Source of the DNA: Aurantiochytrium sp. KH105
Lineage: Eukaryota > Sar > Bigyra > Thraustochytrida > Thraustochytriidae
Assembly (NCBI GenBank): GCA_003116975.1
Contig: BGKB01000005.1
Location: 439,880 to 503,879, forward strand
Length of the DNA: 64,000 nucleotides
Direction: 5' to 3'
Made by a program: the position numbers and the translations under genes. Numbering within the stretch: position 1 is the stretch's first letter; each line of letters starts with the position of its first letter. The notes beneath the pieces are model-generated. The model was not told where the DNA came from. It did no database searches and saw nothing but the letters and a program-made list of their open reading frames with translations. This document shows, one piece after another, positions 1 to 64,000 of this stretch.

Positions 1-2
1 TC

Positions 3-1175
3 CGAGCAGTCGCCTTTGAGAGCCGCAAGGGTGATAAGGCCTCGCTCACAACGTTGTTGCACGAGGCGGTGCAACGGTGCCCCAAGGCGGAGCTCTTTTG
101 GCTCATGGCTGCCAAGGAAACCTGGAAGACGCTAAACGATCCTCGCGAAGCCCGTCGCATCCTGGATCGCGCCCTCGCCTCACAACACAATACCGAGCGA
201 GTATGGCTCGCTGCCCTCAAGCTCGAGTGGGAAACCGGAAATGTCAAAGAGGCGCGGAATTTGCTGAAGGAGGCCCAAACCAGGTGCCCTACGCCCCGAA
301 TTTGGGTCAAGGCTGCTTTGCTTGAGCGAGTCGAGCTCTCAAAGTCCGAGCTGGCTTCGGACAAGGCTAAGACGCTCTTTGCTCAAGCTTTTGCGATTCT
401 CAAAGAGGGCTACACCAAATTCCCTACCTTTTACAAGTTGTGGCTTATGGCAGGCCAGCTCCAAGTCGAATTTCGCGCACGCCATGGCGCTCCGGGTGAC
501 CGCCAGGATGCAGTCAAGACGGCGCGAAAGTTGTTCCTGGACGGCCTCAAGCATTGCCCGCATGGGGTGCCGCTATGGCTCGGAGCGGCTCGACTTGAAA
601 GAGAGTTTGTTTCACCAGTAAAGGCGCGATCCGTGTTGGAGCTGGCGCGCGTCAAGAACGCTGATCAACCTGCGCTCTGGCTGGAGGCCATTCGCCTCGA
701 GACAGAGCAGGGGCAGCATGGCATGGCGGAGGCCCTCAAGGCCAAAGCGGTTCAGGCCTGTCCCAAGGCCGGCGTCCTCTGGGCGTACCTTATTCTTACT
801 GCCCCACGACCCGAACAGCGTGCCAAGTCTGCAGATGCGATGGAGCGTTGCGAGAATGACGCTCATGTATATTGCGCGCTTGGAAGACTTTTTGCAAGTC
901 GTAATAAGGTCCCAACTGCGCGCAAATGGTTCGAGGCCGCCGTGACCGCAAATGCTGACTTTGGTGACGCCTGGGCCTACTATTTCCATTTTGAGCGCAG
1001 CATCGCTAGCGACGCGGATGCTGCCGAGCAGGTGCTCCGCCGCTGTCTCGCCGCCGAACCTCACCATGGCGAGCTTTGGCAGCAAGTTGTCAAACGGGAT
1101 GCCTTGCGGCTTGCTAATGATCGAGAACGTCTCGAAGCTGTCGTGCAGGAGTGCGCCTCGGAATTTCGGCGCTGA
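3..1175 (+). CDS. PRPF6: Pre-mRNA-splicing factor 6 (PRPF6/Prp6), C-terminal part, cut by window start
   Basis: This is the C-terminal HAT/TPR-repeat half of the U4/U6.U5 tri-snRNP bridging protein Prp6/PRPF6. The frame is open from base 3, so the gene continues upstream of the window; there is no real start codon here. Tandem helical repeats with W and A/L spacing follow one another to the end, such as CPKAELFWLMAAK, CPHGVPLWLGAARLE and CPKAGVLWAYLILTAPRPE. The tail (GDAWAYYFHFE, AEPHHGELWQQVVK) matches the family's C-terminus. The family function is to hold U5 and U4/U6 snRNPs together in the nucleus before spliceosome activation. It ends 273 bp from the convergent kinase gene. Identification rests on repeat-by-repeat resemblance to animal PRPF6 and is strong. 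Confidence 0.93.
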   Translation, partial: RAVAFESRKGDKASLTTLLHEAVQRCPKAELFWLMAAKETWKTLNDPREARRILDRALASQHNTERVWLAALKLEWETGNVKEARNLLKEAQTRCPTPRIWVKAALLERVELSKSELASDKAKTLFAQAFAILKEGYTKFPTFYKLWLMAGQLQVEFRARHGAPGDRQDAVKTARKLFLDGLKHCPHGVPLWLGAARLEREFVSPVKARSVLELARVKNADQPALWLEAIRLETEQGQHGMAEALKAKAVQACPKAGVLWAYLILTAPRPEQRAKSADAMERCENDAHVYCALGRLFASRNKVPTARKWFEAAVTANADFGDAWAYYFHFERSIASDADAAEQVLRRCLAAEPHHGELWQQVVKRDALRLANDRERLEAVVQECASEFRR

Positions 1176-1448
1176 GACGATATAGGATTGCCAAATGTAT
1201 ATGTGAGCGAGGAAATGAAGCATGTTGGCTGTCGGGTGTAAAGAGGTTAGTCTTTATCCCCACAATGAGGCTCTCAGCGTGACGTCAGAGAGCTTCTGTT
1301 TGACAGATACCAGGCAATCCTATCAAAATTGACTACCTTTGATTGCTGCAAAGCCAAACCTATTTTGGTGAATAAATGAAAAACAAACGAGGTAATTTGA
1401 GATGGTGAGCAAGAAAGAAAGAGAGCGTGAATGAGGACTTTACTCGAT

Positions 1449-4400
1449 TTAGAATGAGGACTCCCATGCCAACGTGACGGCTGCCGCAGCAGGCGCAGTA
1501 CGAGCCTTGCGCGGTGGCATTCTTGTGGCGCGAGGATGACGTTGCGGCACTTGGGGTGTCGACGCGTGCTGGAGAGTTTCAAGCACCCGAGACTGGCCAA
1601 TGGCTTCCAGGACTGATTCTGGCGCCGGAAGACGACGCGCGCGCAGTGCTGTCATGTCAATGCTGTCAAAGTATTCGTGTTCTGAAACTGTTGCGGACAT
1701 GCGCCCCATTGAATCACTACCAAGCCTGAAAGATGGGTCTGGATGCAGCAGAGCGCGCACGAGATCGACAAAGGCAAGATCATTCTTGCTCATGGTCTGC
1801 AACTTGTCGAAAACACCGTGTGAAGGATATGTGGCGACATAGTCAGCATGTTGCGCTCGCAGCGAGGAAACCATTTGAGCTGGAAAGGGAAACGAGCCCG
1901 TCATGAGCTCGTAGTAGAATACACCGAGAGCCCACCAATCGATTGACGTCGAGTAGCCCTGAAGCGTGAGGACCTCGGGCGCAATGAACGTGGGCGTGCC
2001 GCACAGCGTGTAGGTGCGCGAAGTCCCGACTCCAAGCTCCTTGGCCATACCAAAGTCCGTCAGTCGCAGATAGCCATCCACACAGAGTATACAGTTTTCT
2101 GGTTTGATGTCGCGAAAGACGATACGCTTGAAGTGCAAGTACTCAATGGCCAACGCAATCTGTCCTGAGAAGAATTGCATCTCTTCTACGGTGAGAGATT
2201 GCGAAGGCCGCGACTCGATGAGATCAAAGAGGTCGCCGCCAAGGCCACACTCAAGCAAAAGGTATACGCTACGTTCGTCTTGGAAGCTTCTTACAAAGCC
2301 TGCAATGAAAGGGTTTTGACCCCCCACTTTGGCCATGATTGCCCGCTCTGCCTGGACGCGCTGCTCTTGCCGGCGTGCGATGATCTTTCGCTTGGATAGT
2401 TGCTTGAGTGCAAAAATGTGATTCGTTTCACGGTCGCGAACCAGACTCACCGAGCCAAAGGCACCAGCACCTAGGTTCTGCAAGCGCTCGAGGCTGTCGA
2501 GCGAGAGCACGAGGCCGGTGGCACGTTTTTTCGGCGACGTTGCCTTGTTCGGATTCTCATGCGCTTGGCCAGGAGTGCGTGGTTTTGCGGGCCGCGTCGA
2601 GGCTTCAGATCCACGGCGAGCCTTGCAATACGTGCGCGAGGTTGGTGTGCCATTCCGGTGCGGAGAAGGCATTGTTTTGCTTGTCAGGATTGATTCTGTG
2701 CTCTCCAGCGAGCTTGTAATGGAGGTCTCTAGCGGGGCAAGCCCACTCAGGAAAGCAAGCTGTTTTCTGGTCTTGAGCGTCTTACGGGGAAGCTTGTTGG
2801 GCGACAGATTTGCACAGTCTGTGCGAAGACTTCTTTCATTGTCGTTTTTACCTCCAGCTGCACTTTTGCCGTCCGCCGATAGAAATGGCACAATTGGAAC
2901 AGAGGCTGCACGCGTCATGGACGCTGCGAAGAGACGGCGCTGCCGTGCATGAAGCGAGGAGCGCCGCGTCGGGGAGCATGCTTGTGGACTTGCCTTGGGA
3001 GATTCCATGGGTCCTCTCCAAGCGCCAAAGGCTTCACTAATTCCTACTGAATTTGGTGACGCCCCAGGCTCACAGTTGCAAGCTGTCACGGGAACGCTCT
3101 GTAGGCGTGGTCGACGGCGCTTGTGCCCTGGCTCGGTGTCTTCGTCGCTATCGCTCATCATCTCCTGATGTTGATCCTCGTTGCCAGGCTCGGTGGTTTC
3201 AATACATTGTGGACTCGGCCACGTCGACGCCATGAAATGATGGCGGTCTGATTGCGGCTGGCGTTTACCACTACCAACAAAGGCAAACGTTTCCTTGGAA
3301 GTGTGCTCGGAAGCGCTAGTGGAGGGAAGACCGTCGCTCTCACCCTCTTCGTCGGTGACGACTTCGACTGCAAATGTAGCGGTTGTGTCTGTACTCGGCG
3401 AGCGATGACGTTCGGGCGCAAAGTCGGCATCGAGCGAAATTACGGTGGAGTGATCACGAGCAGACTCTTCCGAGTGCTGCCGCACATAACGTGGACGCTT
3501 TCGAAGTTTGAATACGTGCTGCGGAAGGTGATTATGCTGTTGGCCATGAAAAAGACGATGCTGGTGGTGCTCTTTTTGCTGTGAAGAAGGTAGGTCTTGT
3601 GTGACGGGATAGATTTGGTCGGCTGTATGCTCGAGTGACAGGCTCTCGGTGGGCGCAGTGACAGCATTGTACATGGCAGCTCCTGGGGCAACCAAGAGAC
3701 AAGTTTCTGCGGCCAGAGATACCGTGATGCCTTCGCCGTTACGGAGTCGCTGGAGGGGGAAGCTTTGTCCCGTATTGAGGCAGCCGATCACCTTGGTGCC
3801 ATTGGATTCATTGGCAGAGACTTCGAGCGCGCCTTGTAACACGACAAAGCACACATCGTGACCAAGATTGGCGTCGGCGAGCAGTCTCGCAATGAAGTCG
3901 TTGATGGCGAGGATTTCAGGTCGCTCAAAATAAACAGTGAATGCCGCAGCAGCGACTTGATATTCGACAATGTGTGCGGGAAGGTTTGAATACGGATGAA
4001 GCGTAAGGAGGGTCTGCACGAAGAAGTGGTGGCGCAAGCTCTCGCGAAGGCCGTGTAGGGACTCGAGATTCTTGTAAGGAATGGCAAAGACAACAGTATC
4101 ATCTTGGGCAACAACCACATCCGTAGAGCAGCGTCGAAGACCGCGTACGCACGACGCGTCCTCTCCAAAGTATTCTCCCCGCGTACGGCTCCACAAGACT
4201 TCGCCATGCTGCTTGAGATGCACGAGGCTTGAAACACCACCGTCCCGGAGCACGGCCCAGACCTCTCCGTCGCGGACGAGAAAGAGCTTTGTCGCGATCT
4301 CGCCGTGGCGCATGAGCACTTGCCCTTTCGAGGCTTGGATGCACTCTGCGGCCGCCTCGAGGTCGCTGCGCTCCTCCACGGAGAGCGACTCGAACACGGG

Positions 4401-4982
4401 ATGGCGCGCTATGAGCTCTGCGCAGGAGAACGGCAGGCTCCGCGCCTCCTCAAAAGCGCGCCTGGAGAGTCTCCATAGGCGCGTGTCTGGTGCGATGACC
4501 TCGAGCGTCCACGTGCGCGGGCACGTGCACACAAGCGCATGCGTGCCAAAGTGGCCGGCATCGTGAAACTCGAGGACCTCCTCGTTGAGGTTGCCGGGTC
4601 CGTTGACGTTGACGTCGACGATGGCGGCGGCGGCGGCGGAGTCGCCGTTCTCGCCCTCGTCTCCGTCTTGGACGTCCTCGTCCAAGACCAGCGAAGGTTG
4701 TCGCGCCATGCGGATCCGGCGCAGACGCACGCTGCCGCTCGTAAGGAAGAACGCCGCGTCCCCGCGGTCGCCCTGCCTGAAGACCTCGCCCCTGCACGTG
4801 TTGCTGGCCTTCTCCTCTTCGTGCTCGACCTCGTCGACCTCGTCCTGGTGCACGCGCTCGAGTGCGCGCAGACACGCCTCGACCTCGCTCTCGCGCAGGT
4901 CCACGCGCGCGTCGTCCTCCACCGTCAGGGCGCGCAGCTCCGCGCGCAGCGCCTCGGCCTCGGCCTCGCCCGGCGCCGCCAT
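1449..4982 (-). CDS. AGC-type protein kinase with N-terminal cyclic-nucleotide-binding domains (PKG-like)
   Basis: A 1177-residue serine/threonine kinase starting at an ATG at 4980-4982. CNB-like domain 1 lies at about residues 62-180, interrupted by an acidic/Ala insert. Its phosphate-binding cassette has FG..AL and PR..T but lacks the usual Glu. CNB2 (about 194-310) keeps the cassette Glu and Arg (YFGED, then RRCST). A third, degenerate CNB-like fold may occupy 320-435. A roughly 380-residue Ser/Arg-rich low-complexity linker follows. The kinase domain is about 830-1105: glycine loop GAGAFGSV, catalytic Lys860 (FALK), Asp958 in FRDIKPEN, DFG at 976-978 and APE at 1001-1003. Domain order matches cGMP-dependent kinases, but the linker is far longer than in animal PKG. 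Whether it binds cAMP, cGMP or neither cannot be told from sequence. Confidence 0.9.
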   Translation of the reverse strand: MAAPGEAEAEALRAELRALTVEDDARVDLRESEVEACLRALERVHQDEVDEVEHEEEKASNTCRGEVFRQGDRGDAAFFLTSGSVRLRRIRMARQPSLVLDEDVQDGDEGENGDSAAAAAIVDVNVNGPGNLNEEVLEFHDAGHFGTHALVCTCPRTWTLEVIAPDTRLWRLSRRAFEEARSLPFSCAELIARHPVFESLSVEERSDLEAAAECIQASKGQVLMRHGEIATKLFLVRDGEVWAVLRDGGVSSLVHLKQHGEVLWSRTRGEYFGEDASCVRGLRRCSTDVVVAQDDTVVFAIPYKNLESLHGLRESLRHHFFVQTLLTLHPYSNLPAHIVEYQVAAAAFTVYFERPEILAINDFIARLLADANLGHDVCFVVLQGALEVSANESNGTKVIGCLNTGQSFPLQRLRNGEGITVSLAAETCLLVAPGAAMYNAVTAPTESLSLEHTADQIYPVTQDLPSSQQKEHHQHRLFHGQQHNHLPQHVFKLRKRPRYVRQHSEESARDHSTVISLDADFAPERHRSPSTDTTATFAVEVVTDEEGESDGLPSTSASEHTSKETFAFVGSGKRQPQSDRHHFMASTWPSPQCIETTEPGNEDQHQEMMSDSDEDTEPGHKRRRPRLQSVPVTACNCEPGASPNSVGISEAFGAWRGPMESPKASPQACSPTRRSSLHARQRRLFAASMTRAASVPIVPFLSADGKSAAGGKNDNERSLRTDCANLSPNKLPRKTLKTRKQLAFLSGLAPLETSITSSLESTESILTSKTMPSPHRNGTPTSRTYCKARRGSEASTRPAKPRTPGQAHENPNKATSPKKRATGLVLSLDSLERLQNLGAGAFGSVSLVRDRETNHIFALKQLSKRKIIARRQEQRVQAERAIMAKVGGQNPFIAGFVRSFQDERSVYLLLECGLGGDLFDLIESRPSQSLTVEEMQFFSGQIALAIEYLHFKRIVFRDIKPENCILCVDGYLRLTDFGMAKELGVGTSRTYTLCGTPTFIAPEVLTLQGYSTSIDWWALGVFYYELMTGSFPFPAQMVSSLRAQHADYVATYPSHGVFDKLQTMSKNDLAFVDLVRALLHPDPSFRLGSDSMGRMSATVSEHEYFDSIDMTALRARRLPAPESVLEAIGQSRVLETLQHASTPQVPQRHPRATRMPPRKARTAPAAAAVTLAWESSF

Positions 4983-7118
4983 CGCGCGCGCGCGCGCCGC
5001 GTCTCGTCGCCTCGCCTCGCGCGAGCGCTCTCAGGTGCGCGCGGAATCAAGAAAGCGTGAAAGACAGGAAAGACGCGCGCTCTCGCTGCGCCCGGACCGC
5101 GCCGACGAGCTGGACCCTCTGCGCCCGCGACCGAGGTCCGCCCGCCTTCCGGCGCCCTTCCGCCTTCGCCTTGGCCTTTCTTGGCCTTTGCCGCGGCTGC
5201 TGCTCCGCGCCTCGTGCGAGCGGCGTGACGCTCTCGCCGCGGCGCGCTCTCGGATTTGGGGTTTTGCGTTTTCGGTGCCGGTGCCTGCGCGGCTCTTTCT
5301 TTTTTCCCTCTTCCCGCCCCCTTTGCTTTGCGTTTCTTTCGTTTCTTTGCGGACTTCTTTTTCTTCTTTTGCTATAGTGTGGAAAGTTTCCCTCACTTGC
5401 TCACTGTCCGTCAACCACCTTCATTCCTTTCGCGGGAATTATCTTCGAGTTTGCGCGCTCGCGAACAGCGTACGAAGGTCGAGCTAAGCTGTCTCCACGT
5501 TTCTCTCTCACCACCACGCTCGCGCCCCGCCAAGAACGCCGACGAAGGTGAAGCGTTGCTTTCTTTTTTCTGCAAAGCACGGCGGCGGGGACTGAAAAGG
5601 AAGAAGGTGCTAGACTGGGGTGGGGCGCCGAGATTACGTTGCGAGCTTGGGAAGCAGCGGCAGCTGCAGCTGATGACGTGCGGCAGCGGAGGCAGCAGCA
5701 TCGATTCTAACTCTCTACACACAAATTTTCGAATGTATCCGGAAGCCTGCTAGCGCGTCGGCACAGACCATCAGACGAGTAAGAGAGAATGAGACGAAGG
5801 AAGGAAGGTTTAAAAAAAAAAAATGAAAGGAGGAAAGGAAGAAATCGAGGAACAACCCAGGAAGACATTCGTGGTCGATATGCACGATCTTGCCGCCACA
5901 AAGTACAAAAAAACGGAGCGCATGTGTATATTGCACCACAGCCTGGCACAGCGCAAGGATGCATACCGCCCAGGTCAAGGATTCTTCTACCTTTTACAGA
6001 GAGAGGCAGGCGACTTTTCTGAGCGTCGAGAACGCGAGTACTTTGGCCCCGGCCGCGCCACAGTTGTATTCTTTGTTGCGCAGCCTAGAAAACCAAGAGC
6101 GACGGACAGAGAGATCTCGAAGTTGACATCAGTGTACTTGTACGCAGACTTGTACATCGTGGACGTCAATTCTTTCAGCATCACTCCTTCGCCGGAGGTC
6201 CGTTCAGCAAGTTCCAGAATCGTATAATTTTAAGGCGAAAAGCAATGTATGGTACTATGTAAGGCGAAAAAATCCGGTCTACGTCTAGCATAACATTAGT
6301 AGTGGACTAATTAAGGTGACTATAGAATTTATTTTCTTTAGGGGAAAAAATGATCCGTTACAGCCATCTTTGCTGCCCCGCGGGCCCGGGCGCGGCACGG
6401 CTTCAACATGCGTGAGAACTCGATCACAATTGAATCATGTCCAAAAACAATAGCACACGGGGCTATCTTTTACGTGAACAACGAACGTTAGACCCATCAA
6501 AAAGAAAGCATTCTCGCAGCGTCTACATTGGCGGAGAGAGTATTTTTCCGTGAAGCGATGCGCGTCTTGGGCTAGTCTCCCTCCCTCGGGTACAGGTGTG
6601 CATTTCAAAAAATCAACGAGAGACTCTGAAAGAGCGAGGGTGAGTTCTGCGCATTTTAAATTTTCGTGCTTTTTTGATGTTCAATGTTCTGCTCTTGTCG
6701 AAGTAGAGACTCGCCACCATGATTGATCGTGAACTTCATCTCACCTATCCAGCGTATGCGCTTCTTGCTCTCGAGCTCTCTTGGCTAACTATGCAATGAT
6801 CTGTCTGTCTCTCAATCTTTCCCATGATGACTGTCCTGATCGAGTTAGTACTTTCGAGAGCGATTTATGGCGAGATTTCCACGATCATTCTTGCAAGACG
6901 CCATGGCCTAGCCTAGCAAGGGTAGTATACATACCTTCTTGGCCTATTCCTCTCGGGCTGTGATCGTGAGCTTCGCGGCTTTTCAGACCACGAACGCAAG
7001 AACGAGGGGCTGCGTGGGTCTGCGTGGACCTCTGCAAGAACGGGGTGTGAGCGAAGCTGCCGCGAGCGCGGCAGTGCAGGAAAAGTAGAAGACAGCGAAA
7101 GCAGAGGTGGGCCGAACG
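4983..7118. other. Divergent intergenic region, no supported gene
   Basis: About 2.1 kb between the divergent starts of the kinase and pyroglutamyl-peptidase genes. The first 500 bp next to the kinase start are very GC-rich and CpG-rich, as expected for a leader or promoter. Pyrimidine-rich stretches follow near 5290-5370, an A13 run sits at about 5812-5824, and 6220-6700 is more AT-rich. Several open frames of 60-165 codons occur, but none has recognisable domains or a coherent composition. The region presumably holds both promoters and leaders; no specific element can be named. Confidence 0.6.
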
Positions 7119-7949
7119 ATGAGCAGCAACCTTCTACGTGGGGCCGATGGGAGCGGTCGTCGTGCTGAGAAGCCGGGGTCCACGCCAGCGACACTTGTCC
7201 TGACGGGCTTTGGCAAGTTTGCCGGCGTGCCAGAAAACCCAACAACGCAACTCGTGGCGGAACTGCAGCAACGAAGGCCAGAGCTGTTGACACGCGTGCT
7301 GGAAACGAGCATGGTCGGCGTTCGTCAAGGACTTGACGAGCTTGACGCAAGTCTCGCAGCGCGTGACGTCTTGCCAGTTGATGCTATTTGGGTCCATCTT
7401 GGTGTCTATTCGTCGTCGAAAACCTTTCGCCTCGAGCACAAGGCTTACAATGAGGCCGATTTTCGCGTGCCCGATGAACGTGGCGAAAGCCCATCACATG
7501 CCAAGATTCTTCCTGATGGCGCGCCGAACCTCTCTTGCGGATTCGACCTTGACGCACTCTGCAGCGACGTGCGATCGACCGTGGGAACTAAGGCACGAGT
7601 GAATGTTACTGACGACCCGGGCCGATTTGTTTGTAATTATGTGTACTATTCGAGTTTAGCGCGCCATGGGCCTCATGTTCTCTTTGTGCATGTACCAAGT
7701 TTTGCGACTGCTCCGCTAGCCGTGCATCTCGAGGTCGTAGAGAGTATTCTCGATCATATTGCGAATTCACGGTTGCAGCACATGTATTCTCTTCACGGTA
7801 CGGACGCCACAGCTCGCCTCGTGCTTGGAGATGACACTCCGCTTCAAGAACGTCGCGCCTGGGCAGAGGAAAACAAGGAGGACTCCGAGCGTGTTCTTTG
7901 TACTTTTCAAGACGTGATTGAAGCGCGAACATCTAGTGCTGAAAGCTGA
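7119..7949 (+). CDS. Pyroglutamyl-peptidase I (peptidase family C15)
   Basis: A 276-residue cytosolic cysteine peptidase that removes N-terminal pyroglutamate from peptides. The start is the ATG at 7119; the open frame extends four codons further upstream only through a GTG. The family opening is present as TGFGKFAGVPENPT (residues 29-42), equivalent to the FGPF..NPT substrate-pocket motif. The catalytic triad is visible: Glu106 in FRLEHKAY, Cys172 in GRFVCNYVYY and His191 in VLFVHVPSF. Length is slightly above the usual 210-220 residues because of a short N-terminal extension and a C-terminal tail after about residue 230. It runs towards the TIR-domain remnant on the other strand, 459 bp away. 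Confidence 0.92.
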   Translation: MSSNLLRGADGSGRRAEKPGSTPATLVLTGFGKFAGVPENPTTQLVAELQQRRPELLTRVLETSMVGVRQGLDELDASLAARDVLPVDAIWVHLGVYSSSKTFRLEHKAYNEADFRVPDERGESPSHAKILPDGAPNLSCGFDLDALCSDVRSTVGTKARVNVTDDPGRFVCNYVYYSSLARHGPHVLFVHVPSFATAPLAVHLEVVESILDHIANSRLQHMYSLHGTDATARLVLGDDTPLQERRAWAEENKEDSERVLCTFQDVIEARTSSAES

Positions 7950-8408
7950 TCCGCTTTGATCTCCACAGACTTTGGCCAAGCATAGCTCGCCAATTTTCGA
8001 GAGCTTCAGTTCACTACAACTTGAGCACGATGAAGCCATCGATGCCTGAGAGCGTTTGATGATGTTTAGATTTATGGCGTGACTGAAGTACCCCAAGCTT
8101 GCTGCCTTGTCCATACGAAAAACCAAAGTCTATATTGCTCTTTCGTCGTGGACTGGTAGGCTGCAAGGAGGTCGATTGTTCACTTTCAAGAAGAAAAGGT
8201 GCAAGAGGCCTTGGCCTCGATATCGTCGCAACTTTGTTTAGACGCGATGAGAATCACGTCTTGCATTCTCCAGTTGCTTGCGGTCTCGTCTCTCCGCATT
8301 CAGAAAATATACAATTTTAACTTTGAATTGTCAGGGTCACCAGTAAAAGGATGATTCAGTCAATTTTAATCGCGGCAGCTGCAAATAAACAAATGAAAGT
8401 GTTCGTTC
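7950..8408. other. Convergent intergenic spacer
   Basis: A 459-bp spacer between the peptidase stop and the TIR-domain frame on the opposite strand. It is relatively AT-rich towards 8290-8400. No coding or RNA feature is recognisable; it most likely carries two 3' untranslated regions. Confidence 0.5.
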
Positions 8409-8978
8409 TCAGCCAGCATGCTCGATTCGCGCAGTGAGCTTCTCGTAAAAACCTTTGGCCAGATAAAGGCGACCCTGGAAAGGCATGGACTCGACTGTGG
8501 CGAAAAGATCCGCAGCATTCGGAGGCGCCGAGTCGATATAGGTGGAGAAATTGGCGAAGCCAGGACGACCCGTTTCACTCTCGTGCACAAGCAAAATTGG
8601 CTTTTCCATTTCCAGCGCCGTCGAGAGCTCCATGCGCACCGCAGCCGACCCGAAGACAGTCTTGGAAAGAAACAAAAGAAAGCACTTGGAATCTTGGATC
8701 CTGCGGCGCATCTCCGCTTCTGTGAGACTACCCTCGCGCTCCTGATCAAACCAGACACGCAAACCGCGGTATCGTAGTTTATCCGCCATGAGGTTGCACG
8801 CGTCTCCAGCCTCAATTTGTCGATGGCTCAAGAAGACGTGATACTTTAACGAAGAACCGAGCGGCGACACCATTGCCATTTGTGGCGCGCCGGTGTCAAG
8901 CACGTCCTCAGTAAGGAGACCGTCGGCAAAGAATGGCTCAAAGTCCGCCACTCGCGCGTTTGCTGTTCCCGTTGACAT
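8409..8978 (-). CDS. TIR-domain open frame, probably the 3' end of a decayed WD40/COR-like/TIR gene
   Basis: From the first ATG (8978) the frame encodes 189 residues. It contains a TIR domain: KYHVFLSHRQ (first strand and BB-loop side), then a WFDQE strand, KCFLLFLSK, and SAAVRMELSTALEMEKPILLV. The Glu of RMEL sits where TIR NADases such as SARM1 carry their catalytic Glu. The same frame is open upstream to the TGA at 9081-9083; beyond that stop it continues as the COR-like segment described separately. This suggests that the TIR part was once the C-terminus of a longer protein. It may be transcribed alone, or it may be a pseudogene fragment that has not yet gained stops. TIR proteins act in innate-immune or NAD-consuming signalling in other eukaryotes; the role here is unknown. 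Confidence 0.6.
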   Translation of the reverse strand: MSTGTANARVADFEPFFADGLLTEDVLDTGAPQMAMVSPLGSSLKYHVFLSHRQIEAGDACNLMADKLRYRGLRVWFDQEREGSLTEAEMRRRIQDSKCFLLFLSKTVFGSAAVRMELSTALEMEKPILLVHESETGRPGFANFSTYIDSAPPNAADLFATVESMPFQGRLYLAKGFYEKLTARIEHAG

Positions 8979-9080
8979 GACTTTGTCACGACGTGCATCT
9001 CGCGCCTTAGTCAGGTCGTCGAGGGAAACAAAGACGGAGGGATCTTTGGGGGATTGCAAAAGCAGCCTCCAGGGAAGTTC

Positions 9081-9386
9081 TCAAAAGACTGAATCGCGCG
9101 CACCCTGAAACATGCTGATCAGCATTTTGAGCGTGCTGGCTGGCTGCTCCGTGCCGTCTGCTGCGCGGAACCAGATTTTGTCACCATCTACTTGAAGCGC
9201 AAAGACGGACAAACCAAAGCGAACAATAGCTTCTGCGGCGGAAAGTTGGGGCATTCGTGTGACCTCACGCATCTTGCTGCTATGCTCAGCGCAGAGAGAC
9301 AAGATACGCGCAAACGCGCCATCAGGAAGGAAAAAGCGTGAAAAGTCGAGGACGCACGTCAGACCCGTGGGCATGTTGGCTTCCAT
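9081..9386 (-). pseudogene. COR-like segment of the decayed WD40/TIR gene, closed by an in-frame TGA
   Basis: A 101-residue frame from an ATG at 9384-9386 with a stop immediately upstream. The pattern FSRFFLPDGAFARILSLC, followed by strands around FALQVDGDKIWFRAADG and LKMLISMFQGARD, resembles the C-terminal half of the COR domain of Roco proteins. There the signature is F-L-P-x-G-x-F-x-R followed by beta strands and a helix. The TGA at 9081-9083 separates it from the TIR frame, and the same reading frame resumes directly after it (ELPWRLLL...). The COR assignment is by eye and tentative. The broken frame is directly visible. Confidence 0.5.
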
Positions 9387-9424
9387 TTTTTCTTACATCC
9401 GTATTGCACACGCCGCTTTCGCAA

Positions 9425-9713
9425 TAAATTGCTTGTCATAAGATCCCGATAGCACTTCGTTGTCGATAATGACGATGCCAGTGTGGCCTTCAAAGGTTTG
9501 ATGTTTGCAAGGCGCTGGCCATCCGCCTACTGCCAGCAGTCCCCATGACGGCTACCTCGTTTCGTACGGCCAGTGTGATAGCCTGCTTATTGTTTGGTGT
9601 CTCCATCTTCAAAACAAGGCTTCTGTCCTTGCTCCATGTGCGCAACGAGTGGTCGTCATCGACGCAAGCAGCTTTTGCTCAATGTCGAGCACGCGGCCTT
9701 CAATGCGGCCCAT
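9425..9713 (-). pseudogene. Decayed N-terminal WD40 copy, paralogous to the intact gene at 10318-11274
   Basis: Read across three frames on the minus strand, this segment aligns with the start of the neighbouring intact WD40 protein. MGRIEGRVLDIEQ matches MVRIGGIVLGVAQ. After a frameshift, HSLRTWSKDRSLVLKMETPN matches the intact ASLRAWSRDGALAFEMKTPN, and the match runs on to VAVMGT. After a second shift near 9500, QTFEGHTGIV and EVLSGSYDK match QHFEGHTDDV and TILSGSDDK. At least two frameshifts and a small deletion interrupt it. The remaining propeller blades are missing before the COR-like piece begins. It is a pseudogene made by duplication of the WD40 gene or of a larger WD40-containing parent. 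Confidence 0.8.
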
Positions 9714-9923
9714 GATGTGATCTAGCACGTGAGGGAAACAGGAACTAATTTTTTGCACGGTTGCTTCAAGGTTGCTTCAAGGTCGGCTTGCTGGTGAAGA
9801 GCGCGCGTAAAGGGGCCGCCAGTATCTCTTCTCTGCAAGTCTCTTACCCGCTGAGCAGAACGAGGTGCTCTCACGTGAACCTTTTTGAGAATTTGGGCGA
9901 TGTCGGAAAGATGATGATCTCTC

Positions 9924-10280
9924 TTAGTCTATGGTCAACGACATCGGCAGATCGTAGGGTGCTGTTTGGTGTCGCGCGCGAGAGTTAATAGTGTAGTCTT
10001 GCAGAGCTCGAACATGAAACAAAAAAAAGTCTTGCACGCCAATCATGCCAAGAGAAGCATTGACCTCTTCTCTTGGGACCATGTGCAGGTCGAAACAAAG
10101 CGCATGCATGGGCACTTGTCGTGCAATGGTGTGACGTGAATTCTGCAAAGGTTCGAGAAAAAAGTCCGCGGGAAAAGTGTAGTACTCCAGGAGATTTTTT
10201 ACCGAGTCGAGAGCTGCCGACACTGGCACAATTGCGAAACACCATGCTAACCAGGTGTCACCTTGAGCGCAATGGCAAAT
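9924..10280 (-). pseudogene. Unassigned protein-like fragment between the WD40 gene and its decayed copy
   Basis: An open frame running from just after a TAG at 10281-10283 to a stop at 9924. It has no ATG start, only a GTG at 10227-10229. The predicted residues look protein-like rather than compositional: TWLAWCFAIVPVSAALDSV, then LLEYYTFPADFFLEPL and MIGVQDFFLFHVRALQDY. I do not recognise the family; a weak echo of a La-motif (EYYF..DFFL) is not convincing. Its position within the decayed cluster suggests another degraded exon or gene piece of the same ancestral locus. It may equally be non-coding. Confidence 0.3.
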
Positions 10281-10317
10281 CTACAATTTTCGCGACAGAA
10301 AGCGGTAGTTTGAAAGA

Positions 10318-11274
10318 CTATCGGCGTCCAAGGGCACTCGAGATGCGTCGGCTCAGACGCCTTGGCAAGGATTCGCGCTTCTGTGCGGCAACCGCCTCTG
10401 CGAGCGCGCCCGAAACTGCCTCAGTACCATTCAGCACAAGCTTCGAGGCTCCTGACTGTGCGTCCCATACCCGCACACTGTTGTCTGAAGATCCAGTGAC
10501 AACTTCCAATCCTCGGAGAGACACTGACCACACCATGTTCGAATGTCCCTTTAGCACATGAAGTTTAGCACCGCTGTGTGCGTCCCAAACGATTGCCGTC
10601 TTGTCAAAAGACCCACTCACAATGTAGTCTCCCTGGAGCGCGACGGATCGAATCAACTCGGTGTGTCCTTCAAGGACATTGACGAGCTCGAAAGATGGCA
10701 CAGCGTAGACTCTAAGCTTGGTATCCTCGGCCCCGCTTACCATATACTGCGCATTCATTGCCACCGAGTTGATCTCGCCTGTGGCCTCTGTGAGGACGTG
10801 AAGCTCCTCGCCACTGGTGCGATCGAAAACGCGTACGGTTTTGTCGTCCAAGCCAGCGACGATCAAGTCGTCCTGCGTGGCAAGCCCATTGACCGCCGCT
10901 CCAGCGTTGATCGTCTGAAGGCACTCGCCGCTCGCCTTGTCCCAGATACGAATGGTCTTGTCATCGGAGCCAGACAGGATTGTGTCTCCGTCGAGGACGA
11001 GACTCATGACATCGTCAGTATGGCCCTCGAAATGTTGGAGCTCGGAGTGAGACTGGAGGTCCACGAGAAAGAGGCCGCCGCCAAAGGTCCCCATGGCGGC
11101 GAGATTGTCCTCCACGGCCACCGTCAGTGCCCACTGATTATTAGGCGTCTTCATCTCAAACGCAAGGGCTCCATCTCTGCTCCACGCGCGCAGGGACGCG
11201 TCAAAGGAGCTCGCAGCCACGACGAGCTCCTCGGACTGCGCCACGCCCAGCACGATACCTCCAATGCGGACCAT
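10318..11274 (-). CDS. Seven-bladed WD40-repeat protein
   Basis: A 318-residue protein from the ATG at 11272-11274, chosen because the decayed copy at 9425-9713 shows a matching initiator (MGRIEG against MVRIGG). Seven blades can be counted from their D-strand ends: SLRAWSRDG, LFLVDLQS, TIRIWDKAS, TVRVFDRTS, LRVYAVPS, TAIVWDAHS and SVRVWDAQS. Between them lie GH and SGS.DK motifs. A basic Ala/Arg tail (RRLSRRISSALGRR) closes the protein. The whole polypeptide is one propeller with no second domain, so it should act as a docking platform. Its duplicate next door was apparently linked to COR-like and TIR modules. This gene may therefore be a truncated member of a WD40/TIR family, but that is inference. 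Confidence 0.85.
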   Translation of the reverse strand: MVRIGGIVLGVAQSEELVVAASSFDASLRAWSRDGALAFEMKTPNNQWALTVAVEDNLAAMGTFGGGLFLVDLQSHSELQHFEGHTDDVMSLVLDGDTILSGSDDKTIRIWDKASGECLQTINAGAAVNGLATQDDLIVAGLDDKTVRVFDRTSGEELHVLTEATGEINSVAMNAQYMVSGAEDTKLRVYAVPSFELVNVLEGHTELIRSVALQGDYIVSGSFDKTAIVWDAHSGAKLHVLKGHSNMVWSVSLRGLEVVTGSSDNSVRVWDAQSGASKLVLNGTEAVSGALAEAVAAQKRESLPRRLSRRISSALGRR

Positions 11275-12516
11275 GACCGACAAGGCGCCCGGACCACACG
11301 AGCACAGGCAACGCCGCAGTCAGCCACCCAGCCGACCTGCCGCCTGCTTGCCGTCCACGCCCGCCTCGACGCGCGGTTCGTCGCTCCAAAGCGTCGTCTC
11401 CTCTCGTCTTGTGGCGTCTTGCGTCGTGTTATTGCGAGTTTGCTGCTCGTTGCCCAACATCGACGCCGAGTAGGCCAAGGAGTATCGTCAGCAGCAACTT
11501 CTGCGATCACAAGCTGCCCTTGAACCGTGAACGGCGAACGAACCGGCACACATGCAAGCAAGCCAGCCAGCAAGCAAGCAAGCAAGCAAACCAACACCTC
11601 CCCCTCCCCCTCCGCCCCCCGCCACCACCACCTGCAAGCCCCGCTGCCCGGCCTCCGCCCGCTGCTGCTGCTCGCGCTGGGCCGTCCGCATACCTCGAAG
11701 GCGCGGGCGCAGGGGCTGCTGTGCTCGCCCGCCGGACGCAGGCGCGGCCTTCTCTTTGCTTTCTCTGTCGGCGCGGACGGAGAAGGCGCGGCGCGCGCCG
11801 CACGCGCCGGCCTGGAAGAAGAGAGGGAGGCCCGGAGCGGAGCGGTGCGCGGCAGCAGCGGCAGCAGCGGCAGCGGCAGCGCGCGGCGGAGGCGCGGCGC
11901 GGCGAGGCGCGGCGAGGAGAGAGAACGCGGCGCTCTCGTCGCTGCGCGCGGCGAGGTCGCCTCCTCGCCGCGCAGCTGCTCCTGGCGCGAGCGAGGAGGT
12001 CTGTACTCGAACAAGCGGCGCCGGGGACGGGCGGGCCCGCGACTGCGACGCGCCGGGAAGCAGCCCAGAGTGAGAGAGAGAGTGTGAGAGTGTGTGCGGT
12101 GCGGGGGGGTGCGCAAGTATGCGCCCTGCGGCGACCTCTCACCACTTCTCGCGCTGCAGTCATTCCTTGACTCTTGAGCTTGAGCTTAATCATGGTCGAG
12201 CTCGAGATTGAGCGTGGGCTTGACTCTTGAGACTCTTGAGCTTGCGCTTGAACATGACTCTTGAGCTTGAACTTGACTCTTGAGCTTGAACATGACTCTG
12301 GAGCCTGGGCTTGGCTCTTAAGCTTGAGCTTGGAGCTTGAGCTTGAGCTTGAATTCGAGCTTGTGGCGGGCGGTGTAGAACCGTCACGTCGTCGGAGAAA
12401 AAAACAAAACGCAAGAGCTCGGCAGAATTCGTAAAAGTGAAAATCAGGCTAGCTGGACTTTTTATTCAGGCAGGATGGTGCCCTTGGACGTGCGCATAAC
12501 TTTTTTTAGAGTCATT
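11275..12516. other. GC-rich low-complexity spacer between ATM and the WD40 gene
   Basis: About 1.24 kb separating the ATM stop from the WD40 start, with both genes on the minus strand. The part at 11550-12080 is dense in CpG and short tandem motifs such as CAAGC, GCGGCAG and GGCGC. It yields long open frames in several directions purely from composition. The interval 12167-12363 is a distinct TTGAGC-type repeat, listed separately. The WD40 promoter and leader must lie here, but no element can be pinpointed. Confidence 0.6.
12167..12363. repeat. Degenerate TTGAGC/TTGACTC minisatellite
   Basis: About 200 bp of imperfect 6-7 bp units, read on the plus strand as GAGCTT, GACTCTT and GAACTT in alternation, for example around 12240-12300 and 12325-12360. 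Because AGCT is self-complementary, stretches can pair with themselves. It lies about 150 bp beyond the ATM stop codon, so it may be in the ATM 3' untranslated region or in the spacer. Confidence 0.8.
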
Positions 12517-15500
12517 CTACACCCAAGAGGCCCATCCAGGGAACATGTGCGCGAGATTCTCAGGATCCCGGGCCTGCTGGATCAGACGTCGCACGTGGCC
12601 CTTGACGTTTAGGTTCTCGCCGCCCGTGTCCTCGCGCCCGTGAAGCTTCTCGCGAATACGAGCAAGCACGTTCTCGGCAACCTCGTTCTTTCTCTTGGCC
12701 CGGGACTCGCTCGTCTCGTCGTCGGCAGCCAGGGCTCGCGTATCTGCGTCGTCCTCGCCCTCCGGCCCTTTCTTGGTGCGCACCGTCCAGTTGTAAATGG
12801 GGTCGTGCACGAGAACGTCAGAAATTGTCGTAATAAGTTCATGATTGTCACGCAAAATCCCCATGGTCCGTTCACATGTTTTCTCAAAAGTACCCGCGGT
12901 CGACTTTGCTGGCATGCCGTCAACGAGATCTCGCGTGAGACGAAAGGGCACGCGCTCGGGCGTTGCCAAGGTCTTGCCAAACTCAAAGAGCACACCAAAG
13001 TCAATATGAACCAACTCCGCAGTGGTCTCGTCAATAAGAATATTTTGCAAATGACGGTCGCCAACTCCAAAAATATGGCCCACCATACTGTTGACCGCCA
13101 CAGACTGCGTGTACTCTCTACGACGCAAGTACCACTCAGGCGGCGACGGAAACTTTTCAAGAAAGAAATACCGCATCACAGGTTTGAAATGCGCACACAC
13201 ATTTGCGTAGGCGCCTTGCACGCTCAGTTGCGTACTGTCTGACCGGCTTGAACGTCGCGATGATCCCGAAGACGTCTGCCCCCCGCGTGACTTGGCCATG
13301 CGTGCGCCAGAATGGGCGTCGATCATCCGACGCATGCACAAGAGATGTGACCAGTCATGGCGCTCCGCATATCGATGATGTGCGCTTGTATCTTCTCCCG
13401 CGGATCGCGTCTGCGTACTCACGAGGTACGACGCGAGCGGCAAAGTGTTTTCCACCCACTCGATAAGACCAGCCACGGGCGTGAGTGGAACAACCTTGTA
13501 AGTGCGAATGCTCAACCGCGCCTCGCGCAAAAGATGCTGGACCAAGCCGAACAATTGCTCCACCACAGCATCTTGGCGAAGATCATCCGTTCCCTTTAGA
13601 AGTATGCGCCGCTTCACTCCACTCGTCATCTTAAGCGTTACAATCTTGGGTGCGTTGATGCCCGAATCGGTGATACGAAAGGTTTCCTCGATATCTTCGA
13701 CGGCCTCGTGCGGACCAAGCAAGGGAACGGGATTGCCACTTTTCCTGTAGGCGGCAAAATAGTGGACAAACTTGGCGCATTCTGTCGTGCGTTGATCACG
13801 CGTTCGTTCCTGATGTTTACGGCCCGAAGGCTCCGAATGGTACGCAAGCTCTGTGAGCGCAGAGAGCAAGCAGTCGAGCGCTTGCACCTCGGGAAAATTA
13901 TGTTTGACCCTCTTGGCAATGCTTTTCGCTGCGCTCAGCTTTGCTTGATCTCTCGTGGCGAATTTTCGCAAACGCTGCGCGTTCGGAATGTAGTCTCCCT
14001 TTGCAAGAGCAAAAATATGAGGATACGTATCGTACGGCTGCTCGCGCGCAAGCTTGACCAAAAATTCGTTCAGGCTGTCGTCAAAGCCCACTCGAGAGGC
14101 AATCTGGTACGACAAGGGCAAGAGACACGACGTGGGGACTTGCATGGCCTCCTTTGCCACGGCTTCATCGCCTAAATGGTCAAACCAGAGTCCCAACAAT
14201 CGAAACACAAAGCTCAACGGCGTCTCTGCGCTTAGCACGATAGCCTGACGCAACTGTTCTGCGAGTTGCTGGCGATACGTGAGTACGAGTTTCTCTTCAC
14301 GTCTGCGCTCGTTGGCCGGCTCCACGACCTTGACGAGCTGTGCCACGAGGCGTTTCAAATCGGTCTTGTCGCTTTTGCCCGAAGCGCAGAGCTCCTCGCG
14401 CGCTTTTTTGAGCTGATCCTCCAATTTGGTTTGCGAAGCTGCTTTACGTGCCCACTCGGGAGACTCCACACGGGCGTGGAGCGTGCGATACAAGAGATCC
14501 AAGTATCGTGCAAGCGCCGATCGACACGCAGCCTCTTGTTCCTCAGACTTGGCCCGTTTGGCCAAAGTGGCCGCTGTCTCAAATCCGGAGCGGATTTCAG
14601 CACTTGGTGCCAATGACAGATTTGCATTCCAACGTGATCCTTGCAGCATCACCTTTGATATCACAAGAATAGGACACGGCTTCTTTGTCTGCTCCGTAGA
14701 AATCACTTGCCGACACACATCGAGGGCAGCCACGGCTTCGCCAAGGTCCCACATCACGCAGGCGCGCTCCATTGCAAATTCGGCAGAATTAGCGACCCTA
14801 TCCCCGTGCATCAGCAGCATATTCCGAGCAACCTCTGGTTTATTTTGTGTGCGAGCAAAGGATGACGCTGCTACCACGTGTAGCTCCGTGTCAACTTTGT
14901 TCGCAACCAAAACTGAAGTACGAAGCGCCATGAGCGGTTCGCCATGCTCGAAGCGCAAGCGACGGAACCTCGTGAGCTGCCGATCCCACATTGCAATCGT
15001 CTCATCGAGATCATTCTTTTCCGCGCAGCGATACGCTTGGCCAAGCTCGCGAATCTGTTGTAAGGCCTGCAAACTCTCGTATATGCCTCGCGAGCACTCC
15101 CCGGACTGCATGCTTGCTGCCATGCGTTGCGTCGCCTCTCTGCTCCCATGCTTGAGAACGCGCGAGAGCTGGGCGGTCGACCTGCTGCGCATCGCGCGAA
15201 GCGCCTCGCTAAAGACAACGTCTAGAGATTTCCAGTCGACGGTTCTCTCCAAACTTGCTCTCGTTCGACTCATGCGCCACTCTGACTCAGCTGGGTTTGG
15301 GTTGACCATGTCCAGCAAGTGAAAGAGGCCTAGACTGCGCAGTGCCCCAGCGAGAATTTCACGTTCCCCTCGCACACTCTCATCAAAATGCGAAGCCTGT
15401 GTCGGCAATGCCTGAGCGGAAGTGTCGCTATTGAAAGTAGACGACGAGTCCCACTCTCGGCCCCATGCCAGGGACGAGCCGTGCACGCCCAACGAGCCCT

Positions 15501-18500
15501 GGCCCTGTCCATCGCCTCGAGCCAGAGCGCCATCCGCTCCGACGAGTGCCGTCAGCCAATTTCGTTTGGCAAAATGTAGCTTGGTGAGCGCATCAGAAAA
15601 GCTGACGCCGTCGAGGTCCTCGACGGACCCGAGCTTTTCATAGGACTCAAACATAAGGTCTGCCCGCAAAGTAGGACTGCATTCCTTGCTATCAGCAAAG
15701 TGTTCGAGGTATAAAAGTGCCAAGCTTGGCAGCTCGCAGCGTAGCGCAGCACGGGCAATTACAATGGGGTCCAAATGAGCGGCAAGAGGGTCTCGGAGAG
15801 CTTGTTTTTGGCCCAAGCCGTCTTGCACGAAGCGACGACGAGCAAATGTCAGACAATCGAGAATTACGCGAAGCTTGTCGACAGAGGCAGACGCGGAACG
15901 CGGATTTCCTAGCGTTTCCAGGCATTCTCCAAACACTTTGGCCAATTCGCATATAATCTCAGAGTCTCCACTTTCTACAATCTTATTCACGACACGGGGC
16001 AGCACAAGTTGAGCAAATCGAGCGTCGACAGCTGCGAGCGCTCGGCAATATTGCAATGGTTCCGTGTGCGAGGTCCAACGGTTATTGCACATTGCAAAAG
16101 CGAGTCTGCGAACCCACGCGTCGAACGGCGATGCAAAGGCCTTCCAGAGGCAAGCATGCACCTGGAATGTGTTGCTCGACATCAGTTGCTTTTCTTGCGG
16201 AAAATCAGCAAATAGACGATCCACAGTGCGGCGTGTCAGTACAGTCGCAAGATGAGAATCGAGGTGCAATTGCTCCTCCAAACGAATTTCTCGGTAAGCT
16301 CTTGAAAGCTCTGTAAAGCGCTTGAGCAAGTTTGCATCTGATTCTGCCTCGGCATCTACATCTTTGAGCTCGCCTCCATTTCCGAGACATCGAAGCGCCT
16401 GAAGAGCTGCTGCAGAGATGGGCACGTCTGGGGACCGTACAGCGCAGATAAGGTGTGAAACAAGCTCGTGAACACCGTCGTGACGAGCCATGCTCTGCCC
16501 CTTTCGCTCAACGCCAACACGGAACAAGTCTGTCACAGATTTGTCAACGCATCCAACAGCTCCGAGGCATTCCGCAGCCTTTTCTCGGACTTGGACGGGC
16601 ACATCTTCATGAAGAAGTGACCCCAGGATAAGCGTTGCAGGTCCTAGCATAGGATCCTTCAGCATACGCTCAGTGTCCTCCACGTACGCGTCGATTCCCT
16701 GTAGAGCGAGGAGACATGCTGGCGTGTACACGATCGGGTTCATGTGCAAAAGCAAAAGAAGACCAGCGTCTTCCTTGAACGCTTCGACAAGGCACGCAAG
16801 CTTACTTGTGTCTTCATGTTCCTCCCGTTGCAAGGGCGTCGTGGTGATTCTGGCGCCTGGGCGCAATCGAAGCACCATGTGCACGCTGGGCACCTTTGCA
16901 ACAAGATCTTCTGTCCACTGCTTGAGAAGTTTATCAAGTCTGCGCTTTCGTTGCTCATGCGAGTCATGACATGCGAGTCGCAGGTCTCGCAGCGTCGCAA
17001 GCACCGCCAGGACGTGTCTGGCCATCGTGCTTTCGCACGTCTTTGCAGCCATGCCCGCCTCAGTGAGTGTGGACAGGCATATCAGCCCATCGTCCAGCAA
17101 TGACGAGTCCGTCTCTTCAGGAGAAATACAGTCCTCGTTTGCACGCGCGCGGCGCAAAACGAAAAGAACAAGGTCGAGGCTGGCGGCGAGTGCAAGGGGC
17201 TGGTCTGCAAATACCTTTGCGAACTTGAACCAATCGAGCATAACCAAGAGTGTTGGCAGCGTATCGCCCATGCTCAGTTGCACGCGTGCGTTCAGGTGAA
17301 CCACAAGTTCCGTGACATTTGCCTGCTGCTGCAAAAAGGACCGGCCAAATTCACGGTTCGAAAATTCGACAATGTCGCTGGCGCAGAGGTCCCGAAAAGG
17401 ACCAAAAGCGCCTCCGGGCATTGTAATCGTGTCGAGCGCGTAGCGCAAAGTCCTGGTTTGGTTTGGAATCAAATAGGTGGCTCGGTCTCTGGCAAACTTC
17501 CACTTTTCCTTGAACGCTTTCCAAAGAGCAGCACCGGGTAATACTCCAAGGTAGCCAAAAAATTCCCATTTCAGTTCCTCCATGACCGCAGACATTTGAT
17601 GCATGCGCCCATCGAGGCAATACATTTTCTTGATGCGGTCTGAGAGGTCTTGTCCGGCTTCAATTCCACGATGAAGCAAGAGACCGACATAGACTCGAGG
17701 GATTGCAACCAAATGAAAGTTCCCGGCCTTTTTCTTGTCAATGTCGTCAAAGAGAAAGCAAGGAAACCGATGCAGTGGATCGGTGGCCGCCCACTGGGCG
17801 TATCGGACCCAGTTCATGAGGAGAAAATCACTGTGCGCGAGGAACATGTGCGGACAGGCATGCGCAAGGCTTATGCGTCTCATTAGCGTTTGCAAGAGAC
17901 AGCGACGTAGCTCAAGGCATTCGGTCCGATGTCCGGTTGCAGATTTGTCGCCGGTATTTGCGGCCGCGAAAATAACCAAACGAAAGATTACCGGACGCAA
18001 GAGCACAGGGCTGGAGCACGCCAGGACGGCTAATAGACTCCAGTTGACGAAGACCATCTCGTCGGCCCAGAGGTGTTCGTAGGAACGCTGAATACGCTTA
18101 AAATAGACTCGCCGTTCCGTTTGGTCTCCGCGGGCTCGAAACATGACGTCAGGATCCAAGGCCATGACCGAGCGTGGCGCTGGCTCTTCTTCGTCTTCGT
18201 CTCCATCATCATCCACGAGCCATTGCTCGTTTTCGTCGGATCCGGGAACGGCGCCTGAATCGACCATCGTCAAGCTTTCGCGCAAACCGCGCAAGGTCTC
18301 GCTCCTTGCTGGAAAGACTGAAATAAACCGGGTGAGCACATTGAGCGGAGACTTGCGCTTGAGACGGCTAAGAAGTGGAGCAGCACACTCGGTCGCTCGA
18401 GCGCGCAAGTTGAAGCTGGTGGTGTCTCGGCACGCATTAAAAATAAGGTACGTGGCTGCCTTCTTGCCCCTTTTGCATTCTTGCGCGAGCCAGAGTTCTG

Positions 18501-21500
18501 CCAAATGTACGATGGTGTCGCATATGTTCAGCTGGATCTCCTCGGGCATGGGTTGGCAAGAATCGCGTGATCCTTCCTGACACGCGCGAATCGAAAAGTT
18601 ATATTCTACCTGGTCACACTTGAGAATGAAAGCAGAGCCAAGCTCTTCGTCCATAAACCAAGCTTTCTGCACAACAGCCGTCGTGTCTTGGCACCAGGAA
18701 GACCTTACGATTGACGCGTCAAGCTTTGCAAGCAAGCTTGTAAAGGAGGTAAGTGCGCGAGAAATGGCGAGGAGGATTCCCATGTCAGACTTGAATACAT
18801 CAGCAGCCGCGACGATGATGCGGAGACCTTTCGGGCACGCCTGTTCATTCCAAGAATCGAGGAGATCGCCGAGCCTGTTACAGTACGCCATTTGAGCAAT
18901 ATCTTCAAGGCTCGCATTGAGAACCTGGATGCAAATCACGACAAAGTCTCGATTTGGAATCTGGCTGGTTTTCTCAGCACCGTTGCTATTGAGAAGAAAG
19001 CTTTCAAAGAGACGCAGACGGTCGTCTAGGGTCGAGTGAAGGGCGAAGAGAATGCAAAGTAGATTACGCGTGAGCTCGAGTACCTCCTTTACCTCAATGC
19101 GCTCACCGGAGACGGTGTTGGTTTCGTCCGGGACTACTTTGATGACGGCATCGCTCGTGCCAGAATCCTCAAAGAGATGGATCTCGGTGTCGCTTTCTGC
19201 AACATCAGCGGCGCCGACCTCTGCAACGGAGGAAGAAAAGGACGAGGAACCTGACAGGCCTCTTTTCATGGGCGTCTTTGGTTTTGAGGCAGCGAACTCG
19301 TCGTCAAAGTCATCTGCAAAGTCATCGTCGTCGTCGTCGTCGTCATCATCATCACTGTCTGCATTCGGACGTGAAAAGGTTGCGCGAGGCTTTTTGGATG
19401 GGGGCTTTGCAAAGGGGAGACGACGCAATGCTGAGGCGCTGCCATCGCTTTGCTGACTTGTTTGTGAAAGCGATGTGGCGCTTCCATTGCCATTTGCATC
19501 GAGGCGTTGGCGCTTCGAGGCTCGTGCGCCGGTTGCATCGCCGGAGGGAGGGAGTGGGGCGATCTTTTCTGGTGGCGCCTGAGACTCCATCAGCACTTGA
19601 TGACTCTTTTGGATAACGGCGAGCGTACGCGAAATGGACGCAATGGCCTCGCCCGCACCGTCATTATCGGAGTATCCGGAAGTGAAGTGAGGTCGTTTGC
19701 TTCTGTCCAGACTGACGAGCGCGGGGTTTGCTGCGAGAGCTGCGGCGGTAATGCGCTGCTCTCGCGAGCTCAATGTACGAGAGGACTTTCCAAAGGCGCG
19801 CAAAAGGCTTGGAAGCAGCGTTCGGGAGGCGACAAGAGCCTCGATGCCAATGCGAGATGATTGGTCTTGCTGAGAAAGTTTACCAATGACAAAAGCAAGC
19901 TGTGCAGCATAACGCACGTCCCTTTCGTTGCTCTCTGGGGATTGAATTTTCTCCCCAATGTCTCCTGCGCGCTTTGAAATCTCATCTGCAAGAAGCGTTT
20001 GACACGCAACTTCTGCATCGTGGGTAATCATAGAGGTGATCTGCGAGACGGAGACTGGCTCGGGGTCGCTTTGCGGCGTTGGCCCAAGGCAAGCCCGCGG
20101 AAGAGCTGGATACGGGGCCCAGGATGCATTCGTGCGGCAGGTTAGTGCAACCAAAAGCACTGCCAGTGCGTCCAGCACATTCTGCGGGGCGGGGCGTTTC
20201 TTCAGATTGTTCATGACTTTGATGACCCACCCGAGAACGACAACGCGAAACTGCTTGTCTTGCGGGCCTGGCAGCGATGCGCAGCGAAAGAGCGCGGCAA
20301 GAGCATGGAGTGTGGTTACGGAGGGCTCTGCGAAAAAGGATTCATTGTTGTCGGCCTCGATGGCGAGATTCCTATCAAGTGGAAGCTCGCAGACGTGGCA
20401 AACGGGCTCAATTGCGCCTCCGGCCGTTGTAGCATGGACTAAGTCCTTTGTGAGAAGGATCACAGTGAGACGGAGCCCGTCGTCGCGATTTGTGCGAGGA
20501 AGTTGCTTGAGGGTCCTCGTCACAAGCGTTCGCCAAAGCGGAGCCCATTGAAGGTGGTCATGACATGAGGCACGAAAATTGTGCGCGAGTTGCTCGCAGC
20601 AGCGAAGAATCCACTTTGGTTCTTCAGATGCCAATGCGACACTGCTGAGTCGATGGTGTAGAACCCGGAGAATGCTTTGCGCTCGTGATGCATCAAGAGG
20701 GTGGCGACTGAGGTAAACGGCGAGGATCTGGAGCCAAGCAATCGTCTCGAACTCGAGATGGCGAGGTCCGATTGCGGAGGAAGCGAGAAAGGCGATGATA
20801 CGATCCAAGGAGGGCAAGTCGTGGTTTTGGCTGTCTGTGTTTCCGAACCAGAAAATGAGATCGACCGCGAGATGGAGATGGGCCTGCAGTCCTGCGTTCT
20901 CGTAGTCTGGATTGTAAGCGGAGACGATTTCTTGCATTTTTTTGCTCGGGCTGTTTGATGTGGACAATTCGGACAATTCGGCGGCGCCGAAAAGATCTTT
21001 GGCAATCTTTGCGCTCTTGTCCAAGAGAGAACCCTTTGATTTGCTTCCGAAAGGATTTGCGGCGCCGGCGCCCCACGAAGCCGCGCGATCCGCGACGAGC
21101 GTGAGCTGGGCATGTAGGCAGCGCAGAGCGCTCACGCGTAGAGGCGAGGTGGGAGAGAGCGTGTGCACGGACCTGGCTACGAAGGAAGGGACGGTGTCCA
21201 CATTTGCTGCGAGCGCGGGAAAAAAAGCGCGGCCTCTTGCGGAAATGAATGCACTGACCACATCAAGGACAACCTGCGTGGTCTTGGCGAGCAAATTGAT
21301 GGCAACGGAGTCACCATCGGAGCGAGGGGTGAGCCAGAGCTGAACATGGGCAAGAATGTCGAGCTGCTGCTTGTCCGTGACATCGAAGCGGGCAGATCGC
21401 AGAAAAAGGTACAGAAGATCCGCAAGAGGCGCGCCCGGGTCGATGGCTTCGTAAGATTGCGGGGTTGTATCGTATATTTCGTCGAGACGCGAGATGCAAA

Positions 21501-21999
21501 GTTTGAGGGCGCTTTTCAGAAGTGGAGCAGGCACAGCGTGATGATGGGTGGTGCTATCGAGGAGGCCGCGAACGATTTGAACGAGATCTCCGCTCAATTC
21601 GTCGTATACGTCTTCATTTTTGAGGCTGTCAATGCAAAAGGAAAGGATCTCATCAACCAGGGCCGGGTTTCGTAAACCTGAGCCGCGACTGGCTGCAACA
21701 ACGGCCTTTTTCAAGACAATAAGCGGGTCGCGCGCAGTCTGAGCCGTACTTTGGCTGCGCGACCGTTCGAGGAGGTCCTTTAGTGCGCGCAGAATCACCT
21801 CGCAGGTATGAGTCCAGGCGCTGTGTCCTGCGCTAGCGCCTCGCGCATCCCTGGCCGTGACCTGCTCGCAGCATTGCTCATCGTCGAGAACAACTTGCAC
21901 GCTTTTGAACGCTAAGCGCAAGGCCTTGATGGATTTGGTCTTGAGCTCGGCGAGTGCGCTGCGAAGTCGGACCCATCCGTCCGCCGTTTGCGCCGCCAT
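12517..21999 (-). CDS. ATM: ATM/Tel1 PI3-kinase-like DNA-damage checkpoint kinase
   Basis: A 3160-residue, single-frame gene from the ATG at 21997-21999. Most of the protein is helical HEAT/TAN-type solenoid followed by a FAT region. A run of about 11 Asp sits in a disordered stretch roughly 870-900 residues from the start. The kinase domain occupies about residues 2760-3075: LLKGTDDLRQD (the family KGxDDLRQD), TYKVVPLTP, catalytic loop FGVGDRHLQNIL with Asp2981, and HIDFG (Asp3000). The final 33 residues form a FATC domain ending ENLAHMFPGWASWV. This tail, and NVKGHVRRLIQQARDPENL just before it, separate ATM from ATR, TOR and DNA-PK. The family kinase is activated by MRN at double-strand breaks and phosphorylates SQ/TQ sites. 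Length is close to human ATM (3056), and no intron is needed over 9.5 kb. Confidence 0.95.
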   Translation of the reverse strand: MAAQTADGWVRLRSALAELKTKSIKALRLAFKSVQVVLDDEQCCEQVTARDARGASAGHSAWTHTCEVILRALKDLLERSRSQSTAQTARDPLIVLKKAVVAASRGSGLRNPALVDEILSFCIDSLKNEDVYDELSGDLVQIVRGLLDSTTHHHAVPAPLLKSALKLCISRLDEIYDTTPQSYEAIDPGAPLADLLYLFLRSARFDVTDKQQLDILAHVQLWLTPRSDGDSVAINLLAKTTQVVLDVVSAFISARGRAFFPALAANVDTVPSFVARSVHTLSPTSPLRVSALRCLHAQLTLVADRAASWGAGAANPFGSKSKGSLLDKSAKIAKDLFGAAELSELSTSNSPSKKMQEIVSAYNPDYENAGLQAHLHLAVDLIFWFGNTDSQNHDLPSLDRIIAFLASSAIGPRHLEFETIAWLQILAVYLSRHPLDASRAQSILRVLHHRLSSVALASEEPKWILRCCEQLAHNFRASCHDHLQWAPLWRTLVTRTLKQLPRTNRDDGLRLTVILLTKDLVHATTAGGAIEPVCHVCELPLDRNLAIEADNNESFFAEPSVTTLHALAALFRCASLPGPQDKQFRVVVLGWVIKVMNNLKKRPAPQNVLDALAVLLVALTCRTNASWAPYPALPRACLGPTPQSDPEPVSVSQITSMITHDAEVACQTLLADEISKRAGDIGEKIQSPESNERDVRYAAQLAFVIGKLSQQDQSSRIGIEALVASRTLLPSLLRAFGKSSRTLSSREQRITAAALAANPALVSLDRSKRPHFTSGYSDNDGAGEAIASISRTLAVIQKSHQVLMESQAPPEKIAPLPPSGDATGARASKRQRLDANGNGSATSLSQTSQQSDGSASALRRLPFAKPPSKKPRATFSRPNADSDDDDDDDDDDDFADDFDDEFAASKPKTPMKRGLSGSSSFSSSVAEVGAADVAESDTEIHLFEDSGTSDAVIKVVPDETNTVSGERIEVKEVLELTRNLLCILFALHSTLDDRLRLFESFLLNSNGAEKTSQIPNRDFVVICIQVLNASLEDIAQMAYCNRLGDLLDSWNEQACPKGLRIIVAAADVFKSDMGILLAISRALTSFTSLLAKLDASIVRSSWCQDTTAVVQKAWFMDEELGSAFILKCDQVEYNFSIRACQEGSRDSCQPMPEEIQLNICDTIVHLAELWLAQECKRGKKAATYLIFNACRDTTSFNLRARATECAAPLLSRLKRKSPLNVLTRFISVFPARSETLRGLRESLTMVDSGAVPGSDENEQWLVDDDGDEDEEEPAPRSVMALDPDVMFRARGDQTERRVYFKRIQRSYEHLWADEMVFVNWSLLAVLACSSPVLLRPVIFRLVIFAAANTGDKSATGHRTECLELRRCLLQTLMRRISLAHACPHMFLAHSDFLLMNWVRYAQWAATDPLHRFPCFLFDDIDKKKAGNFHLVAIPRVYVGLLLHRGIEAGQDLSDRIKKMYCLDGRMHQMSAVMEELKWEFFGYLGVLPGAALWKAFKEKWKFARDRATYLIPNQTRTLRYALDTITMPGGAFGPFRDLCASDIVEFSNREFGRSFLQQQANVTELVVHLNARVQLSMGDTLPTLLVMLDWFKFAKVFADQPLALAASLDLVLFVLRRARANEDCISPEETDSSLLDDGLICLSTLTEAGMAAKTCESTMARHVLAVLATLRDLRLACHDSHEQRKRRLDKLLKQWTEDLVAKVPSVHMVLRLRPGARITTTPLQREEHEDTSKLACLVEAFKEDAGLLLLLHMNPIVYTPACLLALQGIDAYVEDTERMLKDPMLGPATLILGSLLHEDVPVQVREKAAECLGAVGCVDKSVTDLFRVGVERKGQSMARHDGVHELVSHLICAVRSPDVPISAAALQALRCLGNGGELKDVDAEAESDANLLKRFTELSRAYREIRLEEQLHLDSHLATVLTRRTVDRLFADFPQEKQLMSSNTFQVHACLWKAFASPFDAWVRRLAFAMCNNRWTSHTEPLQYCRALAAVDARFAQLVLPRVVNKIVESGDSEIICELAKVFGECLETLGNPRSASASVDKLRVILDCLTFARRRFVQDGLGQKQALRDPLAAHLDPIVIARAALRCELPSLALLYLEHFADSKECSPTLRADLMFESYEKLGSVEDLDGVSFSDALTKLHFAKRNWLTALVGADGALARGDGQGQGSLGVHGSSLAWGREWDSSSTFNSDTSAQALPTQASHFDESVRGEREILAGALRSLGLFHLLDMVNPNPAESEWRMSRTRASLERTVDWKSLDVVFSEALRAMRSRSTAQLSRVLKHGSREATQRMAASMQSGECSRGIYESLQALQQIRELGQAYRCAEKNDLDETIAMWDRQLTRFRRLRFEHGEPLMALRTSVLVANKVDTELHVVAASSFARTQNKPEVARNMLLMHGDRVANSAEFAMERACVMWDLGEAVAALDVCRQVISTEQTKKPCPILVISKVMLQGSRWNANLSLAPSAEIRSGFETAATLAKRAKSEEQEAACRSALARYLDLLYRTLHARVESPEWARKAASQTKLEDQLKKAREELCASGKSDKTDLKRLVAQLVKVVEPANERRREEKLVLTYRQQLAEQLRQAIVLSAETPLSFVFRLLGLWFDHLGDEAVAKEAMQVPTSCLLPLSYQIASRVGFDDSLNEFLVKLAREQPYDTYPHIFALAKGDYIPNAQRLRKFATRDQAKLSAAKSIAKRVKHNFPEVQALDCLLSALTELAYHSEPSGRKHQERTRDQRTTECAKFVHYFAAYRKSGNPVPLLGPHEAVEDIEETFRITDSGINAPKIVTLKMTSGVKRRILLKGTDDLRQDAVVEQLFGLVQHLLREARLSIRTYKVVPLTPVAGLIEWVENTLPLASYLVSTQTRSAGEDTSAHHRYAERHDWSHLLCMRRMIDAHSGARMAKSRGGQTSSGSSRRSSRSDSTQLSVQGAYANVCAHFKPVMRYFFLEKFPSPPEWYLRRREYTQSVAVNSMVGHIFGVGDRHLQNILIDETTAELVHIDFGVLFEFGKTLATPERVPFRLTRDLVDGMPAKSTAGTFEKTCERTMGILRDNHELITTISDVLVHDPIYNWTVRTKKGPEGEDDADTRALAADDETSESRAKRKNEVAENVLARIREKLHGREDTGGENLNVKGHVRRLIQQARDPENLAHMFPGWASWV

Positions 22000-22258
22000 G
22001 CTCGCTCACGGCCGTCCAAGTCTGGAGTTTGCTGTCGACTTATTGTTGCCCTGCCTATACTTTGCTGGCAGAGAGGGAAGATGATATGATTTCCGAGAGA
22101 GATGGCAAGACCAATACCGTGTTGTGAACCTCGATGACTCGAAAAAAGACCAAAGTCTTGGGTGCATGCGTGGATACGTGCGTACGTGAGCGAGGTATAG
22201 GCTGTCATTTCATCCTTGTTAGAATTAAAATTAATTAAAAAAATCATGCAAACATTAG

Positions 22259-23647
22259 CTATATTTCAGACATGTTCGGTGCGGCGTCCGCAAGCTCCAT
22301 GCGAACATCCGTGGAGGTCTTGTCAATAAAGATGTGCTTGCCATCTTGAATTAGATCCCTGCCATCAAGTACAGTGATAAATTTGGGAAGCAGGCTCGCA
22401 GAGACATCGTCGTCGGCACAGGTTTCGTCCGATGCTTGATCACTTTTGACGGAGAGACGACCTTTGTTTTCAGGAGCGAAGCTGTCATCGGTGTGGTGTG
22501 AAGAATGTGCGCCTTGCGCCGCAAGCGCGCGAGCCTTTGCAGTAATATCCTCGAATGAGTCGGACTCGGAAGGAACGGTGACAGAAATCTTGTCGGCGGC
22601 ACTGCTACCCGAGTCGCGAAAGATTTCGCTGCGCGCCATAAGTCTGTCAATGGGCGCTCGTCCATCGTCTCCCAGTGCGTAGTCTGCGGAGGAAAAGGCA
22701 ATGTGATGGGCGATCGCGGCAATGAACATTTCGACGCAAATGAGAGAATTTTGTAGCACAGAAACATCTGTGCGCGAAGGTAGAATGTGAAGCCAGAAGA
22801 GCGTTTGGAGCGAGCACGCTTGCCAATAGGAAAAGAAGACGACAGCTTTGACTGCAAAGAACTTGGACAACGGTTTGAAGGGCTGAAGAATGGTCTCCGT
22901 GGCGAGATAGAAGAGCACGAGGCAGTACAGCGCCACGGAAACGCTGAGGTTGTTGACAAGACTGAGGTAGAGGTAGGCATCACCAAAGGAAAAGGTGCCT
23001 TCGTGATAAACGCCTGCGAAGGAGAGCACAAGGGCGAGCAAAGCCGTGAGGGGCTTGACAAAGACGAATTGTAGGACACCTTGTTGCACGCGACGAAGAA
23101 AAACAGGTCCCAGAGCAATATTGCGTCGTCGCGACATGACCTCGGCCATGATACCCCAATGCTGTACGTGACCGCGGGTCTCGAGCCAGCTGCCGAGCTG
23201 ACGCTCGCCGCCGAGATAGGTGAGGAGGAGCGCCAAGAAGGTATAAATGACAAATGCCTCGTAGCAGCCTCGCAATGTGTCGAGGGCAACCGCGTAGGCG
23301 GGCACGAGGAGCGCGACAAAGGAGATGAGTGCGTAGACGGGCACGAGAAGGACGATCCTGCAGATGAGCTTTTGATGTGCGGGGAGGGTAAAGTGCGTGA
23401 GGTGGCCTAGCAGGGTGATGGTCGCTCCACAGATGGCGAGCAGCGTGAAGATGCCCGCAACGGTGAGCACTGGGCCCATGTGGAGCCATGCGTCGGCGCC
23501 TAGAGTCCCGAGCGCGCCCTCTGCCTGTTTTTGCGCGGATTGCGCGAGGTGAGCGGCCACGGCGGCCTGCGCTGCCTGGGCGGCAGCCTCTTGTGCTGCG
23601 CTCTGCGCGGCTGCGGTAGCCTCGTCGGGGCTCATGGCCGTAGCCAT
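22259..23647 (-). CDS. TMEM184/OST-alpha family seven-span membrane protein
   Basis: A 462-residue protein from the ATG at 23645-23647; the open frame continues upstream only through non-ATG codons. After an Ala/Gln-rich helical N-terminus come about seven hydrophobic spans, starting LTVAGIFTLLAICGATITLL. The family core is visible: YEAFVIYTFLALLLTYLGGE, then FVFVKPLTALLALVLSFAGV, SVALYCLVLFYLATE, LQPFKPLSKFFAVKAVVFFS and a final span near the acidic C-terminal tail. The P-loop-like KPL and FKP motifs are typical of the organic-solute-transporter alpha/TMEM184/DUF300 group. Related proteins act at vacuolar, endosomal or plasma membranes; the substrate is unknown. The cytosolic tail is Ser/Asp-rich. 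Confidence 0.9.
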   Translation of the reverse strand: MATAMSPDEATAAAQSAAQEAAAQAAQAAVAAHLAQSAQKQAEGALGTLGADAWLHMGPVLTVAGIFTLLAICGATITLLGHLTHFTLPAHQKLICRIVLLVPVYALISFVALLVPAYAVALDTLRGCYEAFVIYTFLALLLTYLGGERQLGSWLETRGHVQHWGIMAEVMSRRRNIALGPVFLRRVQQGVLQFVFVKPLTALLALVLSFAGVYHEGTFSFGDAYLYLSLVNNLSVSVALYCLVLFYLATETILQPFKPLSKFFAVKAVVFFSYWQACSLQTLFWLHILPSRTDVSVLQNSLICVEMFIAAIAHHIAFSSADYALGDDGRAPIDRLMARSEIFRDSGSSAADKISVTVPSESDSFEDITAKARALAAQGAHSSHHTDDSFAPENKGRLSVKSDQASDETCADDDVSASLLPKFITVLDGRDLIQDGKHIFIDKTSTDVRMELADAAPNMSEI

Positions 23648-23942
23648 GGGGCCGGCCAGGCCAGACCCTCCCCGCCTTCGAAGGCTGCCTCCGTTCACGA
23701 GGTTCAAGGATTGATCGATCGATCACAGCTAGCTACATAGAGCCAGAAACAAGTCAAGTATGGAGCTGGGATAAAGTAAAGTGAAGAGATCAAATCTACT
23801 TGTTTGGGGTGGGTATACTATCGAGCAAAAGTATATACAAAAAAAGGGGGGTGGGTGTGTGTTGTGGGCTAAAGTAAAGACACGGTATGACAGACTATGG
23901 ACCGACCAGCCGGGCGCGAACCCGGAGGCGAGAAAGTCTTTA
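23648..23942. other. Short spacer with the fusion gene's 3' end
   Basis: The 295 bp between the TMEM184 start and the stop of the AKR/cyclase gene. Nothing coding is seen. A GC inverted repeat (CCGGGCGCGAACCCGG) lies near 23911-23926, about 17 bp beyond the fusion-gene stop on the minus strand, and could fold in its transcript. Confidence 0.4.
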
Positions 23943-26432
23943 TTATGCCGAGACCTTGGTGGAGGCCTGCTTGTTGCGGCGCTCGATGTTGCGTTCGAAG
24001 GCGGTGCGCAGGGTCTCGTTGTCGATCATGAAGGCGTAGGTGCCGTTCTCCTCGTTGGCGGCCATCCAGCCGATCTTCTTGGCGAGACCCATGGTGGCCT
24101 TGCCGCCGACAAAGTGCTTGTCGTACTTGAGGGTGTCGAGGACCTGGTCAATGGTCATGGTGTCCGGGACGAAGCAGGGGAGGCCGGTGGCGCCGACGAT
24201 CTCGTAGTGCTCGTCGACGACAGAGTCCTCGCAGATGCCGAGAAGGTTGGCGACCTCGGCAGAGACGCACATGCCAATGGCGACGGCCTCGCCGTGGAGA
24301 AGAGGCTGGTTGCCATGGTGCCACGAGAGGTGCTCGATGGCGTGCGCGGGGGCATGGCCGTACTGCGGGACCATCTCGTTGTAGGCGTGGTCGGCGTTGT
24401 AGGCAGGTCCAAGGGTGGACACCTTCTTCTCCATGCACTCGATGATGAGCTTGAGCAGGTAGTCGCCGTCGCGAAGAGCCTCGCGCTTGTCCTCGCCGGC
24501 ATCGCGGAGCGGGTCAACGATGGTGGACGTAAAGTCCGTGCACTGGCAGAGGGCGTGCTTGAGGGCCTCGGCGATGCCGTTGAGGATGTGACGGTCGCTG
24601 AGAGACTTGAGGCAGTCCGGGTCCATGACAAGGTAGTCGGCAGGGTAGTAGCAGCCGAGGAGGTTCTTGCCAAAGTCCGAGACGTTGAAGGCCTTCTTGA
24701 AGTCGCACGAGGCGTCGCACATGCCCATGGTGGTTGTGGGGATGGTCACGAGGCGGATACCACGGTACAGGGTACCGGCGATGGTGCCGGTAATGTTGTC
24801 GACGGTGCCGCCACCGAGGGAGATGAGGCAGGTGTGCTTGGAGACACCGGTGGAGAGAATGTTGTCGACGATGCGGTGGTACTGCTGCTTGTTCTTGAAG
24901 GGCTCGGTGGAGGGCTCGCCAGAGTCGTCCATGGCAGCCGAGGGGATGACAATCTTCTCGATCTGAAGACCGCAGTCGCGGAAGCCCTGGAGCACCTTGT
25001 CACCATAGAGGTTGTCGACGATTTCGTCGGTGACGAGGTAGTTGGGGGCATCGTGGGAGACCTCAGGGATGATGGTCTTGCCAATGGTCTTGAGGTTGTC
25101 GAGAATGCCGCGCTGGATGACAATCTCGGTCTCAAGGTACTTGCCGGGGCGCTCGAACTTGTTGCGGAAGCATCCGTTGTCGTCGACCTCGCAAGGGGTG
25201 CGGAAGGCCTGGGTACCGGGATGTCCGCCGCGCACGCAGTACTCGGAGTCGGTGTCGAGATCAAACCAGGGCGGGCTGACGAAGCGGAAGCCGCGGTCGA
25301 GGGCATTGATGCGGTCCATCTGGGGCTTGGTGAGGCGCCAGTCGAGGACATCGCGGTTGGAGGCAATGCGGGACGGGGTCAGGCTCTTGGGGATGACCGA
25401 GGTGCCGCGCTGGATGCCCCAGCGGAGGAGGACCTGGCCGGGGGTCTTACCAACCTCGGCGGCGACCTCGACGATGGTCTCATCCTCGAGGAGCGAGGGG
25501 TGACCCTCGTCGCGGTAGCCGACCTTGCCGAGAGGCGAGTAGGCGATGACGTTGATGCCCTCCGTCTGGCAGAGCTCGACGAGGCTGGGCTGGGCGAGGT
25601 AAGGGTGCATCTCGACCTCGAGAACGAGGGGGCGGATCTCACAGCGGGCGAGGAGGCCCTGAAGGGTGCGGGGCCCCATGTTGGAGACACCGAGGGAGCG
25701 CACGAGGCCAAGCTCGACGAGGCGCTCCATGGCGTGGTAGGTCTCCATGATCTTTTCGATGTCGGTACCGTCATGGACGACCTCGTACTCGAACTTGCCG
25801 CCGAAGTCCTTGGAGACGAGCTTGCTGTCCTTGGACATGCGGTTGGGCCAGTGCATCATGTAGTTGTCAAGGTATTCGACCTGGAGATCGGCGAGGGTGC
25901 GGCGGCAGGCATCCTCGACGTCCTCGGGTGCTGCGTCCCAGCACCAAAGCTTGGAGCAGACAAAGAGGTCCTCGCGCTCGACGTCGCCGGCCTGGAGGCT
26001 GGACGAGAGTGCCTCGCCGACCTCCTTTTCGTTTCCATACAATGCGGCGCAGTCGATCATGCGGTATCCTTCCTTGATGGCGACCTGGACGGCCTCCTTG
26101 ACGCGCTCGCCGTCCTTGAACTCGTTGAAGGTGCCGAAGCCGAGGAGTGGGACGCTGGCGGCCGAGAGGGTGCCGGCGGAGCTTGCGCCCTGGGACTTGG
26201 CCTCGTCGTCGACGAGGTTGTTGGAGCTAGCGCTGGCGCCGATGCCCATGGTGGAGAGGGTGGCGGAGCTGTCGCCGGAGCTCATCTTGGTCTCGGACTC
26301 TTCGCTGCGGATGGATCCGGTGGACCACTTGCGGCGGTCGTTCTTCTTGGGGAGGGCATCGTCCTTCTTGTCGGCGCGGGGCTGCATCCAGGCCTCGCGC
26401 TCGGTCTGCTCGGTGCTATTCAAGATCGCCAT
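23943..26432 (-). CDS. Aldo-keto reductase / sugar-phosphate cyclase fusion (2-deoxy-scyllo-inosose-synthase-like C-terminal half)
   Basis: An 829-residue bifunctional protein from the ATG at 26430-26432. Residues 1-90 are a Ser/Ala-rich leader. The aldo-keto reductase domain spans about 93-385 with its tetrad intact: Asp127 and Tyr132 (MIDCAALYGNE), Lys161 (VCSKLW) and His194 (YMMHWP). It also has the NADPH-side VIPKS at 346-350. The second half, about 430-815, is a dehydroquinate-synthase-fold cyclase: SLGGGTVDN (538-546), RGIRLVTIPTT (557-567), Asp573, Lys580, Lys589-Asn590, metal ligands Glu622, His693 and His713, and LHGEAVAIGM. The RGIRLV..PTT.M and K.A.N..GKN.LG pattern is closer to 2-deoxy-scyllo-inosose synthase than to dehydroquinate or 2-epi-5-epi-valiolone synthases. 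The likely role is NAD-dependent cyclisation of a hexose 6-phosphate followed by ketone reduction. Codon choice is strongly C/G-ending, unlike neighbouring ATM. The substrate is not known. Confidence 0.85.
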   Translation of the reverse strand: MAILNSTEQTEREAWMQPRADKKDDALPKKNDRRKWSTGSIRSEESETKMSSGDSSATLSTMGIGASASSNNLVDDEAKSQGASSAGTLSAASVPLLGFGTFNEFKDGERVKEAVQVAIKEGYRMIDCAALYGNEKEVGEALSSSLQAGDVEREDLFVCSKLWCWDAAPEDVEDACRRTLADLQVEYLDNYMMHWPNRMSKDSKLVSKDFGGKFEYEVVHDGTDIEKIMETYHAMERLVELGLVRSLGVSNMGPRTLQGLLARCEIRPLVLEVEMHPYLAQPSLVELCQTEGINVIAYSPLGKVGYRDEGHPSLLEDETIVEVAAEVGKTPGQVLLRWGIQRGTSVIPKSLTPSRIASNRDVLDWRLTKPQMDRINALDRGFRFVSPPWFDLDTDSEYCVRGGHPGTQAFRTPCEVDDNGCFRNKFERPGKYLETEIVIQRGILDNLKTIGKTIIPEVSHDAPNYLVTDEIVDNLYGDKVLQGFRDCGLQIEKIVIPSAAMDDSGEPSTEPFKNKQQYHRIVDNILSTGVSKHTCLISLGGGTVDNITGTIAGTLYRGIRLVTIPTTTMGMCDASCDFKKAFNVSDFGKNLLGCYYPADYLVMDPDCLKSLSDRHILNGIAEALKHALCQCTDFTSTIVDPLRDAGEDKREALRDGDYLLKLIIECMEKKVSTLGPAYNADHAYNEMVPQYGHAPAHAIEHLSWHHGNQPLLHGEAVAIGMCVSAEVANLLGICEDSVVDEHYEIVGATGLPCFVPDTMTIDQVLDTLKYDKHFVGGKATMGLAKKIGWMAANEENGTYAFMIDNETLRTAFERNIERRNKQASTKVSA

Positions 26433-27770
26433 GGTTGTGCTGTGTGAAAAGCTGGTGATGTACAGAAGGTTGGACCTTGGGTGGGTGGCTTGTCTTGCTT
26501 GTTTTGAACTTGAGACTTGGTTGCGTGCGATGCGAAGCAAAAGCTTTGCGGTTGCTTGGGCTCGAGGTTGTTTGAGGGTTTGGAGCTCGAGTTTCGGGTT
26601 TGCTTGCGACCGATTTCCGGCGCGGCGCGAGCTCGCGGCGGCCGTGCAGTGGCGGTTGGGTCGGGCGGGCGGCTGTTTCTGGCCTTTTTGCGGCTTTGCA
26701 GCCGCTCTCGGTTCCTAGCAAGCGGCGGCGCCGGCGCTGGGAATCGCGTAGAACCGCGCTTGTTCCAGGAGAAGCCGCGGGAAAAAAGGCGCGACGGGAG
26801 GAAAAAGAAAAGAATGCGCAAAGAAAAGGTAACTAACCGGAAACAAAAAGAAAAGAAAGAAGAAAAAATGGAATTGGAGGAAGGCCGGAACCGAAAAAGA
26901 AAAAAAGGAAACAGGCACAGGAAGATTGCGCGCATGACGCGCTGCGGGGACGCCGACGCGCTGCGGGGGAGAGCCTCCGGCGCCTCACGCAGGCGCGCCG
27001 GCACCGCCAGTCGGTTTTCGCGGAATGCTCTACTTGCGCCGGGCCGATCTTGACTCTCAGACCCGCGCCGCGACGCGCCAGAGGGGCGCGGGAGGGTGGC
27101 TGCGGAGGTCCTGCTCCGGCTGCGGTACCGCGCCCTGCTTGACGCCCAGGCGGACGGCCCCCGGGCGGGCTACTCGGGGCGCACTACAGTTGACTCACTG
27201 TGGGGGAGGGGAGAGGGGGAGACGGCGCTAGCGGCGGTAGGTGGAGAAAGCAGAGAGGGGGGGGGGAGGTGGGCCGTGGCTAAGAGTCTTTGAAGAGTCC
27301 TAACGATGCACCTAGCGAGACTCACCGCTTGCTCTCGCTCCGTTCCTCCCGGCACGGCCTCGCTCCTGCCAGCTGCTCTCTCTCTTGCTCTTCCCCGAAC
27401 TTTCGCCCGTCCGCTTCTCGACGCAACCCCGGTTGGCGGTCTCAGATCGAAGAAGAAGAAGAAGAAGTCCTAGCTGCTTTCGTCTACCCGCCATGGATCG
27501 TACTTTCGTGCACGCACTGCAATTTTCGAGTTCTTTGCTCAACTTTTTTCTCCTTTCTTTCGACCAAGGGAGCGGATTTTCGAGAGCAAGCGATCCACGC
27601 AGCCAGGTCGCTAGAGTTTAACTGCACATTTTCGCCCTACCGCACGCGAGGCAACGATCGCGCGCCCGAGGAGGCTGCATTTTTCGGCAAAGTCGGCGGC
27701 GGTTGCCGACGCCGGAGCGTCGCGTGGCGTGGCGTGGCGTCTCGTGTCAAGTTTGGCGAGAAGCGGACAA

Positions 27771-27820
27771 GAAAAAGAAAAGAAAAAAAAAGAAAAAAAA
27801 AGAAAAAAGAAAAAAGAAAC
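27771..27820. repeat. Poly-purine A/G tract
   Basis: A nearly pure GAAAA-type purine run on the plus strand, directly after a GCGTGGCGTGGCGT repeat at about 27720-27740. It is a simple repeat that could be prone to replication slippage or triplex formation. Confidence 0.8.
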
Positions 27821-28715
27821 CAGCGCCAGAGAAGGGCGGCGGTTCTCTCTGGACCTCCTCCTCCTCTTTTTGAAGGAGGAGGTGTTGGAGGTATTGATCG
27901 AGGAACCGAGGGAAACATTTCTCCGTCAGTGCACGAGTGTCCTGTCGAGTTTAAGTACTCGCCAACCTAACGCTCCGATTCTACGCTCTATTCAAAAAGA
28001 AACGACCAATGACTCACCGGCCAGTTCAAGGTTTCTGTCGATTCGCAACTTCTCTGATCCCCCTTCCCCCTCTCGGGCTCTCTGCCTCCCGCTTTTCGGC
28101 CTCAAGAAGATCGCATCCCAACTCTCAACTGCAACTCGAAGCGGAAATCCTCGCGAAAGAACTACAAAAAAAAAGCTCATCAGGCCGCCACTTCCGCGCT
28201 TTTTCCGCCCGTTCCCAGCGCCCGCGCGAGATATGCCGGTGGAGGGCGCAGCTTCTGCGACTCTGATTCGTTCAAACCAAGCTATCCTTTTCCCCCGCCT
28301 TGCACCTAACGTGGCAGCCACCTCCCCCGCGCCTGTGCAACTACAAGTTCTTGTGCGCCTCAAGTATAGTCCGTATCTGTCCCACTGTTCACGCATAGAC
28401 ATCTTGTCTCTGTCCCCTCCCCGCCGCCTCGCAGGTCTCCCAGCCCCTCTTCCCACACCGACGCGATACGCGTCATCCGCGAGCGCCGGCCTGCACGAGA
28501 CGCTATCGATACGTCCCGGCATGAGATCAGAGGGACAGGTTTGAGACGTCAAGGGGGGGCACGGGGGACAGCTGAAGCGCGGCTGGGGGGCGGTTTTCGC
28601 TGCCCGACCCGGTGTCCGCGCGCGTGACGCGTCGACGGGACCTGTGAAAAAGGACGCGCGCGGGCGCCCGCTTCGTCACGCCCGCGCGGTCAGGTGTGCA
28701 TTCGCGCCAACCGGA

Positions 28716-28746
28716 TAGTCCTAATGACGTATCAGACATTAGACTA
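28716..28746. other. Short hairpin-forming inverted repeat
   Basis: The arms TAGTCCTAATG and CATTAGACTA can pair with a single bulged C around a 10-nt loop. It lies in gene-free DNA. It could be chance, a processing signal or part of an RNA; nothing nearby identifies it. Confidence 0.35.
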
Positions 28747-31566
28747 CCCACATGATGCCGCCGTGTCCGGCCGCGTCGTCGGCTGACCCTGCCTGCCCCC
28801 CGCACAACTCGCGCAACCCGCGCAACCCGCGCAACGCGAGCCGCCCGCGGGGTCGTGCCGCCGAGGTTTCTCGGGTTCCGCCCCGTTCGTCGGGGCGGGA
28901 GGTAGGGGAGCTCACAGGCTGAGGAAAAGTTTTCTCGCGCGCAGGGGGGGGGAGAGCGCCGCGCGCGCGTCGGGCTGCGGCGGCGCATACAAGCAATCAT
29001 GAGGTATGCGGGAGACTTGTAGCGTCTGGGCTGTGCGAGGCGGTGTCCGTCGCGCTAGGAGGGTCTAGGCGCGCGCTAGGCGCTGAGAGAACCGCCTGTT
29101 CTGTGCGTCATGGCTTGCTTGTGATAGCACAAGACGTCGTCGCCGCCTCCCTACTGAGAGTGAGTCTGAGTCGTGGAAAAATAACAGACTCAACAGACCA
29201 GAGATTTTTTGATTTTAAAATGTTTTTCAAAACAAACGGGTTGTCTGTTTCGGCCGGCCACGGGCGATCTTTTTTCATTCTCTACTCGCAGTCGCAGTCA
29301 GTATAGGCCTACTCGCGGTCGATGATTCGCTCCGAATTCGTTGATCGTCATCGGCCAGGCGCGACGCTTCGAGCGCAAAAACATCCGACGGGGCGGCCGG
29401 TGCGGCTTTGTTCGGCCTGTACGGACAGCTGCAGCGCAATCGCGATCGCAACGGCGCACCAACTTGATACTACTACGACCCCTAGGAAAAAGAAAAGGGA
29501 AAGAATAGAAAAGGAAAAAGAGCTCGTTCTGGATTTTTTGAAAAGAAAGAATCCTTTTGGCCGAGCGCCCGCGTCAACTTGGCCAACCCAGTGGCCGGCC
29601 ACCGGCTAGCCAGGGGCGGCACGTCGTCCAACGACCAAGAAACCAGCCAGCTAGCTGCAGCTGCAGCCAGCGAGCGAGCGGCCGCGCGAGGAGGTACACT
29701 TCGGCAGGCAGGCAGGCAGGCCGGCAGTTTGGGCAGGACAGAGAACGGCCGCCCGACATGGAGACCAAAAGTTCAAAAAATAATAACGCCGGTCTGAATT
29801 CACGTAGAGTAGCCTAGCAGCCGGGCCTGCCCTGGTCGGTCGGCTTTGGCCTCTGCGCCTTCCAAGGCCTCCAACCAAGAAGCACCGCGGCAGCATGCAG
29901 TGCAGCTGGCATCGGCCGGCATCCACGCCAGCCGCCGCTAGCTGCAGCTGGCTGTCCTGCCTGCCCAACGGCACGCACGCGAGCGAATTAGCGAGCAAGC
30001 AAGCAAGCGAGGGAGCGAGCAAGCAAGCAAAAGCGAGCGCTCAACTGCTCTTGTGTCGCGCGGTCTGTGTCTCATGCGCGCCCGCTGCTGCCTGCTTGCT
30101 TGCCAGCTTTCCCGTCTGCTACTAGTAGTAACTTTGGGGATACCATTGTGAGCTCGACTGTGGGCCAGAGGGAACCGCCGCGGAAGCTGAGCGGCGCCGT
30201 TCTCTCTCTCTCCCCCCCCCCCTCTCCGGAGCCGCCCCGAGCCCGGCCGCGGTTCGTTCGTTCGTTCACCTGCCGCTGCCAGCCTCGCGCTTCGATTCTC
30301 TTTCGCGCTCGGCCTCGCTCGAAGCCGCCCGCCCCGGCCCTGTGGCGCGCAACCCGCCGCGTCCAGCGCCGGGGAGCGCGAAGCTCGAGGCTCGAAGCCG
30401 CGCGTGGCCCTCGCGACTTCCTGATCTAGCACCGTCTGCGGAGCGACCCGCCAGAGGAGAGGGAGGGAGAGAAAGAAGTAAAGTGTCGATCAGCCGGGTG
30501 ACCTCGCTCGCCTTGCCTGCTTTGGTTGCTGCGTGCTTCGTTCGACCTCTCCTCCGAAGTTCGAAGCACTGCGGCCCCTCGCTCGCCTCGCCCGCGCGCT
30601 TGGCCTCGCTCGCCAGCGCCAGCCAAGCTCGCGCACGACGGTCCGGCGAGGCTCGCAAGATTCGCTTGATGCGTCTCGCACTGGCCGATGCGACTCGCCT
30701 CGCCTAAACCAGTTTCGGACGCTGAGGCTGTGTCCAAAAGGGACGCGCTGCGTGCAAAACCCTGAGGCCGAGCCGGGCTGAGGCGCCTCGCAGTTCGTTA
30801 GTTCGTCGCAGTCGCCCGCCGCTCCGAGGCCGCGGGCACTGGCCATGGTGGCTGCCGGCGCGGCCGCGTGAGGCGGTCGAGGTGCGGCCGCAGCGCCACG
30901 CCTGCCGCGCTCAGCTCGACGGGGCGCGTGGGACGCTTATCCGATGCACGCGATCGACGATGGGCTCCGTCGAGATATACAGACCCGTGGCAGCAGGAAA
31001 AAAGAAAAAAGAAAAGAAAAAAAGCGCCGCTGCAAGGCTGTGCTTGCAGGGGGGCATCACGACCTCGGCGCCTTGCTCTGGCCGGCCTTCTTCCCCCGCG
31101 TGAAGCCGAAGAACCGCGACGGCGGCCGAGGCCACGGCGGCCAGGGCGCCGGCGGGTTCGAGTTTTCGGGCGAGCGAGCGAGCAAGCGATAGCAACTGCA
31201 AGCAACAGCAAGTCTTCGGCCAGGCGTGCGTAGACGACGTAATTCTGATTGAGGATTTTCTATCTTTCATCTTCGAAATCCGCACGAGTTTCGAAATTCA
31301 AACCAAACGCGGGAAAGATCGACCTGCCGCTGCCTTGGCTCTCGCGTCCAAAGCGAGCTGGCCGCCGCCGCCGACGACGACCCGCGTCCGCGTCCGCCCC
31401 GCCTGCCGCTGCCGGCAGCGGCCGATGCAGCCCCCCTCCTCCCTCCCCTCCTCTCCCCCCGCGTCCGCGTCTGCCCACTGCGCGGCGCGACTCGGGCGGG
31501 ACTGCGCGAGCTGAGCGAGGCCGAGGCGGCCGGCACGCCGCCTCCACCTTGCGTGCCGCGGACGAC

Positions 31567-31567
<1 letters not shown>

Positions 31568-31600
<33 letters not shown>

Positions 31601-31601
31601 A
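31568..31601. repeat. CTG/CAG triplet repeat, about 11 units
   Basis: A pure (TGC)n run on the plus strand in gene-free DNA, not part of a supportable coding sequence. Confidence 0.9.
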
Positions 31602-31670
31602 TGCGAGGGCGTTCTCTCCGGCACAGGTCACTCTGCAGCGCAGCGTGCTGCGGAAGTCCTGAGGCCGAGC

Positions 31671-31712
31671 TTCGAGGATTCGCTTCGAGGATTCGCCTCG
31701 AGGATTCGCTTC
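31671..31712. repeat. 13-bp tandem repeat, three copies
   Basis: Three head-to-tail copies of TTCGAGGATTCGC at 31671, 31684 and 31697 (the third begins CTCG), followed by a partial fourth. Each unit contains a TCGA palindrome. Confidence 0.85.
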
Positions 31713-31871
31713 GTCGCGCGCCGCATCAGTATCCTTGCGGTGCCCTGCTCCGGCGCTGCCGATCCGGGCGACCGCGTCAAGGCCTGGCCATGGCGAGTTG
31801 ATTGCGCGCAAGATCGGCGCGGGACGAGCTCCAGCTCGGCACGCGCGCGGACGTCTCCGTTTTCAAAATTC

Positions 31872-31900
31872 GCAACAACAACAACAACAACAACAACAAC
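31872..31900. repeat. CAA triplet repeat
   Basis: About nine ACA/CAA units followed by GACAACGAG, in gene-free DNA. Confidence 0.85.
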
Positions 31901-33860
31901 GACAACGAGCAGGGTTGCAAGCCAGGGGCAGGTAGGTATAATGCACACGCATGCATCTACACCTCGAGCACCGGGAAGACAGACTTCGAGGGCGGAGCGG
32001 CGCGGCCTCTAGAAGAAAGCTAATAGCGGGGAGGGAGTAGCGGCTGGCTGCTTGCCACCGCTCCGATCGTCTCGCCGCCTGCCCTCGGCCTGAATCGGCG
32101 CGGCACGATCTTGGCCTTCTGTGCTGGCTGCCGCTTCAGCTGGCTGGCTGGCTGCTGCTGCTTACAAAAATCGGCCAAGCAGCGCGGCAGCTGTGCTGCG
32201 GCACGCATCGCATCGATCGCATCGATCGCAACGATCTTGCGGAACCTCGCCTCGTCCGGGAAGAAGAAGGCACGCAGAAAGAAAGAATGGACGAATGAAT
32301 GAAAAGAAGGAAGCCAAGCTGGCTGGCAACGATCTGGCAGCTAGCTACAAGGGCGAGAGTCCGTCCTTCCAGGCCCGCTCGAGAGGACTTCCGACGTCGC
32401 ATCGTCTCGCGGCCAAAAGAAATTGGCGCAGACTCCGACCAACACTGCCATCAAAGCCGCGCCCGAGCCGCGAAGCCGGCCCAGGCCGCGAAGCCGCGAA
32501 GCCGCCACATCGCTTCGCATCGCATCTTGCCGCCACGGAGACTCGCTTGCCTGTGATGCGCGCTAGCCCTGCTGCTGCAGCTGCTGCAGCTGCTGGCTGC
32601 GGGCCGAGGCCGGCGCGGTGAGGACCCCGGCCCGGACAGGCCAGGCCAGCGCAGGGCGCGCGCCCTCCCGTCCTCGCGAGCGAGGCGGGGGGGAGGCGCG
32701 CGCCCCGGTCCGCGGTACGGGCCGCGGCGGTATGGGCGGCATAGGCGGCGAGCGGGAGGGCGCGGTCCTGGCAGCGGCCGGGGCGCGAGGCGGGCGCCTC
32801 CCGCGCGTCACCGGCCGGTCACACCTCGCTGCTGCGGGGGAAGCTGTGGCCGCGGAAAGGGAGGGTCGGAGGCCCGAGTGTGGGAGGCGGTGCGGTAGGT
32901 GAAGAAAGCCGTCGGAAAGCACGGAGAGAAGCTGGTGCGCGCGAAGCAGCGGGCTGCTGGATGCTTGCGGAGAGAGGGCTGCGCGGACTGGCACGGAGTG
33001 CGGGGAGGGGGTGCGAGCGTGCGTCTGCGAGACGAAGCGAGGGCGCAATAAGGCAAGTAGGCAGACAGTAAGATAAGCAAGCATCCAGGAAGGCCGAGGA
33101 GGCGTCTCGCAGCGGCGAAGAGCGAGCGAGCGAGCGAGATACACTAGAGGCTACGCCCGCCCTACGCGTGGGACGGACGCACGGACGCGCGGACGGACGG
33201 AGCGGCGCACGGCACACGCACGCACGCACGCACGCTTGCCACGGTTGCTTTCTTGCTTGTCTGGCCCGCTTTGTCCAAAAAATTCAAAAATCCAAATTCA
33301 AATCAATTTTTTCTTTTCTTCCCTTCCTCAATAGATTCAGCCTCTCCCTCTTTCTGTTCCACCGTCGACCGACCGACTAAAAGAAAAAAAATATGAAAAA
33401 AAGTATGATAACGAATGTAAAAAAATGAAAACAAGGACTTGGAAGCCAAGCGGTGCGGGGGAAAACTGCTCGCGCCGAGGCGCTAACGAAAGGGACCGAG
33501 TCGCTCTGTCTCGCGGCCAACAGACGCAGCGGGACGCACCGTCTGCGTCCCGGCGCCCCCATCTTGGCTGCGTCTGCGACTGCGTCTCCTTCTTGGACTT
33601 CTCCTCCTCCGGCTTGCCGCTCTTCTTCAAGTTCTTCTTCTTCTTCAAGCTCTTCTTCTCCGGGTTCTTCTCCAAGCTCGTCGCCTGCGGCGGGCTTGCC
33701 GCCGCCCCCGTCTCCGCGGCTCCGGCGCCCGGCAAAGCCCCGCCGAGCGTGCCTGAAGCGAGCGACCCCGCGCGGGGTGCTCGAACCGGCGCATCGGCCT
33801 CGACGAAGGCAAGGCGCAGAGAGAGAGCGGGCTCGCGCCGGGCCCGCGCACGTGCAGCCG

Positions 33861-33898
33861 CAGCTCAGCTCAGCTCGGCTCAGCTCAGCTCAGCTCGC
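33861..33898. repeat. AGCTC pentanucleotide repeat
   Basis: About seven near-perfect 5-bp units with one G substitution in the middle. The motif resembles mammalian class-switch units only by coincidence of sequence. Confidence 0.8.
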
Positions 33899-35186
33899 AG
33901 TCGCCGTCGCGCGCTCGGCCTCAGGCGTGCCGGCGTCAGCGTCGCCCGCCCGCACGCTCGCACGCTCGCACGCGCGGGTGGGCGGCTGCGGCTTGCAGGC
34001 GCAGGAGCGTAGGCAGCGTGGTACATGCACCTCAATTTCTCCATCGCCATCACCATCAACCAATCGGCGTCGCCAGCCCGCGACGCAGGAGGCACAGGCG
34101 GTAGGCTCGCGCGCGGGCGCGGGCGCGGGCGCTCGCCTGGCGGGCGCGGCCGGCAGAGCAGAGCAGAGCAGCACGGCGTCGACGCGCTCCTGACGCGGCG
34201 GGCGGCGTGCCGCGGGGCTTCCCAGGAAGCGCGGCGCCAACGCCGGCGTTGCGCTGCTCTGCACTGCACTGCGCGCTAAAACAGAAAGAGAAAGAAAACC
34301 GGGAGCGCGTGAAGGAGGGCAAAAGCGAAAGCGAAAGGCGCAGCAAGAGTGCAACAGCCTCGCGTCGCAGTCGCGTCGCGCTGGAAACGGACCCGAGCAA
34401 CGGCAGCGGTGCGGCAGCGGCTAGCCTGAACAGAGCAGGCGCGCGTCGACGCGTCCCGAGGTTCCGGTTTTTCCTGCGTGCACACGGACCGAGGTCGCGA
34501 GAGCAAGTGCCCAAAGCGACGCCGAGCCGGTGCGTGAGAGCGCCACACTGCGCGCTTACAAAGCAAGGTGCAGCCAGCAGTGAGTGACGGCAGCGGTTGC
34601 GGCAGCAGCAGCAGCTGGCAGTGCAGACCGCTGCAGCACTGCGCAGCCTCCGCCTCTGCGCAGGAGGAGGGAGCGAGAAAACGGAGGACCAGAGCAAAGC
34701 TGTTGCCGGGAGCAGCGAGCACATCTACCGACCAGCCGGGGGCGCTCCGCGGTGCTGGCTTGGCCGCACGCAGCCCTGCGGTGCTCGAGCGGCATTCGTT
34801 TTTTTATCTCTTGCAAGTTTTCGCGGCCTCGACCGCTCGCGAGGCTGAGACGAGATTCGCTGTCGCAGTCGCTGCCGAGGCTTCGTTCGAGGAGGGGTTT
34901 TCGTTGGCGGTGCAGGCTGTGCCGTCGCCGAGCGGCTCGAGCTTGTTTGTGCCGAGGCCGAAACTGAGGCCAAGCTAAGCGAGCCTGCAGACGCAAACTG
35001 ACACATACCGCAGCCCGGTCAAGCCAATACACACCGCCCTCACTGCCTGCACAACTCGTATACAGGACAGCCGATTCCCGATTCCGTTGGTTTGGGTTGA
35101 TTGGTTGGTTAGTGGCAGTAGTAGTAGTAGTACCAAGTTTGCAAGCGAGCGGTCTCCGAGCGTCCATTTTCAAGCCAAGCCTAACG

Positions 35187-36134
35187 ATGACGCAGCCAGC
35201 CTCGGGAAACGTCGCCGCCCTGCAACTCATGGCCGTTGCCGTCTGTGCAGGAGCTCTCCTCGCAAGAGCTCGAGCACGAGCTCTCGAAACCACAGCGCTC
35301 AGCAACATTGCCTCCGCCTACTGGACCATCGTCGAGAGGCGCGAAAAGGAACCCAAGCAAGACACCAAGGATGAAAGCTTTCCCGCGCACATTGTCCCAG
35401 ATCCATGCCTCGAGCCTGACAATGAAAATCTGGCCAAGCTTGGGCTCAAGCCCAACTATTGCTGGACTGACGTCGACATCAAGAATCAGCCCGAGCGTAA
35501 ACGCAAGCTCGTTCTTCTCGTGCGCCATGCCGAGGCCATTCACAACGTCGCAGAAAAGGCCGTAGGGAAAAAGGTTTGGAACGAAACCGAGGGGCTCAAG
35601 GAAAAGTATCTCGATGCGCCTCTCAATGACACCGGCCGAGCGCAAGCTGCCGCGCTCGCCGAAGCTGTCAAAGATGCCATTCAAAACAAGGGTCTTCACA
35701 TTGATGCCATTGTGCTTTCACCACTCGCGCGCGCTCTCGAAACCGCTCACATTGGCCTTGCGAGCGTCTGGGAAAACGTCCCCAAGGTTGCAGTCGAGCA
35801 TTGCCGCGAACGGTTTGGCATATGCCTTTCTGAAAAGCGCCGTCAAGCATCCGTCATGGCCGCCGATTACCCAGGCGTTGACTTTTCACGCATGCTCGTC
35901 TCCGACCATGACTCGTGGCATCGCGATGATTATCGCGAGACACCCGCAGATATTGAGCGCCGCGTTCATACCTTTTTCGACTGGCTCATCAACGAAACCC
36001 CTTGGGACCATGTCGCTGTGGTCACACACTCGGACTACATTGCGCATGCTCTACAAGCGCTTGGGGCTCCCTGGCATTGGCCTGCCAATGGCGAACTCGT
36101 TCCAGTCGTCGTCGAGGCCAACATCTCAAACTGA
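35187..36134 (+). CDS. Histidine phosphatase (phosphoglycerate-mutase-like), membrane-anchored or secreted N-terminus
   Basis: A 315-residue protein from the ATG at 35187; upstream codons in frame are non-ATG. Residues 11-30 (ALQLMAVAVCAGALLARARA) form a hydrophobic stretch followed by arginines, suggesting a signal anchor. The histidine-phosphatase core follows: LVRHAEAIHN with nucleophile His114 and Arg113, LNDTGRAQA, SPLARALETA with the phosphate-pocket Arg182, ERFG near 208-211, and VVTHSDYIAHAL with the second catalytic His281. The RHAEAIHN form occurs in a eukaryotic group of broad-specificity phosphatases rather than glycolytic mutases. The substrate is unknown. It begins right after the long gene-free stretch. 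Confidence 0.88.
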   Translation: MTQPASGNVAALQLMAVAVCAGALLARARARALETTALSNIASAYWTIVERREKEPKQDTKDESFPAHIVPDPCLEPDNENLAKLGLKPNYCWTDVDIKNQPERKRKLVLLVRHAEAIHNVAEKAVGKKVWNETEGLKEKYLDAPLNDTGRAQAAALAEAVKDAIQNKGLHIDAIVLSPLARALETAHIGLASVWENVPKVAVEHCRERFGICLSEKRRQASVMAADYPGVDFSRMLVSDHDSWHRDDYRETPADIERRVHTFFDWLINETPWDHVAVVTHSDYIAHALQALGAPWHWPANGELVPVVVEANISN

Positions 36135-37065
36135 TTCATCTATTTATCTTGCTCAAGTCTATGAGGCCACGTACTCTTAAAATCATCTTTGCAATTCTGC
36201 AATGTCAATCTTTCCTCAGAAAATGATATGATGACAGTCTTGCTGGGATAGATTTGGATGAGCGGGACTATACGTCCAAATCGCTCACTTCTTCTCTGTC
36301 CTCAAGAAGATAAGAAATTCTTGAGGAACAAAATGCTGCGAGTCGAGAAAGACGAACAAACGACACTGCCGACGAAATTTCTGTTTCCGGGTTGAGCGCG
36401 GAGGTGCGCAAACAAAACACACTGCAGAAACACATGCAAACAAACGACAAAATGCATTGAAACGCTCGAGACTTGCAGCAATGATGACGCGTTCGACATA
36501 TTGCTACTTCCAACTTGATCACAGCGCACAAGAGCACGTGGTTTTACGTTTGATAAATAACATCAAAGAATTCGAGAAGAAAACGTCAAAGAACTTAAGA
36601 AACTTTCGATGTGACCGTGGAGATTAGCCGGCATAGATTGCAAACCGGAATGAGACCAGGCGTCGTGCTATCGAAGAGCTGGACCGCGACAGAAGAGTGA
36701 TGCTTGTTGTCCAATCAAGGAAAAGCAAAAGATGTCAGGAGATGCATGTATAAGGTACTCTTCACATGGCAAAAGCCAACAGGCCAAACAATAACCTTGG
36801 AGCAGTATCTAGCTCCATCCAGAAAAGGTAATACGCTGCCGCGACAGCAGCTTCGACTCGCTTCTCTGAGTCTCAAGTCGCAGCAGATGAGGCTGCCCGT
36901 AATTCACGCAAGGATGAGCAAAAGATTTCACGAGATGCATTTATAAGGTACTCTCTACATGGCGAAAGCCAACAGGCCAAACAACAACATTGGAGCAGTA
37001 TCTAGCTCCATCCAAAAAAGGTAATACGCTGCCGCGATAGCAGCTTCAACTCGCTTCTCTGAGTC
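36135..37065. other. Convergent spacer with a partial tandem duplication
   Basis: About 930 bp between the converging phosphatase and coiled-coil genes. The right part, from 36716, is a second copy of the coiled-coil gene's last codons and 3' flank, listed separately. The left part is AT-richer with no coding signal. Confidence 0.6.
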
Positions 37066-37103
37066 TCAAGCCGCAGCAGATGAGGCTGCCCGTAATTCAC
37101 GCA
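36716..37103. repeat. Tandem direct repeat of about 193 bp, two copies, overlapping the 3' end of the coiled-coil gene
   Basis: Copy 1 is about 36716-36907 and copy 2 about 36908-37103. Long identical blocks are obvious: GGAGCAGTATCTAGCTCCAT, GGTAATACGCTGCCGCGA and CGCTTCTCTGAGTCTCAAG. The copies differ by scattered substitutions and about 2 nt of length. Copy 2 contains the last codons and stop of the coiled-coil gene; copy 1 keeps equivalent codons reading RELRAASSAAT and a stop. The duplication therefore copied the gene's C-terminal codons plus 3' flank. Confidence 0.9.
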
Positions 37104-38685
37104 ACTTCGCTTCGAGCGCCTTGGCGTCCTTATGCGAGGCTTTTATAGCAGCGTCAGCGAGTGCACGCGTGCGTGGCGACGCTGCCGCTCGCAGTGGCTG
37201 ACGAATGACTCCCTGGGGCCGCGCCGCCATAGGACGTGGACTTTCCGGTCCCGAGGTCGTCGGCGCCAACGCGGAGAGTGTGGGAGGCCGCTCCTCGATG
37301 GGCAGAGGGCGTCGACGCTCCGGCACGCGGACCTTGGGCACCCCACGAGCGTACGCCTCGCGGGCCATTTGCCGCCCAAAGGCGAGAACCTCCTTGCGCT
37401 CGCGATCTCGTTTGGAAGCCTCGCAATCCGCAATAGCGCGTCGTGCAAGTTTGCCCACAGTAGAAGCTTCAACGCGCACACGTCCAGCGGTCACTGGACC
37501 TTCGGGGAGCGCGTGCACATTGTTGGCGTACGAACGCATGTGCTCCTCGATTTCTGCCACAGTCGGCTGCTTGTGCTGCTCGGCCAGTTCTCGTAGCTGC
37601 TGTCGACGCTCGTTTTCCAAAAGTTGCGTCTCCGCCATGAAACGCATTTCCAAGCGCTCATGCAACAGCGCCTTGGGCCGTCGCGCAGGTTGCAGACTTG
37701 CCTGAAGCCGCGCTTGCCTTTCCGCATGCTTTTCTCGCAATTCGGCCATCCATGCTGCGCGCTGTTGGGCTGTGGCCGCGGCTTCGCGTTGGAGTCGCTC
37801 CTCTGCAGCCATGGACCGTCGCGCCTCTGCTTCGCGTTCCGCCTCGCGCGTGGCATCCGCGCGTCTCGCTCGAGCACGTTCGAGGGCAAGTCTCTTGCGA
37901 CGCATTTTTGTCACCAGACGTCGCGCCTCGCGCGCGCGCTCGAGCTCCTCTTCGGGTACATGTCGTGCCATGCGCTCCTTCCATGCGGCAAGCTGCTTTG
38001 CCCGAGTCTCCAGCATTTCTGTCTCCTGGGCACGCTGCAAAGTCTCACGTTGGACTGCGACGATGCGCTTAACCTCCTCGGGCAGCGAGTCGGCCTCACC
38101 CATGCCATCGGCGCCCAAGCACGGATGATTTGCGGCATACTCTTGCATGGCGTCGACGGCTTCAGCGTGCGTTTCTTCGCCGCACTCGCCACACGAGCAG
38201 GCGTCCTCATGGTCTTCGCTTGTGGCGTTTAATTCATTCTCGACGGCTACATCGGCAGCTGCATGCCCCACCTTGCTGTCGTTGCCACGCTCAGTATCGT
38301 CCGCACCACTTTCAGTATTATCGATTGCAAAAGTCTTCTCGAGACTAGCCTCCTTGCCAGCATTTTCAGATGCTTGGTCAGCCAAGGCGCCATTCACCTC
38401 GTTCTTGCTTTCTTCATTGCTCGTGACCTCTTCTTGTTCCGCGTCCTTTTCCTCACCTTCCTCCTCTCCTTCTTCACGCTCTTCTTCTTCTTCTTCTTCT
38501 TCTTCTTCTTCTTCTTCTTCTTCTTCTTCATCTTCCTCAGCACTATCCCCTGCGTTGCTGGACGCAGCTTCTGTGCCTTCTTCGTGCGCGTCGTCACCTT
38601 GCTCCTCCTTCTCCGCCTCCTTCTCGCCGTTCGCCTCCATCGTGGCCGTCTCCGCCTCCACCTCGACGAGGTCACGCTCCGCCAT
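37066..38685 (-). CDS. Acidic/basic coiled-coil protein of unknown function
   Basis: A 539-residue protein from the ATG at 38683-38685; the frame upstream opens only through GTG. The first 150 residues are extremely acidic, with a long Glu run encoded by a CTT/GAA repeat at 38479-38529. A small cluster CSCGECGEE follows. From about residue 220 the protein is a long charged helix rich in Arg, Glu and Ala (ELERAREARRLVTKMRRKR, then REAEREAEARRSMAAEER), typical of a coiled coil. The section HERLEMRFMAETQLLENERR followed by PTVAEIEEHMRSYANNVHAL resembles conserved blocks of axonemal or centrosomal coiled-coil proteins, but I cannot name a family. The C-terminal codons lie within a tandem duplication. 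Confidence 0.7.
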   Translation of the reverse strand: MAERDLVEVEAETATMEANGEKEAEKEEQGDDAHEEGTEAASSNAGDSAEEDEEEEEEEEEEEEEEEEEREEGEEEGEEKDAEQEEVTSNEESKNEVNGALADQASENAGKEASLEKTFAIDNTESGADDTERGNDSKVGHAAADVAVENELNATSEDHEDACSCGECGEETHAEAVDAMQEYAANHPCLGADGMGEADSLPEEVKRIVAVQRETLQRAQETEMLETRAKQLAAWKERMARHVPEEELERAREARRLVTKMRRKRLALERARARRADATREAEREAEARRSMAAEERLQREAAATAQQRAAWMAELREKHAERQARLQASLQPARRPKALLHERLEMRFMAETQLLENERRQQLRELAEQHKQPTVAEIEEHMRSYANNVHALPEGPVTAGRVRVEASTVGKLARRAIADCEASKRDRERKEVLAFGRQMAREAYARGVPKVRVPERRRPLPIEERPPTLSALAPTTSGPESPRPMAARPQGVIRQPLRAAASPRTRALADAAIKASHKDAKALEAKLRELRAASSAAA

Positions 38686-39139
38686 GACGGACGCTCGCAG
38701 CGTCTTCGCGCTCTGCCCGCGCCTCTCCAAGCTGGCTCGGAGACATGAGAGGCCAATCGTGATGGACTCCTCGCGCGGCGTCCCGCGACGGGCCGGCCTG
38801 GACCCGGCTTGGACTCGCGAGCTCAGCTTGGCATCCGATCGAACGAACGGTCTCCGGCGCGGACCCGAGCCAGCCCCGCGCTGTCCCACCTGCCAGCAAA
38901 ACGAAAAGAAAAGAAAAAGAAAAACGAGGTGTGTACCCTGGCTGGCGACGGAAGTGTGTACTTTGAGAGCACCAACGTAGGCCAGGGCCTATTAGAAGTG
39001 TAGATAGACCTAGCGCGGTCCATTCCGGAGCCCGACATCCATGCGAGCTATGCTTGTGGATAAACTTATGAAAGAGTTGACCGACAAATTGTTCTCACTT
39101 ACATTAGGGGCACTAGCTAGCACGCTACGCCGAGCGAAT
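38686..39139. other. Spacer between the coiled-coil gene and the first b5/ACAD gene
   Basis: About 450 bp containing the promoter and leader of the coiled-coil gene and the 3' flank of the dehydrogenase gene, both on the minus strand. An A/G-rich run occurs near 38900-38925. No further feature is recognised. Confidence 0.5.
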
Positions 39140-40675
39140 TTACAAGCGCGAGTCTTCGGGGAAGCCCTTGAGAGAGGCGCGCACGGCCTGCGTGGCCAAG
39201 ACCGACGAAGCGCCGCCCAGCACAGCGCCGTACTGGTACGTGCGCTGAAAGTTTTCGAGCTTGGACCCGAGACCTGTCTGCGTAAGCGCACGTCCGCCAA
39301 AGATCTGGATTGCGCCGTCATTCACCACGCGTGCGGCCTCGACCTGCTGATTTTTGAGAAGAGAGATCGCGCCAGAAAGCTTCTTGGTCTGCTCTTCGTA
39401 CGACATGTTATCCATCTTGTATGTGACGTTATCCATCAATGCCGACACCGAATCCACATATGCGCACATGGTCGCGAGACGCTCCTGGATTTGAGGCTGA
39501 TGAATCAGACGCTTGCCGAAGACCTTGCGGTTGTACGCCCACTTGTAGCACTCCTCAATGATGAGACGGCTCTGACGGTTGTTGCCGACAGCCATGGCCC
39601 AACGCTCGTGGTTAAAGTTAGCCATGGCCAACAAAAAGCCACCGCCTTCCTTGCCGAGCCGGTTGCTCACAGGAACCTTGGCATTCTCATAGGTAACGAG
39701 AGCAGTGTTGGCGACCGAGCTGTACGAGGTCTTGATGCGCTTCGTCGTTACTTCATCAGTACGCTCAACAAGGAGGAGCGAGAGACCACCATGGCCCTTG
39801 CCGCCCGTGCGTACCAAAGTAGTAAAGTAATCGGCCGGGTATCCACCCGTGATCCACTTCTTGAGGCCATTCACGACGTAGTGGCTGCCATCCGCCGAGA
39901 GCTTGGCCTCAGCGGTGGAGTTCGCCACATCGCTACCGGCGTAAGGGTCCGTGATGGCCAAGCAGATGCGCTTCTCGCCGCGCAAAACAGATGGCGCGAT
40001 GCGATTCACAAGCTCTGGGGAGCCAAAGTTCAAGAGGGGCGGAAGGCCGATCACACAGCCGCCAATGAGTCCATCCACGAGAGCGGTGCTGCCGCATCGC
40101 TTGAGCTCTTCGGAAACGACACGCTCAACCGAATGATCAAACTCCTCCGGCTTGATGCCGCCCGGGAGCTTGTCGACCATCTTGAGGTGCTCCCCTGGGC
40201 CCATGGACGCAGCAATGTAGCCAAAGTCGCCCATCTTCTGGAAAACCTCAAAGGGGTACTCGCCGGCCGCCTCCCATTCACTGACAAAGGGAATGATCTC
40301 ACGTTCAACGAACTCGCGGCACGCGCGGCGCACGCGCTGGTGTTTCTCCGTCTCGAAAGGCGAGATCCACTCGGCGTAAGGGACTGGGCTCAAGGCTCCG
40401 AGATCACGCGGCGGAGGGACCGTCTTGCCCTTGACCGTGCCAATCATCAGCTTCTCCTTGTACTGTTCCAAGACACTCAGCCTGTGGAGGCTGTAGAACT
40501 CCTCGGTGCAGTCAGTGCCGGCCACCTTGACGAGCAGGTGCTTCGATCCGGGGTGAAAGTTCATGAACATGCTCACGTCCAGAACCATGCCGTCAATCAC
40601 AAGCCAGGCGTCGCCCTCGGCATTGTGCTTTTCGACCTCGGCCATCTCAATCTCACGCATCTCCTTCTTGCCCAT
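39140..40675 (-). CDS. Cytochrome b5 / acyl-CoA dehydrogenase fusion, copy 1, with C-terminal SRL
   Basis: A 511-residue flavoprotein from the ATG at 40673-40675. A cytochrome b5-like domain (residues 5-83) carries the two haem-ligand histidines, His41 (MNFHPGSKHLL, with HPGS in place of HPGG) and His64 (YSLHRLS). The acyl-CoA dehydrogenase domain spans about 105-505. It has the flavin/substrate motif ITDPYAGSDV (241-250), KKWITGGYPADYF, and FNHERW with Glu357. That Glu is where isovaleryl-CoA and long-chain dehydrogenases keep their catalytic base; the alternative C-terminal Glu site reads LGG instead. The last residues SRL are a canonical peroxisomal PTS1 signal. Predicted role: peroxisomal alpha,beta-dehydrogenation of an acyl-CoA, with the b5 domain accepting electrons. 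It is a tandem paralogue of the gene at 41495-43030. Confidence 0.92.
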   Translation of the reverse strand: MGKKEMREIEMAEVEKHNAEGDAWLVIDGMVLDVSMFMNFHPGSKHLLVKVAGTDCTEEFYSLHRLSVLEQYKEKLMIGTVKGKTVPPPRDLGALSPVPYAEWISPFETEKHQRVRRACREFVEREIIPFVSEWEAAGEYPFEVFQKMGDFGYIAASMGPGEHLKMVDKLPGGIKPEEFDHSVERVVSEELKRCGSTALVDGLIGGCVIGLPPLLNFGSPELVNRIAPSVLRGEKRICLAITDPYAGSDVANSTAEAKLSADGSHYVVNGLKKWITGGYPADYFTTLVRTGGKGHGGLSLLLVERTDEVTTKRIKTSYSSVANTALVTYENAKVPVSNRLGKEGGGFLLAMANFNHERWAMAVGNNRQSRLIIEECYKWAYNRKVFGKRLIHQPQIQERLATMCAYVDSVSALMDNVTYKMDNMSYEEQTKKLSGAISLLKNQQVEAARVVNDGAIQIFGGRALTQTGLGSKLENFQRTYQYGAVLGGASSVLATQAVRASLKGFPEDSRL

Positions 40676-41494
40676 CTTGCCTCGAAATTAAATTTCCTTT
40701 CCTTTCCTTGCCTTTTCCTTTCTTTCGTCGTGACGACCACTGCGTCAAAGCCCAGGTGTCCGGGGTTTTCTTTGGTCTTGTCTTGTTGTCTTGCGGGTTT
40801 GCCGGCCGGTTCGCCAGCCATCCAGGGTCATCAGGGTAGGGTTGACGAATGAGTCCGATCAGCAGCGCCTGCGCGTGGACTAGGAGCGTGCTAGACGGCG
40901 GCTACTCACTGTCAGCCGCACCCTCGCACGGGCGCGCGCGCGAGGGAGGGAGGGAACGAGGAGGCGGCTGCGGCGAAGGGCGGAGTTCCGATCGTATGCC
41001 GCGCCAGCAGCCAGAAGCCAGGCTTTCGCAGACAGATCTGACGCTGCAGCTGCAGCTGACGGCGAGGGTGCCGTCGTATGAGGTGGGGCCGCGGATTTTG
41101 GACCGCACGATGTTGGCCTTGCGCGAGGGAACCAAGGGAATAGTAGTATGTGGAGAGAGGCCTCGAGAAAGTGACGAAAGGGCGATCACCCAGTTCTGAC
41201 CCGACTCCGGCTAAAGAGTCGAGGTAGACAGACGTGCGTGTGATTGACAAAAGTGCAGAGACATCAGAGAAGTTGCCAATTTCTTTAGTGGCATGGCCTT
41301 GAAACCATCCTCCCTTCGACTGCCGGCGCGAGCGTCACCAGGCCCCCAAATCTACGAGAATGAGGCGATTCCTTTGGAAAGCAAAACGTTGAAAGTAAAA
41401 TAACCCCTCAAGTGTTACACATTCATAATGAGCATGACAAGATTGAATCTTATAAGTTCTACAGACGACGAGAGAAGAGATAATTGGCCTCTAC
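40676..41494. other. Intergenic region between the tandem b5/ACAD genes
   Basis: About 820 bp holding the promoter of copy 1 and the 3' flank of copy 2. It is not alignable by eye with the sequence upstream of copy 2, so similarity of the tandem pair ends at the coding sequence. The part at 41230-41490 is AT-richer. No gene seen. Confidence 0.5.
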
Positions 41495-43030
41495 TTACAA
41501 GCGCGATTCTTCGGGAAAGCCCTTGAGAGAGGCGCGCACGGCCTGCGTGGCCAAGACCGACGAAGCGCCGCCCAGCACAGCGCCGTACTGGTACGTGCGC
41601 TGAAAGTTCTCGAGCTTGGATCCGAGACCCGTTTGTGTAAGCGCACGTCCACCAAAGATCTGGATCGCGCCGTCGTTCACCACACGCGAAGCCTCAACTT
41701 GTTGATTCTTCAAAAGGGAGATCGCACCAGAAAGCTTCGTGGTCTGCTCGGCATACGACATGTTGCACATCTTGTACGTGACATTGTCAATAAGCGCCGA
41801 AACCGAGTCCACATACGCGCACATGGTCGCGAGACGCTCCTGGATTTGAGGCTGATGAATGAGACGCTTGCCGAAGACCTTGCGGTTGTACGCCCACTTG
41901 TAGCACTCCTCAATGATGAGACGGTTCTGGCGGTTGCCACCGACGGCCATGCCCCAGCGCTCGTGGTTAAAGTTGGCCATCGCCAACAAAAAGCCACCGC
42001 CTTCCTTGCCCAAAAGGTTGCTGGCAGGCACCTTGACGTTCTCAAAGGTAATGAGCGAGGTTCCGGCAACGGAGCTGTACGAGGTCTTGATGCGCTTCGT
42101 CGTCACGCCTTCGGTGCGCTCAATGAGTAGAAGCGAGAGACCACCATGGCCCTTGCCGCCCGTGCGCACCAACGCCGTAAAGTAGTCTGCGTCGTAACCA
42201 CCCGTGATCCACTTCTTGAGGCCATTCACGACGTAGTGGCTGCCATCTGCCGAAAGCTTGGCCTCAGCGGTGGAGTTGGCCACATCGCTACCGGCGTAAG
42301 GGTCCGTGATGGCCAGGCAGATGCGCTTTTCACCGCGCAGGATAGCGGGTGCAACGCGCTGCACGAGCTCTGGGGAGCCAAAGTTCAAGACGGGCGGAAG
42401 GCCAATCACACAGCCTCCTCCAAGACCATCGACCAAGGCCCAGCTTCCGCATCGCTTCAGCTCTTCACCAACGACACGCTCGACAGAGTAGTCATAATCC
42501 TCCGGCTTGATGCCGCCCGGGAGCTTGTCGACCATCTTGAGGTGCGGGCCAGGACCCATCGATGCCGCAATGTAGCCAAAGTCGCCCATCTTCTTGATGA
42601 TTTCCTTGGGGAACTCGCCGGCCGCCTCCCATTCACTGACAAAGGGGATAATCTCGCGTTCAACGAACTCGCGGCACGCGCGACGCACGTTATGGTGTTT
42701 CTCCGTCTCGAAGGGCGAGATCCACTCGGCGTAAGGGACCGGGCTCAAGGCTCCGAGATCACGCGGCGGCGGGACCGTCTTGCCCTTGACCGTGCCAATC
42801 ATCAGCTTCTCCTTGTACTGTTCCAGGACACTCAGCCTGTGGAGGCTGTAGAACTCCTCGGTGCAGTCAGTGCCGGCCACCTTGACGAGCAGGTGCTTCG
42901 ATCCGGGGTGAAAGTTCATGAACATGCTCACGTCCAGAACCAAGCCGTCGATCACAAGCCAGGCGTCGCCCTCGGCATTGTGCTTTTCGACCTCGGCCAT
43001 CTCAATCTCGCGCATCTCCTTCTTGCCCAT
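41495..43030 (-). CDS. Cytochrome b5 / acyl-CoA dehydrogenase fusion, copy 2, with C-terminal SRL
   Basis: A 511-residue protein from the ATG at 43028-43030, the start that aligns with copy 1; the open frame extends further but without homology. It has the same architecture: b5-like domain with FHPGS and YSLHR histidines, flavin motif ITDPYAGSDV, catalytic-type Glu in NHERW and terminal EESRL (PTS1). By eye it differs from copy 1 at about 45 residues. The first 110 residues differ at only one (Leu for Met30), whereas the dehydrogenase core carries clusters of change such as GEFPKEIIKKM against GEYPFEVFQKM and YDADYFTA against YPADYFTT. Substitutions around the substrate side suggest the two may prefer different acyl chains; this is inference. 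Confidence 0.92.
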   Translation of the reverse strand: MGKKEMREIEMAEVEKHNAEGDAWLVIDGLVLDVSMFMNFHPGSKHLLVKVAGTDCTEEFYSLHRLSVLEQYKEKLMIGTVKGKTVPPPRDLGALSPVPYAEWISPFETEKHHNVRRACREFVEREIIPFVSEWEAAGEFPKEIIKKMGDFGYIAASMGPGPHLKMVDKLPGGIKPEDYDYSVERVVGEELKRCGSWALVDGLGGGCVIGLPPVLNFGSPELVQRVAPAILRGEKRICLAITDPYAGSDVANSTAEAKLSADGSHYVVNGLKKWITGGYDADYFTALVRTGGKGHGGLSLLLIERTEGVTTKRIKTSYSSVAGTSLITFENVKVPASNLLGKEGGGFLLAMANFNHERWGMAVGGNRQNRLIIEECYKWAYNRKVFGKRLIHQPQIQERLATMCAYVDSVSALIDNVTYKMCNMSYAEQTTKLSGAISLLKNQQVEASRVVNDGAIQIFGGRALTQTGLGSKLENFQRTYQYGAVLGGASSVLATQAVRASLKGFPEESRL

Positions 43031-43830
43031 CTTGCTCGTTTGCGTCCCTGCCTGACTGTCCTCGCGAATGCGTCTACCTCTGCGTCTCCTGCGACGGCGC
43101 TGGCGAGAAGACGATGACGCGGTTGACGATAGAGTTCTGCTCCGTCGCGCGCTCGGCCTGGCCGCGCCAAAGACCAGGCGCCGAGCCCTAAGGCCAGGTT
43201 TAGGCGAAACGCTACGGTAAGGCGGGGCGGGCCTGGCGTAATGTGCAATGTAACCCCGCCCAACCCAACCCAACCCGACCCATGCGCTGCTTGCTGCTGC
43301 TAATGCTAATGCTAATCCGCGGGCAAAGAAGACGGAAGGCGGCCATGGCCACGTCGTTGTGAGCGGAACAAGGCTGGCTGGCCTGCGACCGCGACGCGCG
43401 TCCAGAAGCCTAGTTTCGTGCGACGGAATCCATCGTTGCTAGGGAGATATGATTCCGATCTAGAGTAAACGAGGATATTCTGAAGCAGAGGAGGGCAGAG
43501 AGGATAAAATGGATCGGCGAGGATATGCTGCGCTGCGAATGGACAAAGGGCGCGGGGGCGGCGGGCGCAAGTGCAGGCGAAGCGGGCGCAAGTGGGGTGT
43601 GCCGGTGTGCAAGTGGACTATCGCGGGCGCAAGTGGAAAGTTTTGCTGTCGGCGGACCTCGACGCGCTGCAGGCGCTCAGCGTTGATCTAAACGCGGATA
43701 TCGCGGAGAGGATCGGCGGGCGAGGCGCGAGGGCGCGCAGGCGGAGAGCAGCGGCGACAGCAGCAGCATCAGCAGCAGCAGAAGCAGCAGCAGAAGCAGC
43801 GCGAGCGCGAAGCCCGGGAGCCCACGCACG
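43031..43830. other. Divergent promoter region of b5/ACAD copy 2 and the RPEL gene
   Basis: An 800-bp spacer with CCCAAC repeats near 43257-43280 and GCTAAT repeats near 43300-43316. A plus-strand frame at 43580-43730 translates to a protein-like stretch (DYRGRKWKVLLSADLDAL), but it is out of frame with the RPEL start and has no recognised homologue. It may be leader or chance. Confidence 0.45.
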
Positions 43831-45222
43831 ATGGGCAAGTCGAAAAAGTCGCGCGGGTCCCGATCAGGGGCCAAAAAGGCCGCTGCACAAAAGCAACAGC
43901 AGCAGCAGCAGCAGCAAAAGGAGCAGCAGGAAAAGGAACAGAGCGCCGTCGATGCTGATCCGCCCAAGGCGGAAGACTCAAAGCAAGAAGAGCCAGAGAC
44001 CCAAGCGCCCCAGGCCAAGGAAACTGTCGAAAAAGGCGTCGAGGAACAGGTGTCCTCTCAAGCCTCGGCCGCTGCCTCGGCTACGGAACAGAGCGACGAG
44101 AGTAAAAACCAAGCCACAGAGACATCTGAGGAAGATGGCAAAGAAGACACAAACAATGACAAGAATACCGATGCCGATGCTTTGGGCAAAAACGAGTCTG
44201 TCGAAGATGCAACCCCCAAAGATGACTCCAACGTCAGTACTGCTGCGGATACCGCTGATCCTGCTGCAGAAAGCGCTACGGAAGTTAATGCGCAAGACGA
44301 TGAAACGCGGGAGCAGACACGAAGCAAGCTCGATGACGCGCTGGGCAATCGTCCAGGTCGAGAAGTACTCGCCAAAGATGGCGTTCTGGGATCCAAACCA
44401 GGTGTCGCCGACAGCCTGCAGGCAACAGCACAAGAGCTTGATCAGAAACTCCGTCGCAGCTCGTTGGACCAAAGTCTGGCGCAGCGACCAGATCAAAACG
44501 CACTCGAGGAGAAGGGAGTCCTGAAAAAGGAAAATGTGAGTAATACGTTGGCGCAAACAGCGCAAGATCTCAAGCGCCAGCTCAGTCAAGACAAACTTGG
44601 CGGCCTGCTGGAGTCGCGGCCCGACATTGACGAGCTCAAGCGTCGTGGAATGCACTCTGGCCTCGAGGTCGCGCCCAGTCTCCAGGATCGTCGATCATCG
44701 CTCGAACGGCAGATCCATGCCGACAAGGTTGCGCGCAACATGGAAACGCGACCTGAAGCCTCTGAACTCGAACGCGCTGGCGTCCTTCCCGAGGGGTCTT
44801 TTGAGCAAGGTCTTGCTCCGGGTCTTGCGCGACCGAAGCGCGACCTCGAGCATCAGATGCGCCGAGACAGCGTCTCCCGCGGTCTGTCGTCGCGACCGGA
44901 GCCTGAAGAGCTCGCAGCCAAGGGCATTCTCCCCGAGTCATCGCCTTTGCAAGACGAACAGCCTACAGACAATTCGCGCGACGAAAACGTTTTGCGCTCG
45001 CGATTTGCGATTGCTCTTAAGGGCGCTCTGCACTTGGAAAAACTCGGCCTCATTGACGCGCAGCTCAAGGGGATTCTCAAGAATCTCATTTTCGATGAGG
45101 ACGAGCGCATCATGGCCGTTGTCGAGGTCTTCGAGACCGAACATGACGTCAACGACATGCTTGACGGCTTGCTTAATGTGCTGCGAGCCCACATCACCGG
45201 CATTATGACTGCTGCCGAGTGA
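43831..45222 (+). CDS. RPEL-repeat protein (predicted G-actin binder)
   Basis: A 463-residue protein from the ATG at 43831; an in-frame TGA lies upstream at 43684. The N-terminus is basic with a Gln run, then 130 acidic, disordered residues. Five RPEL motifs follow at about 167-186, 212-231, 256-275, 300-320 and 348-368. Each has the L...L..RP...EL...G(V/I)L pattern, for example GLSSRPEPEELAAKGILP. RPEL motifs bind G-actin in MRTF and Phactr proteins. A helical C-terminal module (about 385-455: FAIALKGALHLEKLGLIDAQ and onward) is conserved-looking but not recognised. There is no SAP or PP1-binding motif, so it is neither an MRTF nor clearly a Phactr. A role in sensing actin monomer is likely. 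Confidence 0.85.
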   Translation: MGKSKKSRGSRSGAKKAAAQKQQQQQQQQKEQQEKEQSAVDADPPKAEDSKQEEPETQAPQAKETVEKGVEEQVSSQASAAASATEQSDESKNQATETSEEDGKEDTNNDKNTDADALGKNESVEDATPKDDSNVSTAADTADPAAESATEVNAQDDETREQTRSKLDDALGNRPGREVLAKDGVLGSKPGVADSLQATAQELDQKLRRSSLDQSLAQRPDQNALEEKGVLKKENVSNTLAQTAQDLKRQLSQDKLGGLLESRPDIDELKRRGMHSGLEVAPSLQDRRSSLERQIHADKVARNMETRPEASELERAGVLPEGSFEQGLAPGLARPKRDLEHQMRRDSVSRGLSSRPEPEELAAKGILPESSPLQDEQPTDNSRDENVLRSRFAIALKGALHLEKLGLIDAQLKGILKNLIFDEDERIMAVVEVFETEHDVNDMLDGLLNVLRAHITGIMTAAE

Positions 45223-45243
45223 TAAAATAGCCTTCCATTGTCA

Positions 45244-45303
45244 TCCTCCTCCCTCCTCCTCCTCCTCCTCCTCCTCCTTTTCCTTCTTCCTCTTCTTCTT
45301 CGT
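45244..45303. repeat. CTC/CTT pyrimidine triplet repeat
   Basis: A (TCC)n run passing into TTC units just after the RPEL stop codon, probably within its 3' untranslated region. Confidence 0.8.
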
Positions 45304-45370
45304 TGTCTATGAAGAAGTCGGTACGTTTTTTTATAAACATTGTAAGAGCCTCTTGTATGTCATCTTTTGA

Positions 45371-45640
45371 TCCTTAGGCTATTTTTGGGTGAATCACGTG
45401 CCGGATGCCTTCATGCCCCAGGTCATGAATCTTGCCCCAAGCTGCGTGTTCACTGACACTGTCGAGCACGAGATCATGCGCGCGCTCGGATTCTACCACG
45501 AACAGAGTCGACCTGATCGCAATAACGTAGAACGTCACTGGGAGAACATTCAGGTGGAGAATCTCAGCAACTTCGAGATCGCGGATGGAATCGATAGCCG
45601 TGGTGTACCTTACGACCGTCACTCAGTGATGCACAACCAC
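45371..45640 (+). pseudogene. Astacin-family metalloprotease remnant lacking one zinc histidine
   Basis: After a TGA at 45368-45370 the frame encodes the catalytic core of an astacin: NLAPSCVFTDTVEHEIMRAL, then GFYHEQSRPDRNNVERHWEN, and PYDRHSVMH in place of the Met-turn PYDYxSIMHY. The zinc signature HExxHxxGxxH reads HEIMRALGFYH, so the second histidine is Arg. There is no ATG, signal peptide or propeptide in frame, and homology ends soon after the Met-turn. It is best read as a fragment of a dead gene. An isolated exon is less likely because the upstream DNA is the RPEL gene. Confidence 0.75.
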
Positions 45641-46265
45641 TCTACAGAAGTAGTAGAAGTGGTGATGGTGTTATTTATTTATCGAATCGTGCTTGTCATT
45701 GGATCTTGTGATCTTGTTCACTTTTCCGACCAGCCATTTTCGGAGAGAGGGGGGACATAATCCCTACGATTTGATTGTGTACCACGAGAATCACACATAT
45801 TCCTTGAGGCCGTGACCCTTCTCTGTGCGATGTCACAGTCAAATACATTCTTCTTTCACCTCAACCTTCTTCCCCTACATAGGCCTAGTACTACGATCTG
45901 TGTGGATAAAAAAAAAAAGAAAAAAGGGAGGTATTCAAATCTTTGTCTCTTGTTCCCAGGTATAGCAAAGTCACACTCCATGTTGAAAACGAAGAAATGA
46001 TCCATGACAGGCATCATCAGTGGACAAGACACCATATTGTAAGGATTCGTTGAAGAACGAGCAAAGGTTGGCAAGAAGCAAGAGGAAAAGGAAAGAAAGA
46101 AAACGAAAAAAAAAAGGGGGAAAAGGGGATGAAAGGTTCCGAAATACGCCTATCAAATAGGGCTACCACAATTAAGATGGCAGCCACGACGAAGAGGCAG
46201 TCTCGACGCCAAACAGGGAGTTCATCGTTCAGTCACGCAGTCGGTCGATCGATTTAATTAGAAAA
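45641..46265. other. Spacer with A-rich tracts
   Basis: The region between the astacin remnant and the NAC-alpha stop. Long A/G-rich runs lie near 45908-45930 and 46080-46130. No gene is supported. Confidence 0.5.
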
Positions 46266-46928
46266 TCACATCGTCAGCTCCATGATGGCGTTGACAACGT
46301 CGCCGTCGTTGGCCTTGAGGACCTTGGCAGCCTTGGCCTTGGAGACCTTGCCCTGCTCCATGACGAGAGAGACGTCCTTCTCGTCGAGGCCGGACATGTC
46401 GACCTCGCCGTCGTCGCCCTCGGCGTCAGCCTGGCCGGCCTCGCCGGCAGCGGCGGCCTCGCCACCCTCGGCGCCACCAGCAGCGGCCTTGCTCTGCGCC
46501 TGGAGAGCCTCCATCTGCTTCTGGAGCTCCTGGATCTTCTCCATGTTCATGGCGCCGTCGGGGCCGAACTGCTGGGCCGCGAGCTGCTGGGCGCGCGCCG
46601 CCGAGTCGTCCATGGTCGCCTCGCCAAAGACAATAAAGGTGTCCGAGTTGGGGGCGCGCATGACGTCCGGGCTCGCGATGGCGAAGACCTCGCCGGTCTT
46701 CTTCTTGATCGCGACGCGGTTCACGCCGGGGACGCTCTTGAGGCCGAGCTTCTGCACGGCCTTGCGCGCCTTCTTCTCGTTGCGGTTCGCGCGGCTCATG
46801 CCGGGCATGCCCTCGTCCTCCTCCTCCTCGCCGCCATTCTCCTCGCCGGCGACCTCCTCCTCCTGCTCCAGGGCGGCGGCCTCCTCCTCCGTCACCTCCT
46901 GCACCTTGGGCTCCTCCGCGGCCGCCAT
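46266..46928 (-). CDS. NACA: Nascent polypeptide-associated complex subunit alpha
   Basis: A 220-residue ribosome-associated chaperone subunit from the ATG at 46926-46928; the longer upstream frame is compositional. An acidic N-terminus precedes the NAC domain (about 45-110), with NRNEKKARKAVQKLGLKSVP and GVNRVAIKKKTGEVFAIASP, then the PDVMRAPNSDTFIVFGEA strand. A UBA domain closes the protein (about 177-220: GLDEKDVSLVMEQGKVSKAK, ending AIMELTM). Length and domain order are those of the family. With beta-NAC it shields nascent chains at the ribosome exit and prevents mistargeting to the ER. Codon use is strongly biased, as expected for an abundant protein. Confidence 0.95.
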   Translation of the reverse strand: MAAAEEPKVQEVTEEEAAALEQEEEVAGEENGGEEEEDEGMPGMSRANRNEKKARKAVQKLGLKSVPGVNRVAIKKKTGEVFAIASPDVMRAPNSDTFIVFGEATMDDSAARAQQLAAQQFGPDGAMNMEKIQELQKQMEALQAQSKAAAGGAEGGEAAAAGEAGQADAEGDDGEVDMSGLDEKDVSLVMEQGKVSKAKAAKVLKANDGDVVNAIMELTM

Positions 46929-47840
46929 CGTCCCGCTCCTGCTGCTGCTCCGCGCGCAAGGCTCCACGATCTTCTCCTCGCGGCCCTCTCCTTCTTCTTC
47001 TGCCCGCCGCCCTCCTCGCGCGCCTCCTCCCCGCCCTCCCCCGCCGCGCGCGCCCGCCGCCGCGCTTTCGCCCCGCCACGGTCGCAAACCGCCGCGCCGC
47101 CGCCCCGCCGCCACCACCGATTCGCAGCCGCACTTGCGCGCCGCCATAGGGCGCTTGCGCGCCGCCGAAAAGCGCTTGCGCGGCCCGATGGCGCACTTGC
47201 CGAGCCGCCGCGCCGCCGCCCGCGCCCCCCGCCCGCCACTGGGCCGCGCAGGGGGCAGAGGGGCCGCCCGCCGCCGCACGCCGCGGAGGGGCTTCGCCGC
47301 CAGGGGACGGGGATGATGGCCTGGAACGGGTACGGCACGGGGAGGGAACCAAAGGGGAATGGGCATGGAACGGAGGGGGAACAACGGATAGATGGGGGAG
47401 AGAGGGGGAGGAGAAGGGAGGAAGGGGGGAAGGGAGGGGAGAAAAGAGAGTCCATCTGCTTGGCTTTGTGCTGAGAATGCTTTGGTTTGAGGACAGCAGG
47501 CAGCCCGCACTCTCTCTCTCGCTCGTTTCCCGGCTAGTTTGGATCTGGCCTGCCTGACAGTGTTGGTTGGATTGTGGCGCACAAACACACCCGACACTGT
47601 GAATCAAATGAGACGGTTTGGACGCAGCGCAGCCTGACCTCGCTCGGAACGAATTGTCTTGCTAATTAGGCTGCCTAGCTGCGAAGCCTAGTTGGTGTTG
47701 TTTTCTTTGCAAAGGTGGAAAAAGAAACGTGCCAAGGAGGCAAGGTCAATCATCGATCGAGCTGCCTGACTGACGGCCTCCCTGTCTGACGGCCTCCTTG
47801 TCTGCCTGCCTGCCTGCGTGCGTGCAGAGCATCTCGCAGG
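46929..47840. other. Divergent promoter region of NAC-alpha and the TTLL gene
   Basis: About 910 bp. The first 370 bp are CpG-rich with GCGCCGCC runs, and 47390-47450 is a G/A-rich tract. CTGCCTGCCTGC-type repeats lie near 47775-47825. A compositional open frame extends NAC-alpha upstream but has no homology. No specific promoter element is identified. Confidence 0.5.
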
Positions 47841-50258
47841 ATGACGACGGCTGACGCCGAGATCGTCAAGAGCAGCTGTAGCAGCAGCAGCAGCAGCAGC
47901 AGCAGTGAGAACTATCCTGAGGAAAGCATGAACGAACTCCTCAAAGGAGTAGCTCGAGAGCAAGAGCATATTAACAGCCACGGTAACTCCCCAACAAAAG
48001 AGGAAGAGAACGCCAAACAACGGCAGAATGACCCATCATACGAAAACCAAGACCCTCAATCAGCAGACGCAATACTTCTCGCCAAAGCGCGAGGCCTCGA
48101 GGTTCCCGAAATGAACATTAACCTGAATCAGACCCGGTACCAGGTCGTGCGTGATTGTGCAGAAAACCTTGGCTGGGGTTTGTCAGACACAGGTCGTGGC
48201 GCATGGTCAATCGCCTGGCACGACTGCGGCGGCATCACGGCAGAGTCCTCCATCTCGACCCTCAATCCGCTGCAAAAGATCAATCACTTTCCTGGCATGT
48301 CCAAGATCTGCCAAAAGTGCAAGCTTGGTCTCACCATCGGCCGACTCGCCGGGTCCATGCCCGAATTATTCGACTTTCACCCCAAAACGTGGAGTCTGCC
48401 CAAAGAAAAGGAGTCGCTGCGTAAATGGTTCCAGCTCGAATTCGCCAGTCGCAAGCAGCGTCCTGTACTTATTGTCAAGCCTGATGGAGGCTGCCAGGGA
48501 AATGGCATCTTCCTTTCGAACGAACTCAAGGACCTTGACGACCTTCAAGGCCTCTCCGCTGTGCAGCAATATCTTCCCAACCCCTTTCTCATCAACGGCT
48601 TCAAATTCGATTTGCGCATCTACGTTGTCGTCACAAGTTGCACGCCTTCCCTTCGCGCCTTTCAGCACTCACAAGGTCTCGTCCGCTTTTGCACCGTAAA
48701 GTACGAGCGACCACGACGCGAGAACTTGGCAAACCGCTTCATGCATCTCACCAACTACGCAGTCAACAAACACAATGCAAACTACAAAGATGGCCAAAGG
48801 GACAATGAGACGGGTCTGGGCGCGCACCAGGGAGGACGCGGCGCCAGCGGCGCCAGCGACGCCGCTGAAGAGGCCTCCAAGTGGTCACTCGAACAATTGT
48901 ACGAATACTTGGCCGAGCGCGGCCATGATGTGGAGCACGTTCAGCGCAATGTTCAGGACATCATTGTCAAGACACTGCTCTCCATCCAGCCGAGTCTGGC
49001 GCAAGACTATCGGGCCTGCTTTGGCAAAGAAGGCGCCTCCCAAGCAGGATCCAAGGAGGGTTTTCGCTGCTTTGAGCTTCTTGGATTCGACATCATGCTC
49101 GATGCGGGACTTCAACCGTGGGTAATCGAGGTCAACCATTCTCCCTCTCTGCATTGCGACGCTCCTCTTGACAGACGTGTCAAGGAACAAGTCGTACGAG
49201 AATCCTTGATTCTCGGCTGCGTTGACGCTGATGATCTCTTGGCGGGAGAAGCACGGCCCAGGCCGACTTCACTTGCAGATCAGCGAGAGCGAATGGGGGA
49301 GCTTCTTGCCAAGCGTCGCGGCCTCACAACTTCGAGCGGATCCGTGCCGGCCTCAACGCCGACAACGGGACAGAACGCAGACTTCTCTCCGCAGGGTACT
49401 CCTCGGCAAGGGGGTTCGCTCTCGGGCCGAGCGACGGAAATGCGCGACAACAAAGTCCACCTAATGAGATCTGAGACTCGAGCGATTTCTCCTGAGACTG
49501 TCGCGCAAGACGACGAATCGAGCGCAGACCAAGAAGGGGAGGCTGCTGCCAAAGTTAGCGACGGCACAAACTCTCCTCCCTTTGGAAACGAAGCAGGCGA
49601 CCAGTCTGTCAAGAGTCAGAACCAGGAAGTGTCCCCGCAATCACAGTCCGTTCAAGCTACTTCTTCGTCGCCCAATGTCTCAAGCGAGGACTCGCTGCTG
49701 CAGAAGCTGCGGACAGCCTACGAGGATGCACACTGTGGCGGATTTCGGCGCATTCTCCCTTACGACCCCAATCAGCCCGAGGCGGAGGCGTACGCGCGAA
49801 TTGAGGCCTTTAAGACGCCTCTTATGAAGGAAAATCCGGTAACGATGCGGCGACGCATCGTTATTGAAAAACAGCGACAAGAGTTGGAAGCTGAGAGGGA
49901 GCGTGTCCGCATCATGACTGGCGATCGACCCGTGTGGGGTGCGGGCGTGGCCAGTGGAGGTAAATCTGCGCGGAATGGGGCCACTGATGAAGATATTAAA
50001 CGGCGGAGGGCCGCCAATCGTCGCCAATTCGAGCAAGAATGCGCGCAGGCTGTTGCAGCTGGCAAACCAGTTCCCTTGCCTCGAGTGGCATCCCTTCAGC
50101 CCTTTCAACGCAGATTTAAGTCCATTAATGCGGATGGCTCCTCGCGAGAGCCGTCGCCTCGTGGTGAGCGCGACACCAATGGACCTCTCAAGAACAATGT
50201 ACAAAGCCGCACGCAGGTGCAAATGCGCATCCAGACGTTACAATTCGACGGGTTCTAA
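47841..50258 (+). CDS. Tubulin-tyrosine-ligase-like protein (TTLL polyglutamylase type)
   Basis: An 805-residue protein from the ATG at 47841. After a Ser-rich leader, the TTL domain (about 95-470) shows the family blocks. These are NHFPGMSKICQKCKL, the ATP-grasp segment IVKPDGGCQGNGIFLS (211-226), KFDLRIYVVV (255-264), FMHLTNYAVNKHN (300-312), and GFDIMLDAGLQPWVIEVNHS (415-434) with the Mg-binding Glu430 and Asn432. The combination HLTNYA.NK and a C-terminal GGFRRILP block followed by an RQELEAERERV helix resembles TTLL6/TTLL13-type polyglutamylases rather than glycylases. The enzyme would add glutamate chains to tubulin tails, in cilia or cytoplasmic microtubules. The 300-residue tail is low complexity and basic. 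Confidence 0.9.
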   Translation: MTTADAEIVKSSCSSSSSSSSSENYPEESMNELLKGVAREQEHINSHGNSPTKEEENAKQRQNDPSYENQDPQSADAILLAKARGLEVPEMNINLNQTRYQVVRDCAENLGWGLSDTGRGAWSIAWHDCGGITAESSISTLNPLQKINHFPGMSKICQKCKLGLTIGRLAGSMPELFDFHPKTWSLPKEKESLRKWFQLEFASRKQRPVLIVKPDGGCQGNGIFLSNELKDLDDLQGLSAVQQYLPNPFLINGFKFDLRIYVVVTSCTPSLRAFQHSQGLVRFCTVKYERPRRENLANRFMHLTNYAVNKHNANYKDGQRDNETGLGAHQGGRGASGASDAAEEASKWSLEQLYEYLAERGHDVEHVQRNVQDIIVKTLLSIQPSLAQDYRACFGKEGASQAGSKEGFRCFELLGFDIMLDAGLQPWVIEVNHSPSLHCDAPLDRRVKEQVVRESLILGCVDADDLLAGEARPRPTSLADQRERMGELLAKRRGLTTSSGSVPASTPTTGQNADFSPQGTPRQGGSLSGRATEMRDNKVHLMRSETRAISPETVAQDDESSADQEGEAAAKVSDGTNSPPFGNEAGDQSVKSQNQEVSPQSQSVQATSSSPNVSSEDSLLQKLRTAYEDAHCGGFRRILPYDPNQPEAEAYARIEAFKTPLMKENPVTMRRRIVIEKQRQELEAERERVRIMTGDRPVWGAGVASGGKSARNGATDEDIKRRRAANRRQFEQECAQAVAAGKPVPLPRVASLQPFQRRFKSINADGSSREPSPRGERDTNGPLKNNVQSRTQVQMRIQTLQFDGF

Positions 50259-50514
50259 GATGACCTGAGCAATTGTAAATGTATACATACACTTTGTGGT
50301 CGACAAGTCTATTTTGTTCTTTTGTATTTCTCGCAAATTTACCTTTGGTGGGACCACTTCAAGTTGATCGATCGAAGTGCATAACTATTTTGGCAAATTT
50401 TGTGTAAGTTAGTTTTTTTTGCTCCCAAATAGCAAACTAGCTAGCTAGCGATCATTCGATATCCACGCACGAAAGTACATGGACGCAGGCACGCGCGCGC
50501 GCAAGGCATAAAAT

Positions 50515-51987
50515 CTAGTCGCGACTCATCTTGGGGGCGCGCACAAGACCGCCGGCGCCGGGAAGAGCGCCCGCATCAGCGAGTGTAGAAATCCTAAAGT
50601 ACGTGCTGTGCTGCGACATGAATTGATGGCCGAGCACACAGAGAGACGCCGTTTGCAACACAAGCGTCCCTGCCGTAACAAAGCCATGGCGGTTGTAGTG
50701 CCGGAGCATACCGGCAAAGAAAACAATGAGAGGAAAGCTCAGAAACCAAAGCCCGCCGAGAACCATGAGGCGGCGCAAAAACATGACCAGGCGTTCTCCA
50801 CCGCGAGATGCTTGCGAGCGAATGGTCGCAAAGAGGCTCGCCACAAAGGCAATGCCCAGGAGAAAGCGAATGCCTACCAAAATGTGGCCAGGCGTAGACT
50901 CGTGGTCATGAAACTTGGAAAAGTCGCCATCGTAGCCCTTGTTGGCGATTTGTAGCAGCATGGAAACAATAACCAAGGCAATAAGCACGAAGACTACCAC
51001 GTTCGGGCCCTTGAACATTGACGCAGGATTGCGCAGGATCGTGGCCACGCTATTGGCGCGAGAGTCGTCGGCGCTAGTCTCCACCAGCGTCCATCCGGTG
51101 GCCAGGCAAATGAGTACAAAGGAGATGACCGTCTGCGAGAGGCCTTCCAGGATCTCTGACAGCAAATCAAAGACATGCACGCCGTAGCCGTTCGACTTGT
51201 ACACTTGCAAGTGAAAGAGCTCAAAGCCAAGCGAGACGAGCTGCAAGATGAATGCCAAAAGCAAGAGCTGCACCACCAAATGCACCTTGTGGGTCTCCTC
51301 GTAGTGGCTCTTCAGCATGACAAGCAGGTATGCCAAGTAGCCGCCCATGGCCACAAACGTAAAGAGGTACAGCTTGGGCAGGCCGTACTCATCTGCGGGG
51401 AGGTGCGTATTGCCCGGATTCAAAAAGTGGAGCTCGTATGACATTGGCGGCACGCGAGCATTGTATTGCTCCAGTGCGCAGTCTGCCGCAATGACGAACC
51501 AGCCGGCCGTGCGCTCATCGTGGTTGATTGTCCAGCTGAATTCCCACTCGACCATGCCCTTTTCTAACATTTTGATGGACGAGTGGTTGGCTTTGCCCAG
51601 GCCCTCGGACACGATCTGTTGGTGACTCGCCGTCTTTTTGCCAATGGGAATACTGGCATGTGCAAAGGCAATTTTGTCCGTGCACGCTGGTGCGTCATGG
51701 TACTTGTCCCAGACCTCGTCCATGAAGAGGTACAGAGCGGGCGACGTCATCCAGGTCCTCGGGTCCTGATACGTGAATTTGCCGGACACCGCGCCCTCGC
51801 CCACGGCAAAGCTGAACTTGGTGATCTCGTACTCTGGGCCGTGGTCGAAGTCGCCGGCCTCCAGCTTGAACTTGCCAGACACTGACTTGCCCTCTGCACC
51901 GGCAAGGAGCGTGAGCACGATTTGAGCCAGCAGCGCAAGCGCTACTCGCGCCTGCATGGAGGCAGCTCCTTCCCGCGCGCGCGTCAT
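50515..51987 (-). CDS. GPR180/TMEM145-like seven-transmembrane protein
   Basis: A 490-residue membrane protein. I chose the ATG at 51985-51987, which has a purine at -3; a second in-frame ATG at 51955-51957 would give a shorter signal peptide. A hydrophobic signal (VALALLAQIVLTLLAG) leads into an extracellular beta-rich domain: SGKFKLEAGDFDHGPEYEIT, WEFSWTINHDERTAGWFVIA, then ALEQYNARVPPMSYELHFLN. Seven membrane spans follow from about residue 205, starting KLYLFTFVAMGGYLAYLLVM. Domain order and the WFVIA.C plus LNPG...SYEL region match the GPR180/TMEM145/intimal-thickness-receptor group (rhodopsin-like GPCR transmembrane domain family). The ligand is unknown. It shares a divergent promoter with the CXC gene. 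Confidence 0.85.
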   Translation of the reverse strand: MTRAREGAASMQARVALALLAQIVLTLLAGAEGKSVSGKFKLEAGDFDHGPEYEITKFSFAVGEGAVSGKFTYQDPRTWMTSPALYLFMDEVWDKYHDAPACTDKIAFAHASIPIGKKTASHQQIVSEGLGKANHSSIKMLEKGMVEWEFSWTINHDERTAGWFVIAADCALEQYNARVPPMSYELHFLNPGNTHLPADEYGLPKLYLFTFVAMGGYLAYLLVMLKSHYEETHKVHLVVQLLLLAFILQLVSLGFELFHLQVYKSNGYGVHVFDLLSEILEGLSQTVISFVLICLATGWTLVETSADDSRANSVATILRNPASMFKGPNVVVFVLIALVIVSMLLQIANKGYDGDFSKFHDHESTPGHILVGIRFLLGIAFVASLFATIRSQASRGGERLVMFLRRLMVLGGLWFLSFPLIVFFAGMLRHYNRHGFVTAGTLVLQTASLCVLGHQFMSQHSTYFRISTLADAGALPGAGGLVRAPKMSRD

Positions 51988-52460
51988 CGTCGCTGTCGCN
52001 CCCCGCCGGCAGGGCAAGCGCGCCCGGCCGCCAGGCCGCGCCCGGCGCGGGCGCGGGGCGGGTCGCGGCGGCAGCGGCTCGAGGAATCGCCATCGCCATC
52101 CCGCGCATCCATCCATCGATCCAACCAAGAATCCATATCCCGCGCGCTGCGCGTCCGTCCGGCGAGCCCGCGCGCGGACGCGGCGCAGCGCGAGGACCGC
52201 CGCCGGCGCCCCGCGCCGGCGCCCGCGCCGCGAGCGCTGCGCGGGAAGAGGCCGCGCGGGGCCTCGCCGCGGCCGGTCCCTGGCGGTTGCAACGGGCGAG
52301 ATCGCCCGAGCAAGAGCGCGGCGAGCACCAGGACGAGGACCAGGACCAGGACCAGGACCAGGACCCGAGCTCGCTCCCGGCGCGCGAGCACGGCGCGGGC
52401 GTCCGTCTCGTGCCGGCACGCAGCGCTGCGCACCGCGAAGGCGCCGCGCTGGGGCCCCCG
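51988..52460. promoter_or_regulatory. Divergent GC-rich promoter/leader region with one undetermined base
   Basis: The 473 bp between the divergent TMEM145-like and CXC gene starts. It is almost entirely CpG-rich, contains the single ambiguous base (N) at 52000 and a GGACCA/GGACGA hexamer repeat at 52331-52366. Open frames run through it in several directions from composition alone. Promoter function is inferred from position. Confidence 0.5.
52331..52366. repeat. GGACCA hexamer repeat, six units
   Basis: Six tandem 6-bp units (GGACGA once, GGACCA four times, then GGACCC) in the shared upstream region of the CXC and TMEM145-like genes. Confidence 0.8.
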
Positions 52461-54587
52461 ATGCCAGGCGACGAAAGTGGGAGCGGAGCAGGGCTGGCAG
52501 CGGTTTCCGCCTCGCAGCTGCAGGAGCAGCGGGAGCAGCAGCCCGCGACGGCCGCCGAGAACAAGGCCGGGGAGCAGGAGGGTCGTGGCGATGTAGCACA
52601 AAAGGCCGCGAGCCCGATTGGGCCTGCGACGCGCGATGAAAGAGGTAAGCGAGAAGGCGAGGTCGATTGTTTTGAGAAGATGAACAGGGAGACTGAAGAA
52701 AATGCACGCGTTGCTTCGATGTTTACAGCAGTGGCAAATGCGCTCTTGGGCGTCTCGCAATCCCCGTGCCCCAGGAACGATAGACATCAACAGCAGTCCG
52801 GCGAAGACCTGCTGAGACCGGGAGCGCCCTCGCCATTTTCGAAGCGAGCGTCCGAACTGTCTCCGTTTTCCATGACACTCGGAGCCACGCCCGCACAATT
52901 CCGACACTATAGCATGTCTCCCCGCTTCACTGACGGTAACGCTGACCTGATTGACGGGCTGGCGACCCCCAACATTAATGGAAAGCAATTGAATGCCGAC
53001 GGTCTGCAAAGGACCGGTGGCAGCACGCGATACGATACAGATTTTGTGCAAAACCTTTTTTCGTCTCCATGTATATTAACGCCGCAAGGTAAGACGGCTT
53101 CGTCGACCTCATTAGGGTCAGCAATCGCCACGCTTCCGCGGCTTCCCCTTTCAACAGGTCGCGAGACGAACAAACGGAGGCGACCCGACTCCATCTACCG
53201 CAACGTTGACAGTGCGCTCACCGGTGAAGACGAGCACGACGATAATATCACTGCCGAGCGAGAAGCACAGACCACCGCCGATACTTCTGCTGCTACTTTA
53301 GAGTACGTAGAGCCCGAGTCACCCGTACAACGTATCCCCTCCAAGTATGCTGCTCATATACCGACCTCTTCATCGCAGCCCCTCGGCGATCTCGTGCAAA
53401 GGCGCAAGCCTCTGTCCCCAATTCCGGTCCCGTCTCCATTGCGCTCTTTGAAAAGGGCAAGATCGATCACCAGGACCGACTATGGGCAGCAGAGTGAGAA
53501 CAACAACTTTGCGGATCTTGTTGAGACAGACATTCTCGAAACGTGCGCGCTAAGGACCCCGGGTAAACCTATGGCAATGGATCAAACCACGCGAGCAAGC
53601 CACGTGCCAAGCACTTCGCGAAACACCGTCTCGGCGAAGGATCGTCGCCAGTCGCAAGCTTGTCCAGCTTACGACGAGGGGGAGAAGGATCTGGCGCGCT
53701 TTGGCGGCGCATCAGGAGCTTCTCGCGGCCTGTCCGAAGTAGCAGCAGCGGCACCTCCGCAAGACGCGTCTGCCACGCCGCGGACTGCGCAGGGGCAACG
53801 TGGATCCAATACAGAGAATTCGAGCCCGCCGGGGCCCAAGCAGATTGGCAACCTAGAGGATGCCATCCGGTACAGCCGCGAGGTCGCGGCCAGGCCCCCA
53901 AAGCCAAGATCCGCAACGCGCCACCAGCCGTGTCATTGCAAGCGCTCGCAATGTCTCAAGCTGTACTGCGAATGCTTTAGTTTGCGTCTGTATTGCGCAG
54001 GCTGTAACTGCTTAAATTGCGCCAACACGCAAGTCTCAGAACCGATGCGCGCGAACGCTGTCAAGGCAGTTCTTGAACGCAATCCGCTGGCATTCGCGCC
54101 AAAGATTGTACGCGCACCTGCTTTTCGAGGAGCCGGCCAGCAGGCACAGCACAACAAAGGTTGCGCGTGCAAAAAGTCTGGTTGTCTCAAACGTTATTGT
54201 GAGTGTTTTCTTTCCGAAGTGCATTGTGGTCCACGCTGCAAGTGTAACAAGTGCAAAAATTTTGCAGGATCCGACGACCTAAAGCGTAGGCGCGAGGTCA
54301 TTGCCTCCTACGAGGCTCAAGCCGTGGCCATTCAAAAGGCACGAGGTCATCTCGAGAAGCGCGTGCGAGGGATGGCGCAGAAGTCATCGCAGCACGTCAA
54401 GTTTGAGCAGCGTGGCATCGCCGAGAAACTTCTCAAGCAGCCGGCCCCCAAACCGCAGGTCAACCTCAACCCTGCCGATGACCCCCCCGTGTGGACAAAG
54501 CATCGAAGTGTGTCGAATTCTGCCAGCTCCAAGCAGCCGCTGCAGCAGCGGGCGCACCCGAATAGTCACATGAACTCGCTCTATTGT

Positions 54588-54627
<40 letters not shown>

Positions 54628-54776
54628 CACCGCGACCTCCTCCCAATTGGTCGCGCGCGGTACCTGCTTCGTCCTCGTCGTCCTCGTCGTCATCGACTGC
54701 GAAACCTGCAGCAGGCTTGTCCACAAGACCCACAAGACATCTTGCGCAATACGTGGAAAAGAGAATTAAGCGCTAA
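52461..54776 (+). CDS. Tesmin/TSO1/LIN54-type CXC-domain DNA-binding protein
   Basis: A 771-residue protein from the ATG at 52461; the frame is open further upstream only from a TTG. Residues 1-470 are disordered and Ser/Pro/Gln-rich. Two cysteine-rich CXC repeats follow: CHCKRSQCLKLYCECF (from 491) and CACKKSGCLKRYCECF (from about 568). They are separated by a spacer that includes NPLAFAPKI, equivalent to the RNPxAFxPK hinge of the family. Each Cys triplet is complete and both Tyr residues that insert into DNA (LYCECF, RYCECF) are present. The C-terminus has a 13-Gln run encoded by CAG repeats at 54588-54626 and a basic end. LIN54 binds CHR promoter elements in the MuvB/DREAM cell-cycle complex; a similar role is likely. 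Confidence 0.92.
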
Positions 54777-54879
54777 CAGTAAGTCTTGTTTTGTTCATTC
54801 CTTACACTGTGCCTTTAGAAATCCTTATAAGTCATGGTCATGAAAGAAAGAGACTCAACATGTGTCGCTCACCAGTGTC

Positions 54880-57657
54880 TCACGCCTGCCCTCCTGAAAG
54901 GTCAAGGGGAGCAAAAGCTTGGAGCTCTGCACCCCCTTCTGCAGAATTATCAATGGTTGCTGGGGCTTCCGGTGAAAAGGGTCGACCTGAGCGCATTGCA
55001 AGGCGTAGAATCCCGCCCGCAGGACGACGAGCCGATCTGCCCATGAGTGGGAAGTCTCCTACGATGTGATTACAATCTAAAAGCGGCTTGAGATCAATCA
55101 CAACTTTGCCGAGAAGTACAGGTTCTACCTCTGGCGGCGGCGTGGCTTTGCGGAAGCGGAAAAAGGAGCCCGCATTCGGGTCGGGTGCAGGTGCGGGTGG
55201 CACGGCAACGACGTGAAACTCTGCTCTTTTGCGTGGCATGCGGCGCAGCACCATGCGAGCATATTTTGTTTCTCCGCGCGGCATTGGAAGTCGTAATACT
55301 TTAAGAAAGGCAATCGTGTCCGCTGTGGCGGCCAAAGCCGGCGAGGCCTGATCACTTGCTGGTGTAAAGCTGCACGAAATCGATCCATCGCTCTGCGCCT
55401 CAGACGGAGGCAGACCTACGGTACAGTCCACACGCAAAGTAGACCCTTCGGGTACTCCCGCGAGCGCCTCTATCTGCCGCGTCTGCAGCAGACAGACCAC
55501 AGAGACGTGTAAATCACCATCCATGACGTCTACGTCTGTTTCCACAAAGCGCAAATCGTTGGTAATACGTTGCAACGCCACCTTTTCGCTGCGTCCGTAA
55601 GCTTCGGTCGGCGGCACCTTGGCAGCTTGTCGACATGCGCGTGCATATGCAGCCCAAAGGTCACGCTGCTGCTTCCCAAGAACCGCACGGCGCCCAAAGA
55701 TTGCATAAAACTGAAAGAGACGGATCTGCTCATCAGCGAGCTCCGCCTCGCCATTCAGTAATCGAGCGCATTCCTCGCTTGCGGCTTTTGCTCGAGCGGC
55801 TTCTTCCTCAGCAAGTGCAGCCTTGTACTCGCGAAATGCCTGCGCTGCCTCTGGCAGTTTGTTTTCCTTTTTGAATTGAATAGCTTCGGCTTTCAGCTCT
55901 GCAGCCGTTTTCCGCGGCTTCTTCTCCAACGTCGCTTTGGTTGCAGAGCTTGCAGAGACATTTGCGCGTTTTTGCGATTTCGTCTTTTCCCCATCTTGAT
56001 TTGCCAGCAAGTCGTCCACATCAACCTCGCCTGCGAGTACCGCCTCAATGTCGACATCAAGCTCGTTCTCATCATCGCCATTTCCCGGCGACGCTTTGCG
56101 CAATGCCTTTGCAATAATTTGCGCTTGGGCTTCCAAGGCCTTGGCGTCGCGAAGTTTTGCTTTGGCGTTCTCCATGTCGCCAGCCTTTTTGAACTGCAGG
56201 GCCTCGCGCTTCAGCGCTGTCGCCTTGTCGACGAGATCTTCCGGAGCAGGGACCTTCATGCCAATGGAGATCATTTCAGCCAAGAGATCGGGATCCGCCA
56301 GCTCTTCTTGCGAAAAGCTCATCATGGATCTGTCATTAGGGTCCTCTCCATCGTCATTGTCGTAGTTTTCATCGTCATTGTCGCTTCCGAAATCGAGCTC
56401 GTCGCCTCCGGCTTTTGCTGGACCTCGCTTGGAGAGATCGACGACGCGAATGGCCGCTGCCTCGAATTGCTTGGCCAGTCGAAGTGCTGCCTTGGCGCGC
56501 TCGAGATCGCCGGCACGTTTGAACGCAAGCGCTTTTTGCTTGTGCGCAAGTGCGCGCGCGTCATAGGTTTCTTTGCTTGGGAGGGGCTCGCCAATTTCCA
56601 TGAGCTCCTCCAGCGTATCAACATCCAAAAGCTCTTCGTCTGTCAACTCTGGTGATGCTTCGTTATCGCTGCCGTTGCCTTCTTCGTCATTTTCCAAGTC
56701 AAGATTCCCTGTATCTTCGCCCATGAGAGCTCCATATTGTGCCAAAAGAGCCGCGTCGTCATCTCCACCACTGCCGGCATCACCAACGTCTTCTTCATCA
56801 ACATCTTCACCTCCGGCCGAACCGCCTTCGAGTAGCATTTGGTACTCGCGCTGGAGATCAGACGTTTCTGAAATGTTGTCCTGATCGTCACCGCCATCGC
56901 CTTCTTCCTTGTGCTGGCTCGAGACTTGTGGCGTTGGGAGCTGGACAGGTCTATGAGAGGCTTCGGACGATGACTCTTGGTGCTGTACAGGACGAGGGGG
57001 AGGTGGTGTGGGAGATGGCTGGCCTGCAACAAATCCTGATGTACGAGGTGGGAGCGCCGGCGGAGGCGATGGAGGCTCCGAGGCAGGTGGCTTTTGCTTT
57101 GCTGGAAACGCAGGTGGGGGCAATGAAGGATCAGAGGCAGGCGGCTTTGGCTCTGCTGGGAACGCAGGCGGAGGCCGTGAAGGCTCCGAGGTGGGCGGCT
57201 TCCGATTCATGGGAAGCGCGGGCGGAGGCGGTGAGGGTTCCGGGACAGGTGTTTTCTGCAGCGGAATCGGGGTCTCCTTGGGTGGGATGTGTGGAGTCGA
57301 TGCGTCACTACCAGGGTTTTTCAGGTCCTTGGCAGCCTCCATTGCTTCTTGACGGGCTTGATCCTGCGCAGCATCCTTTGTTTCTTGGGCAGTTGCAGCC
57401 TCGAGTGCCTTGGCCTTGACAAGAGCGGCCTTCGCCTCTTGCAGCAGACCTCTTCGCTTGTATGAGAGCGCTAGCTTCTTGAGCACAAGCGGGTCCTCGA
57501 CATCTTCAACTTTGACATCGGCAAGCTCAAGGTCGCGCGCCTGTGCGAGGAGATCTTTAGCCTCCTCGAGCTTGCCCTCGCGTTTCAGTCCCAAAGCGCG
57601 CCGCTTGAGCTCTAGCACGCGCGACGCAAGGTCGGTACCACTCTCGATTTCGGCCAT
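54880..57657 (-). CDS. CC2D1-like DM14/C2-domain protein (endosomal, ESCRT-III associated)
   Basis: A 925-residue protein from the ATG at 57655-57657. Five DM14-type helical hairpins share a K..AL..K..G....A...L..AK.LE pattern. They lie at about residues 10-45, 55-88, 366-400, 477-515 and 584-620, for example ALKREALQFKKAGDMENAKA. A Pro-rich linker (about 110-240) separates the second and third repeats, with acidic stretches between later ones. A C2 domain occupies about 705-865 and ends VVIDLKPLLDCNHIVGDFPL, which closely resembles the CC2D1A/B ending around EIHEAFPL. Family members (Lgd, CC2D1A/B) bind Snf7/CHMP4 and control ESCRT-III in endosomal sorting. The gene is tail-to-tail with the CXC gene, 103 bp apart. 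Confidence 0.87.
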   Translation of the reverse strand: MAEIESGTDLASRVLELKRRALGLKREGKLEEAKDLLAQARDLELADVKVEDVEDPLVLKKLALSYKRRGLLQEAKAALVKAKALEAATAQETKDAAQDQARQEAMEAAKDLKNPGSDASTPHIPPKETPIPLQKTPVPEPSPPPPALPMNRKPPTSEPSRPPPAFPAEPKPPASDPSLPPPAFPAKQKPPASEPPSPPPALPPRTSGFVAGQPSPTPPPPRPVQHQESSSEASHRPVQLPTPQVSSQHKEEGDGGDDQDNISETSDLQREYQMLLEGGSAGGEDVDEEDVGDAGSGGDDDAALLAQYGALMGEDTGNLDLENDEEGNGSDNEASPELTDEELLDVDTLEELMEIGEPLPSKETYDARALAHKQKALAFKRAGDLERAKAALRLAKQFEAAAIRVVDLSKRGPAKAGGDELDFGSDNDDENYDNDDGEDPNDRSMMSFSQEELADPDLLAEMISIGMKVPAPEDLVDKATALKREALQFKKAGDMENAKAKLRDAKALEAQAQIIAKALRKASPGNGDDENELDVDIEAVLAGEVDVDDLLANQDGEKTKSQKRANVSASSATKATLEKKPRKTAAELKAEAIQFKKENKLPEAAQAFREYKAALAEEEAARAKAASEECARLLNGEAELADEQIRLFQFYAIFGRRAVLGKQQRDLWAAYARACRQAAKVPPTEAYGRSEKVALQRITNDLRFVETDVDVMDGDLHVSVVCLLQTRQIEALAGVPEGSTLRVDCTVGLPPSEAQSDGSISCSFTPASDQASPALAATADTIAFLKVLRLPMPRGETKYARMVLRRMPRKRAEFHVVAVPPAPAPDPNAGSFFRFRKATPPPEVEPVLLGKVVIDLKPLLDCNHIVGDFPLMGRSARRPAGGILRLAMRSGRPFSPEAPATIDNSAEGGAELQAFAPLDLSGGQA

Positions 57658-59116
57658 GTTGACCTTGTGGTTTGTTTGTTCTGCCGTCGGTTCGGTTCTG
57701 CCCGTTTAAGAATAAACCTCTAACGAAGCGGCGAACCAGACAGCTCGACTCGGCACTCCTCCGGTCAGCGCCTTTTCCCCAAGAGAATCTTTTGACGCTG
57801 TTGCGGCCTGACGCGCGCAAAGCTTCTTGGTTATCACCACGTGCTACGGACTTGGTGTCTTCCTCGACGATCGTTCGCGATCGTGTCTAAAAAAAAAAAA
57901 AAAAAAGAGTGAAAAAAGACGTGAAGTTTGAGTAGTATCCAAAAGAGAACGTTTAGAACGCGATAAACTGGAAGCTATCTTGATTTTCCACTTTTCCAAG
58001 TGATCACAAGTGTATCATATCCTTGTTTTTCTATTATAAACAGTGGTACAAGTCCCCTATAGGATCTCGGAAGATCCCCTTTCACGGAGAATTAGTTTGT
58101 TGCGCTTTTTGCGGCAAATACCTCACTCAATGCCCCGAGTGAATCGCCACTGGCTGGTAGCGGGCGCAGTGGAGGCCGCAGCGGGAAGCCAGTCTCCGGC
58201 GCAGGTCTCGCGGGGCACAGAGTCGGCTCCAGTTCCTCCGAGTGGAGCGGATCAGTATGGCGAAGCGCGCAGTGGAGCGTGAGGGCGGTTTCGGCAAGTT
58301 TGCAGAAAGTTTCCGGACCAACGAGTTGCAAGAATCCCGCACAGGACCCCGCGCGTCGCGGAGCCGGCGCGAGGCGCGGGTGGCGACGGGTCCGGCAGGG
58401 TCCGCACGGAGACTAGGCGCGAAGCAGGGGCGGGCGCCAAGGCAGCAGAGCCGAGTCGAGCACGGAGCGGGCAGCGGCGCGGCGCACGCGGCGGCACGGC
58501 ACGGCGAGGCGAGGCGAGGCGAGGCGGGCGAGGCGCGCGAGGCGCGGCGCGAGGCGCGGCGAGGCGGCGCGAGGCGCGCAGGCGCGGCCCTCGGTCGCGC
58601 GGCGGCGGCCCGCGGCGAGGCGCGGCGGCGGCTGCGAGGTTTGAACAGCATCCCTCCAGCCCTTGCTTGCCTGCTTGAGCGTGCCCGGCTTCCGTGCCAG
58701 GTGGACCTTGCGAGGCGTTGCGCGCGAGCGAAGGCGCGCGCGGGCAGGGCGGAGCAGAGCGGCGCGGCGGCGGAGAGGAGAGGAGGCGAGACGCGCGGCG
58801 CGAGGAGACGCGGACGCTCGCTCAGAGCGCGCGCGGACGCCCAGGAGCGGGAGATTAGGCGCGACGCTCGCGAGACGTGGACGGAAAAGCTGGGACAACC
58901 GCTGACAGCGACGGCTCGCAACGCGAGACGCTTGCTCGTCCTTGGATCGCGACGCGTGCGGACGCAGGCGTAGACGCGGGGGAAGCGAGCACGCTCGCTG
59001 TGACGCCTCAATCTTGGAGCGGGAAAAGCTAGAGCTCGCGCATCGATCGATCGAAGGGGGCGTCTCGAAAAAAGCGGGTAACGTTCGGATATTGACACTG
59101 CCGTCGCATCAATACC
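57658..59116. other. Divergent spacer between CC2D1 and GIGYF genes
   Basis: About 1.46 kb. An A-run of about 17 lies at 57889-57905; 57900-58100 is AT-rich; 58490-58830 is extremely CpG-rich with GCGAG units. Compositional open frames of 160-320 codons occur on both strands across 58127-59098 but encode only Arg/Ala-rich sequence. The region should hold both promoters. Confidence 0.55.
58501..58640. repeat. GCGAG/GCGCG simple-repeat block
   Basis: Imperfect GGCGAG and GGCGCGA units in tandem, CpG-dense, upstream of the GIGYF gene. Confidence 0.75.
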
Positions 59117-62100
59117 ATGAAGAACGGAGAGGATGCGGGCAGTGCGTCGGCGGCTGGCGTCGGGACGACGCGCAATAAAATGAAGTTCAAGCCGGGGTGG
59201 TCGGCCGGTGGTGCATCTGGCGGCGCAGCTTCGGTGGGTCTCGTACGATCTTCAAGTCTTTCATCTGGAAGGGCGCTGGCGGCGGCGTCCAGCAGTCATG
59301 CAGGTCCTGGCGCAAGCCTGGCAAACAATGGCGGGGATGCTTCTAGTTCGTTTGGCGCAGGTGTTCCGACGCCGAACGACGCAGTGCCCGCGCCGTCATC
59401 CGCGAAGCCCTATGCATCGATTGGAAAGCAAGGCAACATGCCCCGACCGATCAAGGAGGAAGCGGCGGCAACTAGACTTGCAAGGATTGGCCGCGTGCCG
59501 ACGCCAGGCGCATCTGCCACAGGCGGCAAGCTCACGGAACAAGCCAATCTTTACCAGCAACGATCGAAGTCTCCTCGGGATCCCTCAGTGCATGGTGGCG
59601 CGAATCGAGTCAAGTATTCGCGCGATGAAATGTATTTGTTCAACCCAACCTCTGCGCCGCGACCGGCGTTCCCCTCGTACGTGCCTCCGGCGCTCATTTC
59701 GGATGTTCCGCTCATGACGGCGCAATCGGAGCCCATTGACCGTGATGCTCTTACGGTCAAGTGGCAAGAGGAGACGGAGAAGCGGAATGGCTCGCGCAAC
59801 GCAGTCGGGCTGGGCGGCGATCGTCGCACAGCTATGCCTGCAGGAGTCGCAGGCCAGGGTCGCGGTCGTCGCCTGCCGGAAGGTCTTGGCGGCGTTGCCG
59901 GCAGTGGAAACGTTCAGGAGGGCCCCGGCGGGCCAGCGGGTCGCCGTGGTCCTCACAATCCCGCGTACGGAAATGGGGGCGGGAGCTGGCGTTCCGGCGG
60001 TGCCGGTGGTCCTGGCGGTGGACCTCCACCGCGCGGTGCCGGCGCTGGCGAGGGCGGTCGCTTTGGCAATCTGGGTCGCGGGACAGGACGTGATAATTGG
60101 TCTGGCCAAGAGCGTGGATCTCGTTGGAATGACTATCCGAGCGGTGGCAATGGCAGCGGCCCCGGTGGCGAGCGCGATACGCGACGCTCGGGCGAGGGCG
60201 GTGGTCGATGGGATCGACTCGGACCTCCTTCGGGGCGATCTTTTCCGGATCGTGGCTACGGAGCTGGCGCCACCAATGCCAATGCCCCTGCTGCGGGCGG
60301 CACGCGTGAGGACCGCTGGGGCAGGAACGCAAACTACCGTGAAGGTGGAGCGTTCGGCCCGCGAGGCGGCATGGGCCAGTTCTCTGGTCAACCTCAGCAC
60401 GATGATAACCAGACTGAACTTGTCGACGACCGTGGCACCTTTTCCGAGGAGGCCATGAGTGGCAGCTTTGGTCTGGAAAGTATGGCTGCTGCTGCGTCCA
60501 AATTTCACGAGGAAATGCAGGCGGCTCGCGGCGGCGGCGGCGGCGGCGATGCTTCTTCTTCTTCCGCTGCTCCTGCTGCTACGGCATCTTCTGCCGCTCC
60601 GTCCACCAAGGCGGAAGGTGGTGATGGCAATTTGGAGCAAGGTAGTACCGGCGGCTTCTTTTCCATGCCTGACTCGGGCATGTCGGGCGCTTTGGAAGAG
60701 GGTCTCGAGCAACCGCCCGCCGAAGAGGTAGCGCCCGCGAGTCAAGCGATCGATGGCTCTTCCCTGGGCTTTGGAGGTCCAGGTGGGTTTGGAGCACAAT
60801 CGCATCTTTTGCAGCCGCAGCCATCCGGTTGGGGCCAAAACCCTTGGCTCGAGGCGCAGCATGATCCTACGGGCGGCGTTGGCTCGTTGTCCATGCAAGG
60901 TCACCAATCGTCACAGCAACCTGCTGACCTTTCGGGTGGTCAGAACCGATGGATCGTGCCGCCTGCTGGAGGCAGCGGCGGCAGCATGCCGGGCATGGCC
61001 ATGCAGCCCGCTCCCGCGCCGGGAATGGGCATGCCTACTTCTATGCTCGCGCCTCCACCTGCGCTCTCCAATGAATGGTTTTATCGCGATCCGCAAGGCA
61101 ACGTGCAGGGTCCTTTCAAATCGGAGGAAATGCGTGAGTGGCTTCAGCACGGGTACTTTAACCCGGATCTCCTGGTCCGTCGCGGCCATGGTAACGACCC
61201 TTTTGCCCCGCTCGGACAGCAATTCCCTGATGCTCGCAAGGCGTTTACGGCAGAGGGAGATGCCGAAGTGCAAATGCGCATGCTTCAGCAGCAGCAGCAA
61301 CCGGGCAGCTTTTGGCAAATGGGACAAAACATGCCTCCTCTGCAGCAGCCGCACCTTGGCATGCAGCAGGCCTTTGGTGGCCCGGCCCCCTCGTCTCAAA
61401 ATGATGATGCCCAAGCACGTCTTAAACAGGAGCAGCGTCAAGCCGAAGAACGCGCTCGCGCCGAAAAGGAAAAGGCCGAGTGGGAAGCGCGCGAACGCGA
61501 GCGTCTTGAGCGCGAGCGCCAGGAACGCGAAGAACGCGAGCGTCAAGAGCGTGAACGCGAAGAGGAGCAGAAGCGAAAGGAACAGGAAGATCTCGACCGA
61601 AAGCGTCAAGAGCAAGAGGCCGCCGAGGCCGCGGCGCGTGCCAAGGCAGAGGCCGAGCGTCGTGTCCGGGAGGAGGAAGAAGAGCGCCAGCGCAAGGCTC
61701 AGGAAGAGGAGGAGGCCCGCAAGGCTGCCGCTGCTGCTGCCGCCGCCGCTGCCGCCGCCGCCGCAGAGGAGGAGGAGGAAGCGCGCAGACAACAGCAACT
61801 TCTTTTGCAGCAGCAACAGGAGCAGCAAGCTGCCCTCGAGGCGGAGCGTCTGCGCAAGGCACAGGAAGAACAGGCTCGCATTGAGGAGGAGCGTCGCAAG
61901 GCCGAGGAAAAGCCCGCGTGGGGAGGCGTCTCAAATGCGCCGTCCACAAGTGCTCTTTCCTTGAAGGAGATTCAGGAACTCGAGCAGCGCGAGGCTACGC
62001 GCTCTCGCCCTGAGGGCATGAACCAGTCCATGGCGTCGCGTATTGCACAAGCCGCTGGTGTAGCGGGAGGTCGTCTCAACCTTGCCGCATCGTCCTCGGC

Positions 62101-63070
62101 CCCGCAAGCCTCTTCTCCCCAGAACCAACCTGTGCAACAACCTCGTGCAAGCCCGACTTCGACGCCTCCTGTCGCCCCGGCGAGCCCCGTCGAGAGCAGC
62201 AAGCCTGTGGGCGCCCACGGCGGTACGCTCGACGAGATGAGCGTCGATCTTCGCGCCATGCTTGGCGTGAGCGCGCCGGGTGGTAACAAGCAAAAGAAGT
62301 CGCAAAAGGCGAACACCGCCGCTGCTGCTGCGGCCGCGAGCAAGCCTGCTTGGGGAGGCACACCACCTTCTTCGTCGGGCACTTCGAACCGTTCCCTCAA
62401 GGAGATCCAAGAGGAAGAGGCTCGCCGTGTGGCCGCAGTTCAAAAGCAACAGGCGCTGCTCCTCAAGCAGCAGCAGCAGCAGCAGCAAAAGGCTTTGCAG
62501 CAGCAACAGCAACAGCAAGCCCAATCCCGCGCGCCGCCCGGTTCGTGGGCGAGCACCGCTGCGCAGCCCAGCAACAACAATGGCGACGGATGGACCATCT
62601 CGCATAAGGGCCGCGCGGTGCCTACTGGTACCCCGCAGACCTCGCGCGTTGGCAAGGTCAAGGCCAAGCCTTCTTCTGCCGCTCCTACCGCCGCCGCCCC
62701 TGCTGCAGCGGCTCCTGTTATGCAGCAGCAGTCACATCAACAGGTCGACGAGACCGATGACTTTTTCGAGTCAACCCCGGACAACTTTGGCAAGGAAATG
62801 TCTCGCGACATGCGCAAGTGGTGCGAGGGCCAGGCGCCCAAGATCGGGGCCACGATGACGCTCATCGATTTCTGCTACTCGCTTGAGGATGCCTCGGACA
62901 TTCGCGAAACGCTGCGCGACTACCTTGGGTCTACACCTCTAGTCTCTTCATTTGCAAGTGAATTTATTGCGCGTAAAGGCGGCAAAAAGGGCGGGGATGA
63001 TTTCGGACCCGACGCCGGCTTTCAGACCGCGGGCAAGAAAAAGAATCGCCGCAAGAAGCGCGAAACCTAA
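59117..63070 (+). CDS. GIGYF-type GYF-domain protein (translational repression scaffold)
   Basis: A 1317-residue protein from the ATG at 59117. Near the N-terminus, VKYSRDEMYLF (Tyr167) matches the 4EHP-binding motif of GIGYF proteins, a Tyr-x4-Met-hydrophobic helix. A Gly/Arg-rich RGG-like stretch covers about 240-430. The GYF domain lies at about 652-705: WFYRDPQGNVQGPFKSEEM, then LQHGYFNPDLLVRR, including the proline-pocket residues. A long Glu/Arg/Gln coiled coil with a poly-Ala run follows (about 760-930). The C-terminal 107 residues (WCEGQAPKIG, LRDYLGSTPLVSSFASEFIA, FQTAGKKKNRRKK) match the conserved tail of animal GIGYF1/2. In animals GIGYF-4EHP represses translation of mRNAs with stalled ribosomes or bound repressors. 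The same job is likely here. Confidence 0.92.
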   Translation: MKNGEDAGSASAAGVGTTRNKMKFKPGWSAGGASGGAASVGLVRSSSLSSGRALAAASSSHAGPGASLANNGGDASSSFGAGVPTPNDAVPAPSSAKPYASIGKQGNMPRPIKEEAAATRLARIGRVPTPGASATGGKLTEQANLYQQRSKSPRDPSVHGGANRVKYSRDEMYLFNPTSAPRPAFPSYVPPALISDVPLMTAQSEPIDRDALTVKWQEETEKRNGSRNAVGLGGDRRTAMPAGVAGQGRGRRLPEGLGGVAGSGNVQEGPGGPAGRRGPHNPAYGNGGGSWRSGGAGGPGGGPPPRGAGAGEGGRFGNLGRGTGRDNWSGQERGSRWNDYPSGGNGSGPGGERDTRRSGEGGGRWDRLGPPSGRSFPDRGYGAGATNANAPAAGGTREDRWGRNANYREGGAFGPRGGMGQFSGQPQHDDNQTELVDDRGTFSEEAMSGSFGLESMAAAASKFHEEMQAARGGGGGGDASSSSAAPAATASSAAPSTKAEGGDGNLEQGSTGGFFSMPDSGMSGALEEGLEQPPAEEVAPASQAIDGSSLGFGGPGGFGAQSHLLQPQPSGWGQNPWLEAQHDPTGGVGSLSMQGHQSSQQPADLSGGQNRWIVPPAGGSGGSMPGMAMQPAPAPGMGMPTSMLAPPPALSNEWFYRDPQGNVQGPFKSEEMREWLQHGYFNPDLLVRRGHGNDPFAPLGQQFPDARKAFTAEGDAEVQMRMLQQQQQPGSFWQMGQNMPPLQQPHLGMQQAFGGPAPSSQNDDAQARLKQEQRQAEERARAEKEKAEWEARERERLERERQEREERERQEREREEEQKRKEQEDLDRKRQEQEAAEAAARAKAEAERRVREEEEERQRKAQEEEEARKAAAAAAAAAAAAAAEEEEEARRQQQLLLQQQQEQQAALEAERLRKAQEEQARIEEERRKAEEKPAWGGVSNAPSTSALSLKEIQELEQREATRSRPEGMNQSMASRIAQAAGVAGGRLNLAASSSAPQASSPQNQPVQQPRASPTSTPPVAPASPVESSKPVGAHGGTLDEMSVDLRAMLGVSAPGGNKQKKSQKANTAAAAAAASKPAWGGTPPSSSGTSNRSLKEIQEEEARRVAAVQKQQALLLKQQQQQQQKALQQQQQQQAQSRAPPGSWASTAAQPSNNNGDGWTISHKGRAVPTGTPQTSRVGKVKAKPSSAAPTAAAPAAAAPVMQQQSHQQVDETDDFFESTPDNFGKEMSRDMRKWCEGQAPKIGATMTLIDFCYSLEDASDIRETLRDYLGSTPLVSSFASEFIARKGGKKGGDDFGPDAGFQTAGKKKNRRKKRET

Positions 63071-63724
63071 GAGCAAGCCCAAGCTCTAGTTAGGACTTTA
63101 CCTATTCTCCCATTTTCAAACTCTTTTTTTTTCTCTCCTTCTCTTTTGGTCCCCTCTTATCGTCTCCAAACTTATACCATTCCAAGATGTGACTGCTTTC
63201 GGAGTGTCCATGAGAGCCTTGCGATCGCGACGATGGCGAGAGGTTTTATTCGACGACACATTGGCTTTCCTAATTTTCCGAACTCGATGCAAAACACGTT
63301 GGCAAGGGGTGTTCACACGTGTATAGTATGAGCAAGAGTTCGCAGAGTCCTTCGTCGCCGCCATGAACTTTTGGGTCTTGCGTGCGATGACTGCGCGGTG
63401 CCACACCGCGAAAGCAGAAGAGGCAAGTTGGGTGATGTGCCTTCTTGTGACTTTACCTGAATAGGTACTACACATGCATGACCAACACGACACTTGAAAC
63501 TTTCGTCGTCCGGCCGGTGCAAACCCATTTTGGTTTTCTCGGGTCGTCGTGGCGCGCCGCTGGTGAGACGCAGCCGCGGGCCGCCGACCGCGGGGCCCCG
63601 CGGCTTGCGTCGAGCCAGGCTCGCTCGCCTCACTTGTCCCTCGCCCCGCCTACCCGCGCGCGCGGCCGCGGAGAGCAGCGCAGGCTCTAGCGAGCGGGGA
63701 AGAGCGGGTCCGGGAGAGCGCGAG
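63071..63724. other. Spacer between the GIGYF and flotillin genes
   Basis: About 650 bp carrying the GIGYF 3' flank, with a T-rich tract at 63120-63150, and the flotillin promoter and leader, which is GC-rich from 63540 on. No RNA gene or coding sequence is recognised. Confidence 0.5.
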
Positions 63725-64000
63725 ATGGGGAACTTCGTGACGAGCGGGCCGAACGAGGCCGTCGTCAAGTTCGGGTGCAGGGGCACGAGCATCCACGTGG
63801 GGTCGACGACGTTCCGATGGTGGGTCGTGGAGTCCGTGGAAAGGCTCGACCTGGGCCTGATGACGCTCGAAATTAAAAGTACAGACGCAGAAACGGCCAA
63901 GGGCGTCCGCGTCAATATTACTGGCATCGCCCAGGTCAAGGTGAAGGCCTTTGAACTGCATGAGGACCGCAAGGTGCACAAGCCCAACGAAGAGGCCATC
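63725..64000 (+). CDS. Flotillin (flotillin-2-like), N-terminal 92 residues, cut by window end
   Basis: The frame from the ATG at 63725 stays open to the last base, so only the first 92 residues are present. MGNFVTSGPNEAVVKFGC closely resembles the N-terminus of flotillin-2, where Gly2 is N-myristoylated. Here residue 4 is Phe in place of the palmitoylated Cys. The SPFH/PHB strands follow (MTLEIKSTDAETAKGVRVNI, then TGIAQVKVKA). Flotillins form oligomeric cages on the inner face of plasma and endosomal membranes. The start has an A at -3. The rest of the gene lies outside the window. Confidence 0.88.
   Translation, partial: MGNFVTSGPNEAVVKFGCRGTSIHVGSTTFRWWVVESVERLDLGLMTLEIKSTDAETAKGVRVNITGIAQVKVKAFELHEDRKVHKPNEEAI

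Follow-up and report, generated by a model that had tools for sequence, protein, structure and literature searches.

What reaction is carried out by a protein in which an aldo-keto reductase (AKR) is joined to a cyclase of the dehydroquinate synthase (DHQS) fold family is the question raised by one gene in the window, that is, the whole stretch of 64,000 nt of Aurantiochytrium sp. KH105 DNA analysed here. As an earlier note on this DNA had claimed, both domains lie in one chain of 829 residues: an uninterrupted minus-strand ORF runs from an ATG at 26432 to a stop at 23945-23943, and Pfam matched Aldo_ket_red at residues 98-379 (E 3.6e-49; 167.8 bits against a cut-off of 24), DHQ_synthase at 508-616 (7.3e-25) and then DHQS_C at 619-773 (2.5e-18). 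The features of the gene are as follows.

23943..26432, minus strand: whole AKR-cyclase fusion gene, 829 codons and a stop in a single open frame
26163..26432, minus strand: Ser/Lys-rich N-terminus, residues 1-90, fast evolving
25296..26141, minus strand: AKR domain (Pfam), residues 98-379, with the tetrad D127, Y132, K161, H194
25146..25247, minus strand: linker, residues 396-429
23946..25145, minus strand: cyclase domain, residues 430-829
24585..24911, minus strand: PF01761 part, residues 508-616, with GGG 540-542, N546, D573, K579, K589-N590 and the private residues T543, D545, T563, S575, K580
24114..24578, minus strand: PF24621 part, residues 619-773, with the metal ligands E622, H693, H713, the clade signature E686 and Q690, and H697 and K772

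The gene is real, conserved and two-domain. Four copies, none with stops, were found in the 76 Mb assembly, namely two alleles of the fusion gene (C5 and C21, 99%) and a paralog pair (C20 and C192, 88-89%). The dN/dS was 0.07 between the alleles and, for the paralog, 0.29 in the AKR and 0.16 in the cyclase, and the differences were distributed over the three codon positions as 76/56/154. The stop-free copies, the low dN/dS and the codon-position pattern together indicate that the ORF did not arise by chance, and the gene is under purifying selection; for the N-terminal 90 residues, the paralog dN/dS was 1.2 over 69 aligned codons. A long ORF of 888 aa (23781-26447) also lies antisense to the gene, and the minus strand is favoured over it by homology, by the codon pattern and by a conserved start (MAI... 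in C5, C21, C20, C192 and the database protein P0003). Among 13 further ORFs scanned in the window, 10 matched ordinary eukaryotic families and three matched none, and no cyclitol cluster was found among them. The neighbouring TMEM184C-like protein has 96% identity to that of Hondaea fermentalgiana, in keeping with a thraustochytrid host near Hondaea.

Searching 5.8 billion database proteins gave 265 matches, 120 of them listed, and among those listed at least 41 carry both an AKR and a cyclase according to Pfam annotation and local alignments. The earlier note had known of no described enzyme with this architecture; our literature search, with most subscription journals outside its reach, likewise found no description of it, and the at least 41 proteins make clear that the architecture itself is not unique.

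We think it probable that the fusion is a bifunctional cyclitol synthase, which converts a hexose 6-phosphate through a deoxy-inosose into a quercitol. The C-terminal cyclase, with a tightly bound NAD+ and a metal ion, would oxidise C4 of the hexose 6-phosphate, eliminate the phosphate, re-reduce C4 and open the ring, and a last aldol closure would give the deoxy-inosose, a cyclic ketone, and the N-terminal AKR, using NADPH, would turn this ketone into a quercitol (a deoxy-inositol). A plausible product in this thraustochytrid is the osmolyte (-)-proto-quercitol, a principal compatible solute of thraustochytrids according to the title of Jakobsen 2007.

On the reductase side, the full Asp-Tyr-Lys-His tetrad was found at Asp127, Tyr132, Lys161 and His194, exactly as claimed before, and together with the Pfam match it identifies the N-terminal domain as an AKR. 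Residues K349, S350, T352, R355 and N359 presumably correspond to the site for the NADPH 2'-phosphate in AKR1B. The domain shares the full tetrad and the NADPH-site residues with the AKR1A aldehyde reductase (2alr; 267 bits), and differs from it in being fused to a cyclase.

The C-terminal domain, with its DHQ_synthase Pfam domains and Glu/His/His metal ligands (E622, H693, H713), belongs to the sugar-phosphate cyclase superfamily, and it also keeps D573, K579, K589, N590, K625, K670, H697 and K772. The cyclase residues named in the earlier note (GGG 540-542, Asp573, Lys589-Asn590, Glu622, His693 and His713) are all in place, with Lys580 as the one correction: the equivalent of the catalytic Lys152 of DHQS is Lys579, and at Lys580 this protein has privately replaced a Gln that hardly varies elsewhere.

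Signature residues were counted over 187 database rows, consisting of 158 grouped clade proteins, 17 outside the groups and 12 more of DHQS type (P0111-P0122); 72 'standalone' proteins were taken as eukaryotic, and the 30 called NTP-fused include P0101, which has no such domain annotated. The position of Arg264 of AnDHQS, which we take to bind the substrate carboxylate, is E686 in the fusion and Glu in all of the 158 grouped clade proteins, and is Arg in the genome's own DHQS and in 3/3 solved DHQS. It is also Ala in the myxobacterial protein L019 and, in an alignment with a nearby insertion, Arg in ValA, so that Glu does not characterise the clade as a whole, and the alignment at this position is uncertain where EEVS is concerned. 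The Asn268 position, Q690 in the fusion, is Gln in 158/158 grouped clade proteins and in L019, and is N in DHQS, E in the three aligned rows of 2-deoxy-scyllo-inosose synthase (DOIS), D in EEVS and A in DDGS; 14 of the 17 ungrouped rows have Gln here, P0109 has Leu, and P0043 and P0079 have gaps. Furthermore, the H275 and K250 positions are H697 and K670 in the fusion and Pro and Met in EEVS/DDGS, and N546 is common to the three DOIS rows aligned and is Asp in DHQS, EEVS and DDGS. These signature residues, which are more informative than the phylogeny described next, indicate that the fusion is neither a DHQS, an EEVS/DDGS nor a DOIS proper.

The placement was evaluated with a careful 51-row tree (27 clade, five DOIS, 15 DHQS-type and four S7P-type) built without EVS, aminoDHQS and EboD references. 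The clade and DOIS were joined at 100/99, apart from the DHQS-type and S7P-type rows; the clade itself had supports of 99/93 and the five DOIS rows of 100/100, with the fusion cyclase outside them. Two additional DOIS found on plasmids were included in this tree and left out of the residue counts. A quick 64-row tree agreed on the joining of clade and DOIS (97), and P0112 behaved like a DOIS in it. Three alternative trees without DOIS as the sister had log-likelihoods 15.4 lower, and AU tests rejected none of them (p 0.112, 0.112 and 0.114). None of the NCBIfam families claims the clade members tried, all scores being below the cut-offs. Thus, on this phylogeny, the fusion cyclase appears to represent an undescribed clade that is sister to DOIS, and the family then adds a clade and a fusion, both new, to a known superfamily. 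The earlier description of it as inosose-synthase-like is supported in setting it near that branch and not among the DHQS or S7P cyclases, and is to be amended in that it appears to fall in a sister clade and is not a member.

Compared with the DOIS BtrC (PDB 2d2x/2gru), the fusion has the same fold family, metal ligands and catalytic residues, shares N546, H697 and Y691, and likewise has no carboxylate Arg. It differs in having the AKR; in addition, the three aligned DOIS rows carry Glu, Gly/Ala and Arg in place of Gln690, Glu686 and K772, and H and Q in place of T563 and K580. The DOIS loci L016, L140 and L141 have an aminotransferase, whereas none was found among the ORFs scanned in the window.

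The five residues T543, D545, T563, S575 and K580 occur together only in the window protein, its paralog and P0003, which is the nearest fused relative among the matches listed (83%). At four of these sites the other 40/41 fused proteins carry V, N, H and Q, and at the fifth 39/41 carry A; the three other clade groups likewise have V, N, H, Q and A, save four proteins with Ser at 575, and at 543 one C and one I were found among the 17 ungrouped rows. H563 and Q580 are common to the three aligned DOIS rows and to every other clade row that is not gapped there. Because these five private changes fall at nearly invariant positions, the specificity of the thraustochytrid-branch cyclase may differ, and the intact catalytic set makes altered specificity likelier than decay.

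Which quercitol could be formed was examined by an enumeration over all eight aldohexoses, in which C2-C4 of the D-hexose 6-phosphate were retained and both aldol and both reduction faces were allowed. The glucose route yielded only scyllo-, 1L- or 1D-vibo-, or neo-quercitol, while 1L-proto-quercitol was obtained from galactose or gulose only and 1D-proto-quercitol from mannose or altrose only. Since a proto product requires the galacto/gulo or manno/altro configuration at C2-C4, glucose 6-phosphate cannot give proto-quercitol directly; of the two ways to a proto product considered in the earlier note, another hexose phosphate agrees with the enumeration, and the other aldol face alone is not sufficient. 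With galactose and the aldol face of DOIS, only a C5 reduction trans to the C4-OH would be needed to reach 1L-proto-quercitol, which we take to be the (-) form. To our knowledge, galactose 6-phosphate is no common metabolite.

These results bear on a reading in which the cyclase turns glucose 6-phosphate into 2-deoxy-scyllo-inosose, the AKR yields scyllo- or vibo-quercitol, and proto-quercitol is made by another route, for example from inositol. DOIS is indeed the nearest characterised relative, and scyllo, vibo and neo are all that glucose 6-phosphate yielded in the enumeration; but the thraustochytrid branch has changed H563 and Q580, both kept in the aligned DOIS rows, and the cyclitol reported from thraustochytrids is, by the title cited above, the proto isomer, so that we regard this route as unlikely.

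The cyclase might otherwise act on the C7 substrate sedoheptulose 7-phosphate, a common metabolite, and feed into a C7 cyclitol, for instance a gadusol- or mycosporine-like sunscreen, with the AKR reducing a valiolone-type ketone. One of the AU alternatives not rejected joins the clade with the S7P cyclases (p 0.112), and EEVS-type enzymes are known in algae from the accessible portions of two papers (PMC4426668, PMC7826186). However, a 100/100 branch separates the four S7P-type rows from the fusion in the careful tree, and the EEVS ValA (4p53) and the DDGS (5tpr), which have the superfamily fold and metal ligands in common with the fusion, differ from it at the His697 and Lys670 positions, the Pro/Met signature described above. 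Moreover, no MT-Ox was found among the 13 ORFs scanned in the window, and their sole ATP-grasp-type match is a tubulin-tyrosine ligase. A C7 function is therefore quite unlikely.

Whether the two domains of the proposed cyclitol synthase work together can be judged from its relatives. The AKR match precedes the cyclase in 41/41 fused proteins, one of which is from a named diatom, Nitzschia inconspicua (P0010), and with a stricter motif pair this order was found in 26/41; P0079 (505 aa), annotated with an AKR and part of a cyclase, was kept out of the 41. In a quick AKR tree, which had three outside AKRs only and gave long-branch warnings, 38 full or near full-length fused AKR domains clustered together (98), and this is consistent with one fusion event. 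The AKR tetrad is full in 28 of the 41, N-truncated in five and substituted in eight, and the eight altered tetrads suggest that some lineages can do without the reductase. Cyclases for which no AKR is listed come from Entomoneis, Ochromonadaceae, Prymnesium, Pavlovales, Chrysophaeum, Porphyridium, Monosiga, Salpingoeca and bacteria. None of the matches listed is named Hondaea, though Hondaea is present in the database, and none of 73 pattern matches was confirmed as a viral relative. A scan of genome contigs gave at least 80 loci, of which 12 were checked, one being the clade member L019 and 11 DHQS-like by motif. Searches of the class of Yersinia pekkanenii (369 genomes, E <= 1e-58) for standalone Burkholderia-type bacterial relatives and of the phylum of L041 (396 genomes, E <= 1e-64) for additional DOIS both found none; they were run without a positive control and so show little.

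A bacterial counterpart was found in the phylum of a Myxococcales MAG, where 26/282 genomes matched at E <= 1e-60 and 16 of these 26 were looked at. Two candidate clade relatives, L137 and L138, had the motifs of ordinary DHQS and were therefore left out when operons were counted. The remaining 14 loci are clade-type and all carry the Gln signature; each of the 14 has an SDR next to the cyclase and in the same orientation, 13/14 have a nucleotidyltransferase fused to the cyclase, 11/14 have a PfkB kinase nearby, and the genes further out varied (10 scanned). P0082 is a triple fusion of NTP-transferase, cyclase and SDR, and against an inositol-1-phosphate cytidylyltransferase model, for which 580 bits is the cut-off, the NTP domain of L019 scored 95.6 bits. 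Thus, cyclase-reductase coupling recurs, and the presence in bacteria of an unrelated reductase next to, or fused with, the same type of cyclase supports by analogy the earlier suggestion that the AKR reduces the ketone made by the cyclase. The myxobacterial cassette (L019 and others) resembles the fusion in that its cyclase belongs to the same larger clade (99/93) and is paired with a reductase. It differs in that the reductase is an SDR and not an AKR, and in the kinase and nucleotidyltransferase, which indicate that its product is probably activated and not stored.

An AKR functionally unrelated to the cyclase, such as a detoxifying aldehyde or aldose reductase that became fused to it, would fit the closest solved relatives of the domain, which are aldehyde reductases, a promiscuous group, and would also fit the altered tetrads in 8/41 fused relatives. 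Such a lack of a functional link is nevertheless improbable in view of the invariant domain order, the clustering of the fused AKRs within the limits of that quick tree, and the 14/14 bacterial loci. A shikimate-pathway DHQS carrying an unrelated AKR is very improbable indeed: the top PDB match by sequence is a DHQS, several relatives are named '3-dehydroquinate synthase' in databases, the AU tests leave other tree arrangements, and the fusion shares the fold family, E622, H693, H713, D573, K579, K670 and H697 with AroB (PDB 6lk2, 3zok, 1dqs), but it has Glu, Gln and Asn at the Arg264, Asn268 and Asp119 positions, the first two as in all grouped clade proteins, it scores 186 bits with the aroB model against a cut-off of 305 (annotated DOIS are below this too), and the genome encodes a separate DHQS with the usual Arg and Asn (one gene, two alleles, C212 and C286), so that the fusion is not required for the shikimate pathway.

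Returning to the cyclitol synthase, a tentative extension can be considered, in which the substrate would be galacto-configured, or an equivalent epimerisation would occur, with the thraustochytrid pocket re-tuned (T563, K580, D545), and in which the cyclitols that marine protists have as osmolytes, namely proto-quercitol in thraustochytrids and 1,4/2,5-cyclohexanetetrol in diatoms and haptophytes, would come from one clade, often AKR-fused. The basis for a common source is that the two cyclitols have the same stereochemistry at their core: of the 16 quercitols, the two proto isomers and no others show the 1,4/2,5 pattern once OH-3 is removed. From the accessible parts of the respective papers, 1,4/2,5-cyclohexanetetrol is a diatom osmolyte (PMC5334607), and a putative identification in the haptophyte Isochrysis gave it as the D form (PMC7998644). 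By our bookkeeping, 1L-proto-quercitol would lead to the L form, so that the enantiomers may not match, which argues against a simple common route. For plants, a 2021 review (PMC8919412), in the part available, describes the way to quercitol as not elucidated, and within the same literature search, which extended to few subscription journals, we found neither a report of a proto-quercitol synthase nor any work joining quercitol with 2-deoxy-scyllo-inosose.

Taken together, the fusion is a concrete single-protein candidate for proto-quercitol synthesis, in a group of organisms that can be cultured. The residue signature lets relatives now called 3-dehydroquinate synthase be re-named, and the myxobacterial cassette provides a parallel bacterial system. 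If the extended reading is true, the cyclitol osmolytes of diatoms, haptophytes and thraustochytrids would trace to one enzyme family.

Among the 41 listed database proteins in which an aldo-keto reductase (AKR) is joined to the cyclase, the AKR tetrad (D127, Y132, K161 and H194 in the fusion protein of the window) was found to be changed or missing in P0039, P0041, P0044 and P0045, despite the retention of both Pfam domains of the cyclase. The AKR part of these four proteins seems to be decaying or re-purposed. Other cyclase architectures were found as well: in P0109, a periplasmic sugar-binding domain (PF13407) is joined to the cyclase and Leu occupies the position of the clade signature residue Gln690, and in P0042 (935 aa), a possible tandem cyclase, PF01761 (the DHQ_synthase half) was matched over two stretches. 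P0144, from a MAG labelled Planctomycetota and perhaps mis-binned there, clustered with the eukaryotic-type fused proteins in a quick tree of 64 rows.

A compact cassette was found at myxobacterial cyclase loci, which looks like a pathway to an activated cyclitol:

L019, 7209-10656 (also L124-L136): nucleotidyltransferase/cyclase, SDR and PfkB kinase

The KH105 genome holds a further AKR (40% identity), located in open frames of 759 aa in L005 (C44) and 719 aa in L006 (C122). By eye, the region N-terminal to the AKR in L005 looks like a TauD-type dioxygenase.

Two further features were identified in the window:

41495-43273, minus strand: acyl-CoA dehydrogenase with all three domains present, fused to a cytochrome b5 domain
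23781-26447, plus strand: antisense open frame of 888 aa, spanning the entire AKR-cyclase fusion gene on the opposite strand

Comparable long antisense frames are also open in the remaining three copies of the fusion gene. The antisense frames over this gene are probably a composition effect, and gene callers could be misled by the 888-aa frame.
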